Shown here: piece by piece, positions 1 to 64,000 of the stretch
How positions within the stretch are numbered: position 1 is the first letter of the stretch
Layout: the number at the start of each line of letters is the position of its first letter
Source: Paenisporosarcina sp. FSL H8-0542
GTDB taxonomy: Bacteria > Bacillota > Bacilli > Bacillales_A > Planococcaceae
Direction of reading: 5' to 3'
NCBI RefSeq assembly: GCF_038632915.1
Contig: NZ_CP152050.1
Location: 2,511,001-2,575,000 of the forward strand
Length of the DNA stretch: 64,000 nt
Position numbers and translations under genes: made by a program
The notes under the pieces: model-generated
What the model saw: only the letters and a program-made list of their open reading frames with translations
The model's database searches: none
What the model was told of the DNA's origin: nothing

Positions 1-11
1 ATTCCTTTTAT

Positions 12-140
12 ATATGGGGGTAAATTGTTAATTTTTTTTCATACTTTTCTCCACTTAATTGAACTGGATTTTCTGTTAAATACATCATTTCAACCGCGGT
101 TCCTTCTCTTGAAGAAAGAGAAAAGTGAAATAGTATAAGG
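12..140 (-). pseudogene. possible coding remnant
   Basis: On the minus strand an open frame without a start codon ends in the residues KKLTIYPHI and a TAA stop. It contains the segment TAVEMMYLTENPVQLSG. I do not recognise the family. It could be the tail of a gene cut by rearrangement, or chance. Confidence 0.25.
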
Positions 141-197
141 CAATCAGGTATCTATAATATGAGCTAAGAATGTTTCTACTTTCCTTAGCTCATAAAA

Positions 198-235
198 ACA
201 AGGCCAATCCTCAGAAAGGATTGACCTTGTTTTTT
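198..235. terminator. intrinsic terminator
   Basis: ACAAGGCCAATCC pairs with GGATTGACCTTGT around a 7-nt loop and is followed by T residues on the plus strand and preceded by A residues, so it could work in both directions. It lies downstream of the stress-protein pseudogene on the minus strand. Confidence 0.7.
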
Positions 236-250
236 GTGAATTTATTGTAC

Positions 251-613
251 TTAATGTCTAGTAGTACCTGAAGTTGTGTGTAATTCATTGTTAACGAATG
301 AATCCGTTTTTCTGGCATTCGGAACTAACAATACGAGCAGCTTCCCATCTTTAACATCCCGTACGTATTAATCTGCCTCAGCTTCCGGAATGCCCATCCC
401 AATTAATGCTCCAGCTAGTCCGCCTGTACCTGCACCGACTGCAGCTCCGGTTAACATAGCTACAATAGGACCTGCTGCCAGAAGTGGCCCAATTCCCGGA
501 ATTGCAAGCGCTCCTACACCTACCAATAATCCCGCGGCTCCCCCAAGAAGCCCTCCAGTTGCCTTTAATTCCTCAACCGCCCGAAATAGTAGACGAATAA
601 CATGGGATGGCAA
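251..613 (-). pseudogene. general stress protein (YflT/DUF1269-like) remnant
   Basis: The glycine-rich stretch LLGGAAGLLVGVGALAIPG, followed by GIGPLLAAGP and GALIGMGIPEAEAD, is the typical C-terminal half of low-temperature/general stress proteins of the YflT type. The frame then hits TAA, but translation past that codon continues sensibly with YVRDVKDGKLLVLLVP to a second TAA at 251-253, so the first stop is probably a point mutation. The N-terminal half of the family (the VFDTEQEA-type domain) is missing, and an R1 palindrome lies just upstream at 643-676. I infer a gene cut at its 5' end and then inactivated by a nonsense codon. Confidence 0.7.
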
Positions 614-642
614 ATATATAGTTTTTTCTATTTTTTCTTCTT

Positions 643-676
643 GTTCTTCAACTCACGGCCCCGTAAGTTGAAGAAC
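643..676. repeat. R1 palindrome, copy 1
   Basis: This is the most stable R1 hairpin in the window, with a stem of about 16 bp (GTTCTTCAACT against AGTTGAAGAAC) around GGCCCC. It sits at the truncated 5' end of the stress-protein pseudogene. Confidence 0.7.
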
Positions 677-707
677 GACTAAATTTACAATCGTACTATT
701 TTGCCCC

Positions 708-1979
708 TCACTCTTTTGATTCATTTTCATTTGCAACTTTATTTATTCTTTCTAGCATTGTCGGATGTGAATAACGAAACCATTTTACGAGTAGTGGAGG
801 ATTCACCTCATTCAATCCTGCCTTCGTAAGTTCTTGAAAAGTTTTGACAGCTGCCTCCGGGTCGTCCATTAGGTTTATTGCATACTGATCAGCTCTTGTT
901 TCCTGATATCTAGAAATATAATTTGAAATTGGACTTGAAACGAATAATAGAAAAGATGTAATAAGTAAAAATAATGGCAATGAATGAATAGCGTTTACTC
1001 GTTTAATTTTTAATACACGTCCAAAGCGATGGATAGCCCAAGGCATTATTTTAGCGGTTAACCAGAGCCCGACAAGCATCATTAGGATATAACGAGCGAT
1101 TCCAAAATATATATGTTTCTCCACATAATGCCCCATCTCATGAGCCATGATGAAGAGAATTTCATTTTCTGATAAGCGGTTCAAAGTCGTATCCCATAAT
1201 ACTATTCTTGAATTATTCCCAATCCCCGTAACATAAGCATTTAGAGCATTTGTCTTTTCCGCCATGTTAACTTCATACACATGTTCTGTTGGAATTTTTG
1301 CTTGCTCAGCCAACGTGAGAATTTTCGTCTCTAATTCTTTATTTGTTAGTGGATAAAAATCATTATATAAGGGGTCGATTATTACTGGTTGAATAAACAT
1401 GAGGAAAATGGAGAAAGGAATCATTAGTAACCAGGCATTGAACCACCATCTCTTTGTGCTTTTATTTATAAGCCAATAAAGAACCGTTACAATCACTACA
1501 GTCGTTCCTAAGTTAACCCAAAAATCAATGACATTATCTCGCATCCAAGAATTGAAATCCTGGGTACTAATCCCATATTTTTTACTTAAGAAATATCTGT
1601 AATAGTCTAAAGGAAATAAAACAATAAACGTAAGAACAGACAGTAAAAATACATATACTGCATTTTGCAAAATTGCCCATTTTTTTTGCAAAGGAATCCA
1701 TCTTTCAAACGCTTGTGAAAGTCCAGTAATCAGTATAAATAAATAGACAAGCCATTCAAACGGTATTGATACAAAAAAGAGAAAATTCTTTATTCTTGAA
1801 TACTCCTCACTAAGGTACAATTCTCGATCCGACATAAAAACATGCGGATCTGCAACAGTTCCTTTTAAAGTTGCAGGTATACCCCCACTGCCACTATGGA
1901 AGATATAAACATACATCAGGAAAGCATATACCCCAAATAAGAAAAGAGCATTAATTCCCCATTTTTTCGTCAAATCCAC
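708..1979 (-). CDS. yhfN: M48-family (Ste24/CAAX-protease-like) membrane metalloprotease
   Basis: The product is a roughly 423-residue integral membrane zinc protease. The zinc motif HEMGH lies in LFIMAHEMGHYVEKH at about residue 280, and the downstream segment ETRADQYAINLMDDP carries the expected third glutamate ligand (ExxxD). At least six hydrophobic segments flank the catalytic core. Length and layout match B. subtilis YhfN and eukaryotic Ste24, which cleave prenylated or membrane proteins; the substrate here is unknown. An earlier GTG at 1994 would place the ribosome binding site GGAGGTGA inside the gene, so I prefer GTG at 1979 or TTG at 1973. The gene appears monocistronic. Confidence 0.85.
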   Translation of the reverse strand: MDLTKKWGINALFLFGVYAFLMYVYIFHSGSGGIPATLKGTVADPHVFMSDRELYLSEEYSRIKNFLFFVSIPFEWLVYLFILITGLSQAFERWIPLQKKWAILQNAVYVFLLSVLTFIVLFPLDYYRYFLSKKYGISTQDFNSWMRDNVIDFWVNLGTTVVIVTVLYWLINKSTKRWWFNAWLLMIPFSIFLMFIQPVIIDPLYNDFYPLTNKELETKILTLAEQAKIPTEHVYEVNMAEKTNALNAYVTGIGNNSRIVLWDTTLNRLSENEILFIMAHEMGHYVEKHIYFGIARYILMMLVGLWLTAKIMPWAIHRFGRVLKIKRVNAIHSLPLFLLITSFLLFVSSPISNYISRYQETRADQYAINLMDDPEAAVKTFQELTKAGLNEVNPPLLVKWFRYSHPTMLERINKVANENESKE

Positions 1980-2179
1980 TTCACCTCCACTCACTCTCTC
2001 TTACATACATTTAGTGTAATCAAAAACGGAAAAGATAGAACCATATTCTAACAAATATGCTTTATTTCCAACTATTCTATTAAGAAAAGCCCACTTTGGA
2101 CGGACTTAGAGATATCATCACAGAGTATTTATTAAAATGAAAGGAGTGCTGTATTAAAGCCAATATCTAATCAAAACCT

Positions 2180-2440
2180 AACGAACAATTGGCATGCACA
2201 TCCGAGTGGACAGATTCTTTTGGTTACTGGCGGAAGAGGCTGGTATTAGGAAAAAGGAAAACCTGCTCAAGAAATATATCCAGGAGATGTAGTGGAAATA
2301 CTTCCAAATGTAAACACTGGCATGGTGCTGCAGCTGATAGTTGGTTTGTTCATCTTGCCATTGATCCAGATACAACAGTAGGTCCTCCTGAATGGTTCGA
2401 AAAATGCGTTAATCCTTCTTTCTATAACCTTAACACCTAA
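2180..2440 (+). pseudogene. cupin-domain protein remnant
   Basis: Plus-strand translation gives NWHAHPSGQILLVTGGRGWY, a TAG stop, then EKGKPAQEIYPGDVVEILP, and after a one-base frameshift KHWHGAAADSWFVHLAIDP. This is the metal-binding cupin barrel found in carboxymuconolactone-decarboxylase/cupin proteins, with both histidine motifs (HxH and HWHG) recognisable. One nonsense codon, one frameshift and no start codon make it a dead gene. Its 3' end runs directly into repeat R4. Confidence 0.75.
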
Positions 2441-2554
2441 ACAAAAAACGCCTAAAACCTTTATCTATCAAGGGTTTTGGGCGTTACAAGAATGGTGGGT
2501 TATTTGCGTTAAAACGATACATGCGGAGCATACCTGTAAATACCGAAAGCTAAA
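2407..2554 (+). repeat. dispersed repeat R4, copy 1
   Basis: The segment with ATCCTTCTTTCTATAACCTT, the hairpin-forming AACGCC and GGCGTT arms, and GAATGGTGGGTTATTTGCGT recurs nearly unchanged at 59819-59948. Its final part (GGAGCATACCTGTAAATAC) recurs at 27961-28045. The first bases overlap the end of the cupin remnant. Confidence 0.75.
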
Positions 2555-2564
2555 ACTGCTCCGA

Positions 2565-2626
2565 TAGTTCAATAAGAAAAAAGGCTTCATTCCTTATTGA
2601 AGTAAAGCACCCGTTTGTTGAAGAAG
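2565..2626. repeat. R1 element, copy 2 (right part of paired form)
   Basis: AGTTCAATAAG, A-rich spacer with GGCTTCATTC, CTTATTGAAGTAA, loop AGCACCCG, then TTTGTTGAAGAAG. The left-most arm of the paired form is absent. Confidence 0.7.
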
Positions 2627-2690
2627 GTTATTTAAAATTATCAATATTAAAGTGGAACCAACTTTATCCTACTATTTTAGGCGATGAGCA

Positions 2691-2885
2691 TTACCCTTCA
2701 AACACTACATTGTTTTCTTCGTATGTCAAAGGACCAACTACATTGATTTCATTTCCAAGTTGCGCTGCTAATTGGAGTACATAAAATACTGCCTATTCAG
2801 GCTCTTCATTTTTTAATTCCGTTTTACATACTAGCTCATACTTTGTCTTATCTTTCCAATATTGCTCCAAAGATATAGTTACAAT
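2691..2885 (-). pseudogene. unidentified gene remnant with internal stop
   Basis: The minus strand reads LEQYWKDKTKYELVCKTELK, then NEEPE, a TAG stop, then AVFYVLQLAAQLGNEINVVG and PLTYEENNVVFEG before TAA. The even, protein-like composition on both sides of the stop argues for a recently lost gene. No start codon is visible; the reading frame begins right after the stop of the HupE-like gene. It may be an immunity-type small protein, but I do not recognise the family with confidence. Confidence 0.5.
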
Positions 2886-2893
2886 TTTATAGT

Positions 2894-3979
2894 TTACTGC
2901 AGACGTTGAAGCAACCAATAAAATGCTAAAACAAAAATAAGGCAAGACGCTGAGATCATCATTTTACGATACCATGGGAACCTGCGCAGCCAATTCAAGA
3001 GAGGCAGTAATAGACACAATACCATGAACTGACCCGTTTCCACTCCTAAATTAAATGAGAGGAGTGTGCCAATCAGATTGCTCTTTGGAAGTCCTATTTC
3101 AGTCAAAGCCCCGGCGAAACCCATACCGTGAATCAGGCCAAATATGGCTGTCAATAGCCACCGCCATTTCACCTTTTGAACAAATATATTTTCCACTGCC
3201 ACATAACAGATGGTCAGCGCTATAAAAACTTCGACCCAATGCGAACTGACCTGAATACGGTCGGTGGCCACCAAGAATAGTGTTATGCTGTGGCCGATTG
3301 TAAAAGCAGTAACAATTTTCAACGCATCCTTGAAGCGAGATGCGATTAATACTAAGGATAACAAAAACAGCATATGATCGAACCCGGTCAAAATGTGTTC
3401 GATTCCAAGTACAAAGTATTTCCATAGGACGGATTCACTTTCAGGCTGAGCAATGGTGATCTGAACATCTTTTTTTTTGGTATCAAGAATATTCTGATAG
3501 AAATAATCCCCTGAATGGACCAAAAGTACATTCGTATGTAGAGGCGCATCTTCAAACATCAGATTGTAATGAAGATTAAATTGTTCGATAGCTTCATCGG
3601 CGGTTATCCTTAATTTAAAAATTACGCCAATCGTGGAACCCTTTTCTGCCAACTCCATCGAAAGCATTTCCATCGTTAAGGGCTTCGAATCCACATCTAT
3701 ACGAAGATCTTTCTGTAATACCGATTCGATTCTTTCTTTCTGCGAGGACAGTTCCTCGTTATCCAGATATTTATCCTTGTTGGTATCAAATTGTTCCAGC
3801 ATGTCTATTTGATCAAGAAAAAGTTCATAGTCAATCGTTTTCCCTTTAATGTTTAAATTCGAGTAACCCCTACTTTTGTCGGTATGGGCAAATGAAGTGC
3901 TGGCATTCGCACAAAATAATAAGGTGACTATGAACAAGGACAGGAATGCACGTAGTTTCAAAGCGAGACCTCTTTTCAT
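2894..3979 (-). CDS. HupE/UreJ-family membrane protein with signal peptide
   Basis: The product is about 361 residues: an N-terminal signal sequence ending near SFAHTDK, a soluble extracellular part with an EF-hand-like loop (DTNKDKYLDNEEL, about residues 66-78), then seven or so membrane segments. Conserved histidine/aspartate motifs typical of HupE_UreJ_2 proteins are present: LTGFDHMLFLL, TIGHSITLFL and LIHGMGFAGAL. Members are thought to transport metals or act with metal enzymes; the substrate is not known. ATG at 3979 is chosen over the overlapping TTG at 3982. The upstream 70 bp is duplicated at 4078-4147, so the promoter region may have been copied from, or to, the neighbouring phosphoesterase end. 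Confidence 0.8.
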   Translation of the reverse strand: MKRGLALKLRAFLSLFIVTLLFCANASTSFAHTDKSRGYSNLNIKGKTIDYELFLDQIDMLEQFDTNKDKYLDNEELSSQKERIESVLQKDLRIDVDSKPLTMEMLSMELAEKGSTIGVIFKLRITADEAIEQFNLHYNLMFEDAPLHTNVLLVHSGDYFYQNILDTKKKDVQITIAQPESESVLWKYFVLGIEHILTGFDHMLFLLSLVLIASRFKDALKIVTAFTIGHSITLFLVATDRIQVSSHWVEVFIALTICYVAVENIFVQKVKWRWLLTAIFGLIHGMGFAGALTEIGLPKSNLIGTLLSFNLGVETGQFMVLCLLLPLLNWLRRFPWYRKMMISASCLIFVLAFYWLLQRLQ

Positions 3980-4037
3980 CAAAGTTAAAATCTAAACCCT
4001 CGGAGCGAATCGTAATTGTGTCAATAAATATTGAGCG
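3967..4037. repeat. direct repeat D1, left copy
   Basis: About 70 bp shared with 4078-4147, including CTCTTTTCATCAAAGTT and CGAATCGTAATTGTGTCAAT. It spans the start codon and upstream region of the HupE-like gene. Confidence 0.85.
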
Positions 4038-4051
4038 CCTTAATATAGAAC

Positions 4052-4080
4052 GTCCCGCAGCAAATATTTTGCCGCGGGAC
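4052..4080. terminator. GC-rich hairpin between the two D1 copies
   Basis: GTCCCGCAGCAAA and TTTGCCGCGGGAC pair almost perfectly. There is no long T-run after it on either strand, so termination is plausible but not certain. Confidence 0.5.
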
Positions 4081-4147
4081 CTCTTTTCATCAAAGTTTAA
4101 ATCTAATCCCTTGTGCGAATCGTAATTGTGTCAATAAATATTGAGCG
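4078..4147. repeat. direct repeat D1, right copy
   Basis: Second copy of the 70-bp repeat, about 110 bp from the first. It abuts the decayed 3' end of the metallophosphoesterase gene. Confidence 0.85.
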
Positions 4148-4310
4148 TCTTGCAGCACATGCTGCTGTGATTTCCTCCCATACAACATTCACTGCCCCTG
4201 TTGTTCCGTCATTGTATATGGCCTCAACCTTTGCAGGAAGTGCGGGTATTGCCTATGCTCGTATTCACGGCAACCGGTTTGAAGTCTACGATGTCTTCGG
4301 TATTACACTT
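4139..4310 (-). pseudogene. decayed C-terminal Ig-like domain of the adjacent phosphoesterase
   Basis: Beyond the stop of the upstream gene, other frames on the minus strand give EDIVDFKPVAVNTSIGN and then, after a further shift, ALPAKVEAIYNDGTTGAV followed by NVVWEEI. This is a bacterial Ig-like (Big_4-type) domain. Two frameshifts separate it from the open reading frame, so the phosphoesterase once ended with an extra domain now lost from the translated product. Confidence 0.7.
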
Positions 4311-7300
4311 TCTGTTTCAAGGACGCTAATCTCCGTAGCCGGAAGCACTGGCGCTAAAATTTTCATTTCCGACAAACCGACATTTGGTCCGCTTCCACCG
4401 GATACCTGGAATTTGACCCATGTCACCGTCTTGTCAGGGAAAGTTACAGAATAAGCGCTCCCGTCATTCGGGATTCCTGAAACCGTCACAGTGCTTCCGT
4501 CGCTAAAGGTAAGTGTTCCGCCGGGCGCCCAGTCAGCTAAATAGGGCCGATCATAGAAGGTAATCTTGCTGATCGTTTGATTCGTCGTCCAATTCACCTG
4601 GATCCATGGATTCTGTTCTCCCTTGGACGCCCATTCGCCCGATTGCCCTATGATGCCATCGAACACTTTGTCGGGAGAACGAGCGGCATCGTAATACGAT
4701 GAAGCGGTAACTGCGGCGGTCCACGCTGGGATCTTATTAACAGTTACTCTAATGCTTGTTGTTAAAGGCACGTTATTGGGATTTGCCACCCCATTTGGCA
4801 AAGTTACAGTTCCATTTACAGTGAAGGTCTGCGCCGTCGTGGCAGTGGGATCATAGTTTGAAGCATCTACATTCCATGTCACATTGGCATTATCCACCTT
4901 GCCTGCATCGGTATCCAAGGATACTTTCTTTGGAAATCCAAGGGCGTCCGCTGTCTTCGCCGTTCCGATTGCCACCTCTGTGATGTCAGCAGGTACTGTG
5001 ATGCTGTTCAATTTTTTTTCTTGAATTTCTATCAATTCAAACCAGCGAAAAACCCAAAAACCTGCATTTACATTCAGCCTTATTTTATGTGAGCCTTCAC
5101 TCAGTCTGACCGTTTCGGATTTAATGACATAGTTGGTCGGACCCCCGGTTGAGATTGAGGTTCTCGTTTGAGGTACTCCATCTACCAGGAATTCAACCTC
5201 TCCCGTATACCCCGCGTTTGATGCTACCTTGTAATTTAATTGATAGAATCCCGATTTTGCCACATCTACGTTATATTCCATCCAGTCGCCTATTTCCATA
5301 GCACCCACTCGCCATGCGGGTCCGCCATCATTAATCCGTTGATTTCTAAGTACAGCACCCTGTTTCGAATTGTAGTTTGCACTTTCTATCCTTCCTGGCA
5401 CCAATGCTGAACCAGGCAATACATCTAAAATATTTACATTAAAGCTGGCTGTCTTTCCACCTAGAGTCACAGCCAGTTGCACTTTTCCTATACGAAAGGA
5501 CTTAAAGCCGGTAATATTATCAACCGTTACGTTTTCCACTTTTGTTGTTCCATCGCTGTAAGTGCCTGTCACAACCAGCCCGTCTATATTAAGCCCATCT
5601 CCCTGCAGGTAATTCAACTTTGTTGGCAGTTTAGTTATTTCGATGCTTTGCAACTTAACGTTAGAAGTCTCGTTGGCAATTGCCATGATCTGATCTGTAG
5701 ACAATGCTTGATTGTAAACCCTTACTGCATCAATACGTCCATTGAAGCTTTGTTGGCCTCTACTGTCTGCACCGATATACGTTCCCGTTGTTGGCGTATA
5801 AGGAGCTGTTGTATTATTGGTTACCGGTGTGCTCTTGCCATTGATATAAAGCTCCCAGGTGCCGCTTCTTCTTGCCGCCGTGATATTGGTCCATTGGCCC
5901 GCCGTCAAAGCAGTCTGCGATCCAAGGATCGTCTGCCCGTTGATTGCAATGGACACCTTATCGCCTTGGTCATGATCCAACACGATGGAATATCCATTGG
6001 TAAAGCCATCACCATTGGACAATATTTGTTGAGATCCTGAGGTTGCACCATTCCACTTCACCCAGGCTGTTAGCGTTAGATTGTTCTTTTTATTGGATAC
6101 AAGATCTGTACTTGCATAATTACCGTCTGCACCGTTCAGGATGAGTGAAGCGGAACCTTCCATTTTATCCGTCTTATCAAAGGCAGCACTTCCATGCAAA
6201 GTTGCATTAAACCCATTCTTGATACTGTCGTTGCCATTGCCGTTAAATCCCCACATCCTTTTGGGATCGTTACCATCTATAATTTGGAATTTATCTATGT
6301 TCACACCCGCTGCGTTGCTATCGCTTTTTATGACGATCTTGTTATTTGGACCCGGATTCAGCTCAACAGGTACCACCAATTCGTTATACGAACTCATGCT
6401 TCCGGTAGTAGGAAAGCTGAGCGTCTGTACTTTGGCTCCATTTACATATATTCCCTTGGTAACATTGGCAGCATCGGTAGCATACCTGATTTTCAATATT
6501 TTGTTGCCGCCAGAAGCTCCTCCGTCAACCTTGAGCGACTCGATATATGCTTTTCCATCGTTCATTTTCACGTACTTTCCGCCGGACGGATTTATGTCTT
6601 CGCCAGCGGTTGCATATGCAAATACACTATCCTCGGCTTCATACATGCCGGTTGTATTCGGGTGCAGACTCATAGTACCTTCCCATATGGTTTTTTGTGT
6701 ATTTACATCCCTTCCCTTTATATGTAACTTGTCTTTATATACATCAACAATCATAGCTTGATTATTTAAAACGGCACCGTCTCTTACTGCAGTGAATCCA
6801 TTGGTGTACATGTTGCCTTCTATCTTAGTATCGTCGTGAAGATGTCCTGTTGTTAAAATAACCTGTGGATATTTTTCAAGGATATTTCTGAACTTCTGTT
6901 CCTGTACCAAATTTTCATTATAATTATCCGAAGAATATGACTTGGATACAGTCTGGTGAACAGGATTATGCGTGAACACAAAAATCGGCTTGTCCGGAAC
7001 AGCATTTTCAGCAAGCTTGCTTTCAAACCAGGCTAACTGTTCGTCGGACATATACGCGTAATTGGTCGGTTTCTTATCAAACCCTAAAAATATGAAGTCA
7101 TAGTCTTGTATTTCCCGGTGGTAATACACCTTCTCTTCTGGTATTCCTGCCTTTTGTATAAATCTGTTCTTCGCTACATTAAAATCCGGCTGCCAATCGT
7201 ATTCATGATTTCCCATTGCATAATACACCGGCGGATGATCTTTTACAGAATCGATAGCATTTCTTATGGCGTCATATTCACCGCTATCCCCGAGATTGGT

Positions 7301-7546
7301 TATATCCCCGGCTAAAACTATTGCACTTACATTATTATTTTTAGCATCCGTTACAGCTTTAGCCGTTTTACCCGTATCGCTATGCGTGTCCGACATTGAC
7401 ATGAAGCTGAAGATAGGATCTTCCGTAGTGTTTTCTGCCCCTGCTGCAGAGCTTTCTGCCGAGATACTGCCTACTACACCCAACAGGGCTACATTCACCA
7501 GCATGAGTGATAGAAATGACTTTTTTAGCCTTTTAAGAAATAGCAT
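4286..7546 (-). CDS. secreted multidomain metallophosphoesterase
   Basis: The 1086-residue product has a signal peptide (residues 1-30) and a calcineurin-type phosphoesterase domain with all metal-binding motifs: SDTH (52-55), GDITNLGD (80-87), GNHEYDW (112-118), THNPVH and GHLHDD (234-239). After this come a laminin-G-like domain (about 435-640), a Big_3-type Ig domain (645-710), a CBM6-like module (720-850), an Ig-like domain (860-955) and a C-terminal F5/8-type module ending near 1070. It probably releases phosphate from extracellular phosphoesters while bound to polysaccharide. The start is ATG with AGGAGG upstream. The leader carries an apparent PhoP box at 7840-7877. Base composition is visibly more GC-rich than its neighbours, which suggests acquisition by transfer. 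The 3' end is frameshifted. Confidence 0.85.
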   Translation of the reverse strand: MLFLKRLKKSFLSLMLVNVALLGVVGSISAESSAAGAENTTEDPIFSFMSMSDTHSDTGKTAKAVTDAKNNNVSAIVLAGDITNLGDSGEYDAIRNAIDSVKDHPPVYYAMGNHEYDWQPDFNVAKNRFIQKAGIPEEKVYYHREIQDYDFIFLGFDKKPTNYAYMSDEQLAWFESKLAENAVPDKPIFVFTHNPVHQTVSKSYSSDNYNENLVQEQKFRNILEKYPQVILTTGHLHDDTKIEGNMYTNGFTAVRDGAVLNNQAMIVDVYKDKLHIKGRDVNTQKTIWEGTMSLHPNTTGMYEAEDSVFAYATAGEDINPSGGKYVKMNDGKAYIESLKVDGGASGGNKILKIRYATDAANVTKGIYVNGAKVQTLSFPTTGSMSSYNELVVPVELNPGPNNKIVIKSDSNAAGVNIDKFQIIDGNDPKRMWGFNGNGNDSIKNGFNATLHGSAAFDKTDKMEGSASLILNGADGNYASTDLVSNKKNNLTLTAWVKWNGATSGSQQILSNGDGFTNGYSIVLDHDQGDKVSIAINGQTILGSQTALTAGQWTNITAARRSGTWELYINGKSTPVTNNTTAPYTPTTGTYIGADSRGQQSFNGRIDAVRVYNQALSTDQIMAIANETSNVKLQSIEITKLPTKLNYLQGDGLNIDGLVVTGTYSDGTTKVENVTVDNITGFKSFRIGKVQLAVTLGGKTASFNVNILDVLPGSALVPGRIESANYNSKQGAVLRNQRINDGGPAWRVGAMEIGDWMEYNVDVAKSGFYQLNYKVASNAGYTGEVEFLVDGVPQTRTSISTGGPTNYVIKSETVRLSEGSHKIRLNVNAGFWVFRWFELIEIQEKKLNSITVPADITEVAIGTAKTADALGFPKKVSLDTDAGKVDNANVTWNVDASNYDPTATTAQTFTVNGTVTLPNGVANPNNVPLTTSIRVTVNKIPAWTAAVTASSYYDAARSPDKVFDGIIGQSGEWASKGEQNPWIQVNWTTNQTISKITFYDRPYLADWAPGGTLTFSDGSTVTVSGIPNDGSAYSVTFPDKTVTWVKFQVSGGSGPNVGLSEMKILAPVLPATEISVLETESVIPKTS

Positions 7547-7786
7547 AATTAATCCTCCTGTTTTTTCTTGTAATACTCAATATGCCGTTTGTCGTCTTGC
7601 TTAGCCCGTTAAGGGGTCCCTTAGAGGGGTTGAAAATCAGGGTTTTATATTACTTGATCACTTAGCTGGAAAAATTCGCGTTTTGAAGGCGAAACCCCGT
7701 TAACGTCGAATCTTGTTGTCCCTCACTCGTCGTAAAGTTTTTGAGCTAAATTCGCAAGCATTGATCCTATACAACACTTGCTACAA

Positions 7787-7897
7787 GATCCCCCCCTCCA
7801 GAATCAAATTTGCTTAACTGCTTAATAGTAAGTGATAAATTTTAATAGAGTGTATATATAACGTAAATGTTTTGTAATGTTGATATATTGTTATAAC
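7787..7897 (-). repeat. upstream block shared by both metallophosphoesterase genes
   Basis: About 110 bp is similar to 27732-27850, including CAGAATCAAATTTGCTT, TAAGTGATAAAT and TAATAGAGTGTA. It contains the PhoP-box-like repeats. Conservation ends near the G-run on the gene side; the remaining leaders differ. Confidence 0.75.
7840..7877 (-). promoter_or_regulatory. PhoP-box-like repeats upstream of metallophosphoesterase 1
   Basis: Read on the minus strand, TTACAA, TTACGT, ATACAC and TTAAAA start 11, 11 and 10 bases apart, close to the Bacillus PhoP consensus of TT(A/C/T)ACA hexamers with 4-6 bp spacers. A possible -10 (TACTAT, 7825-7830) follows about 10 bp later, the geometry of PhoP-activated promoters. 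The leader to the ATG is roughly 270 nt. Confidence 0.65.
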
Positions 7898-8030
7898 CAT
7901 ATAATTCGAAACATTAAGATAATTTCCTATTGTCTTAACCTAAGGCCACCGTGAATATTTGACCAATCGTAATCTTTAGTCAGACAATCCGGTATTGTCT
8001 TAACAAATTATAGTAAACTTTATGAAGCTT

Positions 8031-8190
8031 TAAAAAAAGTTTGATTAAAATTTAGCGAGCATCCTCAATTTCTAGGTAAAAAATAAACCTCGTATTTTGA
8101 ACAAAGTTTGATCAAAATACGAGGTTTCACCTGTTTATTGCTATTCACTTTTTAAAAAAATGTCGGATTATTTCGGAAATTGAATCTTCA
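8031..8190 (+). repeat. dispersed repeat R2, copy 1
   Basis: Contains the inverted arms CCTCGTATTTTGA and TCAAAATACGAGG around a central TTTGATC, then CACCTGTTTATTGCTATTCA. It recurs at 14976-15085 and 19455-19618. It runs directly into an R1 element. Confidence 0.8.
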
Positions 8191-8216
8191 ACTAAAGCAC
8201 CCGTTAGTTGAGGAAG
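8185..8216. repeat. R1 element, copy 3
   Basis: Single palindrome: TCTTCAACTAA, loop AGCACCCG, TTAGTTGAGGAAG. Joined to R2. Confidence 0.8.
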
Positions 8217-8259
8217 ACTTACTTACTGACTTAGCAACCACACTGTCTACTAAGCAGTT

Positions 8260-8661
8260 TTATTGTGTAATAAATAAATTAAATTGAATGACTATTACTA
8301 TTGCAAGTAACATTATTACCCCTTCGCTAAGAGTTAGAATATATTGTTTGGGGTTCTGCGAATATTTCCTCTCAAAAAATGCTCTTACAGGATAATCTAA
8401 TCCAATGCAGAAAATTGGTATTAGTAAAAGGTAATTTGGATAATTTTCAACTATCACCAATATATTGGTAATTATAATTGTGATAATAGAAGTAATTCTG
8501 ATACCCCAATCAATTTTCCTGTGCAGATTGTTTATGTGGTTGTAAGAAAAAAAGGAATTTTTTTCTTTTTCAATCTTAAGTACTTTTTTCAAAAGAAGCT
8601 TTACTACCACATTTAAACCAAACACTATCAACACAAAGAGTGCCAACTTTATCAAGAACAT
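8260..8661 (-). CDS. DUF4181 membrane protein
   Basis: The 133-residue product has four hydrophobic segments (about residues 3-24, 55-75, 78-90 and 110-130) and the family-typical segment RKYSQNPKQYILTLSE. The function of DUF4181 is unknown; members are common as small accessory-region genes in Bacillus. The ATG has a good ribosome binding site (GGGAGG, 5 nt spacing). It is followed on its 3' side by R1 copy 3 rather than by another gene. Confidence 0.75.
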   Translation of the reverse strand: MFLIKLALFVLIVFGLNVVVKLLLKKVLKIEKEKNSFFSYNHINNLHRKIDWGIRITSIITIIITNILVIVENYPNYLLLIPIFCIGLDYPVRAFFERKYSQNPKQYILTLSEGVIMLLAIVIVIQFNLFITQ

Positions 8662-8717
8662 ATGATCCTCCCGTTATTAAAATGACCTACTCTATAGTTG
8701 TAAAAGTAACTTAGGAA

Positions 8718-8746
8718 TCTTCCACTAAAGCACTCGTTAGTTAAAT
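8718..8746. repeat. R1 element, copy 4
   Basis: Diverged single form with loop AGCACTCG between two small minus-strand genes. Confidence 0.65.
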
Positions 8747-8757
8747 AAAATAGCAGG

Positions 8758-8967
8758 TTAATTTGTCGACTTCTTATGTACCCATTTATTTCCAAACTTC
8801 CAAATATAGAAAAAAGTACAAGTAAGAATTGCACCCATAATCATCCCAATTACTGTTAAGTTTATTCCTGTCCCCGTGTTAGTACCATCTGCACGAAAAG
8901 ATGCATTAGCATATATCGAGACGCAAACGATAATGAAACCAATCCATTCAAAAATCTTAGTTCTCAT
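8758..8967 (-). CDS. small membrane protein, unknown
   Basis: A 69-residue protein with two predicted membrane segments (about residues 6-22 and 34-58) and a basic C-terminal tail (NKWVHKKSTN). ATG at 8967 follows a run of G residues that can serve as ribosome binding site; a GTG one codon earlier is the alternative. I do not recognise the family. Confidence 0.55.
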   Translation of the reverse strand: MRTKIFEWIGFIIVCVSIYANASFRADGTNTGTGINLTVIGMIMGAILTCTFFYIWKFGNKWVHKKSTN

Positions 8968-9025
8968 CACTCCCCCCCCTTATAAATAAACTATAACATA
9001 ATTTACCAATTAGAAGCTCCCCACC

Positions 9026-9056
9026 TTCTTCAACTAAACTGCCCCGTTAGTTTAAC
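9026..9056. repeat. R1 element, copy 5
   Basis: Loop CTGCCCCG form. The TAA stop of the DUF4304 gene lies inside this element, so the last residues of that protein are encoded by the repeat. Confidence 0.8.
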
Positions 9057-9463
9057 AACATAGAAATCCAAAAACGGTCTGATGTATTTAATAAACCCAC
9101 AACACTTGAAGCTATTTCCTCAAAATCGTCTTCTGTTTTTGCATTCTCAAAATCAAACCATATTCCTTCTTCATCAACTGATTTTGCTCCTAACCTAAAC
9201 CGATTGTTTAGATGATGAGTAGTTGCTTTGTTTGGTGGGATTTTTTCTCCCCAACTCATAGTTACACCTTCTATTGGACACGTTTCCAATTCAACTCCAA
9301 ATGAACCACCCAATCTGTTGAATTGGATAGTAATTAAATCTATAATCTTTTCATTTGTCCGTCTAAAGTGAGGAAACGAGCCTTTAAATTCTTGTTTTCT
9401 TAAAGCCGGTATCACAATTTTTTTCAAGGCATTATCCATCATTTTTCTTTGATTCGATTCCAT
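9047..9463 (-). CDS. DUF4304-domain protein
   Basis: The 138-residue soluble protein carries the DUF4304 pattern: an N-terminal KKIVIPALRKQEFKGSFPHF segment, then hydrophobic strands around IDLITIQFNRLGGSFGVE and a polar second half. Members are frequently found among polymorphic-toxin immunity genes, so an immunity role is a reasonable inference, but no toxin gene is nearby. ATG follows AGAAAGGAG. Its stop codon falls inside R1 copy 5. Confidence 0.7.
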   Translation of the reverse strand: MESNQRKMMDNALKKIVIPALRKQEFKGSFPHFRRTNEKIIDLITIQFNRLGGSFGVELETCPIEGVTMSWGEKIPPNKATTHHLNNRFRLGAKSVDEEGIWFDFENAKTEDDFEEIASSVVGLLNTSDRFWISMLLN

Positions 9464-9487
9464 TTTTTCTCCTTTCTCAGGTTAATT

Positions 9488-9579
9488 TGTTCAACTAACC
9501 TGCCCCGTTAGTTCAATAAGAAAAAAAGCTGCCTAAGCAGCCCAATGATTTTTACTAAAGCACCCGTTAGTTGAAGAAG
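9488..9579. repeat. R1 paired element, copy 6
   Basis: Full paired form. The left palindrome (loop CCTGCCCCG) and right palindrome (loop AGCACCCG) are separated by a spacer whose GCTGCC and AAGCAGC form a small hairpin. Confidence 0.85.
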
Positions 9580-9592
9580 GGTAAAGATGAAC

Positions 9593-9672
9593 AAGCATTT
9601 GTTGGTCAAAATAATAAAAGACCGTCACAGAGTAACCGGATCTGTTTTGAGGTACAAGTAAGCAATTACTAA
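9593..9672 (+). pseudogene. C-terminal gene fragment next to R1
   Basis: An open frame beginning directly after R1 copy 6 reads KDEQAFVGQNNKRPSQSNR and ICFEVQVSNY before TAA. It has no start codon and is followed by a terminator hairpin, so it looks like the 3' end of a gene whose body was lost up to the R1 boundary. Family not recognised. Confidence 0.45.
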
Positions 9673-9715
9673 AAAGAGTCCTGATTCTTTTATGAATCGG
9701 ACTCTTTATTTTTCT
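9673..9715 (+). terminator. intrinsic terminator
   Basis: AAAGAGTCCTGATTC pairs with GAATCGGACTCTTT and is followed by TATTTTTC. It belongs to the fragment at 9593-9672. Confidence 0.75.
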
Positions 9716-10041
9716 ATATGTCTAAGCATTTCCGCCGTAAAAAATGATTGCGGTTTATAATTCCTTTTCGGTTGTGTTTTAATGTTTTGTGCACCTAAAC
9801 AGAACCTGTTAGTCACAGCACAGTAATTTCTTCAACAAAAGTCCCCCTCAAGTGTTTTCATAATCACTCTGAGTTCTAATGCTAAGTAAAAGGAAATTGG
9901 CGATTTGATAAACATTGTTCGACCAAAATTGCCCTAAGCAGGTCGAATTTAGTGAGCGCTAAAAAGGTATAATTTATTGCTTAAAGTAAAAAATATAATG
10001 GATGTGATACTTGATAATAATTGGATTAGGGAAGTGAAGAA

Positions 10042-10767
10042 TTGAAGGGAAAGTATGTTTTAGTGTTATCTACAATTATTCTTGTAAGTTCCATTTTCCA
10101 TGTTGGATTTAATGTATTTGCTGATAAGGGACGTCGCCATTACGAACAAACTGGGGAAGTGGTGTGGGATATAAAAACGGAAGAAAAAATAGTAGCTCTT
10201 ACATTTGACGACGGTCCCCACCGAAAATATACTGCTGAAGTTTTAGATTTATTAGCTAATTACGATGCTAAAGCTACTTTCTTTATTATTGGAGAAAATG
10301 CAGAAAAATATCCGGAACTTGTATTAAGAGTACACAATGAAGGGCATGAAATAGCAAATCACACATATACACATCCTTTAAAAACAACAATCACAAAATT
10401 AGAGAAAGAATTAAAACAGACCAATGAAACAATATACAGTATTACGGGTTCTTACCCAAAGTTGTTTCGACCTGTTGGCGGGCAATATACAGATGACATG
10501 ATAAAGTTGGCTGTGGACAAAGGATACACAGTTGTAATGTGGTCATGGCATCAAGATACAGAGGATTGGAAAAACCCCGGTGTTAAAAAAATCGTCAATA
10601 AAGTATTGAATGTTACAAAGCAGGGCGACATCATTCTTTTCCATGATGGTGGCGGTAATCGTAAACAGACGGTGAAAGCACTTAAGGAGATTTTGCCTGA
10701 ACTTCAAAAACAAGGGTACAAATTTGTAACTATTTCTGAACTTATTGAGTATAAAAATAACGAATAA
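10042..10767 (+). CDS. secreted polysaccharide deacetylase (NodB family)
   Basis: The 241-residue product begins with a signal or anchor segment (residues 5-27) followed by a complete NodB domain. All five motifs are visible: LTFDDGPH (catalytic Asp and metal Asp), HTYTHP (metal histidines), RPVGGQY, DTEDW and ILFHDGGG. It should remove N-acetyl groups from peptidoglycan or a related glycan outside the membrane. The start is TTG with an AGGGAAGTGAAG ribosome binding region; no in-frame ATG lies closer to the signal sequence. It stands alone on the plus strand among minus-strand genes and is followed by R1 copy 7. Confidence 0.85.
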   Translation: MKGKYVLVLSTIILVSSIFHVGFNVFADKGRRHYEQTGEVVWDIKTEEKIVALTFDDGPHRKYTAEVLDLLANYDAKATFFIIGENAEKYPELVLRVHNEGHEIANHTYTHPLKTTITKLEKELKQTNETIYSITGSYPKLFRPVGGQYTDDMIKLAVDKGYTVVMWSWHQDTEDWKNPGVKKIVNKVLNVTKQGDIILFHDGGGNRKQTVKALKEILPELQKQGYKFVTISELIEYKNNE

Positions 10768-10840
10768 AAGTGGTTGAAGCAGAAGGTTTTCCATAATTTC
10801 CACGTTATTAGGGTTATATAGGTAACCTTCCGATTTTCCC

Positions 10841-10934
10841 CTTATTCAACTAACCTGCCCCTTTAGTTCAATAAGAAAAAAGCTGCCTAAGCAGCCCGGT
10901 GATCTTCAACTAAAGCACCCGTTAGTTGAATAAG
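10841..10934. repeat. R1 paired element, copy 7
   Basis: Full paired form with outer arms CTTATTCAACTAA and TTAGTTGAATAAG and a GCTGCC/GCAGC spacer hairpin. It lies between convergent genes, two bases from the stop of the colicin-immunity-like gene. Confidence 0.85.
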
Positions 10935-10936
10935 CT

Positions 10937-11218
10937 CTAACGACTATTTAACAGGTTATTTAATTTAATTAATGCTTCATTTATTTCTTTTCTTAGTTGT
11001 TGTTCTGATATTTCGAATGGAGTCTCTTGTCCAGGAAGACACTCATGCCAGTAACAATCTGCTGATTCAAATACCCCATTCAGAATTTCAAATAAGGGTT
11101 TGCCCATTATATCATCCGATCCTTTAAACACTTTAAAATATTGTGTTTGAAATTCATCTGCTGACATCTTCTCTTCTAAAAAATCCACCATCAATTTTTT
11201 GTATTTGTTTACGTCCAT
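10937..11218 (-). CDS. colicin-immunity-like small protein
   Basis: The 93-residue acidic, helical protein (MDVNKYKKLMVDFLEEKMSA at the N-terminus, then FQTQYFKVFK and ILNGVFESADCYW) resembles the bacterial self-protective colicin-like immunity family. ATG at 11218 is preferred because GAGGGG precedes it; the longer form would start inside that site. No toxin gene is adjacent. Repeats R1-7 and R1-8 flank it, so gene and repeats form a cassette-like unit. Confidence 0.55.
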   Translation of the reverse strand: MDVNKYKKLMVDFLEEKMSADEFQTQYFKVFKGSDDIMGKPLFEILNGVFESADCYWHECLPGQETPFEISEQQLRKEINEALIKLNNLLNSR

Positions 11219-11283
11219 TTTTCCCCTCACAATAAGTAACTTTTAATTTTCTTCTCTCTACTGCTTTACTTGCTTTATTATTG

Positions 11284-11361
11284 TACTAAACTGCCCCTTT
11301 AGTTCAATAAGAAAAAAGGTTCACTCCTTATTGAAGTAAAGCACTTCGTTAGTTGAATAAG
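11284..11361. repeat. R1 paired element, copy 8
   Basis: Paired form with spacer GGTTCACTC. It ends just before the stop of the SMI1/KNR4 gene and separates two immunity-type genes. Confidence 0.8.
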
Positions 11362-11363
11362 AT

Positions 11364-11801
11364 TTATTCGTCCTCAAAGTCATCCTCGGCCTCTTCTTCT
11401 GATATTAAAATAATAAATTCTTTCAAATTAAGGGCATATTCTTCAAGTTCTACATCTTCGTGATACCAAATATAAATCTCATTCTCCATTCTTCCGTTAT
11501 TTACTTTAAAACATAATTTATCTCCCGAACCATCTTCACCGATTGAAATAAGGTCTTTCGACATATCTTCTTCTCTGACTTCGTTGTTTTGTCTAACAAC
11601 ATCATCCCAAGTCTTTCTTGAATTTCTATGGTCTTTGATAGGATAAAGTGTCCATTCACCTATTTCTGCATTATTGATTAACTTGAAAAGTTCCTTATAT
11701 TGTTCTGGGAAGACTGCATCTAACTTATTTTCTGTTGCCTTTATGTCTGATTCATCAACGCCTATTTTCCTTGTATGTATTAGTCCTATTACATCTTTCA
11801 T
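11364..11801 (-). CDS. SMI1/KNR4 family protein
   Basis: The 145-residue protein shows the SMI1/KNR4 fold signature: an N-terminal helix with ATENKLDAVFPEQYKELF, a central YPIKDHR region, SIGEDGSGDKLCFKV, and a very acidic tail (EEEAEDDFEDE). In bacteria this superfamily supplies immunity proteins against contact-dependent and other polymorphic toxins. The ATG has GGGAGG at proper spacing. No cognate toxin is visible. It is flanked on both sides by paired R1 elements. Confidence 0.8.
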   Translation of the reverse strand: MKDVIGLIHTRKIGVDESDIKATENKLDAVFPEQYKELFKLINNAEIGEWTLYPIKDHRNSRKTWDDVVRQNNEVREEDMSKDLISIGEDGSGDKLCFKVNNGRMENEIYIWYHEDVELEEYALNLKEFIILISEEEAEDDFEDE

Positions 11802-11857
11802 TAAATAACCTCCCTGTTAGTTTTATGAAATATCCAAATTTTATAATGCATGTCCTT

Positions 11858-11943
11858 GTTCAACTAACCTGTCCCGTTAGTTCTATAAAAAAAAGGGCTG
11901 TTTAAACAGCCCGATGAACTTTAACTAATGCACCCGTTACTTT
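11858..11943. repeat. R1 paired element, copy 9
   Basis: Paired form with spacer hairpin GGGCTGTTTAAACAGCCC. The right palindrome is partly degraded. Confidence 0.75.
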
Positions 11944-11947
11944 AAAA

Positions 11948-12151
11948 TCACTTTCCAAGATTTTGAGGATTCTCAACATATAAGCCTAACACATACCCAC
12001 AATTCGAGCAGTAAAATGAGGAAACCTATTGCAACAGCTGTGCCGTCTTCTGATTATTAAAAATACCACCTATTTAGAATTCGTTGATCCAGCCATTAGT
12101 TACCGAAAAAATCTGTTGTGTATCTCTATTACGAATTTTGTACATGGTCAT
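11948..12151 (-). pseudogene. zinc-ribbon protein remnant, two in-frame stops
   Basis: One minus-strand frame starting at ATG reads MTMYKIRNRDTQQIFSVTN, continues through TAA to IGGIFNNQKTAQLLQ, through TAG to SSFYCSNCGYVLGLYVEN and ends PQNLGK. The same frame is protein-like throughout, so it is a gene disabled by two nonsense codons. The CxxC pair suggests a zinc ribbon. Confidence 0.55.
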
Positions 12152-12305
12152 AAAAATAATCCATCCTTTCTCTCTCTCAATAGATGTTTCCATAACTTAT
12201 CTAATAGTTTTGACTATATAATATTCCTTTTAATTAATACGAGAATGTCTCATAATAGGATTTAGGGACTATTTAGAAGGAGATAATAAAAAGGAGATTG
12301 TGCCT

Positions 12306-12452
12306 ATGAATCTATTTAGTTACGAACTAACAAGATTAGTTGATGATTATTTCAAGTGTGACTGTCCTAAACTGAAGTCTCAGATACGGGAAGATATTCA
12401 ATTGTTAACTGATGCTTTTATACAAACCGAAGAAAACAAACAACTTATATAA
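12306..12452 (+). CDS. 48-residue protein, unknown
   Basis: ATG is preceded by AAGGAG with about 8 nt spacing. The predicted peptide (MNLFSYELTRLVDDYFKCDC, then PKLKSQIREDIQLLTDAFIQ) is compact and helical with a CDC pair. I do not recognise it. Its last few bases overlap the antisense fragment at 12445-12622, so one of the two is probably not functional. Confidence 0.4.
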   Translation: MNLFSYELTRLVDDYFKCDCPKLKSQIREDIQLLTDAFIQTEENKQLI

Positions 12453-12622
12453 TAATCCAGTTTGCCTCACACTTCCTTTTATGATGACAGTAAGCATTAT
12501 GGTGAGGGCAAACCTCCCATGTAGAATTATAAGGTTTTGTATAAAAACCTAAATTATCGAATCGTATTACGCTTACTTCCTTTTCCCCAAGAATTTTAGG
12601 TCCTATTTCAACATTTCCTTGT
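12445..12622 (-). pseudogene. Cys/His-rich gene fragment fused to R1
   Basis: An open minus-strand frame reads NVEIGPKILGEKEVSVIRFD, NLGFYTKPYNSTWEV and CPHHNAYCHHKRKCEANW before TAA. The cysteine/histidine cluster suggests a metal site. There is no start codon: upstream the frame passes straight into R1 copy 10, so the 5' part was removed exactly at the repeat. Confidence 0.5.
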
Positions 12623-12652
12623 TCAACTAACCTGCCCCGTTAGTTCAATAAG
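12619..12652. repeat. R1 element, copy 10
   Basis: Single form with loop CCTGCCCCG. It borders the truncated Cys/His-rich fragment. Confidence 0.8.
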
Positions 12653-12790
12653 CGTTAATCCTGCTCGGATCAACACAACTTTATTTCAAAACTACAACTC
12701 AGCAGTGCTATCTTTATTCAAATATAATCATTTTTGACGAAAATGTCCGGATATTAATGTTTGAATTTTCAATCTTAAAAGGGGTTAATT

Positions 12791-13015
12791 ATGAAGTATA
12801 TTGCACATATACGTGAAAAAGATGGAGACATACAAACAGTTCAAGAACATTTAAATGCTGTTCAAAAATTATGTGAGAAATATTGGGAAAAAATACAGAT
12901 AAATTCAAAGAATATATTCGAGAAGCAATTGCGAATCCAGGAAATCCGCATCGAAAAGGGTCTATTGATCATTTAACTGCTGGCGGTAAATTACTTTATG
13001 ACCAATCCCATAACT
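12791..13015 (+). pseudogene. Cas3-type HD nuclease remnant
   Basis: The plus strand starts with a ribosome binding site and ATG and reads MKYIAHIREKDGDIQTVQEH LNAVQKLCEKY, then in another frame DKFKEYIREAIANPGNP and SIDHLTAGGKLLYDQ. The first part matches the N-terminus and the second the DH-S/TAGGKLLY region of type I CRISPR Cas3 HD domains. The segment in between, which holds the first HD motif, is deleted, and the rest of the helicase is absent. No other cas gene or CRISPR array is in the window, so this is a relic of a lost type I system. Confidence 0.7.
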
Positions 13016-13127
13016 CCTGTCTGTAATGTTTCTTACAGAGCTGTATTTAGAGAGGAACTACAGACTGTGACAGGCTGAGCTAAAAATAGACAAAAAAAGA
13101 GCCCAGCATCAGCACAGCTCCAATTTC

Positions 13128-13583
13128 CTACTTTATGTTGTTACCATCCTCATCCACCTGATTTGTACCTCCACCATAATGCCATCCATTGGACTCCACA
13201 AACTCAATGAATTTATCAAGGAAATCATCTAGGTCAATATCTCCATTATCAGCAAATACACAGCCATCAATCTCTATACCTAACTGTTTTTTCTTTTCTA
13301 AACTGTAACTATCATCCTTTATATCCTGCTCTATCCTTTTTAATTTTTTTTCATAATTGGCTTTATCAATATATCCCTCATCCAATAGCTCCTCAAGTTT
13401 TTCCATTCTTTCCTGATGGTTAATAGGTATATTTTCAACCTCTATGCCATGCCTCTTATATATATTATCCCTCTTAGCTTTACAATCTCTATAGGTCATC
13501 TTATAATCTTGATACTCTTTAATGTATTTCTCAAGTTCTTCATCTTCCAGTAGCAAGTCAAACTGTTCATCAGTTAAAGCCAT
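13128..13583 (-). CDS. hypothetical acidic coiled-coil protein
   Basis: The 151-residue protein is very rich in Glu, Asp and Lys, with predicted coiled coils at about residues 8-40 and 50-95. The C-terminal part (GCVFADNGDIDLDDFLDKF, then FVESNGWHYGGGTNQV) resembles the tail of YggL/DUF469-type proteins, although that match is weak. ATG follows GGAGGG. It probably forms a two-gene unit with the small gene upstream. Confidence 0.55.
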   Translation of the reverse strand: MALTDEQFDLLLEDEELEKYIKEYQDYKMTYRDCKAKRDNIYKRHGIEVENIPINHQERMEKLEELLDEGYIDKANYEKKLKRIEQDIKDDSYSLEKKKQLGIEIDGCVFADNGDIDLDDFLDKFIEFVESNGWHYGGGTNQVDEDGNNIK

Positions 13584-13609
13584 CTTTTACCCTCCATTTT
13601 GTTATCCTT

Positions 13610-13801
13610 CTAAAAATATACAATGATATTAATTATTTGTAAATGTATTCCAGTATACTGTAATTCTAAAAAGTTGAAAAAAGGAGAGCCAGCATATAAC
13701 CTCAGCTCTCCCAACTGTTTACTTACTGTTACACTGTACATCCTTTCCAAGACCTCAGGCTGACATTCTACCATGTACATAGCAATCTCATAAGCCTCCA
13801 T
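13610..13801 (-). CDS. small hypothetical protein, possibly truncated
   Basis: ATG at 13801 has GGGAGA at good spacing and gives a 63-residue product beginning MEAYEIAMYMVECQPEVLER. The frame is open further upstream to a TTG but without a ribosome binding site. The C-terminal third (IHLQIINIIVYF) looks unlike the rest and may be out-of-frame extension after a deletion. No family recognised. Confidence 0.4.
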   Translation of the reverse strand: MEAYEIAMYMVECQPEVLERMYSVTVSKQLGELRLYAGSPFFNFLELQYTGIHLQIINIIVYF

Positions 13802-13964
13802 AGTTTCTCTCCCTGCATTAGCACTCTTACTCCTAAAACAACGGTTAACGAGTTCATACAAGAGCAGATCTTACTCCAAATATCCTTTTCTTCCATGTTA
13901 TTCTTATCTTTATAAGCAACAAAATAAAGCCTAATGCAATCGTTATGGTCGTGGATTCACAAAT

Positions 13965-14117
13965 AAGGTAAAGAATTGCTAGATAAAATTGAGGCAGTTG
14001 AATTAGGGTTAGAAAATTGTACCTGAAAAAGAAGAATTGAGTGAAGAAGCGAAAAAAGAACTCGAAATATTACAAGAAAAATTAGGAATTAAGGAAGTAG
14101 CTGCTACCACTCATTAA
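13965..14117 (+). pseudogene. frameshifted helical gene fragment
   Basis: KELLDKIEAVELGLEN in one frame continues after a one-base shift as VPEKEELSEEAKKELEILQE and KLGIKEVAATTH before TAA. There is no start codon. A terminator hairpin follows directly. Family not recognised. Confidence 0.45.
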
Positions 14118-14141
14118 AATTTCCAATCAATTTTAAAACAG

Positions 14142-14176
14142 GCGAGTAAGAGGAAATTTTCTTCTACTCGCTTTTT
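14142..14176 (+). terminator. intrinsic terminator
   Basis: GCGAGTAAGAG pairs with CTTCTACTCGC around GAAATTTT and is followed by TTTTT. Confidence 0.75.
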
Positions 14177-14504
14177 ATTATGCGGTAGCTTTGAAGTTTT
14201 AGTTTTTCTTGAGTAAGAATTTGAGTTGCTAAAAAGTAGATTGCAGTATGTTATTTTATAAAAAAATCGAACTGAAGAAGTAATTCACAGTGTTATATAT
14301 TCATCAGTTCGATTTTTGATTAGAATATCTTTAAAAGTATATCCAATATGAATACGTTCATTCACGATTAATTAAGGATTGACTACTGTCTAAGTTTACT
14401 TTACAAAAGTTTAAAAATTCTAATAAATAAAAAGGAATTTAGAAAATATTGTAGAATATAACAAATGTAACACAATAATGGTAAAAAAATGGAGGCTGGA
14501 AATT

Positions 14505-14657
14505 ATGAAAAAGAAAAAGAGATTATTGTCAGTAGCTACAGGATTTCTATTACTATTGAGTTTATCTTTTGCTACGGGAGCAAGTGCCATGGACGATCAC
14601 GAAGGTAATGGTCCTAAGCCTATCTGTACTAATAATGGACATTGCTACTATCCGTGA
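14505..14657 (+). CDS. 50-residue secreted peptide with two cysteines
   Basis: ATG with GGAGG at 8 nt opens a short gene encoding a textbook Sec signal peptide: basic MKKKKR, hydrophobic core FLLLLSLSFA, cleavage site ASA near residue 28. The mature part would be about 22 residues, ending GPKPICTNNGHCYYP with two cysteines five residues apart that could form a disulfide. A UUCG-loop terminator follows 20 bp after the stop. Size and layout fit a secreted signalling peptide or small bacteriocin; no maturation gene is adjacent, although an ABC exporter lies 1-3.5 kb away. Function is unknown. Confidence 0.65.
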   Translation: MKKKKRLLSVATGFLLLLSLSFATGASAMDDHEGNGPKPICTNNGHCYYP

Positions 14658-14677
14658 ATACTTATTATGTGAACTAA

Positions 14678-14705
14678 AGCATCTCTTCGGAGGTGCTTTT
14701 TATTT
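14678..14705 (+). terminator. intrinsic terminator with UUCG loop
   Basis: AGCATCTC, TTCG, GAGGTGCT, then TTTTATTTTC. It ends the secreted-peptide transcript. Confidence 0.85.
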
Positions 14706-14880
14706 TCTTGAAAAAGAAATTGAAGCATTTAGGCGCTCACAAATTGTGGGTGCTTTTTCTAGCTCATTAAGGTCGGTGGTCATTCTTGCAATACTCTAAG
14801 TTAAATTCGAGAAATGGAGAGTGATCTATTATCTTCGAGCTATCGGTTAAATAGTAAATATGATTGTGGAGGGTTGAAGG

Positions 14881-14976
14881 ATGGCGAATGAATTCAAAAC
14901 AATATCAATTGAAATAATTGGCTTAAACAAACCACCAACAATTAAATTAGATGGCGTCAATGTAACCTTTGAATAA
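14881..14976 (+). CDS. 31-residue ORF, possible small or truncated protein
   Basis: ATG with GGAGGG upstream encodes MANEFKTISIEIIGLNKPPT followed by a hydrophilic end. The stop codon lies at the boundary with repeat R2, so the repeat may have cut a longer gene. Confidence 0.35.
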   Translation: MANEFKTISIEIIGLNKPPTIKLDGVNVTFE

Positions 14977-15085
14977 ATAAACCTCGTATTTTGAACAAAG
15001 TTTGATCAAAATACAAGGTTTTACCTGTTTATTGCTATTCACTTTTATAAAAATATTTGATGATTTCGGAAATCGAATCTTCAAC
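14976..15085 (+). repeat. dispersed repeat R2, copy 2
   Basis: Lacks the first third of the unit but keeps the CCTCGTATTTTGA inverted arms and the conserved tail. It joins R1 copy 11. Confidence 0.8.
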
Positions 15086-15109
15086 TAAAGCACCCGTTAG
15101 TTGAACAAG
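15079..15109. repeat. R1 element, copy 11
   Basis: Single form: TTCAACTAA, AGCACCCG, TTAGTTGAA. Joined to R2. Confidence 0.8.
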
Positions 15110-15270
15110 AAATATTCATTTTTCAACTCTAACTAAAGTTTTTCGGGGATTTCAATCTGGTCAATATCAAAGTTGTTTGAGGAATTGAATAGGAAGAAAT
15201 TAGAGATGGTGTGAGCCTTCTCTTTTTTGGTGCAAATAAACAAGCCCTTCCACAAATCAGTGGTTGGACT

Positions 15271-15475
15271 TTACATATTTATATACATCTCAAGCAGTTC
15301 CTCGACACGATTACGCAACCTGACATTCAGATACCTTCGATGCTGCTCGTATCCTCCATAATAGAAAGCGTATTCCGTACATGCGTCGTCATTTATGATT
15401 ATTATGAATTTTTTATTCGTAATTGAACTCTTTGATTTTAACAATAACGCAGAAGAAAAAGCCTTCTCAAATTTT
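15271..15475 (-). pseudogene. possible coding remnant
   Basis: An open minus-strand frame without a start contains FIIIINDDACTEYAFYYGGY followed by RRYLNVRLRNRVEELLEMY. The composition is protein-like, but I cannot assign a family. The rest of the 15.1-15.6 kb gap shows nothing else. Confidence 0.3.
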
Positions 15476-15543
15476 TTTTATAAACCTCATTTACTTTTGG
15501 TACGGTTCACCGTTTCACTCGAGATGCGAATTTTTATCTCAAA

Positions 15544-15578
15544 GAAAAGAACAACCTATTTGGATGGTTGTTCTTTTC
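15544..15578. terminator. bidirectional terminator hairpin
   Basis: AAAAGAACAACC and GGTTGTTCTTTT pair around TATTTGGAT. Positioned to end the ABC operon on the minus strand. Confidence 0.75.
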
Positions 15579-15592
15579 GCATATTATGAAGT

Positions 15593-17185
15593 TCAATTAT
15601 ACGCTTTCACTTGACGCACTCGTCCAATTACAGATAACAATAACAAAATCAATGTGACTAGTAGATAATATCGATAGTAACCTCTGTCAAGGGATTGTTG
15701 TGTAGTACCTATAAAGTCCATAATACCCCATTTGTTTAGGGGACCCAGATACCACATTAACATAAATACCACTTGGAATAGCTTTCCATTCCCCGACCAT
15801 ACACCTAAAGCTATAGCCAGCGTTGGAATAAACAATCCGCCTACTGCCATGGTCGTTAAGCTTTCCCACTCACCTGCGACAAGAAAATGAATCATAGCCC
15901 CACTGCCTGTCAAATAAGCAACGATAATTCCAGACATCCACAATACAATAAATTGATTTCGAACAGGATGCATGGCAGTGAAAATCAATTGATGGGTACG
16001 ATGATACGTTTCATTCGTGCCCATTGACGACCAAATCAGAATTGGCCAAACCCAGGTAAAGGGTAAAACAAACTTTATTACGTCATCTATTGCCAACAAT
16101 AAACCTAGAACGATTAAAACTAATGCGATCAAGTACCACCAAAAATGTAAGCCTTTGAGCATGAGACGCAGTTCCATGGCTAATGTCTTGATATAGCTGG
16201 ATTGCCCTTGTGTATGATTATAAGGAGTTAACTTTATTTGAATGTCATTCCTAAGCACAGGCTTAATGTGTAGCTCAGCTTTTCTAAATTCTTTGTGTTT
16301 ACCTTTTATATTTATTTTGGATGAACGTGTTAGATCAAACCGATGAAAGAAGATTGAAGCCACTACTACAATCACTACCGCCACGGCTAACCAAATATAA
16401 CGTTCTAAAAACATCTGTAAAGTCCAGTTTACACCGTTCCAGTTGTATGTTAATAAATCTTCCTTCAACGGACTTATACCAGAGATATGGCCCCCATCGT
16501 TATGAGGAAGCCTCGCATTCGCCTCGCTCGACAGCCTATTAAGGATCGGAGAAAGGCCGAGCATATCCTGGCTTGAATGAATCGCCGTTGTAGAAAATTT
16601 AAGAGAAACGCCCCATAAAATAAAATAAATAAAATTGCCAATTCCCTTACGTAACAATGGTACAGATTCAAAAAGTATGGCAATTGAAGCCACCAAAGCC
16701 ATAGTCGGCAATGTAGAGTAAAGAAATGGAAACAATAGATTCACCAAATCAATCGTATAAGCTTCCCCTCTAATCAGTTGCATGGCAATAGCAGATACAA
16801 TTAATACAGCAACATAAGTCATCAAGAGAGCTAAGTTACTCCACATTTTGCCCATGGTGTATATCCATCGGGTAATTGGAGTCGTTGCTATTATTTGTCC
16901 CACCCCAGTTTGCATATCTCGCTCAATCGCATTATTCACGAGAAAAAACGCTGGTAGGCTTAACAGCATTGAGGCTAATACAGCTATTGCACTGCCGACC
17001 CAAGCGGAATTATATATGCCTCGTATACCGTGTAGCGATAAAGTTAAATAATTGTCATTACTTGAAGGAATGTACTTAAACACAATAAAAATCGATACTA
17101 GTACTGTAATCAAAAAGCTGTATCTACGGACCCTTTCTAAATAATCAGCTTTCATCATATGAAATAGTATACGAAGCGATGTCAT
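15593..17185 (-). CDS. ABC-2-type transporter permease
   Basis: The 530-residue product has about twelve hydrophobic segments in two halves, with a central soluble stretch around residues 285-330. It begins MTSLRILFHMMKADYLERVR, typical of large ABC-2 permeases that export lipids, peptides or antibiotics. Its ATG overlaps the stop of the upstream ATPase gene (ATGA), so the two are translationally coupled. Substrate unknown; no transport-linked biosynthesis gene is next to it. Confidence 0.8.
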   Translation of the reverse strand: MTSLRILFHMMKADYLERVRRYSFLITVLVSIFIVFKYIPSSNDNYLTLSLHGIRGIYNSAWVGSAIAVLASMLLSLPAFFLVNNAIERDMQTGVGQIIATTPITRWIYTMGKMWSNLALLMTYVAVLIVSAIAMQLIRGEAYTIDLVNLLFPFLYSTLPTMALVASIAILFESVPLLRKGIGNFIYFILWGVSLKFSTTAIHSSQDMLGLSPILNRLSSEANARLPHNDGGHISGISPLKEDLLTYNWNGVNWTLQMFLERYIWLAVAVVIVVVASIFFHRFDLTRSSKINIKGKHKEFRKAELHIKPVLRNDIQIKLTPYNHTQGQSSYIKTLAMELRLMLKGLHFWWYLIALVLIVLGLLLAIDDVIKFVLPFTWVWPILIWSSMGTNETYHRTHQLIFTAMHPVRNQFIVLWMSGIIVAYLTGSGAMIHFLVAGEWESLTTMAVGGLFIPTLAIALGVWSGNGKLFQVVFMLMWYLGPLNKWGIMDFIGTTQQSLDRGYYRYYLLVTLILLLLSVIGRVRQVKAYN

Positions 17186-18066
17186 GCTTTCGCCTCCTGC
17201 TTATTTGCCGAAATGTAATACAAATACGCATCCTCCAAAGTCGGTGTCACCAAGCGACTTTCTGCTGAAGGCTGAATATCGGCGATGACTCTCACACGCA
17301 CTCCTTCACTGCTTTGAATGGTGCTGCTGATTAACAATTGTTTGCGCACTTCCATCCAAGTATCACTCGGTATCAACCACTCCCATACTTTTCCCTCCAC
17401 CGCTGCCAATAATCTGCTCGGAGCAGCCTGTATCACGAGCCGTCCTTGATTAACAATAGCAATATCTGTTGCGGTCGCCTCGATGTCGGATACGATATGG
17501 GTTGATAGGATAATAATTCGGTCGCCTGATAATTCAGATAATAGATTGCGGAAACGAATACGTTCTTCTGGATCAAGTCCAACCGTTGGCTCGTCAACGA
17601 TTAATAGCTTGGGGTCGTTCAATAAGGCCTGAGCTATACCTACACGTTGTTTCATACCACCTGAAAAACTATTTAACGGTTTTTTGCGAACCTCATAAAG
17701 ATTGACCAAATGAAGTAACTCTTCAATTCTCTTTCTTGCCATTTTATGATCCAACCCTCTAATCGCCGCTAAATACTCCAAAAACTCAACTGCATTTAAA
17801 TGAGGATATACGCCGAAATCTTGCGGCAAATAACTTAATATGGCTCGTACAGAATTGGGATCTTTCGTAATATCAATCCCGTTCCAACTCACCTTACCCT
17901 CGGTAGGCTTAGTAATTGTTGATAAAATCCGCATCAATGTAGACTTCCCAGCACCGTTGGGACCTAACAATCCCAAAATGCCTGTGTTGATCTCCAGCGA
18001 TAAGTCACGAAGCCCGTAAAAATTCCCCTTATATTTTTTACTCACGCTTTCAATAATAAGCTCCAT
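17182..18066 (-). CDS. ABC transporter ATP-binding protein
   Basis: The 294-residue cytoplasmic ATPase has every expected motif: Walker A GPNGAGKST (about residue 36), Q-loop YLPQDFG, signature FSGGMKQR, Walker B LLIVDEPTVGLDP and the switch histidine in STHIVSD. A C-terminal extension of about 80 residues is of the kind found in drug- and lantibiotic-type exporters. It forms an operon with the permease that follows with a 4-bp overlap. ATG has an ideal CAGGAGG site. Confidence 0.9.
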   Translation of the reverse strand: MELIIESVSKKYKGNFYGLRDLSLEINTGILGLLGPNGAGKSTLMRILSTITKPTEGKVSWNGIDITKDPNSVRAILSYLPQDFGVYPHLNAVEFLEYLAAIRGLDHKMARKRIEELLHLVNLYEVRKKPLNSFSGGMKQRVGIAQALLNDPKLLIVDEPTVGLDPEERIRFRNLLSELSGDRIIILSTHIVSDIEATATDIAIVNQGRLVIQAAPSRLLAAVEGKVWEWLIPSDTWMEVRKQLLISSTIQSSEGVRVRVIADIQPSAESRLVTPTLEDAYLYYISANKQEAKA

Positions 18067-18328
18067 AAATTACCTCCTGATTATCTTCATGAAAAATCCG
18101 TAATCCGTAATGGGTAATATTGGTAAAACTACTTGATTATTTAAATCTTAATCTGCAGGTTCTTTTTAAGCAATCGTTATTTAAAATAAACTTTTTGCTT
18201 TCCCACTATGCGTAATAAGCGATTCGCGGCAGCTTATCATCACTAATGCGAAAAATCACTTATGGCCCAAATTTGCTCGCCACGGAGCTCAGTAATTCGC
18301 CACAATGTATGCATTTGATCACGAAAAA

Positions 18329-18354
18329 AGAACTCCCTAGATTCAAGGAGTTCT
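18329..18354. terminator. hairpin
   Basis: AGAACTCC and GGAGTTCT around CTAGATTCAA, with an A-run before it. May terminate transcription on the minus strand. Confidence 0.5.
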
Positions 18355-18364
18355 AATTAATACC

Positions 18365-18480
18365 TATAGAAATAGATTCCAAGTCACCATGGACACCCTT
18401 GCGTTAAGCTAACTACTACTTCTGTCTTCGTAGTTCGGGACTTACACCCTATATACTACGCCCATGCTGGGCGCACAAAC
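18365..18480. mobile_element. remnant of an IS110-family non-coding end
   Basis: CACCATGGACACCCTTGCG, TCTGTCTTCGTAGTTCGGGA and CGCCCATGCTGGGCGCAC are recalled hallmarks of the non-coding end of IS110-type elements in Bacillus. No transposase is attached. In IS110 elements such ends can encode the bridge RNA; whether this piece still could is not visible. Recognition is from memory, not a search. Confidence 0.5.
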
Positions 18481-18509
18481 AAAAAAGACCGTCAAATGAC
18501 AGTCTTTTC

Positions 18510-18541
18510 TTCTTCAACTAAAGCACTCGTTAGTTGAAGAA
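18510..18541. repeat. R1 element, copy 12
   Basis: Loop AGCACTCG. It contains the stop codon of the HAD phosphatase gene. Confidence 0.8.
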
Positions 18542-19330
18542 CTTTTCCAGGATATTAGCTACACCATCTTCATCATTTGAAGTTGTAATTTCTTTTGCAA
18601 TACTTTTTAATTCGTCAATCGAATTGTCCATAGCTATTGGAATTCCACATAGCTTAAATAAACCTAAGTCGTTAAAATCATCACCGAAAACCATTGTTTT
18701 TTCTAATGAAAACTCTAATCTTTCAGCAAGATTTGCTATTGCAGATTCTTTTGAAATACCTAATCTCATTATTTGTGTAAGTTGATTCGAGTCCGTATTA
18801 ATCACTTCTAATTTATCACCGAACTTTTTAGTAAAGTCTTCTATATTCTTTAAGTTTGAAACAAGTATTTTGGTTGGGCTTTTTAATTTTATTTCAACAA
18901 TCTCAATAATTTCAGGATTCTCAGAAACCTTAGTAAATGAGCGATAATCAATATCTTTATAACTGTACCAAGTATCATTGACTTCAATAGAAAATAAGTG
19001 TTCAGGTTCATTGGTAATTAAGTATTCAATAATTTGTTGATTTATAGTTGAATCGATAGAATAATGTTCGTTTAATTGTAAGGGGTTATTAATAATTAAT
19101 GCACCATTATAAAAAACAATAATTGCTACTTCATGTAATTCCTTTGGAAGAAACTCTTTTACTGTTCTTGGAGGTCTTGCTGTTGCAATTATGATTGGTA
19201 TTCCAAGTTTATGTATTTCTATTATTGAATCTAAATTTCTATTACTTACTTTCTTATCAGAATTTAATAATGTACCATCCAAATCCAATACTACCGCATC
19301 TACTTTATTTCTATCCGTTAAAACTCTCAT
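18530..19330 (-). CDS. HAD-superfamily (Cof-type) phosphatase
   Basis: The 266-residue product has the four HAD motifs: DLDGTLLNSDK (nucleophile Asp), IATARPP, the Lys of motif III, and MVFGDDFNDLGLF. The Cof/type IIB cap lies between motifs II and III. Such enzymes dephosphorylate sugar phosphates, flavin or pyridoxal phosphates; the substrate cannot be read. ATG at 19330 is the start because TTGGAGG just upstream is the ribosome binding site; a longer frame from that TTG is an artefact. The stop codon lies inside R1 copy 12. Confidence 0.85.
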   Translation of the reverse strand: MRVLTDRNKVDAVVLDLDGTLLNSDKKVSNRNLDSIIEIHKLGIPIIIATARPPRTVKEFLPKELHEVAIIVFYNGALIINNPLQLNEHYSIDSTINQQIIEYLITNEPEHLFSIEVNDTWYSYKDIDYRSFTKVSENPEIIEIVEIKLKSPTKILVSNLKNIEDFTKKFGDKLEVINTDSNQLTQIMRLGISKESAIANLAERLEFSLEKTMVFGDDFNDLGLFKLCGIPIAMDNSIDELKSIAKEITTSNDEDGVANILEKFFN

Positions 19331-19398
19331 AAATACCTCCAATTTTTTCTACAAGTTTGGTAGTAATTAATATTCTCTATCTAATAAATTTTCCCTCT

Positions 19399-19434
19399 TC
19401 TTGTTCAACTAAACTGCCCCGTTAATTCAAGAAG
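19399..19434. repeat. R1 element, copy 13
   Basis: Left-type palindrome with loop ACTGCCCCG, followed by a truncated spacer. Confidence 0.75.
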
Positions 19435-19454
19435 AAAAAAGAGCTGCGTATGTA

Positions 19455-19618
19455 ATATTTGAAAAACGATTGATTAATATTTAGCGAGAATACTCAATTT
19501 TCCAGGTAAAAATAAACCTCGCATTTTGAACAAATTTTGATCAAAATATGAGGTTTCACCTGTTTATTGCTATTCACTTTTATAAAAATGTTTGATTATT
19601 TCGGAAATCGATTCTTCA
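19455..19618 (+). repeat. dispersed repeat R2, copy 3
   Basis: Full-length copy including TTTAGCGAGAATACTCAATT and the inverted arms. Unlike the other two it is not followed by an intact R1. Confidence 0.8.
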
Positions 19619-19621
19619 ATA

Positions 19622-19681
19622 GGGATTTGGTGTTATTCGTGAGATAGTTATAAACGATTTAAAAAAGGCAGGGTTTAAGTA
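19622..19681 (+). pseudogene. C-terminal gene fragment
   Basis: The frame FGVIREIVINDLKKAGFK before TAA has no start and begins at the R2 boundary. It is followed by a terminator. Family unknown. Confidence 0.35.
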
Positions 19682-19708
19682 ATTGTACTTATTCCTTGCC
19701 TTTTTTTT
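19662..19708. terminator. intrinsic terminator
   Basis: AAAAAAGGCAGGG and the complementary CCTTGCCTTTTTTTT, shared by the fragment on the plus strand and the minus-strand gene at 19714. Confidence 0.65.
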
Positions 19709-19713
19709 ATGTA

Positions 19714-19989
19714 TCAGTCCTCGTCCTTACTTTTTAACACCTGTTCCGTTCCGTTTTTACACCCAACACTATAACCAGTATCATAAGCTAACTTCATAAT
19801 TAAAGTTTCTTCTTCCGTTAAATTCCTGTCTATGGAATCCTCAATATGATTCTTTGTTGCTAAAGTCATATCACCTATTGGTCTTGAATAGAAATGGTTA
19901 TGAAATAACCAATCTAGGTATTTAATTCTTTCCCCATTATCCATGTTTTTCATTAGTTCAATCATTTGTTCACTGGTCATTTTTTGCAT
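19714..19989 (-). CDS. hypothetical protein
   Basis: A 91-residue soluble, helical protein (MTSEQMIELMKNMDNGERIK near the N-terminus) without a recognised family. Two ATG codons four residues apart could both be used; a GGAAGG site lies 12 nt upstream of the first. It stands alone and ends at a terminator. Confidence 0.55.
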   Translation of the reverse strand: MQKMTSEQMIELMKNMDNGERIKYLDWLFHNHFYSRPIGDMTLATKNHIEDSIDRNLTEEETLIMKLAYDTGYSVGCKNGTEQVLKSKDED

Positions 19990-20138
19990 AGCTGCGTTGC
20001 ACTTCCTTCCCTAAAAAGTTCCTAGAAAAATGGTGAAATTTTTTTTAATGATTTTCTATATTCTATTTTACCAATAACTCGGTAACATAAAGAATCTGAT
20101 CAAAATTATATAGTCTACAAAATACATCGAGGAAGTCT

Positions 20139-21488
20139 CTAGATTTTGTTAAGGCGTCTTTTCCATACATAAGTTAAGGTAATAAAGATGTAGATGCAAA
20201 GTGTAATGATCGTTACGATGATAGATGTCGTAAAAATGATTCCGATTAGGATCGTAATTAAAGCGATGATCGCAGCCCAAGTCGTATATGGGAACCATTT
20301 AACTGTATAGGCACTTGTTTTTCCAGACTGTTGTTTACGTGATTTTAAATGAGCGAAGGCAATGATTAACCAGATGAATAATACGGTATATCCCAGTGAT
20401 CCCATCAGGAAATCGAAGGTCTTGCTTCCAGCAAATAAGGAAATCAGTACACCACCATATAAAGCGGAAGTACACATTAATATTGCGTAAACAGGCACTT
20501 TCTTCTTGGATAAACGTGAAAATATTTTCGGAATGCGACCGTCGATGGCTTGTGTATACAGAACGCGAGATGAACCATACAATCCAGAGTTCATTGATGA
20601 AATAATCGCTAGTAGAACAACGGCGTTCATAATATGGTCAGCACCTGGAATCCCTATTTTTTGAAAGACCATCACAAACGGACTTTCAGGCACCCCGTTT
20701 ACTTCATTCCAAGGAATTAAACTAACGATGATGGAAAATGGAATGATATAGAAAGAAATAATCCTGACCAATGTACTGCGAACAGCTTTTGGAACCACTT
20801 TTTCGGGATTTTTCGTTTCTGCCAATGTTACCCCAATAATTTCTGTACCACCATATGAATAGATTACCACCAGCATCGCTGTGATTAAACCTGTTGATCC
20901 ATTCGGAAAAAAACCACCATGGTCAGTCAAGTTAGAGAAACCAATTGCTGTATGATCACCAAAAGTCACTAGCAGTAACAATAATCCAGCTATGATGAAC
21001 ACAATGATGACGGTAATTTTAATTAAAGCAAGCCAGTACTCCGTTTCAGCAAAAACCTTTACCGATAGCAAGTTGATCGCTGTAACTAACACCGAAACAG
21101 CTAATGCCAGTATCCAGATTGGATATTCAGGCAGCCAATATTGAATGAAAATAGCCGCAACGACTGATTCTGCGGTGATGTTCAATACCCACATTTTCCA
21201 ATAGATCCAATCCAGGAAATAGGCAGGATACTTTCCTAAAATAGATTGGACAAGATCCCTAAATGTTCTTGCACCGCAATTGCTGACTGCCATTTCAGCT
21301 AAACCTTGCATGATGAATAATAGGATGATGCCCCCTATCAAGTAAGCAATTATTACGGATGGTCCTGCCATATCAATGGCTGAACTGCTTCCTTTAAATA
21401 AACCTGCCCCAATGGCACCGCCTAATGCCATCATCGTAATATGTCTTGAAGTCATTGTCCTCTGTAAATTCTGTTTGTCGGTTTCCAT
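20139..21488 (-). CDS. yvbW: APC-family amino acid permease, T-box controlled
   Basis: The 449-residue protein has twelve predicted membrane segments and the APC signature GGAIGAGLFKGSSSAI at the first. SYGGTEIIGVTLAETKNPEK is the conserved mid-protein loop of amino acid permeases. Length and similarity in layout fit B. subtilis YvbW, also under a T-box. It should import an amino acid, most likely leucine given the T-box specifier. ATG follows GGGGAGG directly downstream of the leader terminator. Confidence 0.85.
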   Translation of the reverse strand: METDKQNLQRTMTSRHITMMALGGAIGAGLFKGSSSAIDMAGPSVIIAYLIGGIILLFIMQGLAEMAVSNCGARTFRDLVQSILGKYPAYFLDWIYWKMWVLNITAESVVAAIFIQYWLPEYPIWILALAVSVLVTAINLLSVKVFAETEYWLALIKITVIIVFIIAGLLLLLVTFGDHTAIGFSNLTDHGGFFPNGSTGLITAMLVVIYSYGGTEIIGVTLAETKNPEKVVPKAVRSTLVRIISFYIIPFSIIVSLIPWNEVNGVPESPFVMVFQKIGIPGADHIMNAVVLLAIISSMNSGLYGSSRVLYTQAIDGRIPKIFSRLSKKKVPVYAILMCTSALYGGVLISLFAGSKTFDFLMGSLGYTVLFIWLIIAFAHLKSRKQQSGKTSAYTVKWFPYTTWAAIIALITILIGIIFTTSIIVTIITLCIYIFITLTYVWKRRLNKI

Positions 21489-21499
21489 ATCCTAACCTC

Positions 21500-21775
21500 C
21501 CCAAAAATCAAAAAAGGCATATCGTCTCTTCCTTCACAATCAAATGAAGAAAGAGACGATATGCCTTAAGCTTACCGCGGTACCACTCTTATTGGCTCTT
21601 TACGAACCCTGCTTTAAAAACCTTGTAACGAAGGTCAATCGTTAAAATTAGAGAATAGATTAAATCTAAACTTTCACTTTACCACTCCTAGGCAAGTTCA
21701 AAGTATCATTGGACTGCGTTGCACCAACCCGCAGCTCTCTTTACCGAATAATGAGCTTTTACTACTCCTGATCTT
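21500..21775 (-). promoter_or_regulatory. T-box riboswitch leader, probably leucine
   Basis: On the minus strand the leader contains the stem I elements GCTGCGGGTTGGTGCAACG and GATACTTTGAACTTGCCTAG, the invariant T-box sequence AGAGTGGTACCGCGG, and a long terminator whose arms AAGGCATATCGTCTCTT and AGAGACGATATGCCTT end in TTTTTT. In the expected specifier position after GAA I read CTT, a leucine codon. Uncharged tRNA-Leu would favour the antiterminator and permit permease expression. Confidence 0.9.
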
Positions 21776-21854
21776 TGTGTTTTGAAAACTATATCTGATT
21801 TTTTTATAATATCCCATACTATACGGATTAGAAGTGAATTTGTCAATAATTATT

Positions 21855-22076
21855 TCAGAATAATATTTTTAACGAAACAATCTTGGTAATATGTGGTGAA
21901 ATAGCTAAATAAGTCTGCAAAATGCTATTTCCGAAAAATATTATACCTAATCCTTTGGGAGTTACGAGTGGCAATAAGGATTCAGAAGGTGAATCAATTA
22001 ACGTGACTGGGTTCACAATTAACCCCTCAATAAATTTGATTAATATAACCAATCTTATATTCAATGTTTTTTTCAT
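21855..22076 (-). CDS. doubtful small ORF
   Basis: ATG with GGGG upstream begins a 73-residue hydrophobic frame (MKKTLNIRLVILIKFIEGLI). An opposite-strand frame of similar length exists, and neither shows a recognisable family. I list it only because the start context is acceptable. Confidence 0.25.
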   Translation of the reverse strand: MKKTLNIRLVILIKFIEGLIVNPVTLIDSPSESLLPLVTPKGLGIIFFGNSILQTYLAISPHITKIVSLKILF

Positions 22077-22253
22077 AATAATCCCCACTGATAATACGAG
22101 TCACTCCTCACTTCTTTTCCCTGTCGGATGATTCGTCATGGACTTTAGGCAACTAAAAAAAGACCGCCTTTGACGATCTTCTCTTGTTCATGGGCATGAT
22201 TATTAAACCAAGATTATCCAGTAAAATATTGAGCGATTAGCAAATTCTTCAAA

Positions 22254-22378
22254 TTACCCTTCATCTTCAGTCAATAAAATTAGATCTTCATTAAAAATAA
22301 ACTGATTTATATAATCAACAATTCCTTTTTCGCCGTAGTATGGTATGTCACCTTTCATACCTATTCGTTCTTGAGAGT
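22254..22378 (-). pseudogene. type I restriction specificity subunit (HsdS) remnant
   Basis: The minus strand reads LNSQERIGMKGDIPYYGEKG followed by IVDYINQFIFNEDLILLTED and a stop. KGDIPYYGxxGIVDY is a hallmark of HsdS target-recognition domains. The fragment starts exactly at the stop codon of the cyclase gene upstream, so a deletion or recombination joined the two. No hsdM or hsdR is present. Confidence 0.6.
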
Positions 22379-24283
22379 TTAGAGGCTTTCATTCGGAAAT
22401 TTTTTTTGATAATGCGCAAGTGCAATTAGAGGGAAAATATATCGATAACTATGATAATGAATATAGAAACTGCCAGCCATTCCCTGTCCTTTTGGATAAG
22501 AAGTTGTCCAGTCATCTTTGTCATTATTTTCTAAAATATATTTGATGCCGGATATTATTCCTGGTGTGAGTTCGTCTTCAGCAGCAATCAGCGCATCCAA
22601 TGCCCAGGCTGTATGAGTTAACGTACTGGCTCCCAATGGAACGTACGTCTTCATTTTATCACTTTTACAAGACTCTCCCCATCCCCCATCCGAATTTTGA
22701 ATATCACGAAGCCATTTGACTGATTTTAGAATAGAAGGATGGTCCGATGATATACCTGCTGCAACAAGCCCGGTTATAGCAGCCCAAGCACCATAAATAT
22801 AACATATGCCCCATCTGCCATACCACGATCCATTCGGTTCTTGATGATCGAATAACCAATTTACACCTAACTTGATAGAGTCGTGACTCTTCTTTAAATC
22901 GGTGAATTTCCCGAAAAATTCCAATGTTCTTCCTGTTAAATCTGCACTTGATGGATCTGCGAGTAAATATTCAGCATCTTCAATTGGAATCATAGACAGA
23001 ATGCTTTTATTCACACCTTTTTCGAATGATGGCCATCCTCCATCATCATTTTGCATTGAAAATACCCAGTTGATTCCTTTGTCCCAAGATGTATGGACCT
23101 TGGGTTTTTTAATGACAGTTTTGCAAATTGACCTTAAGGATGCAGTAGTATCATCAATATCAGGGTTCATTGTATTTACATTTGAGAAACCCCATCCCCC
23201 TGGAAGACTATGTGGACTGTGTATGACCCAATCCCCATATTTATAATGCTGTCGTGTTAATAAAAATTGGTTTGCTTTTTTTATAACGGGATCTAATTCG
23301 GAAACGCCTGCTTCTTGCATGGCATAACTAATTAAAGCTGTATTCCATACCGTTGCTGTGGTGAATTGCATATGAGTCTTCCCATCAACTTGGCATTTCA
23401 TAGACTTTAAACCGTTTACCGCATGAATGATTGTGGGATGGTCTTTCTTATATCCAAGGGAAAGCAACGCGAAAATTAGCAGAAATGTCGAACTGAAGTA
23501 ACTGTATAAGGTGCCATCTGGTTCAATTCGTTCCAGCATATACTGTTTTGTCTTATCTACTGCAAGTTCCTCAATTTGCTTTGGCAAACCAATTAGGTCC
23601 TCAATTCTTTTTTGAATGGATAAAAGAAAAGGACTCCATTCATTTGAGAGGATTCTTGATAAATATTCTTCATCCCACCTGTTGTGGTTCAAAATATATA
23701 AATCTGAAATGTTTGGACTTTTATTTGTTTTAATTATGTATTTCTTATCAGCGAGAATCATGAGTGGAGCGATATTTGCCCTACCAAAGACAGAAAAGTC
23801 GAAAAAGTTCATTGGGAATGAGTGTGGTAGTAAAACAAATTCTGTCGGGACAGTAAAAATTTTTGACCATGAAAATTGCCCAGTTACTGCCAGCATAATT
23901 TTTGTTAGTAAATTACTTTTGTCTATTCCCCCATTTGATAAAATAAACTGTCTTGCTACTTGCATTCGTACATCATCGTGAGAACAATAGCCGGAATATA
24001 GAAGGGCGTAATAAGCTTCAATCGTGGCAGCTACATTACCGTCATCTTCTTCATCATAAAACAGCTTCCAAGCCCCACTATCTTGTTGTTCGCTTAAAAT
24101 CCGATCTACTAGTTCCTTTATTAATTTTTCATCATCAATAGTTAATGAACGCAATAAAATAATCATATAGGCATCCGTTGTAATACCTGTTTCAAAAGGA
24201 TAATCCCAAGTTCCAACTTCAGATTGATCCTTCTTCAAGATGCTTATAATTCGATTAATTTCGTCTGATAGGGTACCGTTCAC
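22379..24283 (-). CDS. sqhC: squalene-hopene cyclase family, sporulenol-synthase type
   Basis: The 634-residue terpene cyclase carries the acid motif DIDDT in NPDIDDTTASL (near residue 370) and several QW repeats (QNDDGGWPSF, QEPNGSWYGRWG, QNSDGGWGES). Length matches Bacillus SqhC, which cyclises tetraprenyl-beta-curcumene to sporulenol, a spore membrane lipid. Start is GTG with AAGGA upstream; no ATG fits the N-terminus. The 3' end touches an HsdS fragment, but the cyclase itself reads complete. No prenyl synthase lies beside it. Confidence 0.85.
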   Translation of the reverse strand: MNGTLSDEINRIISILKKDQSEVGTWDYPFETGITTDAYMIILLRSLTIDDEKLIKELVDRILSEQQDSGAWKLFYDEEDDGNVAATIEAYYALLYSGYCSHDDVRMQVARQFILSNGGIDKSNLLTKIMLAVTGQFSWSKIFTVPTEFVLLPHSFPMNFFDFSVFGRANIAPLMILADKKYIIKTNKSPNISDLYILNHNRWDEEYLSRILSNEWSPFLLSIQKRIEDLIGLPKQIEELAVDKTKQYMLERIEPDGTLYSYFSSTFLLIFALLSLGYKKDHPTIIHAVNGLKSMKCQVDGKTHMQFTTATVWNTALISYAMQEAGVSELDPVIKKANQFLLTRQHYKYGDWVIHSPHSLPGGWGFSNVNTMNPDIDDTTASLRSICKTVIKKPKVHTSWDKGINWVFSMQNDDGGWPSFEKGVNKSILSMIPIEDAEYLLADPSSADLTGRTLEFFGKFTDLKKSHDSIKLGVNWLFDHQEPNGSWYGRWGICYIYGAWAAITGLVAAGISSDHPSILKSVKWLRDIQNSDGGWGESCKSDKMKTYVPLGASTLTHTAWALDALIAAEDELTPGIISGIKYILENNDKDDWTTSYPKGQGMAGSFYIHYHSYRYIFPLIALAHYQKKFPNESL

Positions 24284-24426
24284 AAAATTCGTCCTTCCTA
24301 TAGCATAAATTCAATACACCTAAACATATTCGTTTAGTTTTTAAAAAATGCGAGGAAGTGATTAAGGTCTTTAGTCGGAATCCAAACCATTAATCCCAAG
24401 AGAATAGGAATAATCAACTTCATTCT

Positions 24427-24468
24427 TTTCTAAGTAGCGATAATGATGGTTATCGCTACTTAGAAAAT
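24427..24468. terminator. long perfect hairpin
   Basis: TTTTCTAAGTAGCGATAA and TTATCGCTACTTAGAAAA around TGATGG; flanking T and A runs allow bidirectional termination. Confidence 0.75.
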
Positions 24469-24555
24469 TTTAAAGAGAATTAAGTTTGGAATTTATATAT
24501 CTAAACCAATTTCTTAATTTAGTTATAACATCATACTGATATAAAGGCGTTTTAA

Positions 24556-24588
24556 AAGAGCCCAATTCGTATGTGAATTTGGGCTCTT
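24556..24588. terminator. terminator-like hairpin
   Basis: AAGAGCCCAA and TTTGGGCTCTT. A related hairpin (GAGCCCAAATTC with AATTGGGC) occurs at 30213-30243. Confidence 0.65.
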
Positions 24589-24914
24589 AGTTCAAAACTA
24601 TGGTATTCCTGAAAACCATCTCTATCTAGAATTACACTGGTACAATATACAAGATTTCCTTAGGATATAAAAAATGTATAAATTAAAGCGTTTTTATATT
24701 TTGTCCCCAATTCCAGTCATATCACAAAAAGAAGCAGTCAGATTCAGTTACGAAAATGACTGCTAATTGGTGCTATTTAATTTTTTGTACTCGAAAACAG
24801 AACCCGTTAATTGCTTTTACCTAAATAACTAAGTCACTACGTTTTATAATAATTAGCTAGTAAAAAACTCAGTCATGCTTGAATCCGCTTCCTCTATGCG
24901 GCAGAGCATAATCG

Positions 24915-27506
24915 TTACCGCCCATAGACTTCAAATTCATAAATATTTGCTGTTCCTGTTTCCGCATAATTTTGCGGCGTTGTAATATAAAGTCTTACAT
25001 ACCTTGCGGTGGATTTCGTTATATACCTGTCCGTGCTGTTCGAAACGTTTCCTTCTACTGAATCTAGGTCAGTCCAGGTAGTTCCATCCAGACTTCCCTG
25101 AAGCTTATAATTTTTTGTATTCAGGGATAAGGTATCTCCGCCTTCTCCAGCATGCTTTACTACCCACCTGCTTATATCATAATTTCCTCCAAGATCGACC
25201 ATCAGCCATTTGTCCCCGGTCGTATTGGAAGACCACTTTCGGCCGCTCTCAGCCGATCCATCTACTGCCTTGGACGGTTCGTATCCCACCACACTTCCGT
25301 TGGCTGTAATCTCCTTATTCAGAACCAAATTTACCGAAGCTGGATCGAAAGCTAAAGTGGTAACTTTTAATGGACTACTGGCCACTGAAACATTTCCTGC
25401 TGTATCCCTGGCTTTTACAGTAAATTGATAGGTCTTTTTTTTCTTCAGCCCTGTCACTTTAAAGTTCGTACGCCCTGTTGTAGATCCAATCAGTTTTTTT
25501 CCATTATATATATCGTAGCCTGTAACACCTACATTACCCGTAAAATTATCTGTAGCTGTATCCCATGACAGCATTGCCATCTTGTCTGTTACTACTTTCG
25601 TCGAGACATTGGTTGGTGCGGTAGGCGCTTGTTTATCTGCTGCAAGTGCATCCGCAGTGTAATTATTTATGGTCCAGGTAGTTACCGTACTTTTTTTCGA
25701 GAAGTCTCTTCCATTTATTACCACCCTATCGGCATAAACATCTAAAATCAAGCCTTGACCTGAATCCTTAATAGCTCCATCTCTCATCATTGTAAAGTAC
25801 TGTTTGTTATAGAAAGTACCCGGTAACGTGAGAGGATAATGTATATGTCCCGTTAAGAAAACGCTTTGAGGATATTTTCCAATTATGTCCTTTAACTTTT
25901 GATCCTGTACCTCATCGCTTTGATAAGGATCCCAAGGATATTCCTCATATACAGTATTATCTAGTGGCTGATGAAGGAAGAGAAATATGGGTTTGTCTTT
26001 ACTTGCATTCTCCGCCAACTTATCGCTTAACCACTTCATCTGGGTATCCGATATATATGCACTGTCTTTATCATCAGTCTCCGTTGCCAAATAGATGAAG
26101 TGGTATCCGCTTATCCACTTATCATAATAAACACCTGGCATACCAGTATGTGTCAAAAATCTGTTTTTAGCAGTTTCAAATCCTCCCATCCACCTTACAT
26201 CATGGTTCCCTAAAATCAAGTTGCGATCAAGTTGAGGATATTTGTTCATTGTTTTCATTAATGTATTATATTGTGCATCTGTGCCATATTCAGTAAGATC
26301 TCCACCAATGCTAACGGATTGCACATTATTGCTAACTGCTTCCTGCAATGCATTGTCAAGTCTGACATCTGCGATATCCCCTTGTACATTTGCATGTGTA
26401 TCAGAAATGGACATAAAGCTGAATTTATAACTAGTATCCCTGTCAGGTGTTGTTGAAGCAAGAACCGTAACATTGATGCTTGTTGACAATGCTACATTAT
26501 CCGGATTTGTAACCCCAGTAGGCAGATCTACTGTTCCCTTTACCGTGAAACTCTGCTCGGTTTTTACGGACGGATCATAGCCTGATGCATCTATATTCCA
26601 GGTTACAGGTGCATTCAAATTACCGCCGTCGGTCACCATTACTACTGTGCTAGGCAATCCAAGGGCCACCACTGTAGGCGCTGTTCCGTTTACTACACCA
26701 GTAATCGCTGCAGGTGCTGTGATGTTTGTTAGTACCTTCGGCTTTATTTCTACTGGATAAGTTACTGTCTTACCGCGTACTGTGACGGTTAGTATCTGGC
26801 TTGCCACTGCAGATGAACTGTTAAATCCGCTTACGTCGGAAGCTCTGACTTCCTCCCCCCTAGTCGAACCGTCAATATAGGTGCCTGTGACTTCCATACC
26901 CGTGACATCAAGGCTCTCTCCAATACGGTATACAGTCTTTGCTGGTGTTTTTGTAAGCTCAATGCTGTTCAATGTCTTTGAAAACTGAAACCAGTTGAGG
27001 TTGGCTACATATGTTTTTCCCGCCGCTACCTTTACTACAAGGTATACATCATGAATTCCTGTAACGTCAGTAATATCGGTTGACATAGTTTTATAGACAT
27101 TCCAGTTATCCGGTGCGGTAGCTGCGGTAGTAAGTGTCCCCACTTTTTTACCATTCGCGCTTGTCGGACCGTCAATCCATACTTCAATATTTCCCCCTGC
27201 ATTTGATCCCTTAACTGAAAGTCTTGCACTAAATTTCGTAGCGCCATTAACGTCGCTACCAAAGTCAATATTGTTATATGCTAAATACTGGTTGTCATTA
27301 GTACCTCCTATACATTGTCCACCATCTGGGCAAGCTTCGACTTTTAGGTAGGCACCCGACTTGGAACTAAAGCTTTCTGCTTCTGTCAGACTATATGCAT
27401 CGCTTGCTGCATGCACCGGCATATAGCCAACACTGGTGCTGAGCAGGAATCCAACTATCAGGATAAATGAAAATAATGACTTGTTAAACTTCGTTAAGGT
27501 AACCAT
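24915..27506 (-). CDS. secreted multidomain metallophosphoesterase
   Basis: The 863-residue product has a signal peptide ending near VHAAS, a CBM6-like module (about 38-182), a Big_3 Ig domain (185-260), another Ig-like domain (262-350), the phosphoesterase domain (365-640) with SDTH, GGDLTEYG, LGNHDVRW, FLHQP and GHIHYPL, a fibronectin type III domain (645-735) and a C-terminal F5/8C carbohydrate-binding domain ending in YEFEVYGR. The order differs from the first enzyme, but the parts are the same kind. It should hydrolyse extracellular phosphoesters on carbohydrate-rich material. ATG at 27506 follows AAGGGAG. A PhoP-box-like promoter and a leader terminator lie upstream. It is GC-richer than its surroundings. 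Confidence 0.85.
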   Translation of the reverse strand: MVTLTKFNKSLFSFILIVGFLLSTSVGYMPVHAASDAYSLTEAESFSSKSGAYLKVEACPDGGQCIGGTNDNQYLAYNNIDFGSDVNGATKFSARLSVKGSNAGGNIEVWIDGPTSANGKKVGTLTTAATAPDNWNVYKTMSTDITDVTGIHDVYLVVKVAAGKTYVANLNWFQFSKTLNSIELTKTPAKTVYRIGESLDVTGMEVTGTYIDGSTRGEEVRASDVSGFNSSSAVASQILTVTVRGKTVTYPVEIKPKVLTNITAPAAITGVVNGTAPTVVALGLPSTVVMVTDGGNLNAPVTWNIDASGYDPSVKTEQSFTVKGTVDLPTGVTNPDNVALSTSINVTVLASTTPDRDTSYKFSFMSISDTHANVQGDIADVRLDNALQEAVSNNVQSVSIGGDLTEYGTDAQYNTLMKTMNKYPQLDRNLILGNHDVRWMGGFETAKNRFLTHTGMPGVYYDKWISGYHFIYLATETDDKDSAYISDTQMKWLSDKLAENASKDKPIFLFLHQPLDNTVYEEYPWDPYQSDEVQDQKLKDIIGKYPQSVFLTGHIHYPLTLPGTFYNKQYFTMMRDGAIKDSGQGLILDVYADRVVINGRDFSKKSTVTTWTINNYTADALAADKQAPTAPTNVSTKVVTDKMAMLSWDTATDNFTGNVGVTGYDIYNGKKLIGSTTGRTNFKVTGLKKKKTYQFTVKARDTAGNVSVASSPLKVTTLAFDPASVNLVLNKEITANGSVVGYEPSKAVDGSAESGRKWSSNTTGDKWLMVDLGGNYDISRWVVKHAGEGGDTLSLNTKNYKLQGSLDGTTWTDLDSVEGNVSNSTDRYITKSTARYVRLYITTPQNYAETGTANIYEFEVYGR

Positions 27507-27539
27507 AAACATCTCCCTTAATTTTTTTTATACGACGTA

Positions 27540-27690
27540 GTTTATTTTTTGAAAAAAGATTGATCAAATCCTTTAATCCTCTCATGTTGACCACATTTTC
27601 AGAATAAAGTTCGATCAAAAAACATTGATAAATCATGATTTATCAATGTTCTTATAAAATATGTACTGTATTCTAATCAATCTTTTTTAT
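27540..27690. repeat. diverged R3-like segment in the leader
   Basis: AAAAAAGATTGATCAAAT and TCTTTTTTATAAA resemble the R3 family of 48.2, 53.5 and 61.7 kb, suggesting that a repeat unit inserted into the leader of metallophosphoesterase 2. Confidence 0.45.
27615..27650 (-). terminator. intrinsic terminator inside the leader of metallophosphoesterase 2
   Basis: AACATTGATAAATCA and its exact complement TGATTTATCAATGTT make a perfect 30-base palindrome, followed on the minus strand by TTTT. It lies between the PhoP-type promoter and the start codon, so transcripts would meet it before the gene. Confidence 0.7.
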
Positions 27691-27731
27691 AAACGGTGCA
27701 ATTTTTTTACAAACGGCCGAACATTATTTTA

Positions 27732-27850
27732 AGCCCCCCTACAGAATCAAATTTGCTTTTCTGCTTAATGGTAAGTGATAAATATTAATAGAGTGTAAAT
27801 CTAATGTAAGCATTATGTAATATCCGATATATTGATATTATGTTATAACA
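27732..27850 (-). repeat. upstream block shared by both metallophosphoesterase genes
   Basis: Counterpart of 7787-7897; carries the better of the two PhoP-type boxes. Confidence 0.75.
27783..27820 (-). promoter_or_regulatory. PhoP-box-like repeats upstream of metallophosphoesterase 2
   Basis: On the minus strand TTACAT, TTACAT, TTACAC and TTAATA begin 11, 11 and 10 bases apart. A -10 candidate TACCAT (27768-27773) follows at the distance seen in PhoP-activated promoters. Consensus and spacing match the Bacillus Pho box. Confidence 0.7.
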
Positions 27851-27960
27851 ATAAAATTCAATCCCTGGCCTCCTTAGACATGTCAATGGCTTTAAAATCT
27901 TCTATTCTATTTAAATACTCGTTACTACTACTTGTTTAAGGTTAGATGCACTTTCCTTAA

Positions 27961-28045
27961 CTAAACATGAAAATAAGAAACGCCTGAAACCCATATATTT
28001 CAAGGGTTCATGAGGAGCATACCTGTAAATACAGAAAGCTAACGT
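27961..28045 (+). repeat. dispersed repeat R4, partial copy
   Basis: Contains CTAAACATGAAAATAAGAAA-type start, then GGAGCATACCTGTAAATAC and GAAAGCTAA shared with 2520-2554; the central part is deleted. Confidence 0.6.
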
Positions 28046-28078
28046 CTTTTCTCAGACGTTAGCTTTTTTCTTTTTTCT

Positions 28079-28110
28079 TATTCAACTAAAGCACCCGTTA
28101 GTTGAACAAG
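28079..28110. repeat. R1 element, copy 14
   Basis: Single form with loop AGCACCCG. Confidence 0.8.
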
Positions 28111-28208
28111 ACTTATTGTAGTGTTGACTTAAACTACGCACTAAAAGGATTACTAAGATAGGATGCATTTACTCTTCTCTCATATGAGTTTGAAAAAGTA
28201 TTGAAAAA

Positions 28209-28243
28209 TTGATACCAAAACTCTAAATGAGTCTTGGTATCAA
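28209..28243. terminator. hairpin after the NTF2-like gene
   Basis: TTGATACCAAAACTC and GAGTCTTGGTATCAA around TAAAT; it lies three bases from the stop of the minus-strand gene. Confidence 0.65.
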
Positions 28244-28245
28244 CG

Positions 28246-28593
28246 TTATGCAAAATGATGTCGTAATTCTATTATTTTCTGATTATGAATTTTGTAAACA
28301 GCTATAGTCTCAGGAGTTGTTTCTTCACCATTAGAGTCTATGATTCCAGTGAATCGCTCATGTACTGACACGAAATCACCTACACACGTAATATTTACAA
28401 CTTCACAGTGTGCGTTAGGTGATGCTTGGAAAGCAGATTCATAAAACTTAAATACTTCTTCCATTGTTAATATTTTGTCGGTAGATGCATAACGGAAAGT
28501 ACAAGAGTCATCATAATAGCTCTTGAATAGTTCTAGTTCTCCTGAATTATAGGCTTTAAGAGACTCAAGTACTACTTGGATCTTCTCAGTCAT
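28246..28593 (-). CDS. NTF2-like (SnoaL-type) protein
   Basis: The 115-residue protein begins MTEKIQVVLESLKAYNSGEL and has the alpha-helix plus curved sheet pattern of the NTF2/SnoaL fold, including FKSYYDDSCTFRY and VHERFTGIIDSNGEE. Such proteins bind or isomerise small molecules; the catalytic role is not readable. Ribosome binding site AAAGGAGG. Followed by a strong hairpin and preceded by an R1 element, standing alone. Confidence 0.7.
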   Translation of the reverse strand: MTEKIQVVLESLKAYNSGELELFKSYYDDSCTFRYASTDKILTMEEVFKFYESAFQASPNAHCEVVNITCVGDFVSVHERFTGIIDSNGEETTPETIAVYKIHNQKIIELRHHFA

Positions 28594-28746
28594 TTAATGT
28601 TCCTCCTTTCTTTGGTATTATAAAACCATTTAAAGTGAAATATTTTACCTTCAATTCTAGATTATATTATTAATTTCTAATTTGCACCAAATAGGTACTG
28701 CACAAGTTCGAACAAGATGTGTCGCACAGTTCAACCATACTACGCT

Positions 28747-28780
28747 TCTTCAACTAACCTGTCCCGTTAGTTTAACAAGG
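28747..28780. repeat. R1 element, copy 15
   Basis: Left-type form with loop CCTGTCCCG at the 3' end of the DUF2716 pseudogene. Confidence 0.75.
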
Positions 28781-28792
28781 TTTAAATTATCC

Positions 28793-29296
28793 CTAACGTA
28801 ATATCTTTTGAAACATTCTTGGTTGATGTTTTTCAAAACCTTTTATCAATTCTTTTCCAAAAATAGTGAGGGTCTCTTCCCACGGGTGTCCCAATAATCC
28901 CCATTCAAAATTGTTGTGAATAAAAAAGTAATAATCACCGTTTGGAAAAATAGGTAATGTCCATTCATCAAACTCACTTTTTGGAAACTCCAAACGGGGA
29001 TTTACCCAATAACCTGGATGCTGCCAATCTACGGCATACATATATTCTATATTCATTCTTCTGTACGAGTTCTTGAAAAACAAGCAATGACTTATCCTCC
29101 AGGTCATTATAAATCTCATCATAAGTAACTGAATTTCCGGACCAATTTAAATACGGAGATACATCATAGGTGATAAATAGATTTGGAACTTCAAAAGATG
29201 GGAAGTTTGATATGCTTGGTTCAAAATTAAATTCATCATAATCCTATCCCATACCTCTTTCTATTCTAATGCGGATAATTCAATCCAATTTCCCAT
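28793..29296 (-). pseudogene. DUF2716 protein, inactivated
   Basis: The C-terminal part MYAVDWQHPGYWVNPRLEFP, FPNGDYYFFIHNNFEWGLLG and EKHQPRMFQKILR is typical of DUF2716. The upstream part continues in other frames: YDEFNFEPSISNFPSFEVPN, VTYDEIYNDLEDKSLLVFQE and, after a TAG, the start MGNWIELSALE. At least two frameshifts and one nonsense codon disable it. DUF2716 is often listed among immunity-type proteins. Confidence 0.75.
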
Positions 29297-29480
29297 TTGA
29301 ATAGCCACCTTTACGATGCTTTTATTGGGTGCATTATTTGCGTTAATACCGTGCATAAGAATGACTACTAGCATCTAATAATTAATAACAGTCCTATTTA
29401 TTTAGTAAAATTATTTAATTAAAGTATAAGTAGCCAATTAATAGACAATAAATATTGTATAATTGGAGGGAAAGATAATT

Positions 29481-29723
29481 ATGATAATAAAAAGTGATGA
29501 TAAAATAATTTATTGCTACAATTGTCTTAAAAGAACCTTATTTACACGTAGAGATATGAACAATAATAGTGGTGTAGACAATCATTGTAGTGAATGTACG
29601 TTTGTTTGGTTTGAATGGCAAAATCGAGCAGTAGAGCGAGAAAAAGAAAAATGGCTTGAATATAATGGAGAATTAGTAAATAAAACTAGAAGGTCACTTT
29701 CAAATTACTCAGGCGTGATGTAA
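29481..29723 (+). CDS. small zinc-ribbon-like protein
   Basis: An 80-residue protein with two cysteine pairs, IYCYNC and HCSEC, about 30 residues apart, fitting a single zinc ribbon, followed by a basic helical tail (REKEKWLEYNGELVNKTRRS). ATG at 29481 is right because the upstream TTGGAGGG is the ribosome binding site. A terminator follows immediately. Could bind nucleic acid or protein; family not recognised. Confidence 0.6.
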   Translation: MIIKSDDKIIYCYNCLKRTLFTRRDMNNNSGVDNHCSECTFVWFEWQNRAVEREKEKWLEYNGELVNKTRRSLSNYSGVM

Positions 29724-29753
29724 AACTGGTTAGGTATACTAACCGGTTTTTTT
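29724..29753 (+). terminator. intrinsic terminator
   Basis: AAACTGGTTAG and CTAACCGGTTTTTTT around GTATA, directly after the zinc-ribbon gene. Confidence 0.85.
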
Positions 29754-29891
29754 ATTTGGCTCTGTTAAATTACGAAATGGCTATCGTTTTTCGTTTGAAG
29801 GTTGAGGTTTTAATAGGCTACGTTTTGATTGAAATATTATGAGTAAAAATAATCATTGTTTTGTATTGCATTATGTTCTATTATGATAACA

Positions 29892-30068
29892 GTCGTGAAC
29901 TTTAAGTTCACTGACATATTGTAGTTTTGGCTTCCAATAATTTGGATTGTTAGTTTGAAGTTAATGTTTTGTCTCAGTCAGATTTATTGGGTGCCAAACC
30001 CTCGAGAACTCTTAAGGAACGAAGAGTTCTTCCAAAAAACACTATCTCTTATGAGATGGTGTTTTTTC
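29892..30068 (+). ncRNA. candidate intergenic small RNA
   Basis: A sigma-A-like promoter (TTGTTT, 17 bp, TATTAT at about 29880-29885) is followed about 150 nt later by a strong terminator. The transcript would contain the hairpins GTGAACTTTAAGTTCAC, TTGGGTGCCAAACCC and GAACTCTT with AAGAGTTC but no open frame with a ribosome binding site. Size is in the range of 6S and other regulatory RNAs, but I cannot assign a class. Confidence 0.45.
30034..30068 (+). terminator. intrinsic terminator of the candidate RNA
   Basis: AAAAAACACTATCTC, TTAT, GAGATGGTGTTTTTT, then CTTTT. Confidence 0.85.
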
Positions 30069-30258
30069 TTTTAATGATATAGTGTGTTACATATAGCTCA
30101 GTGGGTGGCTTTCTTCTTTGTTTTTTACTCCGAGTGACCAAAAATAATAGCCCTTCCACAAAACACTTAACCCGTTCAATTATCTGGAACAAAATCTAAA
30201 TTAAACATACAAAAAGAGCCCAAATTCGCATATAAATTGGGCCTAAGCATCCTATCGA

Positions 30259-31020
30259 TTAGTCAATTGCATGTACTAAAGGCCACATGCGGACCTCTAT
30301 TTTTTTTGAGAAATGCAAGATAGGCTGGCCACTTTCAACTTGAATTCCCTGGCTGGATAATACCGTGTTATGACTTATTTCTGCTTCTGCGTGCTGAAGC
30401 ATCCATGGTTGATGCAAAATATCACATCGTAAGGGTACTCCCCTTTTGTTCAGTGTATATAAACAATAGCGCTCGGACATCCATTCATCAAAAGTGCCTT
30501 TAGCTGCGTGAAACGGTTCAGAAATTGGCCAATAGCTACAGAGCAATTTTGAATTATCGTCACTTAGTCTCCTGCTTTCATATTCAACGGTAGGTCCATT
30601 ATGCTTCACCACAATATCAGCATATAAATATGGTAAGTGGTAAAATGTTTTAGCCGTCTTTATTGCAAGCAAATTGGTAGCATCCAGACTAAAAAAGTAA
30701 ATGCCTGGCTTACCATCAATAGTTACATACGTTCGGACGTTGAGCTCAGGAAAGCGATTAGTACCAGGCAGAGGCGGCAAGCCTCGTAATCGTATGCCAG
30801 TCATATGAAATGGAACTACACCTATCCAGCCCATATCATTAAAAGAGTCTATCGCTAGCACATCGGGTACTAGTCTTCGTAACACCTCAAGTTTAATAGG
30901 ATAGTGGGCAAATAAAAGGTCGTTCCAAGTCTGCTTCATCGTCCATGGTAAATGTGGTAGTGGCCATTGGCGATGACTGTCGTCCCATCGGGTTATTTTC
31001 GAGTCAATATTTTCTCCCAT
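30259..31020 (-). CDS. DUF2071 family protein (YqjF-like)
   Basis: The 253-residue protein matches the DUF2071/YqjF family in length and in conserved blocks: LLFAHYPIKLEVLRRLVP near the N-terminus, WIGVVPFHMTGIRLRGLP, FPELNVRTYVTIDGKPGIYF and FSLDA. The fold is acetoacetate-decarboxylase-like, but the biochemical role is not established. I choose ATG at 31020, with GGTGG upstream, over an ATG 27 bases earlier without a ribosome binding site. A terminator-like hairpin (30213-30243) follows. Confidence 0.8.
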   Translation of the reverse strand: MGENIDSKITRWDDSHRQWPLPHLPWTMKQTWNDLLFAHYPIKLEVLRRLVPDVLAIDSFNDMGWIGVVPFHMTGIRLRGLPPLPGTNRFPELNVRTYVTIDGKPGIYFFSLDATNLLAIKTAKTFYHLPYLYADIVVKHNGPTVEYESRRLSDDNSKLLCSYWPISEPFHAAKGTFDEWMSERYCLYTLNKRGVPLRCDILHQPWMLQHAEAEISHNTVLSSQGIQVESGQPILHFSKKIEVRMWPLVHAID

Positions 31021-31574
31021 AACTAATCCACCGCTCTTCACCATCATTTACAAATGTAACTATTCTGCTACAGTTATCTCAATTAGAAAATCCTTGTTCT
31101 TACTTTAATAAAAAAGTGCAGTACACCTTACTTTTCCATAAAAATCGATGAATTGATTAGCCTTTTATATAATAGATCAAACCTAATAAAAATAAGAGGT
31201 TCAATAAAAAAGTCCCCAAAATGTGGAATCTTCTAGGGCATATAACCTTGCCCAGCACCTGCTGCACCCCAAGCAAAAAATCTCATCACGATTAACCTAC
31301 CTCCATGTTATGCTTCGAAAGTTTAGTTAGTATTAGGAATCTGGAGTTAATTATACTTAAATAAATTAACTTCATCTTGCTGTTATATGCATATTGTATG
31401 GAAGTAATCGAATTAATTACAGCTAACCTCCACTCCTCCTCTGTTTTATGATTTATTAAGGAAGAGATTAAGAATGTTATTGATTAGTATTTTTATTGAA
31501 CTGTCTTATCTCTTTTTTTTTTATAGAGGGAATAAGAATACCAAGCAGTTTATCGTTAACAATATTTTTATAAA
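31021..31574. other. 550-bp gap, no supported gene
   Basis: AT-rich sequence. The only frame with a convincing ribosome binding site is the 17-codon ORF at 31233-31286. Confidence 0.4.
31233..31286 (-). CDS. possible 17-residue ORF
   Basis: TGGAGG precedes GTG-ATG and a frame MRFFAWGAAGAGQGYMP ending in TAG. It may be a micropeptide or the first codons of a lost gene. Confidence 0.25.
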   Translation of the reverse strand: MRFFAWGAAGAGQGYMP

Positions 31575-31810
31575 ATGATGATACACCAATAGATGGAGAG
31601 CCATTTCGCGTATTACACATTTCAGATATGCATCTTGAAAATATATCTGTTTTACCTTCTTAACTTTCTTCAATTCTGAATAATCAACCCATAGATTTAA
31701 TTACTTTGACGCGTGATTTCCTAGATCGTGAGCGTACGATACCAAAACCACTGCCTTATTTACAAGTTTTGAATTTTATGGGCTTCGCATACTTTTCAGA
31801 ATTCAGGAAG
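31575..31810 (+). pseudogene. YkuE/YaeI-like metallophosphoesterase remnant
   Basis: The plus strand reads TPIDGEPFRVLHISDMHLEN, ISVLPS, a TAA, then LSSILNNQPIDLITLTRDFL and DRERTIPKPLPYLQVLNF. The motif HISDMH is intact and TGDF has become TRDF. One nonsense codon and loss of everything after about residue 75 mark a dead gene, cut where the minus-strand cyclase-family gene ends. Confidence 0.65.
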
Positions 31811-31814
31811 GGCT

Positions 31815-32501
31815 TTATTCTTCAACTTCAACGACGATATTGACGATAGAGGCATCGTGATCTTTGATGCGAAGCGGTGCTGTAAAGGCAGAAATGAGCT
31901 TTTTGCCGATCAATGGCTCTGGATTGATGTCTTCATAGATGAGCATCGTCGGTTCTTCATACTTTTCATGATCCAAGAAGGCATGGTGCACAAAATAGCC
32001 GTTTCCTTTTGCTTCTGTCAGGTTTTCAATGCTCAACGTATCAATGGCCACAGCTTTGCAGTTAGGCAATTTTGTTCGGATATATTCGGCGGCTTCCGGG
32101 GAGACAGCCGGGAAATTATTGGCGTATTTCTCGAAATCCGTATCCCGGTGTTTCCAATGACTCGTATTGAAGATTAGAATATCTGCTTCGTTCAGCTCTT
32201 CATATTCCTCTAACTTTTCAATGGTGATAAAGCCGTTAGGGCCTACCGGGCAATCGATTACCAAAGGCTTCCGATAGATAAAATCTTCAATAGGAATAGC
32301 GTCTATTCCCTTGCCATTATTCAAATGATGTCGCGGGGCATCAACATGGGTCCCGGCATGAAGATACATACTCAATACGCTGCCGTTCCAGTCATCTCCT
32401 TTGTTCAAGCGTTCTCTTGGTTCTAATTTCACATCAGGCAAACCTGGATAAACGGGCATTCCTTCATAAATTGGGTAACCAATTTCAACGTATTTTGACA
32501 T
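31815..32501 (-). CDS. cyclase-family hydrolase (kynurenine-formamidase-like)
   Basis: The 228-residue metal-dependent hydrolase contains the family motif HAGTHVDAPRHH (about residues 47-58), the cyclase PF04199 signature in which His and Asp bind zinc or manganese. Members include KynB formamidases and isatin hydrolases; without kyn genes nearby the substrate is open. ATG with GGGAG upstream. Upstream lies only a C-terminal fragment of an aldehyde dehydrogenase on the same strand, so the gene is probably what remains of a catabolic operon. Confidence 0.8.
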   Translation of the reverse strand: MSKYVEIGYPIYEGMPVYPGLPDVKLEPRERLNKGDDWNGSVLSMYLHAGTHVDAPRHHLNNGKGIDAIPIEDFIYRKPLVIDCPVGPNGFITIEKLEEYEELNEADILIFNTSHWKHRDTDFEKYANNFPAVSPEAAEYIRTKLPNCKAVAIDTLSIENLTEAKGNGYFVHHAFLDHEKYEEPTMLIYEDINPEPLIGKKLISAFTAPLRIKDHDASIVNIVVEVEE

Positions 32502-32530
32502 ACTGACACGCTCCCTATATTTTAGTTTTA

Positions 32531-32690
32531 TTAGATCCCATATTTAATCGCGACATTTTTTACTTGTACGTAATTGCTCAAGGCAAGATGGCTTTTTTCT
32601 CTGCCAATTCCGCTTTTTTTGTATCCTCCAAAAGGCATTTGGACTCCTCCGGCAGCGCCGTAACAATTGATAAACACCTATCCCGCTTTT
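32531..32690 (-). pseudogene. aldehyde dehydrogenase C-terminal fragment
   Basis: The minus strand gives FINCYGAAGGVQMPFGGYKK, SGIGREKSHLALSNYVQVK and NVAIKYGI before TAA, the conserved tail of NAD(P)-dependent aldehyde dehydrogenases. Upstream the frame breaks and the catalytic part is missing. It precedes the cyclase-family gene on the same strand. Confidence 0.75.
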
Positions 32691-32900
32691 CAGAATTGGC
32701 ACCATATCCGGATCTTACCGAACTCTAGACATTTTTATTCCTCTTTAGCATCTACTTTTGCATATCATCATCGAACTGTGAAGCAACTAATTACATCTGA
32801 AGTTCCTCTTGATTTTGAATGTCATACAAACAAAATCTTAGTGCTAATTTTCGTATAAAGGTATAATATTAGTATCTTAAAATCAAAGGAGTCTTGCCTT

Positions 32901-33344
32901 ATGAGTCAAAGAGTTCCCTATTATGATATTGCACCTGATGGTATGAAAATTATGATGGATATGGAGAAGTACACTAAGCAGACTACAATTAATAGAACTA
33001 CCAGAGAGTTAATCAAAATTAGAGCCTCTCAAATTAACGGTTGTGCCTTCTGTATAGATATGCATACATCTGATGCTCGTAAGATGGGTGAATCCGAACA
33101 ACGCATTTATTGTTTAAATGCTTGGAATGAATGTTCTTTTTATACACCTGAAGAGAAAGTTGCTCTCGAACTATCTGAGCATATTACTCTAATCCCTACT
33201 AAAAGAGTTCCTGATGACTTATACAAGCGTGTCCGAGAACATTATGATGAAAAACAATATGTTGATCTAGTTCTTATTATTAATCAGATAAACAATTGGA
33301 ATAGAATCTCTATTGCAATGGGCAATACACCAACAAAGATTTAA
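32901..33344 (+). CDS. carboxymuconolactone decarboxylase / AhpD-like protein
   Basis: The 147-residue protein has the AhpD core INGCAFCIDMHTSDARKMGE with the redox CxxC and following histidine, then RIYCLNAWNECSFYTPEEKV. Members reduce peroxides or act as disulfide carriers. It lacks the lipoyl-partner genes of mycobacterial AhpD systems. ATG has AAGGAG at good spacing and a terminator follows within 10 bp, so it is a single-gene unit. Confidence 0.85.
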   Translation: MSQRVPYYDIAPDGMKIMMDMEKYTKQTTINRTTRELIKIRASQINGCAFCIDMHTSDARKMGESEQRIYCLNAWNECSFYTPEEKVALELSEHITLIPTKRVPDDLYKRVREHYDEKQYVDLVLIINQINNWNRISIAMGNTPTKI

Positions 33345-33351
33345 CTTCTTA

Positions 33352-33378
33352 ACGAACATCCTTTGGTGTTCGTTTTTT
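33352..33378 (+). terminator. intrinsic terminator
   Basis: ACGAACATC, CTTT, GGTGTTCGT, TTTTT, directly after the AhpD-like gene. Confidence 0.85.
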
Positions 33379-33430
33379 CATTTATTTTGTTGCACAGTTT
33401 GTGTCAAAAGCAACATTACACAGTCATTCT

Positions 33431-33514
33431 CTTATTGAACTAAACTGCCCTGTTAGTTCAATAAGAAAAAAGGCTTCACTCCTTATTGAAGTAAAGCACC
33501 AGTTAGTTGAAGAA
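33431..33514. repeat. R1 paired element, copy 16
   Basis: Full paired form with spacer GGCTTCACTC; inner arms TTAGTTCAATAAG and CTTATTGAAGTAA. Confidence 0.85.
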
Positions 33515-33690
33515 AAAATGCGTTCTGTAAAATATCTATTCTATCGCTGAACGAGTGTGCTGCATGCACTCCTAGTAGACATAACACCCGGATTGGGAAG
33601 TATTCGATTTCATAACTCCATAAGAAAAGCTGCCATTTAAAGGCAGCAGGCTTCACATTTGTATATATACCAACTGACATAATGTTAAAT

Positions 33691-33724
33691 AAAAAAATCG
33701 TCCGTTCTATCGGACGATTTTTTC
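33691..33724. terminator. intrinsic terminator
   Basis: AAAAAAATCGTCCG and CGGACGATTTTTT around TTCTAT; ends the lipoprotein gene on the minus strand. Confidence 0.85.
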
Positions 33725-34267
33725 TTATTGTGCTACTTCGCTGGCAATGCTTGATTCTGCTAAGCCAACTTCTTTAAGTACCTTATTTAATTCAGCTTCA
33801 GCCTCTTCAAATTTAGCATTTGCCTCATCTAATACAACGTCACCTTCTGCAGCTAATGCGTCTGCTTTCATTGTATAAGCTTCTTGAATTTTGTTTAATG
33901 CTGAGTCAATTGTTTCTTGATGATCTTTTAATTCAGCTGGAACTTCTAATTCTTCTACTTTAACCGCAGCATTTGCAGCAGCTGTTTTTGCAGCATCCCG
34001 CATTTTTTTAAGCTCAGCAGCTTCTGGAGGTGCTTCTACATCTATATTTTCATAAGCATTTAGATCTGCATCTACAGCATTAATAGATTGAGAGATTGAT
34101 AAGTAAAACTTCATCATATCTCCAGCAGGGTTCGCTTTTTCTTCAGATATAGTTTCTTCAGATTTAGTTCCTTCAGTCGTTGTAACTTTTTTCTCTTCTT
34201 TGTCTTCAGTACAAGCTGCAAGAACTAAAGAAAGTGAAGCAATAAGCAATAATAGTTTTTTCATCAT
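33725..34267 (-). CDS. lipoprotein, unknown function
   Basis: The 180-residue protein has a lipoprotein signal peptide with lipobox LAAC (cysteine at about residue 19), an acidic low-complexity linker (EDKEEKK, TEGTKSEETISEEKA) and a helical, alanine/glutamate-rich domain with repeated AEAEL-type heptads suggesting a coiled coil on the outer face of the membrane. Two adjacent ATG codons could start it; GGAG lies just upstream. A terminator follows at once. Confidence 0.7.
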   Translation of the reverse strand: MMKKLLLLIASLSLVLAACTEDKEEKKVTTTEGTKSEETISEEKANPAGDMMKFYLSISQSINAVDADLNAYENIDVEAPPEAAELKKMRDAAKTAAANAAVKVEELEVPAELKDHQETIDSALNKIQEAYTMKADALAAEGDVVLDEANAKFEEAEAELNKVLKEVGLAESSIASEVAQ

Positions 34268-34587
34268 TCAATCTCCTTTAATCTTGGGAATATTTAGTTA
34301 TATTATCACAGATAAACTCCCCTGTAAATGAATTACCAAATATTCAGTGTTTAGTAACGATTTATTCAAAGCTCATTGGCGAACGCGTTTCTAAACGGAA
34401 AGTATTACTTAGTATTTAACTGATCTTTTAATTCTCATATAATGCAAACTAAATCACAACGAATGAATCCATTTTAATCAATCTTTTTTAAAAATTTATG
34501 GTAATTAGCTAACCGTTTTTCTATTTGTATAATTGATAAATTTGGTGCATCGTAAAATGCAGTTATTTTTAGTTGTGGTCTTATACA
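34268..34587. other. 320-bp gap, nothing recognised
   Basis: AT-rich; presumably the promoter of the lipoprotein gene and the 3' region of the GNAT gene. No clear terminator or repeat. Confidence 0.4.
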
Positions 34588-35067
34588 TTATTTTATTGAT
34601 AGTCTCATGATAATTTCTTCGCCGATACGTCCTATTTGTCTCTCATTTGTATCTTCAAATCCTACTTTTAAATATAGTTTTTGTGCTGGAATATTATCTT
34701 TATCTACAACTAATACAATTTCATCACATTTAGGGAATTCTGATTTAACAAACTCAATCAGTAATGACATCCCTTGTTTAGCGTAGCCTTTTCCTTGCTC
34801 TGTATTATTAATTGAGAGAGCAGTTAATAACAAAGCGTTCAGATTAGTGGAGTATTTCTTTACTCGGTCATTTGAATTTAGTAGAAAGAAACCAACAGGT
34901 GTATTATCACTTAAAATAACAATACGATACTGTCCTTCTGTAACTTCCCCAAATTTGTTTGGTAATGCAGAAAATTGTTTTTGTTCTTCTGTAAGTACAA
35001 AAGAGTTCAATACTTTCATATACTCACTTGAAAAATGCTTTAGTTCGACACTGTTAAACTTTTCCAT
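34588..35067 (-). CDS. GNAT-family N-acetyltransferase
   Basis: The 159-residue protein shows the GNAT order: VGFFLLNSNDR, the acetyl-CoA loop NNTEQGKGYAKQGMSLLIEF (Q/RxxGxG/A type) and LVVDKDNIPAQKLYLKVGFE. It should move an acetyl group to an amine; acceptor unknown. ATG at 35067 is selected because GGGG at proper spacing precedes it and would be inside the gene if the earlier ATG were used. Confidence 0.8.
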   Translation of the reverse strand: MEKFNSVELKHFSSEYMKVLNSFVLTEEQKQFSALPNKFGEVTEGQYRIVILSDNTPVGFFLLNSNDRVKKYSTNLNALLLTALSINNTEQGKGYAKQGMSLLIEFVKSEFPKCDEIVLVVDKDNIPAQKLYLKVGFEDTNERQIGRIGEEIIMRLSIK

Positions 35068-35154
35068 ATAATAATTCCCCATTCATTTTTTCTATATCCT
35101 ACCACTCTAAATGTAGTGATTACATCATTAAAGATAATTTATTTAACTATCCCT

Positions 35155-35237
35155 GTTGAACTAAACTGCCCCGTTAGTTCAATAAGAAAAGTGCTTTGCT
35201 TCCCTTATTGAAGCAATGCACTAGGTAGTTAAATAAC
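35155..35237. repeat. R1 paired element, copy 17
   Basis: Paired form with the right palindrome partly diverged (loop TGCACTAGG). It borders the 3' end of the frameshifted gene at 35238. Confidence 0.75.
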
Positions 35238-35631
35238 CTATATTTGTTCTTGTTCTATTTTTAATGGTATTTTAAACTCTTCAAGATTTTCGACCAAATG
35301 ATAAAAATCATCCACATCACCATCGGTATCAAAATACCATTCTGACGTTTCCAAACTTCTAAGTTCAAAATACAAATTCACAATGGAGTTGTTCCATCCC
35401 AGAATATTCGTTATCTTCATAGACAGAAAATTGTCTAACGAAATCAAAATAAAATAATTTTTCTCCTGTAAAATCGTATACTCCACATTGGAAGAGTAAA
35501 GCTATTTCCTCTTCTCCTTCAACTGGTTGTCTTCCAAACGATTTAAATTCATTCCAAACATTTGCTATATTAGTTGTATTTTCACCAATCTTCTCTTTGA
35601 GGAAATCTTCAGCATTTTGGACAGTAATCAT
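35238..35631 (-). pseudogene. hypothetical protein gene with a frameshift
   Basis: Two overlapping minus-strand frames are halves of one protein: MITVQNAEDFLKEKIGENTT to SGMEQLHCEF, then FELRSLETSEWYFDTDGDVD to IEQEQI, joined in the run GTATTTTGAA. Joined length is about 130 residues, strongly acidic, resembling small immunity-type proteins. A real one-base indel or a sequencing error would give this picture. Confidence 0.6.
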
Positions 35632-35680
35632 ATCGTCTCTCCATTAATCAACTTAGTATATCGTCCCTTTTGTACCAAAT

Positions 35681-35757
35681 CTTTCTTCAACTAAACTGCC
35701 CCGTTAGTTCAAAAAAAGAGCTGAAATCAGCCCAATGTTCTTTAACTAAAGCACCTG
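35681..35757. repeat. R1 paired element, copy 18
   Basis: Paired form with short spacer (GAGCTGAAATCAGCCC hairpin); right arm incomplete. Confidence 0.75.
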
Positions 35758-35788
35758 CCGATATATTTTTACTCTTAATTGGGAAACT

Positions 35789-35997
35789 CTACTCTACCCA
35801 TACTTTATATCTCTTAGGTTCATCTTCTGATGTATATACTTTTATTTCTTTTGCAGTAGCTAACCTAAAAGCCAATGCACAAGTAATTTTATAATCCGGA
35901 GTAATATAACCATTAAAGTTTCTACCATAAATTTCATTCACCAATGAAGCTGCCCATACATCAGGTGGTCCAGATAATGGAATCCTTTCGGTTTTTC
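35789..35997 (-). pseudogene. unidentified 3' gene fragment
   Basis: Minus-strand frame without start: TERIPLSGPPDVWAASLVNE, IYGRNFNGYITPDYKITCAL, AFRLATAKEIKVYTSEDEPK, ending KVWVE and TAG. Clearly protein-like but not recognised. A TGA lies three codons upstream, so the 5' part is missing. Confidence 0.5.
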
Positions 35998-36085
35998 ATC
36001 CAGCAAAATAATTTGATAAGCATAGCAAAGCTAAAAAACGGAAAGAATAATAGCAACTAGAAGTCGAGGCGAGGAGTATTCTAAG

Positions 36086-37588
36086 ATGAGTTTCTTTAAA
36101 AAAAATTCATTACACAATTATCATGTCAATGAAAGCGATCAACAACTTACTAGTGATATTAACAAAAATATACATACTATCCGAGAATATCTTTGTCAAA
36201 CAGAAGACTTAATGGTTAAAGATATGATGTTTAATAACAAGGATTGCACTATTCTTTTTCTAGATTCGATGGTGAAAAAAGATTTTCTTCAATCTTCTGT
36301 TATAGGTCCTATATTGGAAATGAAATCAGGAGAAATTCAAAATGTAGTGAAGGCTACTGAATTGAAATGTTCTTCAAAAATTTCAGAAGTAGGGGCTAGT
36401 TTATTAGAAGGTTTCTGTACTATTTTATTAGAGGATGATGCGATTGCAAAGTCAGTCGCTGTAGGAGAAATTTCAGCGCGTACTATAGAAGAACCTGTTA
36501 ATGAACGGAGTATTATAAGTTCTCATGATGGGTTTGTCGAAAATTTAGGTACTAATATTCTACTTTTGAGAAGGAGAATAAAAAGCCCTCAATTAAAAGT
36601 AAAATTTTTCACTTTAGGAAAACTTACAAATACGAAAGTAAGTATGGTGTTTATAGAAAATCTTGCAAATAAAAAAATTCTAGAAGAAGTTGAACGAAGA
36701 ATTACTTCTATTGAAGTTGATCAACTACTTTCAATTGGCGAAGTAGAGGATTACATTGAGGACAATCCTTATACTCCTTTTCCTCAAATGTTGTCTACTG
36801 AAAGGCCTGATAGAGCTGCGTCGTACTTAACCGAAGGGAAAATCATATTACTTGTTGATGGTAGTCCTAGAATTTTAATTTTGCCAATTACTTTTTTTGC
36901 ATTTTACCAATCGCCTGATGATTATAATAGTCGTTGGCTAGTAGGTTCTTTTTTTCGATTTATTCGCTTCTTTAGTTTTATCATTGCTATCAGTTTGCCG
37001 GCAATTTACATTGCCATCGTTTCTTTTCATTCTGAAGTACTTCCAATTGGAATTTTATATTCCATCAGGGTTTCATTAGAATACGTCCCCTTTCATCCTT
37101 TAATAGAAGCTTTTACGATGCAAATCATTCTTGAGTTACTAAAAGAAGCTTCCATTCGTTTACCTACTCCGATTGCTCAAACAATTGGTATTGTGGGGGG
37201 GCTTGTAATTGGGACAGCCGTAGTGGAAGCGAATTTAGTTTCAAATACGATGATTGTTGTAATTGGACTCACTGCCATAGCTTCATTCATAGCACCAGTA
37301 AATGAAATGGGAACCAGTGCTAGGTTATTGGGATTTCCTGTCATGATAGCCGCATCATTGTTCGGGTTTTTTGGAATTGTACTTGCATTAATGGTGCTCG
37401 TTATTCACCTTTGTAAATTAGAATCCTTTGGTATGCCTTACTTTGCGCCATTCGCACCTTTTAACATAGCGGACATAAAAGATACATTCGTGAGACTCCC
37501 TTTTTGGAAACTTAACACACGACCAACAGACTCCAAGCCCGTATACAAAAAACAACAATGGCATACACGGGGGTGGAAGAAGAAGTGA
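36086..37588 (+). CDS. spore germination receptor A subunit (GerA/GerKA family)
   Basis: The 500-residue product fits the GerAA family: an N-terminal cytoplasmic domain (about 1-280) with NDKDCT-like strands and the segment PDRAASYLTEGKIILLVDGS, then five or so membrane segments with PTPIAQTIGIVGGLVIGTAV. It forms the germinant receptor in the inner spore membrane together with the next two products. GAGGAG precedes the ATG. First gene of a three-gene overlapping operon; expression would be in the forespore, although I could not define a sigma-G promoter with confidence. Confidence 0.9.
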   Translation: MSFFKKNSLHNYHVNESDQQLTSDINKNIHTIREYLCQTEDLMVKDMMFNNKDCTILFLDSMVKKDFLQSSVIGPILEMKSGEIQNVVKATELKCSSKISEVGASLLEGFCTILLEDDAIAKSVAVGEISARTIEEPVNERSIISSHDGFVENLGTNILLLRRRIKSPQLKVKFFTLGKLTNTKVSMVFIENLANKKILEEVERRITSIEVDQLLSIGEVEDYIEDNPYTPFPQMLSTERPDRAASYLTEGKIILLVDGSPRILILPITFFAFYQSPDDYNSRWLVGSFFRFIRFFSFIIAISLPAIYIAIVSFHSEVLPIGILYSIRVSLEYVPFHPLIEAFTMQIILELLKEASIRLPTPIAQTIGIVGGLVIGTAVVEANLVSNTMIVVIGLTAIASFIAPVNEMGTSARLLGFPVMIAASLFGFFGIVLALMVLVIHLCKLESFGMPYFAPFAPFNIADIKDTFVRLPFWKLNTRPTDSKPVYKKQQWHTRGWKKK

Positions 37589-38679
37589 TTACTGAAAAAA
37601 TATCAATTACAAAGTTTCAGTTGTTTTTTGTATTAATTCAAAGTCAGATTGGTATTGGTCTTTTTTCTTTACCAAATGTTGTCCAAGAATCAGCAAAAGG
37701 GGACTCGTGGATATCGATCATTTTAGCAGGGATAATTGTCCAATTCTTGTTGGTTGTATATTGGTTATTATTAAAAAGATTTCCAAATGATACATTTACA
37801 AAAATAACCCAGAATATCCTTGGCGGTTTTTTGGGAAAAATATTAAATTTTATCTTTTACTTCTATTTTATTATGACCGGAAGTTTATTAACCATTCTAA
37901 TGGTGAAAGTAATAAAATTACTATTATTGCCTTTAACGCCGAACTGGGCTATATCCTTGCTTTTATTAATCACCAGTATTTATTTGACCGTCAGCAATTT
38001 AAAAATAATAGCCAGATTTTTTGTTCTAGCTTCTACGCTGATAATCGTATTACTGTTTATTACTCTTTTTACTCTAATACTTCCGAAAGAGATTCAATTC
38101 ATCCTTCCAATTGGGAGTTCAGGCATTAAAAACATTCTAATTGGCAGCAAGAGTGCATTATTATCGAAGTTGGGTTTTGAAGGATTATTGTTTTTATATC
38201 CCTTTATTATTCATAATAACAAAGGAGTATTAAAAACCATATCAATGGCAAATATCTTCGTCACAGGCTTCTACACCTATTTAGTCTTCATTTGTTTAAT
38301 CAGTTTTAGTCCTGATCAAATGAATCAAATAAGAGAGCCAGTGTTATATCTTTTAAGGGGACTATCTTATAAAATGATTGATCACGTAGATTTGATTTTT
38401 CTCTCGATTTGGATTGTACCAATGACAACGTCAATTATTGCTTATTTATTCCTTGCAAGTAAAAGTATTAGTAATGAGAAAAAGTCTTATAAAAAGACTG
38501 TCGTGATAAATGGAATTCTTATATTTTTGATTTCACTTATTCCTCATACTGATGAAATCACGCTTCTTTTTAGCAAATATGTTACTTATTTAAGTTATGC
38601 CGTTGTCTTTGTCATTCCAGCTCTCTTATTAATTCTGTCAATCATATTTAAAAAGCATGAAACTGGTGATACAGCTTGA
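37585..38679 (+). CDS. spore germination receptor B subunit (GerB family)
   Basis: The product (364 residues) is a ten-segment membrane protein of the APC-like GerAB family, beginning ITKFQLFFVLIQSQIGIGLF, where the QIG(I/T)G motif contributes to germinant binding. GTG at 37585 overlaps the A-subunit stop as GTGA with GGGGTGG upstream; an ATG at 37558 in the same frame has no ribosome binding site and is less likely. It should recognise the germinant, probably an amino acid or similar small molecule. Confidence 0.9.
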   Translation: MITEKISITKFQLFFVLIQSQIGIGLFSLPNVVQESAKGDSWISIILAGIIVQFLLVVYWLLLKRFPNDTFTKITQNILGGFLGKILNFIFYFYFIMTGSLLTILMVKVIKLLLLPLTPNWAISLLLLITSIYLTVSNLKIIARFFVLASTLIIVLLFITLFTLILPKEIQFILPIGSSGIKNILIGSKSALLSKLGFEGLLFLYPFIIHNNKGVLKTISMANIFVTGFYTYLVFICLISFSPDQMNQIREPVLYLLRGLSYKMIDHVDLIFLSIWIVPMTTSIIAYLFLASKSISNEKKSYKKTVVINGILIFLISLIPHTDEITLLFSKYVTYLSYAVVFVIPALLLILSIIFKKHETGDTA

Positions 38680-39788
38680 GAAACAGACTCTTACTAATTT
38701 TGATAATCATAAATATCTTTTTGGCAGGTTGTTGGGACCAACACCAGCTTGTTAATAAAACACTCGTAAACGGAATCAGTTTTGATTTAACAGAAGAAGG
38801 CAAAATACACGCTACAGTTCGAGCCTTGAATATAAAAAGTAAAGGAGGAGGACAATTTGAAATTGAAGATGAACTTGTGAGTGCTGAAAGACCTACTTTG
38901 GCGGGTTTAGGAATCGATATTAATAGCATGACAGCTGGGCAGGTGGATTTCAGTCAAGCACATATTATTTTAATCGGTGATGAATTGGCTCAAAATGGGA
39001 TTCTTCAATTACTAGATCCTTTTTATCGAGGAAAAGACTCGAATATTGTAGCCAAAATTGCGATTACAAAAGGCAAAGCAGAAGATATCATATCTTCGGA
39101 AAAAGAAAAAAGCCCGATTGCATTCTTTATTTTACAAACGATTGAAGAAGCAGAGGAATCTACCTTATTACCAGAAGAAACTATTTTTACTGTATGGACA
39201 AACATTCTAACTACGGGCAAAGACTTTATCTTACCATATTTAGAAAAAGGAGAATCAGATAAAATTGCGATTGCTGGGGTAGCCCTTTTTAATGGAGATA
39301 AGTTTTCTGGAAAAACCTTATCAAAGGAGCAAAGCAGTTTATTATTACTATTACTCGATCAATTAAAAAAGACGAACAATATGGAACTCATGCTAAATCA
39401 AGCGAGTGAAGAAGATCGATCCATTGCTTTTTCTACACGGAAGATGAAAAGAAATATGGAGATAAAGGTAGACAAAACAAGTGGAGATATAACTTGTAAC
39501 ATAGATATTAGCATCCAAATAGAAGTGAATACCTATCCACAAAATCTCACTAAAGATTTAAATATAAAAAAATTAAATAAAGAAATTTCTGTAGAATTAA
39601 CCAATCAGGCTAAGGAAGTAATAGCTATTCTTTTACAAGCAAATTGCGATGCATTTGGTATTGGAATGAGATTAGCTAATACACATCCTGACTTATGGAA
39701 GAAAATGAATTGGGATGAAGATTATAAAAATGTTCAAATAGAGCCAAAAGTAAATGTAAGTATTATAAAAACAGGTGCTGTCTATTAG
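38676..39788 (+). CDS. spore germination receptor C subunit (Ger(x)C lipoprotein)
   Basis: The 370-residue lipoprotein starts with TTG overlapping the B-subunit stop (TTGA). The signal peptide ends in lipobox LAGC, followed by WDQHQLVNKTLVNGISFDL, the classic GerAC start. The C-terminal domain with WKKMNWDEDYKN is conserved in the family. It is anchored to the outer leaflet of the inner spore membrane and completes the receptor. A hairpin (39770-39805) overlaps and follows the stop codon. Confidence 0.9.
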   Translation: MRNRLLLILIIINIFLAGCWDQHQLVNKTLVNGISFDLTEEGKIHATVRALNIKSKGGGQFEIEDELVSAERPTLAGLGIDINSMTAGQVDFSQAHIILIGDELAQNGILQLLDPFYRGKDSNIVAKIAITKGKAEDIISSEKEKSPIAFFILQTIEEAEESTLLPEETIFTVWTNILTTGKDFILPYLEKGESDKIAIAGVALFNGDKFSGKTLSKEQSSLLLLLLDQLKKTNNMELMLNQASEEDRSIAFSTRKMKRNMEIKVDKTSGDITCNIDISIQIEVNTYPQNLTKDLNIKKLNKEISVELTNQAKEVIAILLQANCDAFGIGMRLANTHPDLWKKMNWDEDYKNVQIEPKVNVSIIKTGAVY

Positions 39789-39805
39789 ACATTACCTGTT
39801 TTTAT
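39770..39805 (+). terminator. intrinsic terminator of the ger operon
   Basis: AACAGGTGCTGTCTA and the complementary TAGACATTACCTGTT followed by TTTATTTTT; the stem includes the last codons of the C-subunit gene. Confidence 0.7.
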
Positions 39806-39808
39806 TTT

Positions 39809-40105
39809 TCAATAACGAAGAATTTCGGGACTTGGTAACTGTGGAACTCTCATCCCCTCCTCATGTTTGGTTGGTAAATTATCATCTAGTTCTTTCGAAC
39901 GTTTGACGTGCATTGGATTGCCCATGACGAGTGGGATTCCATATTGGTCTAGGAAATAAGCTAAATTCATCCAGTAGTGACCCGTAGGTTCAATTCCAAC
40001 AACTACTTCTGTCTTCTGAGTTTCTTTCATCGTTGAAGGCTCTTTTTCTTGCAAGCCTCCGGAAATCTTTCTAACAGGAATGCTGCCCCTATAGTTAGGA
40101 TGCAA
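39809..40105 (-). pseudogene. truncated IS110-family transposase
   Basis: EVVVGIEPTGHYWMNLAYFL and NPMHVKRSKELDDNLPTKH are the DEDD-domain core of IS110-type transposases, around the ExTGxYW motif. The catalytic N-terminal Asp segment, the continuation after TKHD/E and the C-terminal Ser domain are missing. It is an internal fragment inserted between the ger operon and the deacetylase gene. Confidence 0.75.
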
Positions 40106-40268
40106 CTTCTCTTCTATTACATATCATTTATGACGAAGTAAACTTCATTCAAATCTTGCCTTAGTATTTATCTCATCTTTAGCCCATCTTTATTTACGAG
40201 CATTATCATTATTGTTAGCAGATTAATAGTAATAATTTGTAAGTAGAGGAGAGCGTGGTGAAATATAG

Positions 40269-41216
40269 ATGAGATCTCGAGAAACGAGAAAACAAAAGAG
40301 ATTAAAAAGAGGAATTGTAAGCCTGTTTGGGTTAGTAATTGTATTCTCACTCATTTACCTTTTCATTGGAATGTTAAAAGATTTTGGAGATGTAAATGTA
40401 GCAAGAGGTTCAGTGAATGCACAGCAGCAAATAAAGAAACCGAAAAATGGCACCAAAGAGATAGCAAACGACGATACAAACCTTTCAAATGATATGAAAC
40501 CACCTGTGGAGAAACCAAATGAAAAAAAAGAAAATAACCAAACTGATCCAATTAATCCAAACCCAGAAAGTGATGTAATTCAAACAAATAACAAACAACG
40601 CTCTGGCAAAAATCAGAAAGTCGTCTATTTGACATTCGATGATGGACCTAGTGAGTTGACACACCAATTTCTTGACGTATTAAATAGGGAACAAATAAAT
40701 GCGACTTTCTTTATGGTTGGAGACCGTATAAATCGCTATCCCAATGAAGTGAAACGTGCCGTTACCGAAGGTAATTATGTCGGAGCTCACAGTATGACGC
40801 ATGACTATCATAGCCTTTATAAAGAAAATCAATTTGTACTAGAAATGCAACAAACAATCTCCATTATCAAACAAGTGACAGGTGAAGATACCACTTTAGT
40901 ACGCGCCCCTTATGGATCGAAACCAGGTTTGAATTTAGGACTTCGCAATGATTCAGTTGAAGCAGGATTTAAAATTTGGGATTGGAGTGTGGATACACAG
41001 GATTGGAGGGATTCTGTTAACTCTTCAAAAGTTGTAAATGAAGTAAGAAGGCAAACAACAAAAAATATTGAAGTCATTTTATTCCATGAAAATCAATCGA
41101 CTTTGGACGCACTTCCAGAAATTATTAACTATTTAAGAACCGAAGAATATGAAATTAAGGTATATAATCCCGAAGAACATTTCCCATTAAATTTCTGGGA
41201 CGATGGGCGTCTTTAA
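40269..41216 (+). CDS. membrane-anchored polysaccharide deacetylase
   Basis: The 315-residue product has a basic N-terminus, one membrane anchor (about residues 17-37), a long polar linker rich in Asn, Lys and Pro, and a C-terminal NodB domain with YLTFDDGPSE, HSMTHDYHSL, RAPYGSKPG, DWSVDTQDW and ILFHENQ. It resembles PgdA/YheN-type peptidoglycan deacetylases, but the last motif is HEN rather than HD, a possible specificity change. Start ATG; the ribosome binding site (GAGGAG) is rather far upstream. It may work with the amidase that follows. Confidence 0.85.
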   Translation: MRSRETRKQKRLKRGIVSLFGLVIVFSLIYLFIGMLKDFGDVNVARGSVNAQQQIKKPKNGTKEIANDDTNLSNDMKPPVEKPNEKKENNQTDPINPNPESDVIQTNNKQRSGKNQKVVYLTFDDGPSELTHQFLDVLNREQINATFFMVGDRINRYPNEVKRAVTEGNYVGAHSMTHDYHSLYKENQFVLEMQQTISIIKQVTGEDTTLVRAPYGSKPGLNLGLRNDSVEAGFKIWDWSVDTQDWRDSVNSSKVVNEVRRQTTKNIEVILFHENQSTLDALPEIINYLRTEEYEIKVYNPEEHFPLNFWDDGRL

Positions 41217-41323
41217 AATGGATAATCTACATACTCATATCTAAAATATTGATTTTATCGCCATTAACAACAATTAGACTTTTAAAATCTAGAAGATAGT
41301 TATTAAAATTAGGGGGAATATTC

Positions 41324-42055
41324 ATGCGAAAGAGAAAGAATAAGAACGGATATATTTTTTTATTAGTAATGGCATTTATAGTGGTATTTTCTATCATAAA
41401 ACTTCAAGGTAATGGAATGATGGGAAATAATGAAGGTTTAGCTAAAGAATCTTCTGTAAAGATTGTGAATTCAGCTGAAGCATCTTCTGAAAATAAAGTA
41501 AAAACTACTACAAAGATCTTAACAGGTAAAACAATCGTAATTGATCCCGGTCATGGCGGAGGGGATATTGGTGCAAGTGGACAGAATGGAACAATTGAAA
41601 AAGATGTAACATTAACAATGTCTAAAAATATTCAAAATAATTTAGAGGAACGTACTGGTGCTACTGTTATTTTAACCCGTAAAGACGATGTGAAAGTATC
41701 ACTTGAAGATCGTGTGAAAGTTGCAGAAGAAGAGAATGCAGATCTGTTCGTTAGTATACACTTTGATGCCTTTTTTACAAATGATGTTGAAGGCATTACA
41801 ACTTATTATAATAATACGGACGAGCCTATAGCGAAATTAATACATGAAAATATATTTAAAAATGGACTAGATGCTAGAAATCGTGGAGTAAGATTAGGAG
41901 ACCTTTATGTATTAAGAGAAAACTCAAGACCAGCCATCTTACTTGAGCTTGGGTTCATCTCAAATTCAAAAGATGAAGCGCGTATGACTTCAGAAGAGTT
42001 TCAAAAAAACACGGCAAATTCAATTGTTGATGGAATAATCGATTCTTTAAGATAA
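41324..42055 (+). CDS. N-acetylmuramoyl-L-alanine amidase (Amidase_3)
   Basis: The 243-residue product has an N-terminal anchor (about 8-26), a linker, and a full zinc amidase domain: IDPGHGGGDIGA (first His), the Glu in TIEKDV, LFVSIHFDAF (second His) and the catalytic Glu in AILLELGFISN. It cleaves the peptide from muramic acid in peptidoglycan. ATG has GGGGG upstream. With the deacetylase and germination genes nearby, a role in cortex or wall remodelling is possible but not shown. Confidence 0.9.
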   Translation: MRKRKNKNGYIFLLVMAFIVVFSIIKLQGNGMMGNNEGLAKESSVKIVNSAEASSENKVKTTTKILTGKTIVIDPGHGGGDIGASGQNGTIEKDVTLTMSKNIQNNLEERTGATVILTRKDDVKVSLEDRVKVAEEENADLFVSIHFDAFFTNDVEGITTYYNNTDEPIAKLIHENIFKNGLDARNRGVRLGDLYVLRENSRPAILLELGFISNSKDEARMTSEEFQKNTANSIVDGIIDSLR

Positions 42056-42232
42056 GTAATATTTAAACCACATATAAAAAAATAAGAAGTTAATGTCTAT
42101 AAAAAATAATCAAAAATACTTCTGAACTGCATTGACAAGACTAATTGGATTTTAAAAAAATTAAACAATAACGGCAAGTATCTTTATGGTAAGTTAATCG
42201 GTAATCTTTTGGTTTAAAATTCCACAAAATAC

Positions 42233-42332
42233 AAAAACTTTATTTCCAATTGACACCTTCTTGACTTCATCTTAACATTGTCCGGTGATAATCATTTTGT
42301 AAGACAAATAAAACAATGAAATGAGGGATATT
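42233..42332 (+). repeat. tandem promoter repeat, left copy
   Basis: About 100 bp similar to 42352-42451, including CTTTATTTCCAATTGA, TTCATCTT and ACATTGTCC. Confidence 0.85.
42250..42292 (+). promoter_or_regulatory. PhoP-type direct repeats with -10, copy A
   Basis: TTGACA, TTGACT and TTAACA begin exactly 11 bp apart (42250, 42261, 42272), followed 9 bp later by GATAAT. This is the layout of an OmpR-family-activated promoter such as that of PhoP. Confidence 0.6.
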
Positions 42333-42351
42333 AAAATTTCACAGAAGTTAA

Positions 42352-42451
42352 AAAACTTTATTTCCAATTGATATCGTCTTGGTTTCATCTTTACATTGTC
42401 CAATTATAATCGTTTTTGTAAGGCAAATAAAACTATGAAATGAGGAATTTA
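42352..42451 (+). repeat. tandem promoter repeat, right copy
   Basis: Second copy, ending with the ribosome binding site of the gene at 42453. Confidence 0.85.
42368..42410 (+). promoter_or_regulatory. PhoP-type direct repeats with -10, copy B
   Basis: TTGATA, TTGGTT and TTTACA are again 11 bp apart, with a perfect TATAAT 9 bp after the last. The repeats are weaker but the -10 better than in copy A. Confidence 0.55.
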
Positions 42452-42452
42452 A

Positions 42453-42971
42453 ATGGGTAAAAAGAATTTATTCACTGTACTTAGTATTTCAACAGCATTA
42501 TTAGTAGGAACTGGAAGTGCCTATGCTACACAAAATCAGAAAGATGTGTCAGTAAAAGCGGTACAAATAGTTAAATCGAATGAAATAACAAAACAAGAAG
42601 TAAAAGTACAAGAAAGCAAAAAAATACCAACTCAATATAGTTTTACTGATGAGGCTTTTTTCACATGGGATGGTCAGCCTGATTACTTTGCGAATGAGTT
42701 TTTAAATAATCAAGACCTATTTTCTTTATTAAATATGAATGGTGCAGAATTAATACAAGAATTAGCAACTGGAAAATCGGTTGATGAAATTGCATCATCT
42801 AAAAATGTTTCTACACAACAAGTGATTGAGGTCATTGCGAAAGCACAAACTATCGTGCAGATTCAAGGTGAAGATAATGGAGAAGTTCCTAAAAACTCTG
42901 CTTCAATGGAACAACGTTTAAAAGATATTGAACCGAAAGTATTACAAGTAATTGAGCACAAAAGTAATTGA
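42453..42971 (+). CDS. secreted protein, unknown function
   Basis: The 172-residue product has a Sec signal peptide (MGKKNLFTVLSISTALLVGT, cleavage near AYA) and a soluble domain with an acidic FTDEAFFTWDGQPDYFANEF region and a helical segment LIQELATGKSVDEIASSKNV that resembles a small helix-turn-helix repeat. No family recognised. The promoter region is tandemly duplicated and carries OmpR-type direct repeats, and a two-component system is encoded 0.4 kb away in convergent orientation, so it may be a target of that system or of PhoP. ATG has GAGGA upstream. Confidence 0.65.
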   Translation: MGKKNLFTVLSISTALLVGTGSAYATQNQKDVSVKAVQIVKSNEITKQEVKVQESKKIPTQYSFTDEAFFTWDGQPDYFANEFLNNQDLFSLLNMNGAELIQELATGKSVDEIASSKNVSTQQVIEVIAKAQTIVQIQGEDNGEVPKNSASMEQRLKDIEPKVLQVIEHKSN

Positions 42972-43079
42972 GCACAGAACTGAAACACCTTGGAAGTAAT
43001 ATTCTGTTTCACCGCTTTACCGATTTAAGAAAATTCGAATATTAAAATCTTAAGTAAAACAAGAAAGCCTCCTCTTTTT

Positions 43080-43340
43080 GACTGGGAACTGACCCCATAG
43101 TTTGAGACAAATAAAAACACCTTAAGTTGAAAAACAGGTATGTAATACCTAAAGACAACTTGGAGGTGTTTTTATATGGATACAATAGTAAGTTATCCAG
43201 CAGAAGTTAAAAAGAGCAAGTGAATTAAGATAACTGAGTACCTATAAAACCAAATAAACACAAATCAAAACATGGGTGAGATTTGATCCCTGTCTCATAG
43301 CAGTTCGCTAGGAGGACGCTCTTTCTTTCATACCACATTT
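43080..43340 (+). mobile_element. IS3-family left-end remnant
   Basis: ACTGACCCCATAGTTTGAGA, then GGAGGTGTTTTTATATGGAT opening an orfA-like start MDTIVSYPAEVKKSK and a stop, resembles the left end of IS3/IS150-type elements. Only about 250 bp remain and no transposase core is present. Confidence 0.5.
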
Positions 43341-43404
43341 AATAACAGTCATCTACTTCAAATGAAAGATTGGATGGTAACGTGATGTTTAAATACAGTA
43401 CATT

Positions 43405-45240
43405 TCAAAGATTCATATTTAAATAAAAGTAGAATAGTACTCCATCTGAAGTATTCATGACACCACACTTCACACCATGTAGATTTAATATATTTTTCGA
43501 AATGGCAAGGCCTAATCCAGTACTACCTTCTGATCGTTGTCTAGACGTATCACCTCGATAGAATCGTTCCCAAACCTTTTCTAATTGGTCAACTGGAATA
43601 TGCGACCCTTTATTTTCCACGCAAACTTTTACCTGCTCATTCTCTACGATGGTCGAAATATAGATATGCTCATTCAAAGGCGTATAACGGATTGCATTTG
43701 TAATGTAGTTCGTAATGACTTGTTCGATAAGATGTTGATTTGCTAAAACTTTTATTGAATTCAATTCTTTATGAATGGTTAATTGCTTTTTCTCTATTTC
43801 TAAATGTAATTCATGACAAATATGCTCAATTACTTTGTCTAAATAAAAAGATTCCATTTTCATTCTGTACGTTCCGGACTCGTACTTTGCTAGTTCAAGC
43901 ATATCAATAATTAAACGATCCATCTTGTCGACTTCTTTTTCCATCGCTTCAAAGTAGTAATCCTTCTTATGACTAGCAACACCGTCTCTCAGGATCGAAA
44001 TACAACTTTTCATAATACTTAGTGGGGTCTTCAATTCATGTGAGACACTTGAGATAAATTCTTTTCTAGTATTCTCTAACTGTTTTTCTTTTTCAATGTC
44101 TTGCTGTAGCTGAGTAATGTGCGAATGTAGTGTATCCGATAGTAAATTTATATTCTGAGATAAATCGCCTATTTCATCTTTAGAGTAATATTCAATTCGT
44201 TCTGAAAAATCTAAGCCTGCAATTTTTCTAGTTGAATTGTTGATTTTTAATAATGGTCTTGCAATTTTGATTGAATAGTAAAAAGAAGCCAAAATAGTTA
44301 GTAGTAACACAAAAGCTATCAAATATATAAAATAATCGTTGACCATTTGTGCAGCTTCATCTACAGGTTGTAAGGAAGCCATTGAAAAGATATAACTGAT
44401 GTTCCCATTTTTTTCTTTAACCGGATCAATGAATAGCTTATATTTTATTCCATTTTGCTCATAATCAAGCGTTTTGATCGTTGTGAAATGATTTTCTTCA
44501 TTAAACAATAAATCTGTTTGGAATTCACTAATACGCTCCATAAATAAGCTATTACTATAGATGATACTGGAAACATCATTTTGATCAGGAAATCGTACAT
44601 TCTGTATGATTCCTTTTGATTGACTGATTTGAAAATTAGAATGATATTGAGATTGATATTTAATTGTTAATGCTATTTTATCTTGCAGATTAAATTCTTT
44701 ATGATGATCCATTTGGAATTCCTTATCAAGTTTTGTCCAAATAAATTGATTTACCAAATATGAATCATTCTGTGCCAAATATAGATAAAACGGGATTATT
44801 ATATTATTTTTTTCAATCGTATAAAGATCCACTTCCTCTCCTATTATAATGGTTGGAGTATCTTTATAAACATCTTCTCCTTTTAATAAATGATACAGTG
44901 GAATCGTTACGAATTGATTTGAATTTTTAGCGTCACTTATTTTAATTTCTGCATAATAATCATTTGAAGATATAATATTTCCATTTTGATCCAATGTGGT
45001 TATCCATGTATTGTGAGTACGATAAAAATCTTGCTCTAATTGCTGGATGGATTGCACATTTCCATTACTTTTTAAGTATTGTTTCTCAAATGATTTGATA
45101 CTTGATTTCAAATCATTTACTTTCTGATTTTCATAGTATTGCTTAAAGAAGATGGTCTGACCAATATAAATTGTACCTGTAATTAACAAACATAACGTTG
45201 TTGTTAATAAAAATAATTTTAAAACAATACCGAATTTCAT
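43405..45240 (-). CDS. sensor histidine kinase
   Basis: The 611-residue membrane kinase has a first membrane segment (about 7-27), a 260-residue extracellular sensor region, a second membrane segment (about 295-315), a HAMP domain, the dimerisation/phosphoacceptor helix SVSHELKTPLSIMKS and an ATPase domain with NYITNAIRYTP (N box) and STGLGLAISKN (G box). Its ATG overlaps the stop of the response-regulator gene (ATGA), so the pair is coupled. The large extracellular part suggests a surface signal. The cognate target may be the secreted-protein gene at 42453. Confidence 0.9.
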   Translation of the reverse strand: MKFGIVLKLFLLTTTLCLLITGTIYIGQTIFFKQYYENQKVNDLKSSIKSFEKQYLKSNGNVQSIQQLEQDFYRTHNTWITTLDQNGNIISSNDYYAEIKISDAKNSNQFVTIPLYHLLKGEDVYKDTPTIIIGEEVDLYTIEKNNIIIPFYLYLAQNDSYLVNQFIWTKLDKEFQMDHHKEFNLQDKIALTIKYQSQYHSNFQISQSKGIIQNVRFPDQNDVSSIIYSNSLFMERISEFQTDLLFNEENHFTTIKTLDYEQNGIKYKLFIDPVKEKNGNISYIFSMASLQPVDEAAQMVNDYFIYLIAFVLLLTILASFYYSIKIARPLLKINNSTRKIAGLDFSERIEYYSKDEIGDLSQNINLLSDTLHSHITQLQQDIEKEKQLENTRKEFISSVSHELKTPLSIMKSCISILRDGVASHKKDYYFEAMEKEVDKMDRLIIDMLELAKYESGTYRMKMESFYLDKVIEHICHELHLEIEKKQLTIHKELNSIKVLANQHLIEQVITNYITNAIRYTPLNEHIYISTIVENEQVKVCVENKGSHIPVDQLEKVWERFYRGDTSRQRSEGSTGLGLAISKNILNLHGVKCGVMNTSDGVLFYFYLNMNL

Positions 45241-45917
45241 AAACTCTCCTCAAACTTATATCCTGTTCGAATAATCGTTGAAATCAGTTTTGATTTGCTT
45301 CCTAATTTCGCTCGTAAATTACGAATATGTGTATTGATCGTTCGATCATCACCAAAGTAGTCATGTCCCCAAATCTTATATAAGAGTTGTTCTCTTGTAA
45401 TCACGATTCCTTGATTTTGCATTAAATATGTTAAGATTTCAAATTCGGTATGTGTTAAATTAATATTTACTCCTTCTACCTTTACTAACCTTGAAGAAAA
45501 ATCTACTGTAATACCATTTTTAGTTAAAGTATCTATTGATCCTTCATTCAATCGATATCGACTTTCAAGTAAACGTTTGACTCTTGCTAATAAAATTGGT
45601 GGACTATATGGCTTTGTGACATAATCATCAGCACCTAGCTCAAACCCAAGTAATGTATCATCCTCATCAATACGTGCAGTTAACATGATGATTGGAACAT
45701 TTGATCCCTTACGGATTCTTCTACAAACAGTCCATCCATCTACTTTTGGCAACATGATATCAAGAATAATTAGATGAAAAGCATGTTTTTGAAATGATTC
45801 TAATGCTTGTTCACCGTCAATGGCTTCAACCACCTCATAACCCTCGTTTAGGAAATAATCTTTCACAATTTCACGTAAAATAGTCTCATCTTCTACTATT
45901 AAAATTTTGTACTGCAT
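45237..45917 (-). CDS. OmpR-family response regulator
   Basis: The product (about 226 residues) has a receiver domain (ILIVEDE, phospho-acceptor in LDIMLPKVDG, LTAR, DYVTKPY) and a C-terminal winged helix (THTEFEILTYLMQNQG, DDRTINTHIRNLRAKLG). ATG at 45917 is preferred by codon; a TTG at 45923 has the better distance to GAGAG. First gene of the two-gene operon. Such regulators bind 10-11-bp direct repeats like those at 42250 and 42368. Confidence 0.9.
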   Translation of the reverse strand: MQYKILIVEDETILREIVKDYFLNEGYEVVEAIDGEQALESFQKHAFHLIILDIMLPKVDGWTVCRRIRKGSNVPIIMLTARIDEDDTLLGFELGADDYVTKPYSPPILLARVKRLLESRYRLNEGSIDTLTKNGITVDFSSRLVKVEGVNINLTHTEFEILTYLMQNQGIVITREQLLYKIWGHDYFGDDRTINTHIRNLRAKLGSKSKLISTIIRTGYKFEESL

Positions 45918-46349
45918 TATCAATTCACACTCTCTTTCAATGCTCCTTATTCTTAGATTCTATCCAATAACTCTTCGATTACTCCATTACTTAAATGAAT
46001 AAATCGTTCCTATTAAGAACGGGAGTAGATTTAAAAGAGAAAAAACTGGAAATAAGAAAAATGTTGCAACTTTACCATTGTTATTTAATTGTTTACCAAT
46101 GGTAATGTACTAACTTCTTTCAATATTTGAGTTTCAATAAATTTAATTTTTAATTCTGTTTCAAAAAAGTATAGCCTGACGAAATAAAGATTAGGTAAAG
46201 ATACCGAATAAAAGTTTACGATCTCAAAAAATAAATAGTCCATTTTGTCATGGCTTCAGCAACCTTCTGGTGAGCTAATTAGCTGCTCATTGATCTTAAA
46301 CTCAAGCACCATTAGTTGATTAAGCACTTATGCTTCTTTACTTCTCATT
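45918..46349. other. 430-bp gap
   Basis: Contains the inverted repeat TTACCATTG and CAATGGTAA (about 46073-46106) and a decayed R1 near 46305. No gene seen. It should include the promoter of the two-component operon. Confidence 0.4.
46305..46327. repeat. R1 element, copy 19 (decayed)
   Basis: AAGCACCATTAGTTGATTAAG; only the right half is recognisable. Confidence 0.5.
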
Positions 46350-46892
46350 CTAAACCCGTTCGCTAACCTTGACTCTCCAAATCATATGATCATACCCCTC
46401 GTCCCAATAATCCTTTAACAAGTAATCAGGTTCTCCAAACTTCTTTTTCCATATTTTTTGTGCACTAGTATATCCACTATCTAAACAAAATTCTTCTATG
46501 CCTTTATTCTGTAAAGTAAAATACATTTTATTTAATAGCAAATTCCCTACCCCAATCCTCTGGTAGTCAGGAAGAACAAATACCGTACCTATTTCAATTA
46601 GCTCTTTGAAAGTATTGTTTGTACAATCACTAATGAGATCGCTTGCTGGGCCGTATTCAATTGAACCAATAATTTTATCACCATCTAAAGCAATCAAAAA
46701 ATATCTTTTTTCACCATTGCTTTCAAAATCACTTTCTAAGTATTTTTTCTTAACTTTAATTTCATCATTAATATCATCCGACTTCTCCACTATACCTTCC
46801 TTATTAAACGTATCAATAATAACAATTCTAAAAAATTCATTTAACTGTTTAATGTCCTCAATACTTGGCCTTCTAATCACCACATTAATCAC
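46350..46892 (-). CDS. GNAT-family N-acetyltransferase
   Basis: The 180-residue enzyme shows GNAT motifs: IIGSIEYGPAS, the acetyl-CoA-binding GTVFVLPDYQRIGVGNLLLN with QRxGxG and the C-terminal FCLDSGYTSAQKIW. GTG at 46892 with GGAGGG is the start. Acceptor unknown. Monocistronic, between two R1 elements. Confidence 0.85.
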   Translation of the reverse strand: MINVVIRRPSIEDIKQLNEFFRIVIIDTFNKEGIVEKSDDINDEIKVKKKYLESDFESNGEKRYFLIALDGDKIIGSIEYGPASDLISDCTNNTFKELIEIGTVFVLPDYQRIGVGNLLLNKMYFTLQNKGIEEFCLDSGYTSAQKIWKKKFGEPDYLLKDYWDEGYDHMIWRVKVSERV

Positions 46893-46948
46893 CTAAAACC
46901 CTCCCAACTCCTATTCACTTGAAACGAAATTGCAGTAATCCTTTTTAA

Positions 46949-47036
46949 AGTGTCCTGCCTCGTTAGTTGAATAAGAAAAAGAGCTGCTTAAGCAGCCCGA
47001 TAATCTTTAACTAAAGCACCCGATAGTTGAATAAAT
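46949..47036. repeat. R1 paired element, copy 20
   Basis: Paired form with spacer hairpin AGCTGCTTAAGCAGC; ends at the 3' end of the monooxygenase gene. Confidence 0.8.
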
Positions 47037-47043
47037 AACATTG

Positions 47044-47370
47044 TCAAATTCCAAAAAAGTTATGTCTCTCTACTTTACAAACTCTGAGAGAAAAGTTTTT
47101 ATACCATTCAGATTTCCCTTTATTTTGTGCTACTCTATGGGCTGAAATTTCCTTCCATTCTTTTATGGATTGTAAAGAATCCCAATACGAAACAGTAATT
47201 CCTAGTCCTTCATCCCGTGCATCTTCGACACCTAAAAATCCATTCTGCTGAGAAGCTAATTCCACCATTTTATCCGCCATTCTGCCGTAACCATTATCTC
47301 CTTCAGTTCTTTGTGAAGAAAAAATCACTGCGTAATAAGGTGGTTCAGGAGTTTTCGCAATTCCACTCAT
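47044..47370 (-). CDS. antibiotic biosynthesis monooxygenase-like protein
   Basis: The 108-residue protein (YYAVIFSSQRTEGDNGYGRM, then LASQQNGFLGVEDARDEGLG and SYWDSLQSIKEW) is a single ABM domain close to the YqjZ type. Such dimeric proteins bind haem or oxidise small aromatic compounds, but many have no known substrate. ATG follows AAGGGGA. Stands alone between R1 copies 20 and 21. Confidence 0.8.
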   Translation of the reverse strand: MSGIAKTPEPPYYAVIFSSQRTEGDNGYGRMADKMVELASQQNGFLGVEDARDEGLGITVSYWDSLQSIKEWKEISAHRVAQNKGKSEWYKNFSLRVCKVERHNFFGI

Positions 47371-47436
47371 ATGTAAGTCCCCTTAGAAATTTATTTTTCA
47401 TTAATATAAAAAATTCCAGCATAATCTCAGGTCTTA

Positions 47437-47496
47437 TTATTGAACTAAACTGCCCCGTTAGTTAAATAATAAATGCTTTAATCTATGCACCTGTTA
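47437..47496. repeat. R1 element, copy 21
   Basis: Left palindrome intact (loop ACTGCCCCG); right part shortened. Confidence 0.75.
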
Positions 47497-47513
47497 GGGG
47501 AAAACGCACTTTT

Positions 47514-47678
47514 CTAAAAGGATGGAAAAATAGCATCCAACAAGAAAATTAATAATACGATTATAGCGAGAATAGTAAACTCTTTTTTATCGAAATTTTT
47601 ATCTTCGCTGTATTTTTGTTTAATACTCCTATATTTAGCCTGTACCTTTTTTTGTATATGTTTTTTATCTTCTGACAT
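47514..47678 (-). CDS. small membrane protein
   Basis: The 54-residue product has a charged N-terminal helix (MSEDKKHIQKKVQAKYRSIK) and one membrane segment at the C-terminus (FTILAIIVLLIFLLDAIF). ATG at 47678 follows AAAGGAG with 9 nt spacing, which decides the start against the longer frame. Unknown function. Confidence 0.6.
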   Translation of the reverse strand: MSEDKKHIQKKVQAKYRSIKQKYSEDKNFDKKEFTILAIIVLLIFLLDAIFPSF

Positions 47679-47761
47679 CAAAACAGACTCCTTTCCATTT
47701 TCAATCGTCACCTCTGAATTTTTATTTATATTCCTTTCATTCTATACCTTGTGAATAAAAA

Positions 47762-47842
47762 CCTTCTTAAACTAACCTGCCCCGTTAGTTGAATAATAAA
47801 AAGGCTTTACCCCTTATTGAAGTAAAGCCTCCGTTTGTTTAC
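47762..47842. repeat. R1 paired element, copy 22
   Basis: Paired form with spacer GGCTTTACCC. Confidence 0.8.
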
Positions 47843-47895
47843 GTACATTTCTTCACAAAAATGAACTACCTCCCTCTAAATCCATTGCCAAAAAA

Positions 47896-48117
47896 TTACC
47901 AAATCCCACTAAACCACCACCCAATAAGAATGAGACTCGCTCCACCCCAAACTGTGGTTCCCACTATCCACCAAACTATGGATTTAGTTGAACTTTTCTT
48001 ACTTTCCATATTTCTTATTATAAAAGTGAGCTTACTATCCATATTTTTTTTCATAGAAGCGAGAACAATAAATCCGATTATGATGAAACCAACAGTTATC
48101 CAAAGTAATAAATCCAA
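47896..48117 (-). CDS. small membrane protein
   Basis: A 73-residue protein with membrane segments at about residues 3-21 and 46-68 separated by a basic, serine/lysine-rich loop (RNMESKKSSTKS). Start TTG with AGGGGG about 12 nt upstream. A longer frame exists on the opposite strand but is low-complexity and lacks a ribosome binding site, so I prefer this one. Confidence 0.5.
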   Translation of the reverse strand: MDLLLWITVGFIIIGFIVLASMKKNMDSKLTFIIRNMESKKSSTKSIVWWIVGTTVWGGASLILIGWWFSGIW

Positions 48118-48245
48118 TTTTTTAATACACCCCCTTTTTGTGAATTACTTTCCTAACTTGCTGCGTAACTTAAGAACTTCCCTTCGCAATTTCTATTATA
48201 TTTTAAACAAAAATATCCAATTATCTTCGTAGAAAGTCTTCTTGT

Positions 48246-48421
48246 TGCTTTGGAATAAAGTTTGATTAAAAAGTACCACTAAAACCCATATTTTACAATA
48301 AATTAAAAGAATCCATTTTGAAAGAAATTGTTCAAAATGGATTCTTTTTCAGCAGATTTAAGTCTGGTTTTATAAAAAAGTTTGATCTTTTTCTGTCTGT
48401 GTTGTTCCACAATCGCGCCCT
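48246..48421 (+). repeat. dispersed repeat R3, copy 1
   Basis: GAATCCATTTTGAAAG and TTCAAAATGGATTC form an inverted pair, followed by AGCAGATTTAAG and CAATCGCGCCCTTTAA. Shared with 61666-61827 and partly with 53517-53640. Confidence 0.8.
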
Positions 48422-48457
48422 TTAATGGAGTAACAAGGACTTCCGCTTTTGCATACT

Positions 48458-48922
48458 TCAATATTCTCCTTTAATTACAAAAAACGAGCCCCGAATTGTT
48501 CCAGCTAGTTTAGACTTCTGCCTAGCAAACTTAAACTTCCCTTCTAACTCGTTTGGTACCTCCATCCCCTCAGAAAGCTTAAAACCAACGGCCCGCTTCC
48601 TAGGGCCATCAACCGTATACATGACGTTGACCACAAGACCATCCTCATAAATGACGTAAGCAAATTTGATATTTTCCAGTTGAAAACGCGACGTTTCTAA
48701 AGGTTGGGCCGCAAACTCAATATCACGATCTTCTTTCAAAATTCGGTTCACATAATCAAGGGTCTCCTGGCCTTCGCTAGCTGGTACAACCGTAAATTCA
48801 TGCTTGTATTTGTTCATAAAGTAACGGGCTTCATTAGCACGTAAACCAGCAAGCGCCTCTACTACAGGTGAAGATTCTAAACCAACCGTAGACACATTTT
48901 TAAAATCAACGATATAGGACAT
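48458..48922 (-). CDS. conserved hypothetical protein in the WYL-regulator cluster
   Basis: The 154-residue protein begins MSYIVDFKNVSTVGLESSPV and is predicted soluble with mixed alpha/beta structure. I do not recognise a characterised family. ATG at 48922 follows AAAGGAG with 8 nt spacing. It is the second gene of a two-gene unit, 22 bp after the effector-binding gene, and divergent from a WYL regulator, so it is probably under that regulator's control. Confidence 0.65.
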   Translation of the reverse strand: MSYIVDFKNVSTVGLESSPVVEALAGLRANEARYFMNKYKHEFTVVPASEGQETLDYVNRILKEDRDIEFAAQPLETSRFQLENIKFAYVIYEDGLVVNVMYTVDGPRKRAVGFKLSEGMEVPNELEGKFKFARQKSKLAGTIRGSFFVIKGEY

Positions 48923-48944
48923 TTCCATCTCTCCTTTTATCTTT

Positions 48945-49424
48945 TTATTTCCTAACAACAGGAATCCACATTTCACCAAAAACTAAGCCGTTTCGCTGCC
49001 CCATCTCAACCGTTGCATTTGGCCCACCAACATAGGCAAAATTCTTTGCTTCTGGCAAGACTTGACCGAAGGCAAGGCCAACAAGCTTATTATTCAATTC
49101 ATCAGCCGTCTTACCTTCCCCATTAACAACTAGGTATTCCCCTTTAGGAAATTGGATTACTCTGGCTTCTTCTGGTGCCGATGCCTCTGTCATGACGCCA
49201 GCATAATGCATCATCTTGTTATTCACTGCTTCGTTCACGGCAAAAATGTAGTCATTTGTGGCTATGGCTTTTAAAGAGTCAAGCCTTCCATCTTGGCTGA
49301 AGGCTTGCCAAAAGTCTGACTTTTCCTTGTTTATGCCAGCAAAGTCTGTGTAATCGCTCTTAAGCTCAGTTCCAAAACCTAAAACGGTAAAGCTGTCTTT
49401 TTCTTCTAAGGTATAATCTGCCAT
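48945..49424 (-). CDS. GyrI-like / effector-binding-domain protein
   Basis: The 159-residue protein (MADYTLEEKDSFTVLGFGTE at the start, QFPKGEYLVVNGEGKTADEL in the middle, WIPVVRK at the end) fits the stand-alone SOUL/GyrI-like effector-binding fold of AraC and MerR regulators. These domains bind amphipathic small molecules. ATG at 49424 with AGAGGAAGG upstream. First gene of the divergent unit next to the WYL regulator. Confidence 0.75.
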   Translation of the reverse strand: MADYTLEEKDSFTVLGFGTELKSDYTDFAGINKEKSDFWQAFSQDGRLDSLKAIATNDYIFAVNEAVNNKMMHYAGVMTEASAPEEARVIQFPKGEYLVVNGEGKTADELNNKLVGLAFGQVLPEAKNFAYVGGPNATVEMGQRNGLVFGEMWIPVVRK

Positions 49425-49534
49425 ATTCAAAACCTTCCTCTTTTTTATATTTATCAAATGAATTGTCTTCTTCACTTGATAGGTTTATGATAGCCTTAAA
49501 TCATGTCAAAAAATGATACTGTTTAGGAGTCACG

Positions 49535-50497
49535 ATGAAAAAAGTTGAACGGATTAATATCATTATGCGGTATATCAACAACCGCGCCCACTTTACAATT
49601 TCTGAAATCATGCGAGAATTTAACATCTCTCGTTCGACAGCTATTAGAGATATCAGAGAAATTGAGGCCATGGGGATGCCACTTGTCGCTGAAGTTGGAA
49701 GGGATGGGGGTTATTTTGTCATGCACAACTCTGTCCTGCCCGCTGTTCGCTTTACCGATAATGAGGTCAAAGCTCTTTTTATTGCCTTTATGGCCACAAG
49801 AAATCAACAACTTCCCTATCTAAAGAGTCGTCAGTCTTTAGCTGAAAAATTACTAGGCCTCATCTCAGAAAACCAGCAAAATGACCTTGTTCTTTTAAAT
49901 CAAATCTTGCTTTTTGAAGGGACCAACCCCAATAATCCCGACCTACTTGATCTTTCAGACCTCCCCCATCCCATGTTAGAAAAACTCATCCAAATCCTTC
50001 TTTTGGATAGCTATTTATTGATTACCATCAAAGAAGAGAAGGTAATAAAGTCTTATCCAATTTATCTCTTGCACCTTTATCATGAAAAAAGCCTTTGGCT
50101 GATTGAAGGCTTTGACTTAAAGGAAGAAAAGAAGCAGATTTTTCCTGTCGAGCATCTCACCAATGTCAAACCTTACCCGACGAAAAAAAGATTAAGTAAG
50201 AAAAAGATTTTAGAAAAACTAAGTAAGCAGGAAGAAGTAATCAACCTTGTCCTTGAACTTGGTCCAAAAGCGATTGCCCAGTTCAAAAAATACCATCCTT
50301 TAAAAGTTTCAATTTCCTATACGAATCCTTACCAAACCACAGCCATTCTAAAGACTTTTATCAATGTTAATAAGCCCGAAGAAGTGACCGAAATAACAAA
50401 TTGGCTACTTTTCCTAGGTGGGGATATCAAGGTCAGGGAAGTGCCAGAAGAAGTCTTGGAAGGTTTACAGGAGAGATTATGCTTATACTGCCCATAA
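49535..50497 (+). CDS. YafY-type HTH/WYL transcriptional regulator
   Basis: The 320-residue regulator has an N-terminal DeoR/HTH_11-type winged helix (AHFTISEIMREFNISRSTAI RDIREIEAMGMP) and a C-terminal half of the WYL type (LYHEKSLWLIEGFDLKEEKK). WYL domains sense nucleic-acid or small-molecule signals. It is divergently transcribed from the two genes at 48.4-49.4 kb across 110 bp, the classic position for a local regulator. ATG has AGGAG upstream. Confidence 0.85.
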   Translation: MKKVERINIIMRYINNRAHFTISEIMREFNISRSTAIRDIREIEAMGMPLVAEVGRDGGYFVMHNSVLPAVRFTDNEVKALFIAFMATRNQQLPYLKSRQSLAEKLLGLISENQQNDLVLLNQILLFEGTNPNNPDLLDLSDLPHPMLEKLIQILLLDSYLLITIKEEKVIKSYPIYLLHLYHEKSLWLIEGFDLKEEKKQIFPVEHLTNVKPYPTKKRLSKKKILEKLSKQEEVINLVLELGPKAIAQFKKYHPLKVSISYTNPYQTTAILKTFINVNKPEEVTEITNWLLFLGGDIKVREVPEEVLEGLQERLCLYCP

Positions 50498-50597
50498 AAT
50501 GTATCAATCAAGGAAACAGCGTTACTGCATGGTGAGTTTTTTGACATCGAAGCAAAAAGACGATCGTTGGAAAACCTAACTATAGTCTTTAGTTGTC

Positions 50598-50631
50598 CTT
50601 ATTCAACTAAAGCATCCGTTAGTTGAATAAG
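50598..50631. repeat. R1 element, copy 23
   Basis: Single form with loop AGCATCCG between convergent genes. Confidence 0.8.
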
Positions 50632-50685
50632 AACAGAGACACTTCTTAAACATTCGCGCCCGTTTGCAGAATCACCGTATACAAA

Positions 50686-50982
50686 TTATCCCCCAAATCC
50701 AAATAAAACCATAAGCAACAGTGGTAAAGCTAATCCAATAACAAGAAGAATTATTACTAAAAATCCTATATATTTGAGAATTCCCTTCTCCTTTGTCTTA
50801 AAGGCACAAATGCCCGAGATAATACCGCCTACCATAAGTATAATTCCAAAGATAAAAAGTATCCCAATAACGATTTTTTCTATAAAAGTCGGATTTTTAG
50901 ATATAAAATAGCTAACTCCAAATGCAATTACTCCTATAATACTGAAAGCAAGTGACCATTTACTCTTCTTTTGTGTAGCCAA
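50686..50982 (-). CDS. small membrane protein
   Basis: About 98 residues with three membrane segments (near residues 10-30, 36-58 and 72-95). TTG at 50982 has GAGGGG 8 nt upstream; the GTG three codons earlier is too close to that site. No family recognised. Confidence 0.55.
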   Translation of the reverse strand: MATQKKSKWSLAFSIIGVIAFGVSYFISKNPTFIEKIVIGILFIFGIILMVGGIISGICAFKTKEKGILKYIGFLVIILLVIGLALPLLLMVLFGFGG

Positions 50983-51028
50983 TAATTTCACCCCTCATAC
51001 CCCGATTGTTGAACACAAGTTATACAAC

Positions 51029-51060
51029 ACTGTTCAACTAACCTGCCCCTTTACTTTAAT
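51029..51060. repeat. R1 element, copy 24
   Basis: Left-type form with loop CCTGCCCC; right arm diverged. Confidence 0.7.
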
Positions 51061-51118
51061 ACGTTTGAAACGAATAAAAGCTCCAACTTTAAATAAATTT
51101 TCCATATATATAATTATC

Positions 51119-51157
51119 AAAGAGACGGAAAAGGTAAGATCTTTTTCCGTCTCTTTT
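51119..51157. terminator. intrinsic terminator
   Basis: AAAGAGACGGAAAAAG-type arm and CTTTTTCCGTCTCTTTT around GTAAGAT. A second small hairpin (AAGGACC, GGTCCTT) follows at about 51172-51192. Confidence 0.75.
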
Positions 51158-51220
51158 AATGATATTTAATAAGGACCTAATGAAAGGTCCTTTTGTTGTG
51201 TTCAATATTCAAGCGTTCAT

Positions 51221-51436
51221 CTAAAACCAACTCAACACTGTAGCAGTTAAACCACAGATTACCATAGCAACTGCTAACATAATATACCTCGAGAAATCCC
51301 TCTCCCATTTTTGTAGAAAGTTCTCTTGCTTATTTTTTGCTTTATCAAATTCTTTCTTGAACTTAAATAGTTGTATTAGTAAATAAATACCTAAACAAAT
51401 TGCGATTAGACCAAAAAACACTCTTAACAATTCCAT
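51221..51436 (-). CDS. small membrane protein
   Basis: The 71-residue protein has two membrane segments (about 3-22 and 50-70) around a charged loop (KFKKEFDKAKNKQENFLQKW). ATG start; the ribosome binding site AAAAAAGG is close to it. Unknown function. Confidence 0.5.
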   Translation of the reverse strand: MELLRVFFGLIAICLGIYLLIQLFKFKKEFDKAKNKQENFLQKWERDFSRYIMLAVAMVICGLTATVLSWF

Positions 51437-51614
51437 AACCTTTTTTCACCACCATTTTCGCGATGAGTCCATCATATGTACAACTATATTTAAAAAAGTT
51501 TCATTTAGCATTGGCAAATTATCCTTTGTTCTCTTTTTAACTATGTTTAATTAGAATACTTAACAGAATTCCGGAAAATCTACGGTTACACTACGCAATT
51601 TAAGTTAACTGGAA

Positions 51615-52352
51615 TTAGTTATCTACATTAGTGGTGATTTCATTTTTCATTAAAGCAGCTTCATTTTCACTAATCTCTCTAATTTTCACTTTTTCATCAA
51701 TTAAGTCATTAAGAGCTTTATTAAAATTCGCTTCAGATTCTAATCGATCTTTTTCCCTCTCCAACCACTCAATAGAAGTACGTCGTTTTAAAATTACATT
51801 TTCAACAAAGTGATTAAATTTCTCCTGTGCTTCGGAACGTAAATGAACAGAAAATAGGATTATATTATATGGCCACTCTTTATTTTTTTTATAAGAGGAA
51901 TCAAAAAATAGGGTTTTCTCGTCCTCTGAATAATCATCGAAGTATATATCCCACTCTCCCTGGTCATTTTTATATCCAATTGCCTCGATACCCTCATCTT
52001 CATTGTCTTCAAAGTAATAGCTAATATGCCAATGGCGCCCTTTCAAATGCTCCTTTATTTCTTCAGAATCAAGACTAGTAGCAGTTTCTATATCAATTAT
52101 TTCCATCCCTTCTAGTAGGTCTTTGCTTTGAATAGGTAATGGCTTTGGAAGGTCTTCATTGTCATATAAGATCCCAGCTAAAGAAAAGGCAAGTTGCTTT
52201 TGGGCTTCTTTTATCGCTTCAAGTCTGGTTGTTCCTACTGCTAATGGATATTCCCAGCCATCTTCAGGAAATAGATTAGGAAAATATATACCAAAATCCC
52301 CTTCTTTGTGTTGTTTAATACATGCTTGATAGACTAGTTTTTTGTATTCCAT
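51615..52352 (-). CDS. HicB-like N-terminal domain protein
   Basis: The 245-residue protein begins with a HicB-type domain (YQACIKQHKEGDFGIYFPNL, then EDGWEYPLAVGTTRLEAIKE and LPKPLPI, about residues 7-75), the partly degraded RNase-H-like fold of HicB antitoxins. The remaining 170 residues are acidic and end in a long coiled coil (EWLEREKDRLESEANFNKAL). No HicA toxin gene is adjacent and the extension is unusual for an antitoxin, so a role as orphan antitoxin or immunity protein is only an inference. Confidence 0.65.
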   Translation of the reverse strand: MEYKKLVYQACIKQHKEGDFGIYFPNLFPEDGWEYPLAVGTTRLEAIKEAQKQLAFSLAGILYDNEDLPKPLPIQSKDLLEGMEIIDIETATSLDSEEIKEHLKGRHWHISYYFEDNEDEGIEAIGYKNDQGEWDIYFDDYSEDEKTLFFDSSYKKNKEWPYNIILFSVHLRSEAQEKFNHFVENVILKRRTSIEWLEREKDRLESEANFNKALNDLIDEKVKIREISENEAALMKNEITTNVDN

Positions 52353-52430
52353 TCTTACAATGTCCTCTTCTCCATAAGTATTTTTCGAGTTTTAATCCAA
52401 TATCTATGTAAAAATCATAAATTAGTAGAT

Positions 52431-52829
52431 TCAGATTGTATCTAAAATCTCTTTAGCGATTTCATTAAGTTCTTCGTACAGTTCACTTTCTGTAGGTGCC
52501 TCGGCAACTCTGGTTAGATACTCTTTAAATTGCATTCTAGACTCTATAGGCAAGTAGTTGACTAAATGATTTAATATAAAATACTTCCAACTATCATCAT
52601 CTGATAATGTTAATACATTTTGCACATGGGGAACAATTTCTTCTGGGAAGGTCAATAGTAGTTCCAATACGCCTCGTGCCACTGGCCAATTCATATCTTG
52701 GATCCATTCGAGAAGGCTAGGCAACAATGGTAATACTTGAGCTCTATCCATTTTTTTAATCATTTCAACTCTTTCATCATCAGTTTTATGTCGTGGCAGA
52801 AAATCTTTAAAGCTTCCCAGATGTATCAC
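52431..52829 (-). CDS. DUF5071 protein
   Basis: The 132-residue helical protein (LPRHKTDDERVEMIKKMDRA, then LLEWIQDMNWPVARGVLELL and SDDDSWKYFILNHLV) matches the DUF5071 pattern of HEAT-like helical pairs, found among immunity-type proteins. The proposed GTG start lacks a well-spaced ribosome binding site, so the N-terminus is uncertain. A fragment at 55699-55780 has a similar C-terminal tail. Confidence 0.7.
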   Translation of the reverse strand: MIHLGSFKDFLPRHKTDDERVEMIKKMDRAQVLPLLPSLLEWIQDMNWPVARGVLELLLTFPEEIVPHVQNVLTLSDDDSWKYFILNHLVNYLPIESRMQFKEYLTRVAEAPTESELYEELNEIAKEILDTI

Positions 52830-53018
52830 TCCATTTCAATTGTAAGCATGACGCTAATATCTGTTGAGTCAACCATTATTCCAGAGCTTAATCACTGATT
52901 ATATCTGCTTGAATTCTTTTAGCTATATAGTCCACTCTCTTCATAATTATTGTCCAAAGATGAGCATGCAAAGTAAAAGTAAAATGAGTTTAGTAGCTTG
53001 TTAGCCCCAGTATGAATA

Positions 53019-53282
53019 TTAGAACTGTAAGACAATAAACAGAACGCCTATTCCAAAGCTTGAAAGATAGACCCAACTTTTTTCTTTATGCAAATAAGTT
53101 TCTAATCCTTCGATAATGAAACTCACTCCTACTAAAATGAATGTTAGACGAACATAAAAGCCTTCAAAATTATTGATGATTCCCATTAACAAAACAAATC
53201 CAATTAACATTACCATCAGGACATTAATGAATATAAAAGGTTTTGTGCTTTTATATTTTCTCTTCTCAAAAAACAATCCCAT
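53019..53282 (-). CDS. DUF3953-like small membrane protein
   Basis: The 87-residue protein has three membrane segments and the segment LTFILVGVSFIIEGLETYLH KEKSW, similar to DUF3953 proteins. Function unknown. ATG with AAGGATG upstream. Stands alone. Confidence 0.6.
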   Translation of the reverse strand: MGLFFEKRKYKSTKPFIFINVLMVMLIGFVLLMGIINNFEGFYVRLTFILVGVSFIIEGLETYLHKEKSWVYLSSFGIGVLFIVLQF

Positions 53283-53516
53283 TTAAAAACACATCCTTAA
53301 CTTTTTTTCAATCTATATCTCCAAGCTATCCCATTGATAGATTGGAGATAGTATCAAACTCAATATTATCAGGTGGACCATTGCCATCTCGGGTAATAAT
53401 ATTCAGGAGTTAACCAAGGGTATTATTTTAGCTAAAACAATACCCGAAGAGTAAAATGACGAATAGTGTTCACTCCCCTTCCTAGGGTCATTTCGCAAAC
53501 CAATATTTTACGACAG

Positions 53517-53640
53517 ACAAAAAGAAGCCATTTTGAAAAAAGATTGAAAATGGCTTCTTAATTTGTTATTAGTTATTTCGTTTTTTATAAAAAAGTTTGA
53601 GCTTTTTTTAGTGGTCCTTATTCAACTAAAGCACCCATTA
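53517..53640 (+). repeat. dispersed repeat R3, diverged copy 2
   Basis: AAGCCATTTTGAAAAAAGAT with AAATGGCTTCTT and TTTTTTATAAAAAAGTTTGA; runs into R1 copy 25. Confidence 0.65.
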
Positions 53641-53650
53641 GTTCATTAAG
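53616..53650. repeat. R1 element, copy 25
   Basis: Single form with loop AGCACCCA, joined to R3. Confidence 0.8.
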
Positions 53651-53655
53651 GATCA

Positions 53656-54045
53656 CTATTTTTCATTTACTTTCTTTTTCCAATACATTAAATCAGAAAA
53701 TGCCAATCCAATTGATACACCCAAAGGAGTACCTAAATCCCAAACATCCATTTCCGAACGTCTGAAAAAATAAGAAAGAAGATAGTGCAATGCACTTAAA
53801 GAAATAAACCAAATAATAAACGTAAAAAACCTTTTTCTTATTTGAATACAATTTAATTTCCTTGTATTCGCAATAACTAAAAAGATGAAGAACAAACCAT
53901 ATAGAAGAAGATAAATTACATATCCTATAATAAATTTAAGAGATAGCGAAGTATCAATATCCTTATATATTATAAATATCGTAAGTATGGTTCCTGTCAA
54001 AAAAGCAGTAAACAAAATTAAGTTTAACGACATATATTTCTTCAT
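53656..54045 (-). CDS. membrane protein, unknown
   Basis: The 129-residue protein has four membrane segments (about 6-26, 34-58, 70-92 and 105-120) with basic loops (RKLNCIQIRKR). ATG with GGGG upstream. No family recognised; the stop lies just beyond R1 copy 25. Confidence 0.6.
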   Translation of the reverse strand: MKKYMSLNLILFTAFLTGTILTIFIIYKDIDTSLSLKFIIGYVIYLLLYGLFFIFLVIANTRKLNCIQIRKRFFTFIIWFISLSALHYLLSYFFRRSEMDVWDLGTPLGVSIGLAFSDLMYWKKKVNEK

Positions 54046-54122
54046 CTTTTACCCCTTACCTTTAAAGTCTAGATACTGTTTGATTGTCTCAAAATATCAG
54101 AACTTATGTATTGGTAACTAAT

Positions 54123-54162
54123 TCCTTATTGAACTAACCTGACCCGTTAGTTCAATAAGGAG
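54123..54162. repeat. R1 element, copy 26
   Basis: Left-type form with outer CCTTATTGAACTAA and TTAGTTCAATAAGG, loop CCTGACCCG. Confidence 0.8.
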
Positions 54163-54164
54163 CG

Positions 54165-54393
54165 TACTAATAACGGGGAAGGTTAATTAGAGAGGAAAAT
54201 CAACACGCGTCTTTAACCGAGCCTTTCGGAAGTGAGTGTATGAAGCATGCATGCTGGGTTGAAATAACCCCCGCAGGTAATCGCACCCTGATTTATTTGT
54301 ATTAGAAACACATAACATTACTAGCGTTTTTATAATTGTCTAGAGAATGTGTTGCTCAGATACGCGACAATTAATATTAGCTATTTACTTCCT
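54165..54393. other. unexplained non-coding stretch
   Basis: Slightly more GC-rich than its surroundings (CGAGCCTTTCGGAAGTGAG, GGGTTGAAATAACCC hairpin, CCGCAGGTAATCGCACCC). Looks foreign, perhaps an insertion-sequence scar, but I recognise nothing. Confidence 0.3.
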
Positions 54394-55155
54394 TTATCTC
54401 ATAACTTTTGCCTTTATTAATCGATCACTAATTAATAAGTTCAACATCATGAAAATGAAAATAAGAACAAACGATGCAGCAGCGATAATCAATATTGTTT
54501 CGTCCTTTAAATTTGAAAAACGGTAAAAATAATCAGGTATGAACAATAACGTTGGTATCCAAATGGCTGAAAAAGTCTTACCCCAAAAGGCTAATAAGAT
54601 AAAAACTGCTACGCAAATTACTATAATGCCCAAGGTTACTATAGGGCTAGCTTTGTAGAACGGTTCTACTAGAAAGTTACTTCCTAACAAAAGAAGGATG
54701 AATAATGCAGTAACACTTGAACTGGCAATGATTCCAATAAAGAAGAGTTTCTTTGATGAATATTGATTTTTCCCAGCTTTTTGGAGCAAAAAAACATAAA
54801 TGAGTAGTCCAATTACTGAAATTATTGGAAACCCAATTAATTGAACAATGTTCAATTCAAATTCACCCCTAATTGCCGGTCCCATAATAAAATAAGCAAT
54901 AATCCCTAAAAAGTATATCGGAATGTTTTTCACAATACTTATATAATCTGTTTTCATCTCAAGCTTGATGGAGTCCATATAAGCTTCAGGAGTACCCCCG
55001 ACTATTTCATCTATACTCTTTCCACGCTTTTCAGATTCAATTAAATGATCACGCAATTCTTCTGTTACTTCTTTCACTTCGTTTTCATTTTTCCCTGAAG
55101 TGAGTAAGTACATTCGAAGGTTATCAATGAAATTCACACTTTTTGTTGTTAGCAT
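54394..55155 (-). CDS. HAAS-domain membrane protein, PadR partner
   Basis: The 253-residue product starts with a soluble helical HAAS/DUF1700-type domain (NENEVKEVTEELRDHLIESE, then IVGGTPEAYMDSIKLEM, about residues 5-70) followed by six membrane segments. Such proteins are regularly encoded beside PadR regulators and are thought to act as membrane sensors or anti-factors. Its ATG comes directly after the padR stop, so the two are co-translated. Confidence 0.75.
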   Translation of the reverse strand: MLTTKSVNFIDNLRMYLLTSGKNENEVKEVTEELRDHLIESEKRGKSIDEIVGGTPEAYMDSIKLEMKTDYISIVKNIPIYFLGIIAYFIMGPAIRGEFELNIVQLIGFPIISVIGLLIYVFLLQKAGKNQYSSKKLFFIGIIASSSVTALFILLLLGSNFLVEPFYKASPIVTLGIIVICVAVFILLAFWGKTFSAIWIPTLLFIPDYFYRFSNLKDETILIIAAASFVLIFIFMMLNLLISDRLIKAKVMR

Positions 55156-55506
55156 TTATTCCACTCCTTTGTTTATGTCATTATCAAATAAAGCATGCAC
55201 TGCCTGAGAAAGTTCTTTCCACCTTGCATGGTAATCAGCTAGTTCATCTTGCCCTGCTTCGGTGATTGTATAGTATTTTCGGTTCGGTCCATTTGGTGAA
55301 GCTTTCATTACTGTTGTGACCAGATTTTCTTTCTGCATCCTCATTAAAACAGGATAAATACTCCCTTCACTGACCATATTGAAACCAAAATCTTCTAATT
55401 TCTCAATCATTTCATATCCATACGTCTCTCCGCGTTTGATAATCGCCAACAAACAACCTTCCAAGATTCCTTTCAACATTTGGGTGGACGTAGCCAATAA
55501 ACTCAC
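55156..55506 (-). CDS. PadR-family transcriptional regulator
   Basis: The 116-residue protein has the PadR winged helix: LKGILEGCLLAIIKRGETYG YEMIEKLEDFGF, then GSIYPVLMRMQKENLVTT and NRKYYTITEAGQDELADY. It usually represses its own operon and a transporter or sensor gene; here the downstream HAAS-domain gene is the likely partner. GTG at 55506 is very close to the AAAGG site and a TTG four codons later is possible. Confidence 0.85.
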   Translation of the reverse strand: MSLLATSTQMLKGILEGCLLAIIKRGETYGYEMIEKLEDFGFNMVSEGSIYPVLMRMQKENLVTTVMKASPNGPNRKYYTITEAGQDELADYHARWKELSQAVHALFDNDINKGVE

Positions 55507-55657
55507 TGCCTTTCATTAAATGATACAAAGAAAATAAGTAACTTGTAATACACTATAGCTAATAAAAAGTAATAAAACAACTAATTTGCATTACAAGATA
55601 GCGGTTTATTGCTCCTTGGTGGATTAACGCACTCGTTTTGCCATGAAAGGCAGCCAA

Positions 55658-55688
55658 ATGTTCAACTAAAGCACCCGTTAGTTGAGCA
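55658..55688. repeat. R1 element, copy 27
   Basis: Single form with loop AGCACCCG. It lies between divergently transcribed genes, so it is not a 3'-end element here, yet has the same orientation as all others. Confidence 0.8.
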
Positions 55689-55698
55689 TTCATTAATT

Positions 55699-55780
55699 TA
55701 GATTGTTTCTAAAACTTCTTTTGCGAGTTCATCATATTCTTTGTGTGGGTGTTTCGTCCAAATACTTAATATTCTCTGCT
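55699..55780 (-). pseudogene. C-terminal gene fragment, possibly DUF5071
   Basis: The minus strand reads SIWTKHPHKEYDELAKEVLE and TI before TAA, similar to the tail YEELNEIAKEILDTI of the DUF5071 protein at 52.4 kb. No start codon. Confidence 0.4.
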
Positions 55781-55785
55781 ATAAT
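55777..55785 (+). promoter_or_regulatory. extended -10 promoter of the leader/exporter transcript
   Basis: TGCTATAAT is an extended -10. No good -35 is present, as is common for extended -10 promoters. It would start the RNA near 55792, 26 nt before the leader ribosome binding site. Confidence 0.5.
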
Positions 55786-55830
55786 AATACACATATATTT
55801 GAAGTTAGATTTGAACAGAGGTGAATCAAT

Positions 55831-55887
55831 ATGTATTGGACTCCATTATTTGAAAACGATGTACCAGTAGTACTCTTCTGCTCTTAA
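55831..55887 (+). CDS. 18-codon leader peptide of the EamA exporter
   Basis: ATG with GAGGTG at 7 nt spacing encodes MYWTPLFENDVPVVLFCS and ends with TAA, 71 bp before the exporter start. Codons 4-6 lie in the first pairing segment and the stop codon in the second. This is the position of ErmC/Cat-type leader peptides, where a stalled ribosome frees the downstream ribosome binding site. I do not know this peptide from a described case. Confidence 0.7.
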   Translation: MYWTPLFENDVPVVLFCS

Positions 55888-55950
55888 TGGAGTGAAGGTG
55901 ACTACATCTCTCCGTTAGGTGCATTTTCGACCTAAACAAAAGACGGAGGG
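55840..55950 (+). promoter_or_regulatory. translational attenuator (four pairing segments)
   Basis: Segment 1 ACTCCATTA (55840-55848) is the exact complement of segment 2 TAATGGAGT (55885-55893). Segment 3 CTCTCCGT (55908-55915) pairs over 8 bp with segment 4 ACGGAGGG (55943-55950), the exporter's ribosome binding site, with inner helix TTAGGT/ACCTAA. Segment 2 (AATGGAG) can instead pair with segment 3 (CTCCGTT). Occupying segment 1 therefore releases the ribosome binding site. Confidence 0.75.
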
Positions 55951-55958
55951 TACAAAAA

Positions 55959-56837
55959 ATGAAAAACAATACCTTATTAGGTTCATTATATTTAGTTTTA
56001 GCATCCAGTATTTGGGGCGGTATGTATGTTGTTGTTAAAGTTGTGGTATCTGTGATACCTCCACTCGAACTTGTGTGGATGCGATATTTAGTGGCAATTG
56101 TTGCACTTCTCGTTATCGGCTTCATAACACGACAAAACTGGCGAATTGAGAAACGTTATTTCTTATTAATCGTAGCTATTGGGGTCATTGGTAATGCGAT
56201 TTCAATTGTTGCTCAGGAAACTGGTACAATGCTATCCACAGCACAAATGGGAGCCATTATAACTTCTTCAACACCAGCATTTATGGTTATTTTTGCTCGC
56301 TTAATCCTTAAAGAACGTTTGACATTAAAAAAGGGAATCTCCGTTTGTTTAGCAACAATTGGAGTACTACTCATTGTTGGAATTGGTAATATGAGTATGT
56401 CCAGTACACTTGGTGGGATTTGGCTTCTTATTGCTGCTTTAACATGGGCACTCATGTCTGTACTTGTAAAAAAGTTGCCGAGTGATTATTCACAAATTGT
56501 GGTAACGACCTATTCTATATTGGTTGCCCTAATTGTATTGACCCCTTTTGTTTTGCCGCGGTTACACGAAATTAATATCTCTGAATTGACTCACCCGACT
56601 ATTTGGGGAGGACTTTTGTATTTGGGTGTTATCTCAACAGCAGTTGGATTTTTACTTTGGAATCGTGGATTGCAAATGCTTAACGCCTCAAATGGCGGGT
56701 TATTTTTCTTCTTTCAACCCGTGGTTGGAACATTACTTGGATGGCTTATTTTAGGCGAGAACATAGGTGTAACGTTTTGGATAGGATCTATCCTAATTCT
56801 CACTGGTGTTTTATTCGTTATTAACGAGAAAAATTAG
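55959..56837 (+). CDS. EamA/DMT-family exporter
   Basis: The 292-residue protein consists of two five-segment EamA halves (about residues 5-140 and 150-290) with typical SSIWGGMYVVVKVV and TWALMSVLVKKLPSDY. Such transporters export metabolites or drugs. ATG has CGGAGGG at 8 nt, but that site is part of a hairpin. The upstream leader peptide makes drug-inducible translation likely, so it may be a resistance exporter for a ribosome-targeting compound. A strong terminator follows. Confidence 0.85.
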   Translation: MKNNTLLGSLYLVLASSIWGGMYVVVKVVVSVIPPLELVWMRYLVAIVALLVIGFITRQNWRIEKRYFLLIVAIGVIGNAISIVAQETGTMLSTAQMGAIITSSTPAFMVIFARLILKERLTLKKGISVCLATIGVLLIVGIGNMSMSSTLGGIWLLIAALTWALMSVLVKKLPSDYSQIVVTTYSILVALIVLTPFVLPRLHEINISELTHPTIWGGLLYLGVISTAVGFLLWNRGLQMLNASNGGLFFFFQPVVGTLLGWLILGENIGVTFWIGSILILTGVLFVINEKN

Positions 56838-56842
56838 TATTA

Positions 56843-56876
56843 CAAAACCCCTTCAACCTTATTTGAAGGGGTTTTG
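56843..56876 (+). terminator. intrinsic terminator
   Basis: CAAAACCCCTTCAA, CCTTAT, TTGAAGGGGTTTTG. Ends the exporter transcript. Confidence 0.85.
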
Positions 56877-56892
56877 CATGTTAGAAATTAAT

Positions 56893-56990
56893 CTTCCTTA
56901 TTGAACTAACCTGCTGCGTTAGTTCAATAAGAAAAAACGCAAAAAATGCTTTACTCCTTCTTGAAGTAAAGCACCGGTTTGTTGAAGATT
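56893..56990. repeat. R1 paired element, copy 28
   Basis: Paired form with enlarged spacer (AACGCAAAAAATGC) and right loop AGCACCGG. Confidence 0.8.
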
Positions 56991-57046
56991 GGCTTCAGTT
57001 TTTTGATGATAAAGCCCCCTTAAGATTGGGTAATCGAAATTTTTTT

Positions 57047-57751
57047 CTAAATAAAGCGATATCTACGAGACAATTGCGTGATAACCAAAATGACCGTTAA
57101 CCCAACAACAAGATACCATAATATATTTAAAGGGACTATAAACATTAATACGCTAAATAGAATACCCATTAAAGAGCTAATTGTAATTGATTGTACAGAC
57201 GTAAATTTATTTTGAATTAAATAATATAGAGCGAATGGTAGTGCTAACGTAAATATAGGAATATAAACTGTTTTAAGGGCTAGTGAAAGTACTGCAATTA
57301 TAAAACCTATTAATGTAGTAAGTGTTCTACCTACAAATACTTTACCCGAATAATAGCCGTATAGCAGAATCAACATAATCGTTAAACTAGCACAAATCCC
57401 CGTTATTGAAACAAATGAATATCCCATGTTGAAAGACAATATAGAAAGACAAATTAATGAAACACATGGTAACCATAATATTAAATAATTTTGCACTTTT
57501 TCCATATTCATTACATTTGTAAAACCTACAATAAATAATAAAGAAAATGGAATCGTCAAATATCCTAATTCGATTTGATTACCATAAATTAGATTAAAAT
57601 AACTAACATCAAGTTTACCGACCATTATTATTACAAGTGAAGCACTAATCTGACCAAGCAACTCCCAAATTCTTGATAATTTAAAAATTTGCGTAAGTTT
57701 AGTTATAATGACAATTAAAACGATACCAATAAATAAAGATAAATATAACAA
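57047..57751 (-). CDS. MraY/WecA-like membrane protein, degenerate
   Basis: The 234-residue product has about eight membrane segments. The stretch LGQISASLVIIMVGKLD, then LGYLTIPFSLLFIVGFTN resembles the middle of TagO/WecA/MraY phospho-sugar transferases, but VMNMEK replaces the usual NAINLIDGLDG catalytic sequence and the N-terminal third is absent. It may be a non-catalytic paralogue or a shortened gene. Start TTG with GGGGGG at 6 nt. Stands alone. Confidence 0.5.
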   Translation of the reverse strand: MLYLSLFIGIVLIVIITKLTQIFKLSRIWELLGQISASLVIIMVGKLDVSYFNLIYGNQIELGYLTIPFSLLFIVGFTNVMNMEKVQNYLILWLPCVSLICLSILSFNMGYSFVSITGICASLTIMLILLYGYYSGKVFVGRTLTTLIGFIIAVLSLALKTVYIPIFTLALPFALYYLIQNKFTSVQSITISSLMGILFSVLMFIVPLNILWYLVVGLTVILVITQLSRRYRFI

Positions 57752-57874
57752 ACCTTTCCCCCCAAAAAAATAAATCTTTAAAACTGCTCCAGATTTGAAT
57801 ATTCCGATACCGATAATATCTTAATTCAATTATACAGTATATGGGAAAAACAACCCCAATAATATGGTTATGCT

Positions 57875-57957
57875 TCTTTAACTAACCTGCTCCGTTAGTT
57901 CAATAAGAAAAAAAGGCTCCACTCCTTATTGAAGTAAAGCACCCGTTAGTTGAAGTT
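57875..57957. repeat. R1 paired element, copy 29
   Basis: Paired form with spacer GGCTCCACTC. It ends four bases before the DUF4440 stop codon. Confidence 0.85.
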
Positions 57958-57961
57958 GAAA

Positions 57962-58327
57962 TTATTGCGAATCACTTGTTTTGGTACCCTGGTGAAAGGA
58001 CATTTGCCACCTGTCATTTTTTAATTTCCATATTGAACTACGCAAAGAATGTTGGTTTTTTATCTCGTCAAATATACGGTAGGTAGTTAGAACAATATCT
58101 TCCGATAATGGATGTATTTCAAAATCACTTAATGTCATCTCTACCAAACCTATCCCCTTCTCCCCAATACCATTCTCCTTGTACAACATCTTACCCGAAC
58201 TTCCAATTTCAAAAAAATTGTCTGCAAGTAAATTATTTAGCTCTGTTTGGGATGAACGAATTTCCGGTTTTAACAACTTCTCTTCCAAGTGACATAAATG
58301 TTCTTTCAATGAAGATTCACTATTCAT
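57962..58327 (-). CDS. DUF4440 / NTF2-like protein
   Basis: The 121-residue protein starts with a helix (LCHLEEKLLKPEIRSSQTEL) and has the DUF4440 signature LLADNFFEIGSSGKMLYKEN and WKLKNDRWQMSFHQGTK. It is a small soluble member of the NTF2-like superfamily, function unknown. ATG with AAGGAG. Lies between R1 copies 29 and 30. Confidence 0.8.
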   Translation of the reverse strand: MNSESSLKEHLCHLEEKLLKPEIRSSQTELNNLLADNFFEIGSSGKMLYKENGIGEKGIGLVEMTLSDFEIHPLSEDIVLTTYRIFDEIKNQHSLRSSIWKLKNDRWQMSFHQGTKTSDSQ

Positions 58328-58384
58328 TTTCCACTCTCCTTAATTATTGTTCATAATAAAACTATACTAATAACTCGTCATATC

Positions 58385-58418
58385 ATCTTCAACTAAACTG
58401 CCCAGTTAGTTGAAGATG
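58385..58418. repeat. R1 element, copy 30
   Basis: Hybrid single form: CATCTTCAACTAA, loop ACTGCCCAG, TTAGTTGAAGATG, a long perfect stem. Confidence 0.8.
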
Positions 58419-58434
58419 AAAATATATCAATCGA

Positions 58435-58468
58435 AGTCTCTTTAAACACATATCTTTTAAAGAGATTA
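58435..58468. terminator. hairpin after the aminopeptidase gene
   Basis: AGTCTCTTTAAA and TTTTAAAGAGATT around CACATATC. Confidence 0.6.
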
Positions 58469-58489
58469 AAAAAATTAAATGACTAAAAC

Positions 58490-59698
58490 TTAGATTTTCC
58501 ATGCACCATTTTCCATTATTAGAATTTCTTCTTGGTTTAATAATCCGTATACACTCATGGAGCTATCACCAATCATAATATCCTCATGAACGGCTGATCT
58601 ATTCATACCTATCTCAGTTAGTTCTTCTTCAGTTTTTAAATGTCCATCCAAAATATTATCAATGTATGCTTGACCTAGTGCAATATGACAAGCGGCATTT
58701 TCATCAAATAAGGTACTTTTGAAAGTAATCCCCGTTTTAGCAATACTCGAATTTGCTGAAACAAGTGCAACTTCGCCAAGCATTCCAGCCCCCTCATCTG
58801 TTTGAAGAAAATCAAGAAAGCCTTGGTGTTTTGGTTCGATTCTTGTAACTTTCCCATTCTCAAAGAATATCTTTAAATTTCGAATAGTTTGTCCTGCTAA
58901 AATAACTGGTTTTGTGGTGGTAACATACCCATTCGCAAGAAACTTATTTGGCATTGTCCAAACTTCTTCAACAGGAATATTAGACATGAATTCCTTACCG
59001 TCTTTAGTAGTTTCTGATCCACTTAACCAAACATGATTTTTGACTAACGAAACAGTTAAGTCTGTTTTTTCACTAACATATCGCAATGCAGAAAACTTAT
59101 AATTGTTCAACTTTTTAGCTATGCTTTTCAAGATATCATCATGTTGTTTCCAAGCTAATTCAGGATTAGGCTCATTCGATTTTGATGCGTCCAATATATG
59201 TTTCCATAAAAGTTCGGTCGCTTCATTTTCAGGGAGGTCTGGAAAAACTTGCAGTGCCCATTCCTTCGTTGGCGCATTGACAAGTACCCATTTATTATGA
59301 TTTTCCATACCATAAGTTCGACGTGGACTCATAGCGATTGATTTTGCTTTATTGACTATCGAAGCTCTTTCGCCCCAATCAGAATCCTCATCTGAAAACG
59401 TTGGTGCAACTATTGTAATTGTCGAATAGCCAGACTTCGCATAATTCAATTCATTTTCAACTACTGATTTTGGGAAAACCTCTAAAAACTCGTCTTTTAG
59501 ATAATGCACTCGATCGTTTTCAATTTCCGAATCCCGTAGATCAAGCGAGACAAATTGCGCCCCACTCTTATAGGCTTCTTTTGAGATTTCACGTACTAAA
59601 GGCAAATGTTCCGATGAAAAATTGATCTTAATTAAATCTCCCTTTTCAACTGTCACCCCAATATTTACAATTACTTTGGCATAATTATTTAAATACAT
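58490..59698 (-). CDS. ampS: M29-family aminopeptidase
   Basis: The 402-residue enzyme matches the M29 family (AmpS, aminopeptidase T). Metal ligands are visible: Glu in FMSNIPVEEVWTMP, Glu in GAGMLGEVALV, His in AACHIALGQAY, and His and Asp in SAVHEDIMIGD. The conserved catalytic Tyr precedes QAYIDN. It removes N-terminal residues from peptides in the cytoplasm with two metal ions. ATG start; AAAGGAG is 13 nt away, a little far. The N-terminus is a few residues shorter than in relatives. Confidence 0.9.
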   Translation of the reverse strand: MYLNNYAKVIVNIGVTVEKGDLIKINFSSEHLPLVREISKEAYKSGAQFVSLDLRDSEIENDRVHYLKDEFLEVFPKSVVENELNYAKSGYSTITIVAPTFSDEDSDWGERASIVNKAKSIAMSPRRTYGMENHNKWVLVNAPTKEWALQVFPDLPENEATELLWKHILDASKSNEPNPELAWKQHDDILKSIAKKLNNYKFSALRYVSEKTDLTVSLVKNHVWLSGSETTKDGKEFMSNIPVEEVWTMPNKFLANGYVTTTKPVILAGQTIRNLKIFFENGKVTRIEPKHQGFLDFLQTDEGAGMLGEVALVSANSSIAKTGITFKSTLFDENAACHIALGQAYIDNILDGHLKTEEELTEIGMNRSAVHEDIMIGDSSMSVYGLLNQEEILIMENGAWKI

Positions 59699-59790
59699 AA
59701 ACTGCTCACTGCTCCTTTAGTTTAATAGCATAAACCCCTTCTCGTTCTATCATTACCCAATACAAATTCAACGTTCTACCTAAAACTACC

Positions 59791-59820
59791 TTCTTTAAAT
59801 AACCTGCCCTGTTAATTGGT
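59791..59820. repeat. R1 element, copy 31 (decayed)
   Basis: TTTAAATAA, CCTGCCCTG, TTAATTGG; runs into R4 copy 2. Confidence 0.6.
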
Positions 59821-59948
59821 AATCCTTCTTTCTATAACCTTAATACCTAAACAAAAAACGCCCAAAACCTTTATACATAAAGAGTTTTGGCGTTTCAAGA
59901 ATGGTGGGTTATTTGCGTTAAAGCGGTACATGAGGTGTATTTAAATAG
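59819..59948 (+). repeat. dispersed repeat R4, copy 2
   Basis: Near-identical to 2407-2540 for about 125 bp, starting ATCCTTCTTTCTATAACCTT. Confidence 0.8.
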
Positions 59949-59950
59949 AA

Positions 59951-59987
59951 CAAATACCATTAGCGTAATCACTAATGGTATCATTTG
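59951..59987. terminator. hairpin after ywnB
   Basis: CAAATACCATTAG and CTAATGGTATCATTTG around CGTAATCA. Confidence 0.7.
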
Positions 59988-59995
59988 TGAAAATT

Positions 59996-60637
59996 TCATT
60001 CTGTTTCGGCAACGACTGTGAAACGTTCGTTTTTGTGCTGTGGATTTTCAATTTCATCTAACAACGCAATCGCATAATCAGCATAGCTGATATAGCTTTC
60101 GCCTTTTGCATTCAGAATCAGATTATCTTTTCCTTTCTGATAAGAACCAGTACGTTTACCCTCTGGATTAAAGAATCCTGCAGGGCTAATATAAGTCCAT
60201 TGAATACCAATTGTGCTTTGTAGTTCATCAAGATTTTTGCCCATGTTTGTAGCAGTTTGAAGATAAGCTTCAGGAAAATCAGGTGTATTAAACTTTCTTA
60301 ATGTTTTGGCCTCATCCACAAATAAACTTCCTGCCCCACCAACAACTACTAATCTTGTCTGTGGAGCACTTTTAAGTGCTTCAATTAGGACTTTACCAGC
60401 TTCAACATGTTGATCTTCTTGTCCTGGAGCAGCATTAAACGCGTTTACTACAACATCGAACTTCTCAACATCTTGTGAATTTAAGTCAAATACACTCTTT
60501 TCTACTACATTAATTTGTTGGTTTCTTATTTTCAAAGCATCTCTAACAAGAGCAGTAACTTCATGTCCTCTTTCTACTGCTTCTTTTAAAATTAACCTAC
60601 CAGCTTTACCACTTGCACCAATAATTCCAATTTTCAT
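59996..60637 (-). CDS. ywnB: NAD(P)-binding oxidoreductase (NmrA/atypical SDR)
   Basis: The 213-residue protein opens with the dinucleotide-binding motif KIGIIGASGKAGRLILKEA (GxxGxxG) and continues like atypical short-chain dehydrogenases (VVNAFNAAP, LVVVGGAGSLFVD, WTYISPAGFF). It lacks an obvious YxxxK pair, as usual for NmrA-like proteins. ATG has TAGGAGG. It is divergent from an Rrf2 regulator, as in B. subtilis ywnA-ywnB, and the inverted repeat at 60683-60707 lies between them. Confidence 0.85.
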   Translation of the reverse strand: MKIGIIGASGKAGRLILKEAVERGHEVTALVRDALKIRNQQINVVEKSVFDLNSQDVEKFDVVVNAFNAAPGQEDQHVEAGKVLIEALKSAPQTRLVVVGGAGSLFVDEAKTLRKFNTPDFPEAYLQTATNMGKNLDELQSTIGIQWTYISPAGFFNPEGKRTGSYQKGKDNLILNAKGESYISYADYAIALLDEIENPQHKNERFTVVAETE

Positions 60638-60682
60638 TTTAAAATCCTCCTAAGTGTTTTATTAATTGTAACCAAATCGATT

Positions 60683-60707
60683 ACTTGTAATCATTGTAAT
60701 TACAAGT
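60683..60707. promoter_or_regulatory. probable operator for the Rrf2 regulator
   Basis: ACTTGTAAT and its exact complement ATTACAAGT are separated by 7 bp. A related shorter palindrome, TTACATTGTAA, is at 60782-60792 just before the regulator start. Confidence 0.65.
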
Positions 60708-60806
60708 GAATTAAAAGTCAACAATTTAAATGTTTATCTTATTTTAATTTTTAAGGTATAATTAACCTGTAACTAAACTAATTACATTGTAAGAAGGTGA
60801 TAATTC

Positions 60807-61244
60807 ATGTCCATCAGTAGTAGATTTTCTGTTGGAATTCATATATTAGCTTTACTTGAATTTAATAAGGAAGGGATATGCTCATCGGAGTTTTTAGCTT
60901 CAAGCGTAAACACGAATCCCGCTTTAATTAGAAAAATTACAGGAATGCTAAAAAAAACAGGATTAATAGAAGTTCATCCTGGTATCGCAGGAGCTAAACT
61001 TGCAAAGAAACTAAATGATATTACACTGCTTGACATCTATAAGGCAGTTAATGTTGTACAGGATAAAGAGTTGTTTAGCGTACATGACAAACCAAATCCA
61101 GAATGTCCAGTAGGAAGAAACATCCAAGATACAATTGAACCCTTACTTTCAGCTGCTCAATTTGCCATGGAGAAGGTTTTGGGGAGTGTAACTCTAGGTG
61201 ATGTTGTAAATGATATTACTAATAAAGAAAATATGATTTATTAG
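60807..61244 (+). CDS. ywnA: Rrf2-family transcriptional regulator
   Basis: The 145-residue regulator has the Rrf2 winged helix: RFSVGIHILALLEFN, ICSSEFLASSVNTNPALIRK, then LIEVHPGIAGAKLAKKLNDI. Only one conserved cysteine (NPECPVG) is present, so it is of the YwnA/YwgB type rather than an iron-sulfur protein. It probably represses itself and ywnB through the inverted repeats in the 170-bp gap. ATG with AGAAGGTGAT. Confidence 0.9.
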   Translation: MSISSRFSVGIHILALLEFNKEGICSSEFLASSVNTNPALIRKITGMLKKTGLIEVHPGIAGAKLAKKLNDITLLDIYKAVNVVQDKELFSVHDKPNPECPVGRNIQDTIEPLLSAAQFAMEKVLGSVTLGDVVNDITNKENMIY

Positions 61245-61280
61245 ACAGAAGACATTACAGAGGAATGTCTTCTGTCTTGG
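61244..61280 (+). terminator. intrinsic terminator
   Basis: AGACAGAAGACATT, ACAGAGG, AATGTCTTCTGTCT; directly after ywnA. Confidence 0.8.
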
Positions 61281-61314
61281 TTGTTCAACTAACCTGCCCC
61301 GTTAGCTCAATAAC
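61281..61314. repeat. R1 element, copy 32
   Basis: Left-type form with loop CCTGCCCCG, right arm TTAGCTCAATAAC. Confidence 0.8.
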
Positions 61315-61330
61315 ATTCGTCTCTGTATTT

Positions 61331-61444
61331 TTAAACAGGATTATCCTCTTCTTTGATTGTTTGCTCTCGGTGATTATCAAGCATTTGTTTTAAATGTTCT
61401 TCAGATCTCCCCTTTGGAATACATGCCGTTACTTTAAGAACCAT
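61331..61444 (-). CDS. possible 37-residue protein
   Basis: ATG overlaps the end of the preceding small gene (different frame) and encodes MVLKVTACIPKGRSEEHLKQ followed by a charged helix and DNPV. AGGAA lies upstream. Unknown; could be translationally coupled. Confidence 0.35.
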   Translation of the reverse strand: MVLKVTACIPKGRSEEHLKQMLDNHREQTIKEEDNPV

Positions 61445-61622
61445 TCATTTTCCTAAGTTCCATAATCCCGCCGATGAGACCAATAAACCCACCGACTGTA
61501 AATGTTATAGGAACAAATAATGCATTTGAATTTGGGTACTCAACTATTAAACGATACAATCCAAAAACGAATAATATAATGCAACCTACTAAACCTATAA
61601 TCACTCTTACATACTTATTAAT
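61434..61622 (-). CDS. two-segment membrane protein with no normal start codon
   Basis: An open frame of 62 residues has membrane segments at about residues 7-27 and 36-53 (VIIGLVGCIILFVFGLYRLI and FTVGGFIGLIGGI). A perfect AGGAGG sits 8 nt before an ATT codon, where the start should be. Either ATT is used as a rare start, a GTG at codon 7 is used without a ribosome binding site, or an ATG-to-ATT mutation has crippled the gene. Confidence 0.45.
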   Translation of the reverse strand: MNKYVRVIIGLVGCIILFVFGLYRLIVEYPNSNALFVPITFTVGGFIGLIGGIMELRKMNGS

Positions 61623-61665
61623 TGCAGATACCTCCTGATGTAGTTTTAAACTAAAGGTTGATTAA

Positions 61666-61827
61666 AAATATCGTGTTAACCCGTATTCTACGGTAAAGAA
61701 AAAAAATCCATTTTGAAAAAAGATTGATCAAAATGGATTCTATCTAGCAGATTTAAGATTGGTTTTTATAAAAAAGATTGATCATTTTCTACCTGTGTTG
61801 CTCTACAATTGCGCCCTTTAACAGAAG
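61666..61827 (+). repeat. dispersed repeat R3, copy 3
   Basis: AATCCATTTTGAAAAAAGAT, TGATCAAAATGGATTC, then AGCAGATTTAAGATTGG and CAATTGCGCCCTTTAA. The rest of the gap to 61988 shows no gene. Confidence 0.8.
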
Positions 61828-61988
61828 ACTCGATTTCAAGATAATCTTAACAGACATTAATATCGATCTTCAGTTACTGCTCCTTATATGTCCTAGTGGC
61901 AGGGTTCTTAACATTGACCGCAAAGCACCATGATGTCAATGATTCTCCTAATTCGAATGCTCTTCTTTTATGATTTAAATGTAATGAA

Positions 61989-64000
<2,012 letters not shown>

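Follow-up and report, generated by a model that had tools for sequence, protein, structure and literature searches.

The gene for an EamA exporter in Paenisporosarcina sp. FSL H8-0542 is preceded by a short leader ORF that probably acts as a translational attenuator, in which a ribosome arrested at the V-P junction of the peptide FExDVP would free the Shine-Dalgarno (SD) sequence of the exporter; on comparative sequence analysis and RNA folding, we put the probability of this reading at about 0.8. Selection on the leader ORF for the peptide F-E-x-D-V-P was shown at the level of codon change. According to the proposed model, when the ribosome is absent or has already passed, a leader hairpin (H1) and a second helix (C:D) would form and the exporter SD would be masked. 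A small molecule or another translation stress would arrest the ribosome at the point where the nascent chain ..FExDV occupies the P site and Pro-tRNA the A site; the footprint of this ribosome would open H1, so that segment B could pair with segment C, the SD would be freed and the exporter would be made. The trigger would most likely be the exporter's own substrate or a ribosome-targeting compound that the exporter removes, and we infer that the inducer may be either of them or both at once.

Within the 64,000 nucleotides of DNA analysed here (the window), the exporter gene lies at 55959-56837 on the + strand and encodes a 292-residue EamA protein of the DMT superfamily (Pfam PF00892, E 5e-50), for which no NCBIfam equivalog scored above its cut-off. 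An 18-codon ORF with its own ribosome binding site had been proposed in a preliminary description of this DNA and was confirmed in the sequence: MYWTPLFENDVPVVLFCS, at 55831-55887 on the + strand, begins with the ATG at 55831, ends with the TAA stop codon at 55885-55887 and is preceded by the SD GAGGTG (55818-55823, + strand), and the leaders of relatives have a similar purine-rich SD. This arrangement, a short leader ORF upstream of the gene with its own SD and with conserved start and stop, is that of the erm/cat kind of attenuator. A probable extended -10 promoter element, TGCTATAAT, was seen at 55777-55785 on the + strand; since the consensus promoter scan listed nothing at that place and a -35 match is absent, we rank it no higher than probable. 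A putative terminator-like hairpin was likewise seen 3' of the exporter (56846-56873, + strand), where the consensus scan listed none. The -10 element and the 3' hairpin together suggest that the exporter and its leader form a single-gene transcript.

Rfam (release 15) gave no match above the gathering score in the window leader, nor in the loci of seven relatives, and the sole Rfam match in the window was a T-box (RF00230) at 21549-21784 on the - strand, with 113.9 bits. Divergent from the leader, a PadR regulator and a HAAS-domain membrane protein are encoded at 54394-55506 on the - strand, with no sign of a link to the exporter. A REP-like hairpin repeat, AAGCACCCGTTAGTT, occurs at 55669-55683 and at 15 other places in the window; with up to two mismatches allowed, all 16 copies are on the + strand, versus 0.06 expected, and in a stricter form the repeat occurs 73 times in the genome, 39 times on one strand and 34 times on the other, with copies of the same strand following each other in long runs.

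The conservation of the leader was evaluated in 99 loci collected by similarity of the exporter protein alone (the best 80 of 311 relatives plus 19 more), a set in which the locus of the window itself and some duplicates are counted. In 91 of these 99 EamA-selected loci, corresponding to 87 distinct leaders, the exporter gene is preceded by a short ORF that has a ribosome-binding site and encodes the core F-E-x-D-[V/Q/H]-P. The F, E, D and P positions, found in all 87 and located in the window within the core F-E-N-D-V-P (codons 7-12, 55849-55866, + strand), had 75 synonymous versus 0 non-synonymous changes, a zero that is partly built in because the final leader-finding rule demanded F, E, D and P; under a looser rule that also accepted D at the E position and E at the D position, no such replacement was found. 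The residue after D was V in 84, Q in two and H in one of the 87, F was preceded by L in 78, and that L in turn by P in 74. The final rule found no leader in the remaining eight of the 99 loci (L059, L064, L065, L072, L092, L094, L097 and L099); L092 has the motif and lacks a clear start, and the other seven are mostly distant relatives. Among the best 80 of 311 relatives, the hosts include Bacillus, Neobacillus, Metabacillus, Paenibacillus, Lysinibacillus and Brevibacillus, as well as Alicyclobacillus, Sporolactobacillus, Sporomusa, Pelosinus and Desulfosporosinus. Because it ranges from Bacillus to Sporomusa and Desulfosporosinus, the leader is older and more widespread than resistance cassettes typically are. 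In L118, which comes from another genome of the same species as the window, the peptide is unchanged and the leader stop is TGA instead of TAA.

Genome DNA was also scanned for the pattern [LF]FE(x)DVP, with x restricted, in samples that overlap with each other. In 398 Bacilli genomes the motif was found at 44 places, 38 of which were leaders before an EamA gene; five of the other six lay inside longer frames and one was a 29-codon frame for which no downstream gene was found. The 261 genomes of the window's order had 54 motif places, namely 48 leaders and six chance occurrences, and the leaders preceded an EamA gene in 46 cases, a frame-broken EamA gene in one (L236) and none in one (L237); three of the contexts had already appeared among the EamA-selected loci, as L082, L085 and L086. 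L237 has no EamA gene within 1,500 bases and is perhaps a remnant left after gene loss. Four of 17 motif places were leaders in 398 genomes of the phylum, among them two new ones (L152 and L153), each before an EamA gene. The motif is nearly diagnostic for EamA genes in the scanned genomes. A loose pattern gave 22 places in the organism's own genome, where two 'FEIDQP' places 1 kb apart (L130) were rejected, as they are not short ORFs.

The region 55864-55961 folds with -30.9 kcal/mol (z -4.35), better than all of 200 shuffles. Four + strand elements account for the predicted switch. The 5' arm of hairpin H1 (55867-55884) covers codons 13-18, starting with the codon after Pro12, and its 3' arm (55889-55905) lies just past the stop codon; segment B, the anti-anti-SD, overlaps the stop codon (55883-55892); segment C, the anti-SD, lies at 55908-55919; and segment D (55942-55950) contains the exporter SD GGAGGG (55945-55950). 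Segment C can pair through 55908-55916 with 55942-55950, masking the SD in the default fold, or through 55910-55919 with B once H1 is open. Folding of the window sequence from 55864 gave H1 and C:D, and folding from 55882, which mimics a ribosome occupying the first arm, gave B:C.

These helices were evaluated by an arm-swap test, in which the duplex energy of a leader's own two arms was compared with that of arms swapped among 113 distinct leaders. For H1 the own arms gave -13.4 versus -9.7 kcal/mol for swapped ones. The pooled z values, which overstate the case because they include differences between clades, were -15.5 for H1, -13.7 for B:C, -7.3 for C:D and -3.5 for a stem between codons 4-6 and the post-stop sequence. 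Within clades, H1 had z values of -6.1 (clade I), -7.1 (clade II) and -6.4 (rest); B:C had -3.7 in clade I, -6.5 in the rest and +2.4 in clade II; and C:D had -3.5 in the rest, -1.5 in clade II and +2.0 in clade I. B:C in clade II and C:D in clade I were no better than swapped because those arms hardly vary, and a fourth clade of nine near-identical leaders was uninformative in this test. Within-clade co-variation consequently supports H1 in three clades, B:C in two and C:D in one, and pooled co-variation supports all three of these mutually exclusive helices, as expected of the erm/cat kind. In clade II, 20 of 32 leaders form H1 without gaps at 9 or more of its 11 positions, and both arms carry changes; the compensatory pairs include T-A/C-G at pair 2, A-T/C-G at pair 3, G-C/A-T/C-G at pair 4 and A-T/C-G/T-A at pair 7. 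RNAalifold, run on plain MAFFT alignments, missed H1; the helices that it returned were C:D for clade I and one resembling B:C for clade II.

The preliminary description had proposed three pairings, all of them present as letters: 55840-55848 with 55885-55893 (9 bp), 55908-55915 with 55943-55950, and 55886-55892 with 55910-55916. The last can be extended by eye to 10 pairs including G-U (55883-55892 with 55910-55919), and both the SD-masking helix C:D and its competitor B:C were upheld by the folds and by the pooled arm-swap test. The first stem was not: the unconstrained fold gave the hairpin 55867-55884 with 55889-55905 in place of 55840-55848 with 55885-55893, and the codon 4-6 stem was rejected because co-evolution was absent within clades (z -1.0, +2.0 and -1.3). 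Among the things that would speak against it, the same description had named a leader ORF without conservation and helices without compensatory changes in relatives; the leader is conserved in the EamA-selected loci, and compensatory changes were found in clade II for H1.

In an attempt to localise the ribosome position that would free the exporter SD, a ribosome footprint was masked at each codon of the 113 leaders and the accessibility of the SD was computed, considering the RNA only. Without a ribosome the SD was masked, with a mean accessibility of 0.10 (median 0.02; 0.00 in the window), again as in the erm/cat kind. For P-site positions up to three codons ahead of Pro the mean was still 0.07-0.13; it rose to 0.28 two codons before Pro, peaked at 0.36 when the P site held the Val codon and was 0.30 at Pro. 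The best position was Asp, Val or Pro in 88 of the 113 leaders, versus 17 of 113 when the post-stop spacer was shuffled (once per leader). With a footprint 3 nt shorter (57 of the 113 leaders) the optimum moved one codon downstream, which leaves an uncertainty of about one codon in the site. The conserved peptide core ends where the computed optimum lies. For the window, the predicted arrest has Val11 (55861-55863) as the P-site codon and Pro12 (55864-55866) as the A-site codon, on the + strand and within one codon either way; the predicted gain in SD accessibility is modest, from 0.00 to 0.27 with codon 11 in the P site. A stall on codons 4-9, as originally suggested, was rejected on these predictions, since accessibility in the window was 0.00-0.01 when the P site held any of codons 4-8 and 0.04 when it held codon 9.

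The same leader was found at two loci (L116 and L117) before an EamA protein just 23-26% identical to the window exporter. In 30 loci of this second subfamily, the leader was present in all eight at 73% identity or more and in none of the 22 at 60-66%, a split by identity indicating that gain, or loss, of the leader took place independently of the exporter protein. Seven of these eight leaders lie within 260 bases upstream of the gene, and the remaining one (L186, the same as L230) is farther away, behind an insert of about 250 bases. This insert has a match to the Rfam Bacillaceae-1 RNA at exactly the gathering score, and a second, stronger match lies elsewhere in the locus. In L181, L184 and L188, 30-35 bases separate the leader from the gene, and a single hairpin is formed between the SD and the codons that follow the motif (CCTTCG..). 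When Val was placed in the P site of these three leaders, mask folding predicted a rise in SD accessibility from 0.00-0.01 to 0.50-0.73, and later ribosome positions freed the SD equally well or better. L180 and L183 had little predicted SD opening at any ribosome position, and in L182 opening was predicted just one to two codons past Pro. The predictions for L180, L182 and L183, together with those for the one-hairpin loci, count against a uniform model.

The exporter and its leader were found on plasmids of Priestia megaterium, Bacillus badius and Niallia taxi, and a Selenomonas plasmid carries a relative 50% identical to the exporter without the leader. At E 1e-60 the exporter was absent from seven genomes of other species of the genus, and the window's species has it (also L118). 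No gene was conserved across the 114 loci compared, and the largest cluster occurred in 12, mostly close relatives. All this fits an exporter that moves as an independent unit. Carriage by viruses or phages found no support in viral_contigs, where no relative of the exporter occurred. A CsaA-like gene lies beside the exporter in L017, L024, L025, L027 and L055 (recognised by eye in all five) and, as annotated, in L176, which is the Priestia plasmid pBM500; csaA was the only recurring lead to a ligand that the gene neighbourhood offered. The B. subtilis relative of the exporter may be yoaV.

The erm-like logic first suggested for this EamA exporter is supported, together with a conserved, translated leader and competing RNA helices. 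Starvation for charged Pro or Val tRNA could stall the ribosome in the manner of an amino-acid attenuator; in favour of this, a Pro codon occupies the A site at the best de-repressing position, and none of the leaders found lacks this Pro. However, neither the window nor its relatives have a run of regulatory codons, only one invariant Pro codon; F, E and D vary no more than P does; each of the four Pro codons is in use (CCA 50, CCC 29, CCT 28 and CCG 8 of 115); and it would seem odd for starvation to control an exporter. Of the possible triggers, a starved aminoacyl-tRNA is the least likely, because Phe, Glu and Asp are required besides Pro and all four Pro codons occur, and we regard this explanation as improbable. 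A TnaC-like arrest at the leader stop codon would agree with the many leaders that end in Pro-stop (..ILP, ..LRP), yet others end in FCS, LLS, RY, HP and so on, the three stop codons are all used (TAA 75, TAG 20 and TGA 20 of 115) and a ribosome at the last sense codon gave no SD opening (mean 0.08 versus 0.10 without a ribosome), which makes arrest at termination highly improbable. The strong conservation of the peptide might reflect a small protein working in trans, for example on the exporter; however, its N- and C-terminal residues are variable and the C-terminal codons are tied to RNA pairing, so we give this explanation very little credence. That the RNA is a metal- or ligand-binding riboswitch, with the ORF incidental, could be argued from its strong co-evolving helices, but the codon-position pattern of change in the leader, the two different RNA architectures that carry the same peptide and the Rfam result all speak against it, and we find it scarcely credible.

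Several ribosome drugs that slow elongation might all induce the exporter, the motif being no more than a favourable pause, for which E. coli toiL, responsive to several antibiotic classes according to PMC12121999, is a precedent; an exporter found on plasmids, without conserved neighbours and absent from the seven other species of the genus searched would suit such a generic stress sensor. Four invariant residues with free synonymous change point instead to a specific interaction of the nascent chain, and we consider the generic explanation rather unlikely. The specific form of arrest at FExDVP, to which we give slightly less than an even chance, is that the motif is a portable, self-contained sensor of one specific small molecule, in which the nascent chain and the ribosome jointly recognise the own substrate of the controlled exporter. 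The peptide, and not the RNA, would then be the mobile unit of evolution, because it serves two subfamilies with different RNA switches. If this is true, whatever arrests FExDVP would reveal the substrate of these exporters.

To our knowledge, few nascent-peptide sensors are known, and we know of no substrate for most EamA exporters. Most known leader attenuators guard antibiotic-resistance or secretion genes. A cis-acting reporter firing on the inducer would make the substrate of EamA export directly screenable, and structural work could make use of so short an arrest motif, which is predicted to stop a chain of about 9-11 residues with Pro in the A site. Literature searches of main texts returned no description of this leader, and EamA or DMT was absent from the main texts searched for it among PMC11109978, PMC6429828, PMC8632094 and PMC11550727. 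The kind of attenuator is known from erm and cat; the arrest motif FExDVP is undescribed within the main texts searched.

The erm-type attenuators (ErmCL, ErmAL and ErmBL) have a short leader ORF, a stall that depends on drug or stress, and SD-masking versus SD-freeing helices, and they need no terminator. The FExDVP leader is alike in its short ORF and helix switch, with a stall that is predicted here, and differs in its arrest peptide and its target, an EamA exporter; in addition, its first hairpin comes after the arrest motif and includes the stop-codon region. It does not belong to the Erm leader family proper, which has an rRNA methyltransferase downstream, the gene here being EamA (PF00892). 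Attenuators of the cat86/catA type have a single hairpin, and L181, L184 and L188 resemble them in that one hairpin masks the SD and, as predicted, would be opened by the leader ribosome; the FExDVP loci differ in peptide and gene, and the one-hairpin form was seen, among the loci inspected, only in part of the second subfamily. In SecM and TnaC, Pro is a poor acceptor or the last residue of the arrest, and TnaC senses a metabolite; at its predicted arrest the FExDVP nascent chain would be much shorter, with about 9-11 residues, and no motif shared with SecM or TnaC was recognised.

Among the systems taken from the literature, bmrB-bmrCD of B. subtilis is likewise a Bacillus drug exporter under a leader peptide, and PMC4191407 describes transcriptional attenuation of this ABC exporter, whereas the FExDVP system would mask an SD. 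The uORFC-6-1 before hflX is likewise a uORF of Bacillales, predicted and thought to sense stalled ribosomes in PMC8632094; it is set apart by its gene, hflX versus EamA. In toiL of E. coli topAI, as presented in PMC12121999, a stall in the uORF frees a masked ribosome-binding site and different drug classes stall the ribosome at different positions; a ribosome-binding site freed by a stall is what toiL would share with the FExDVP leader.
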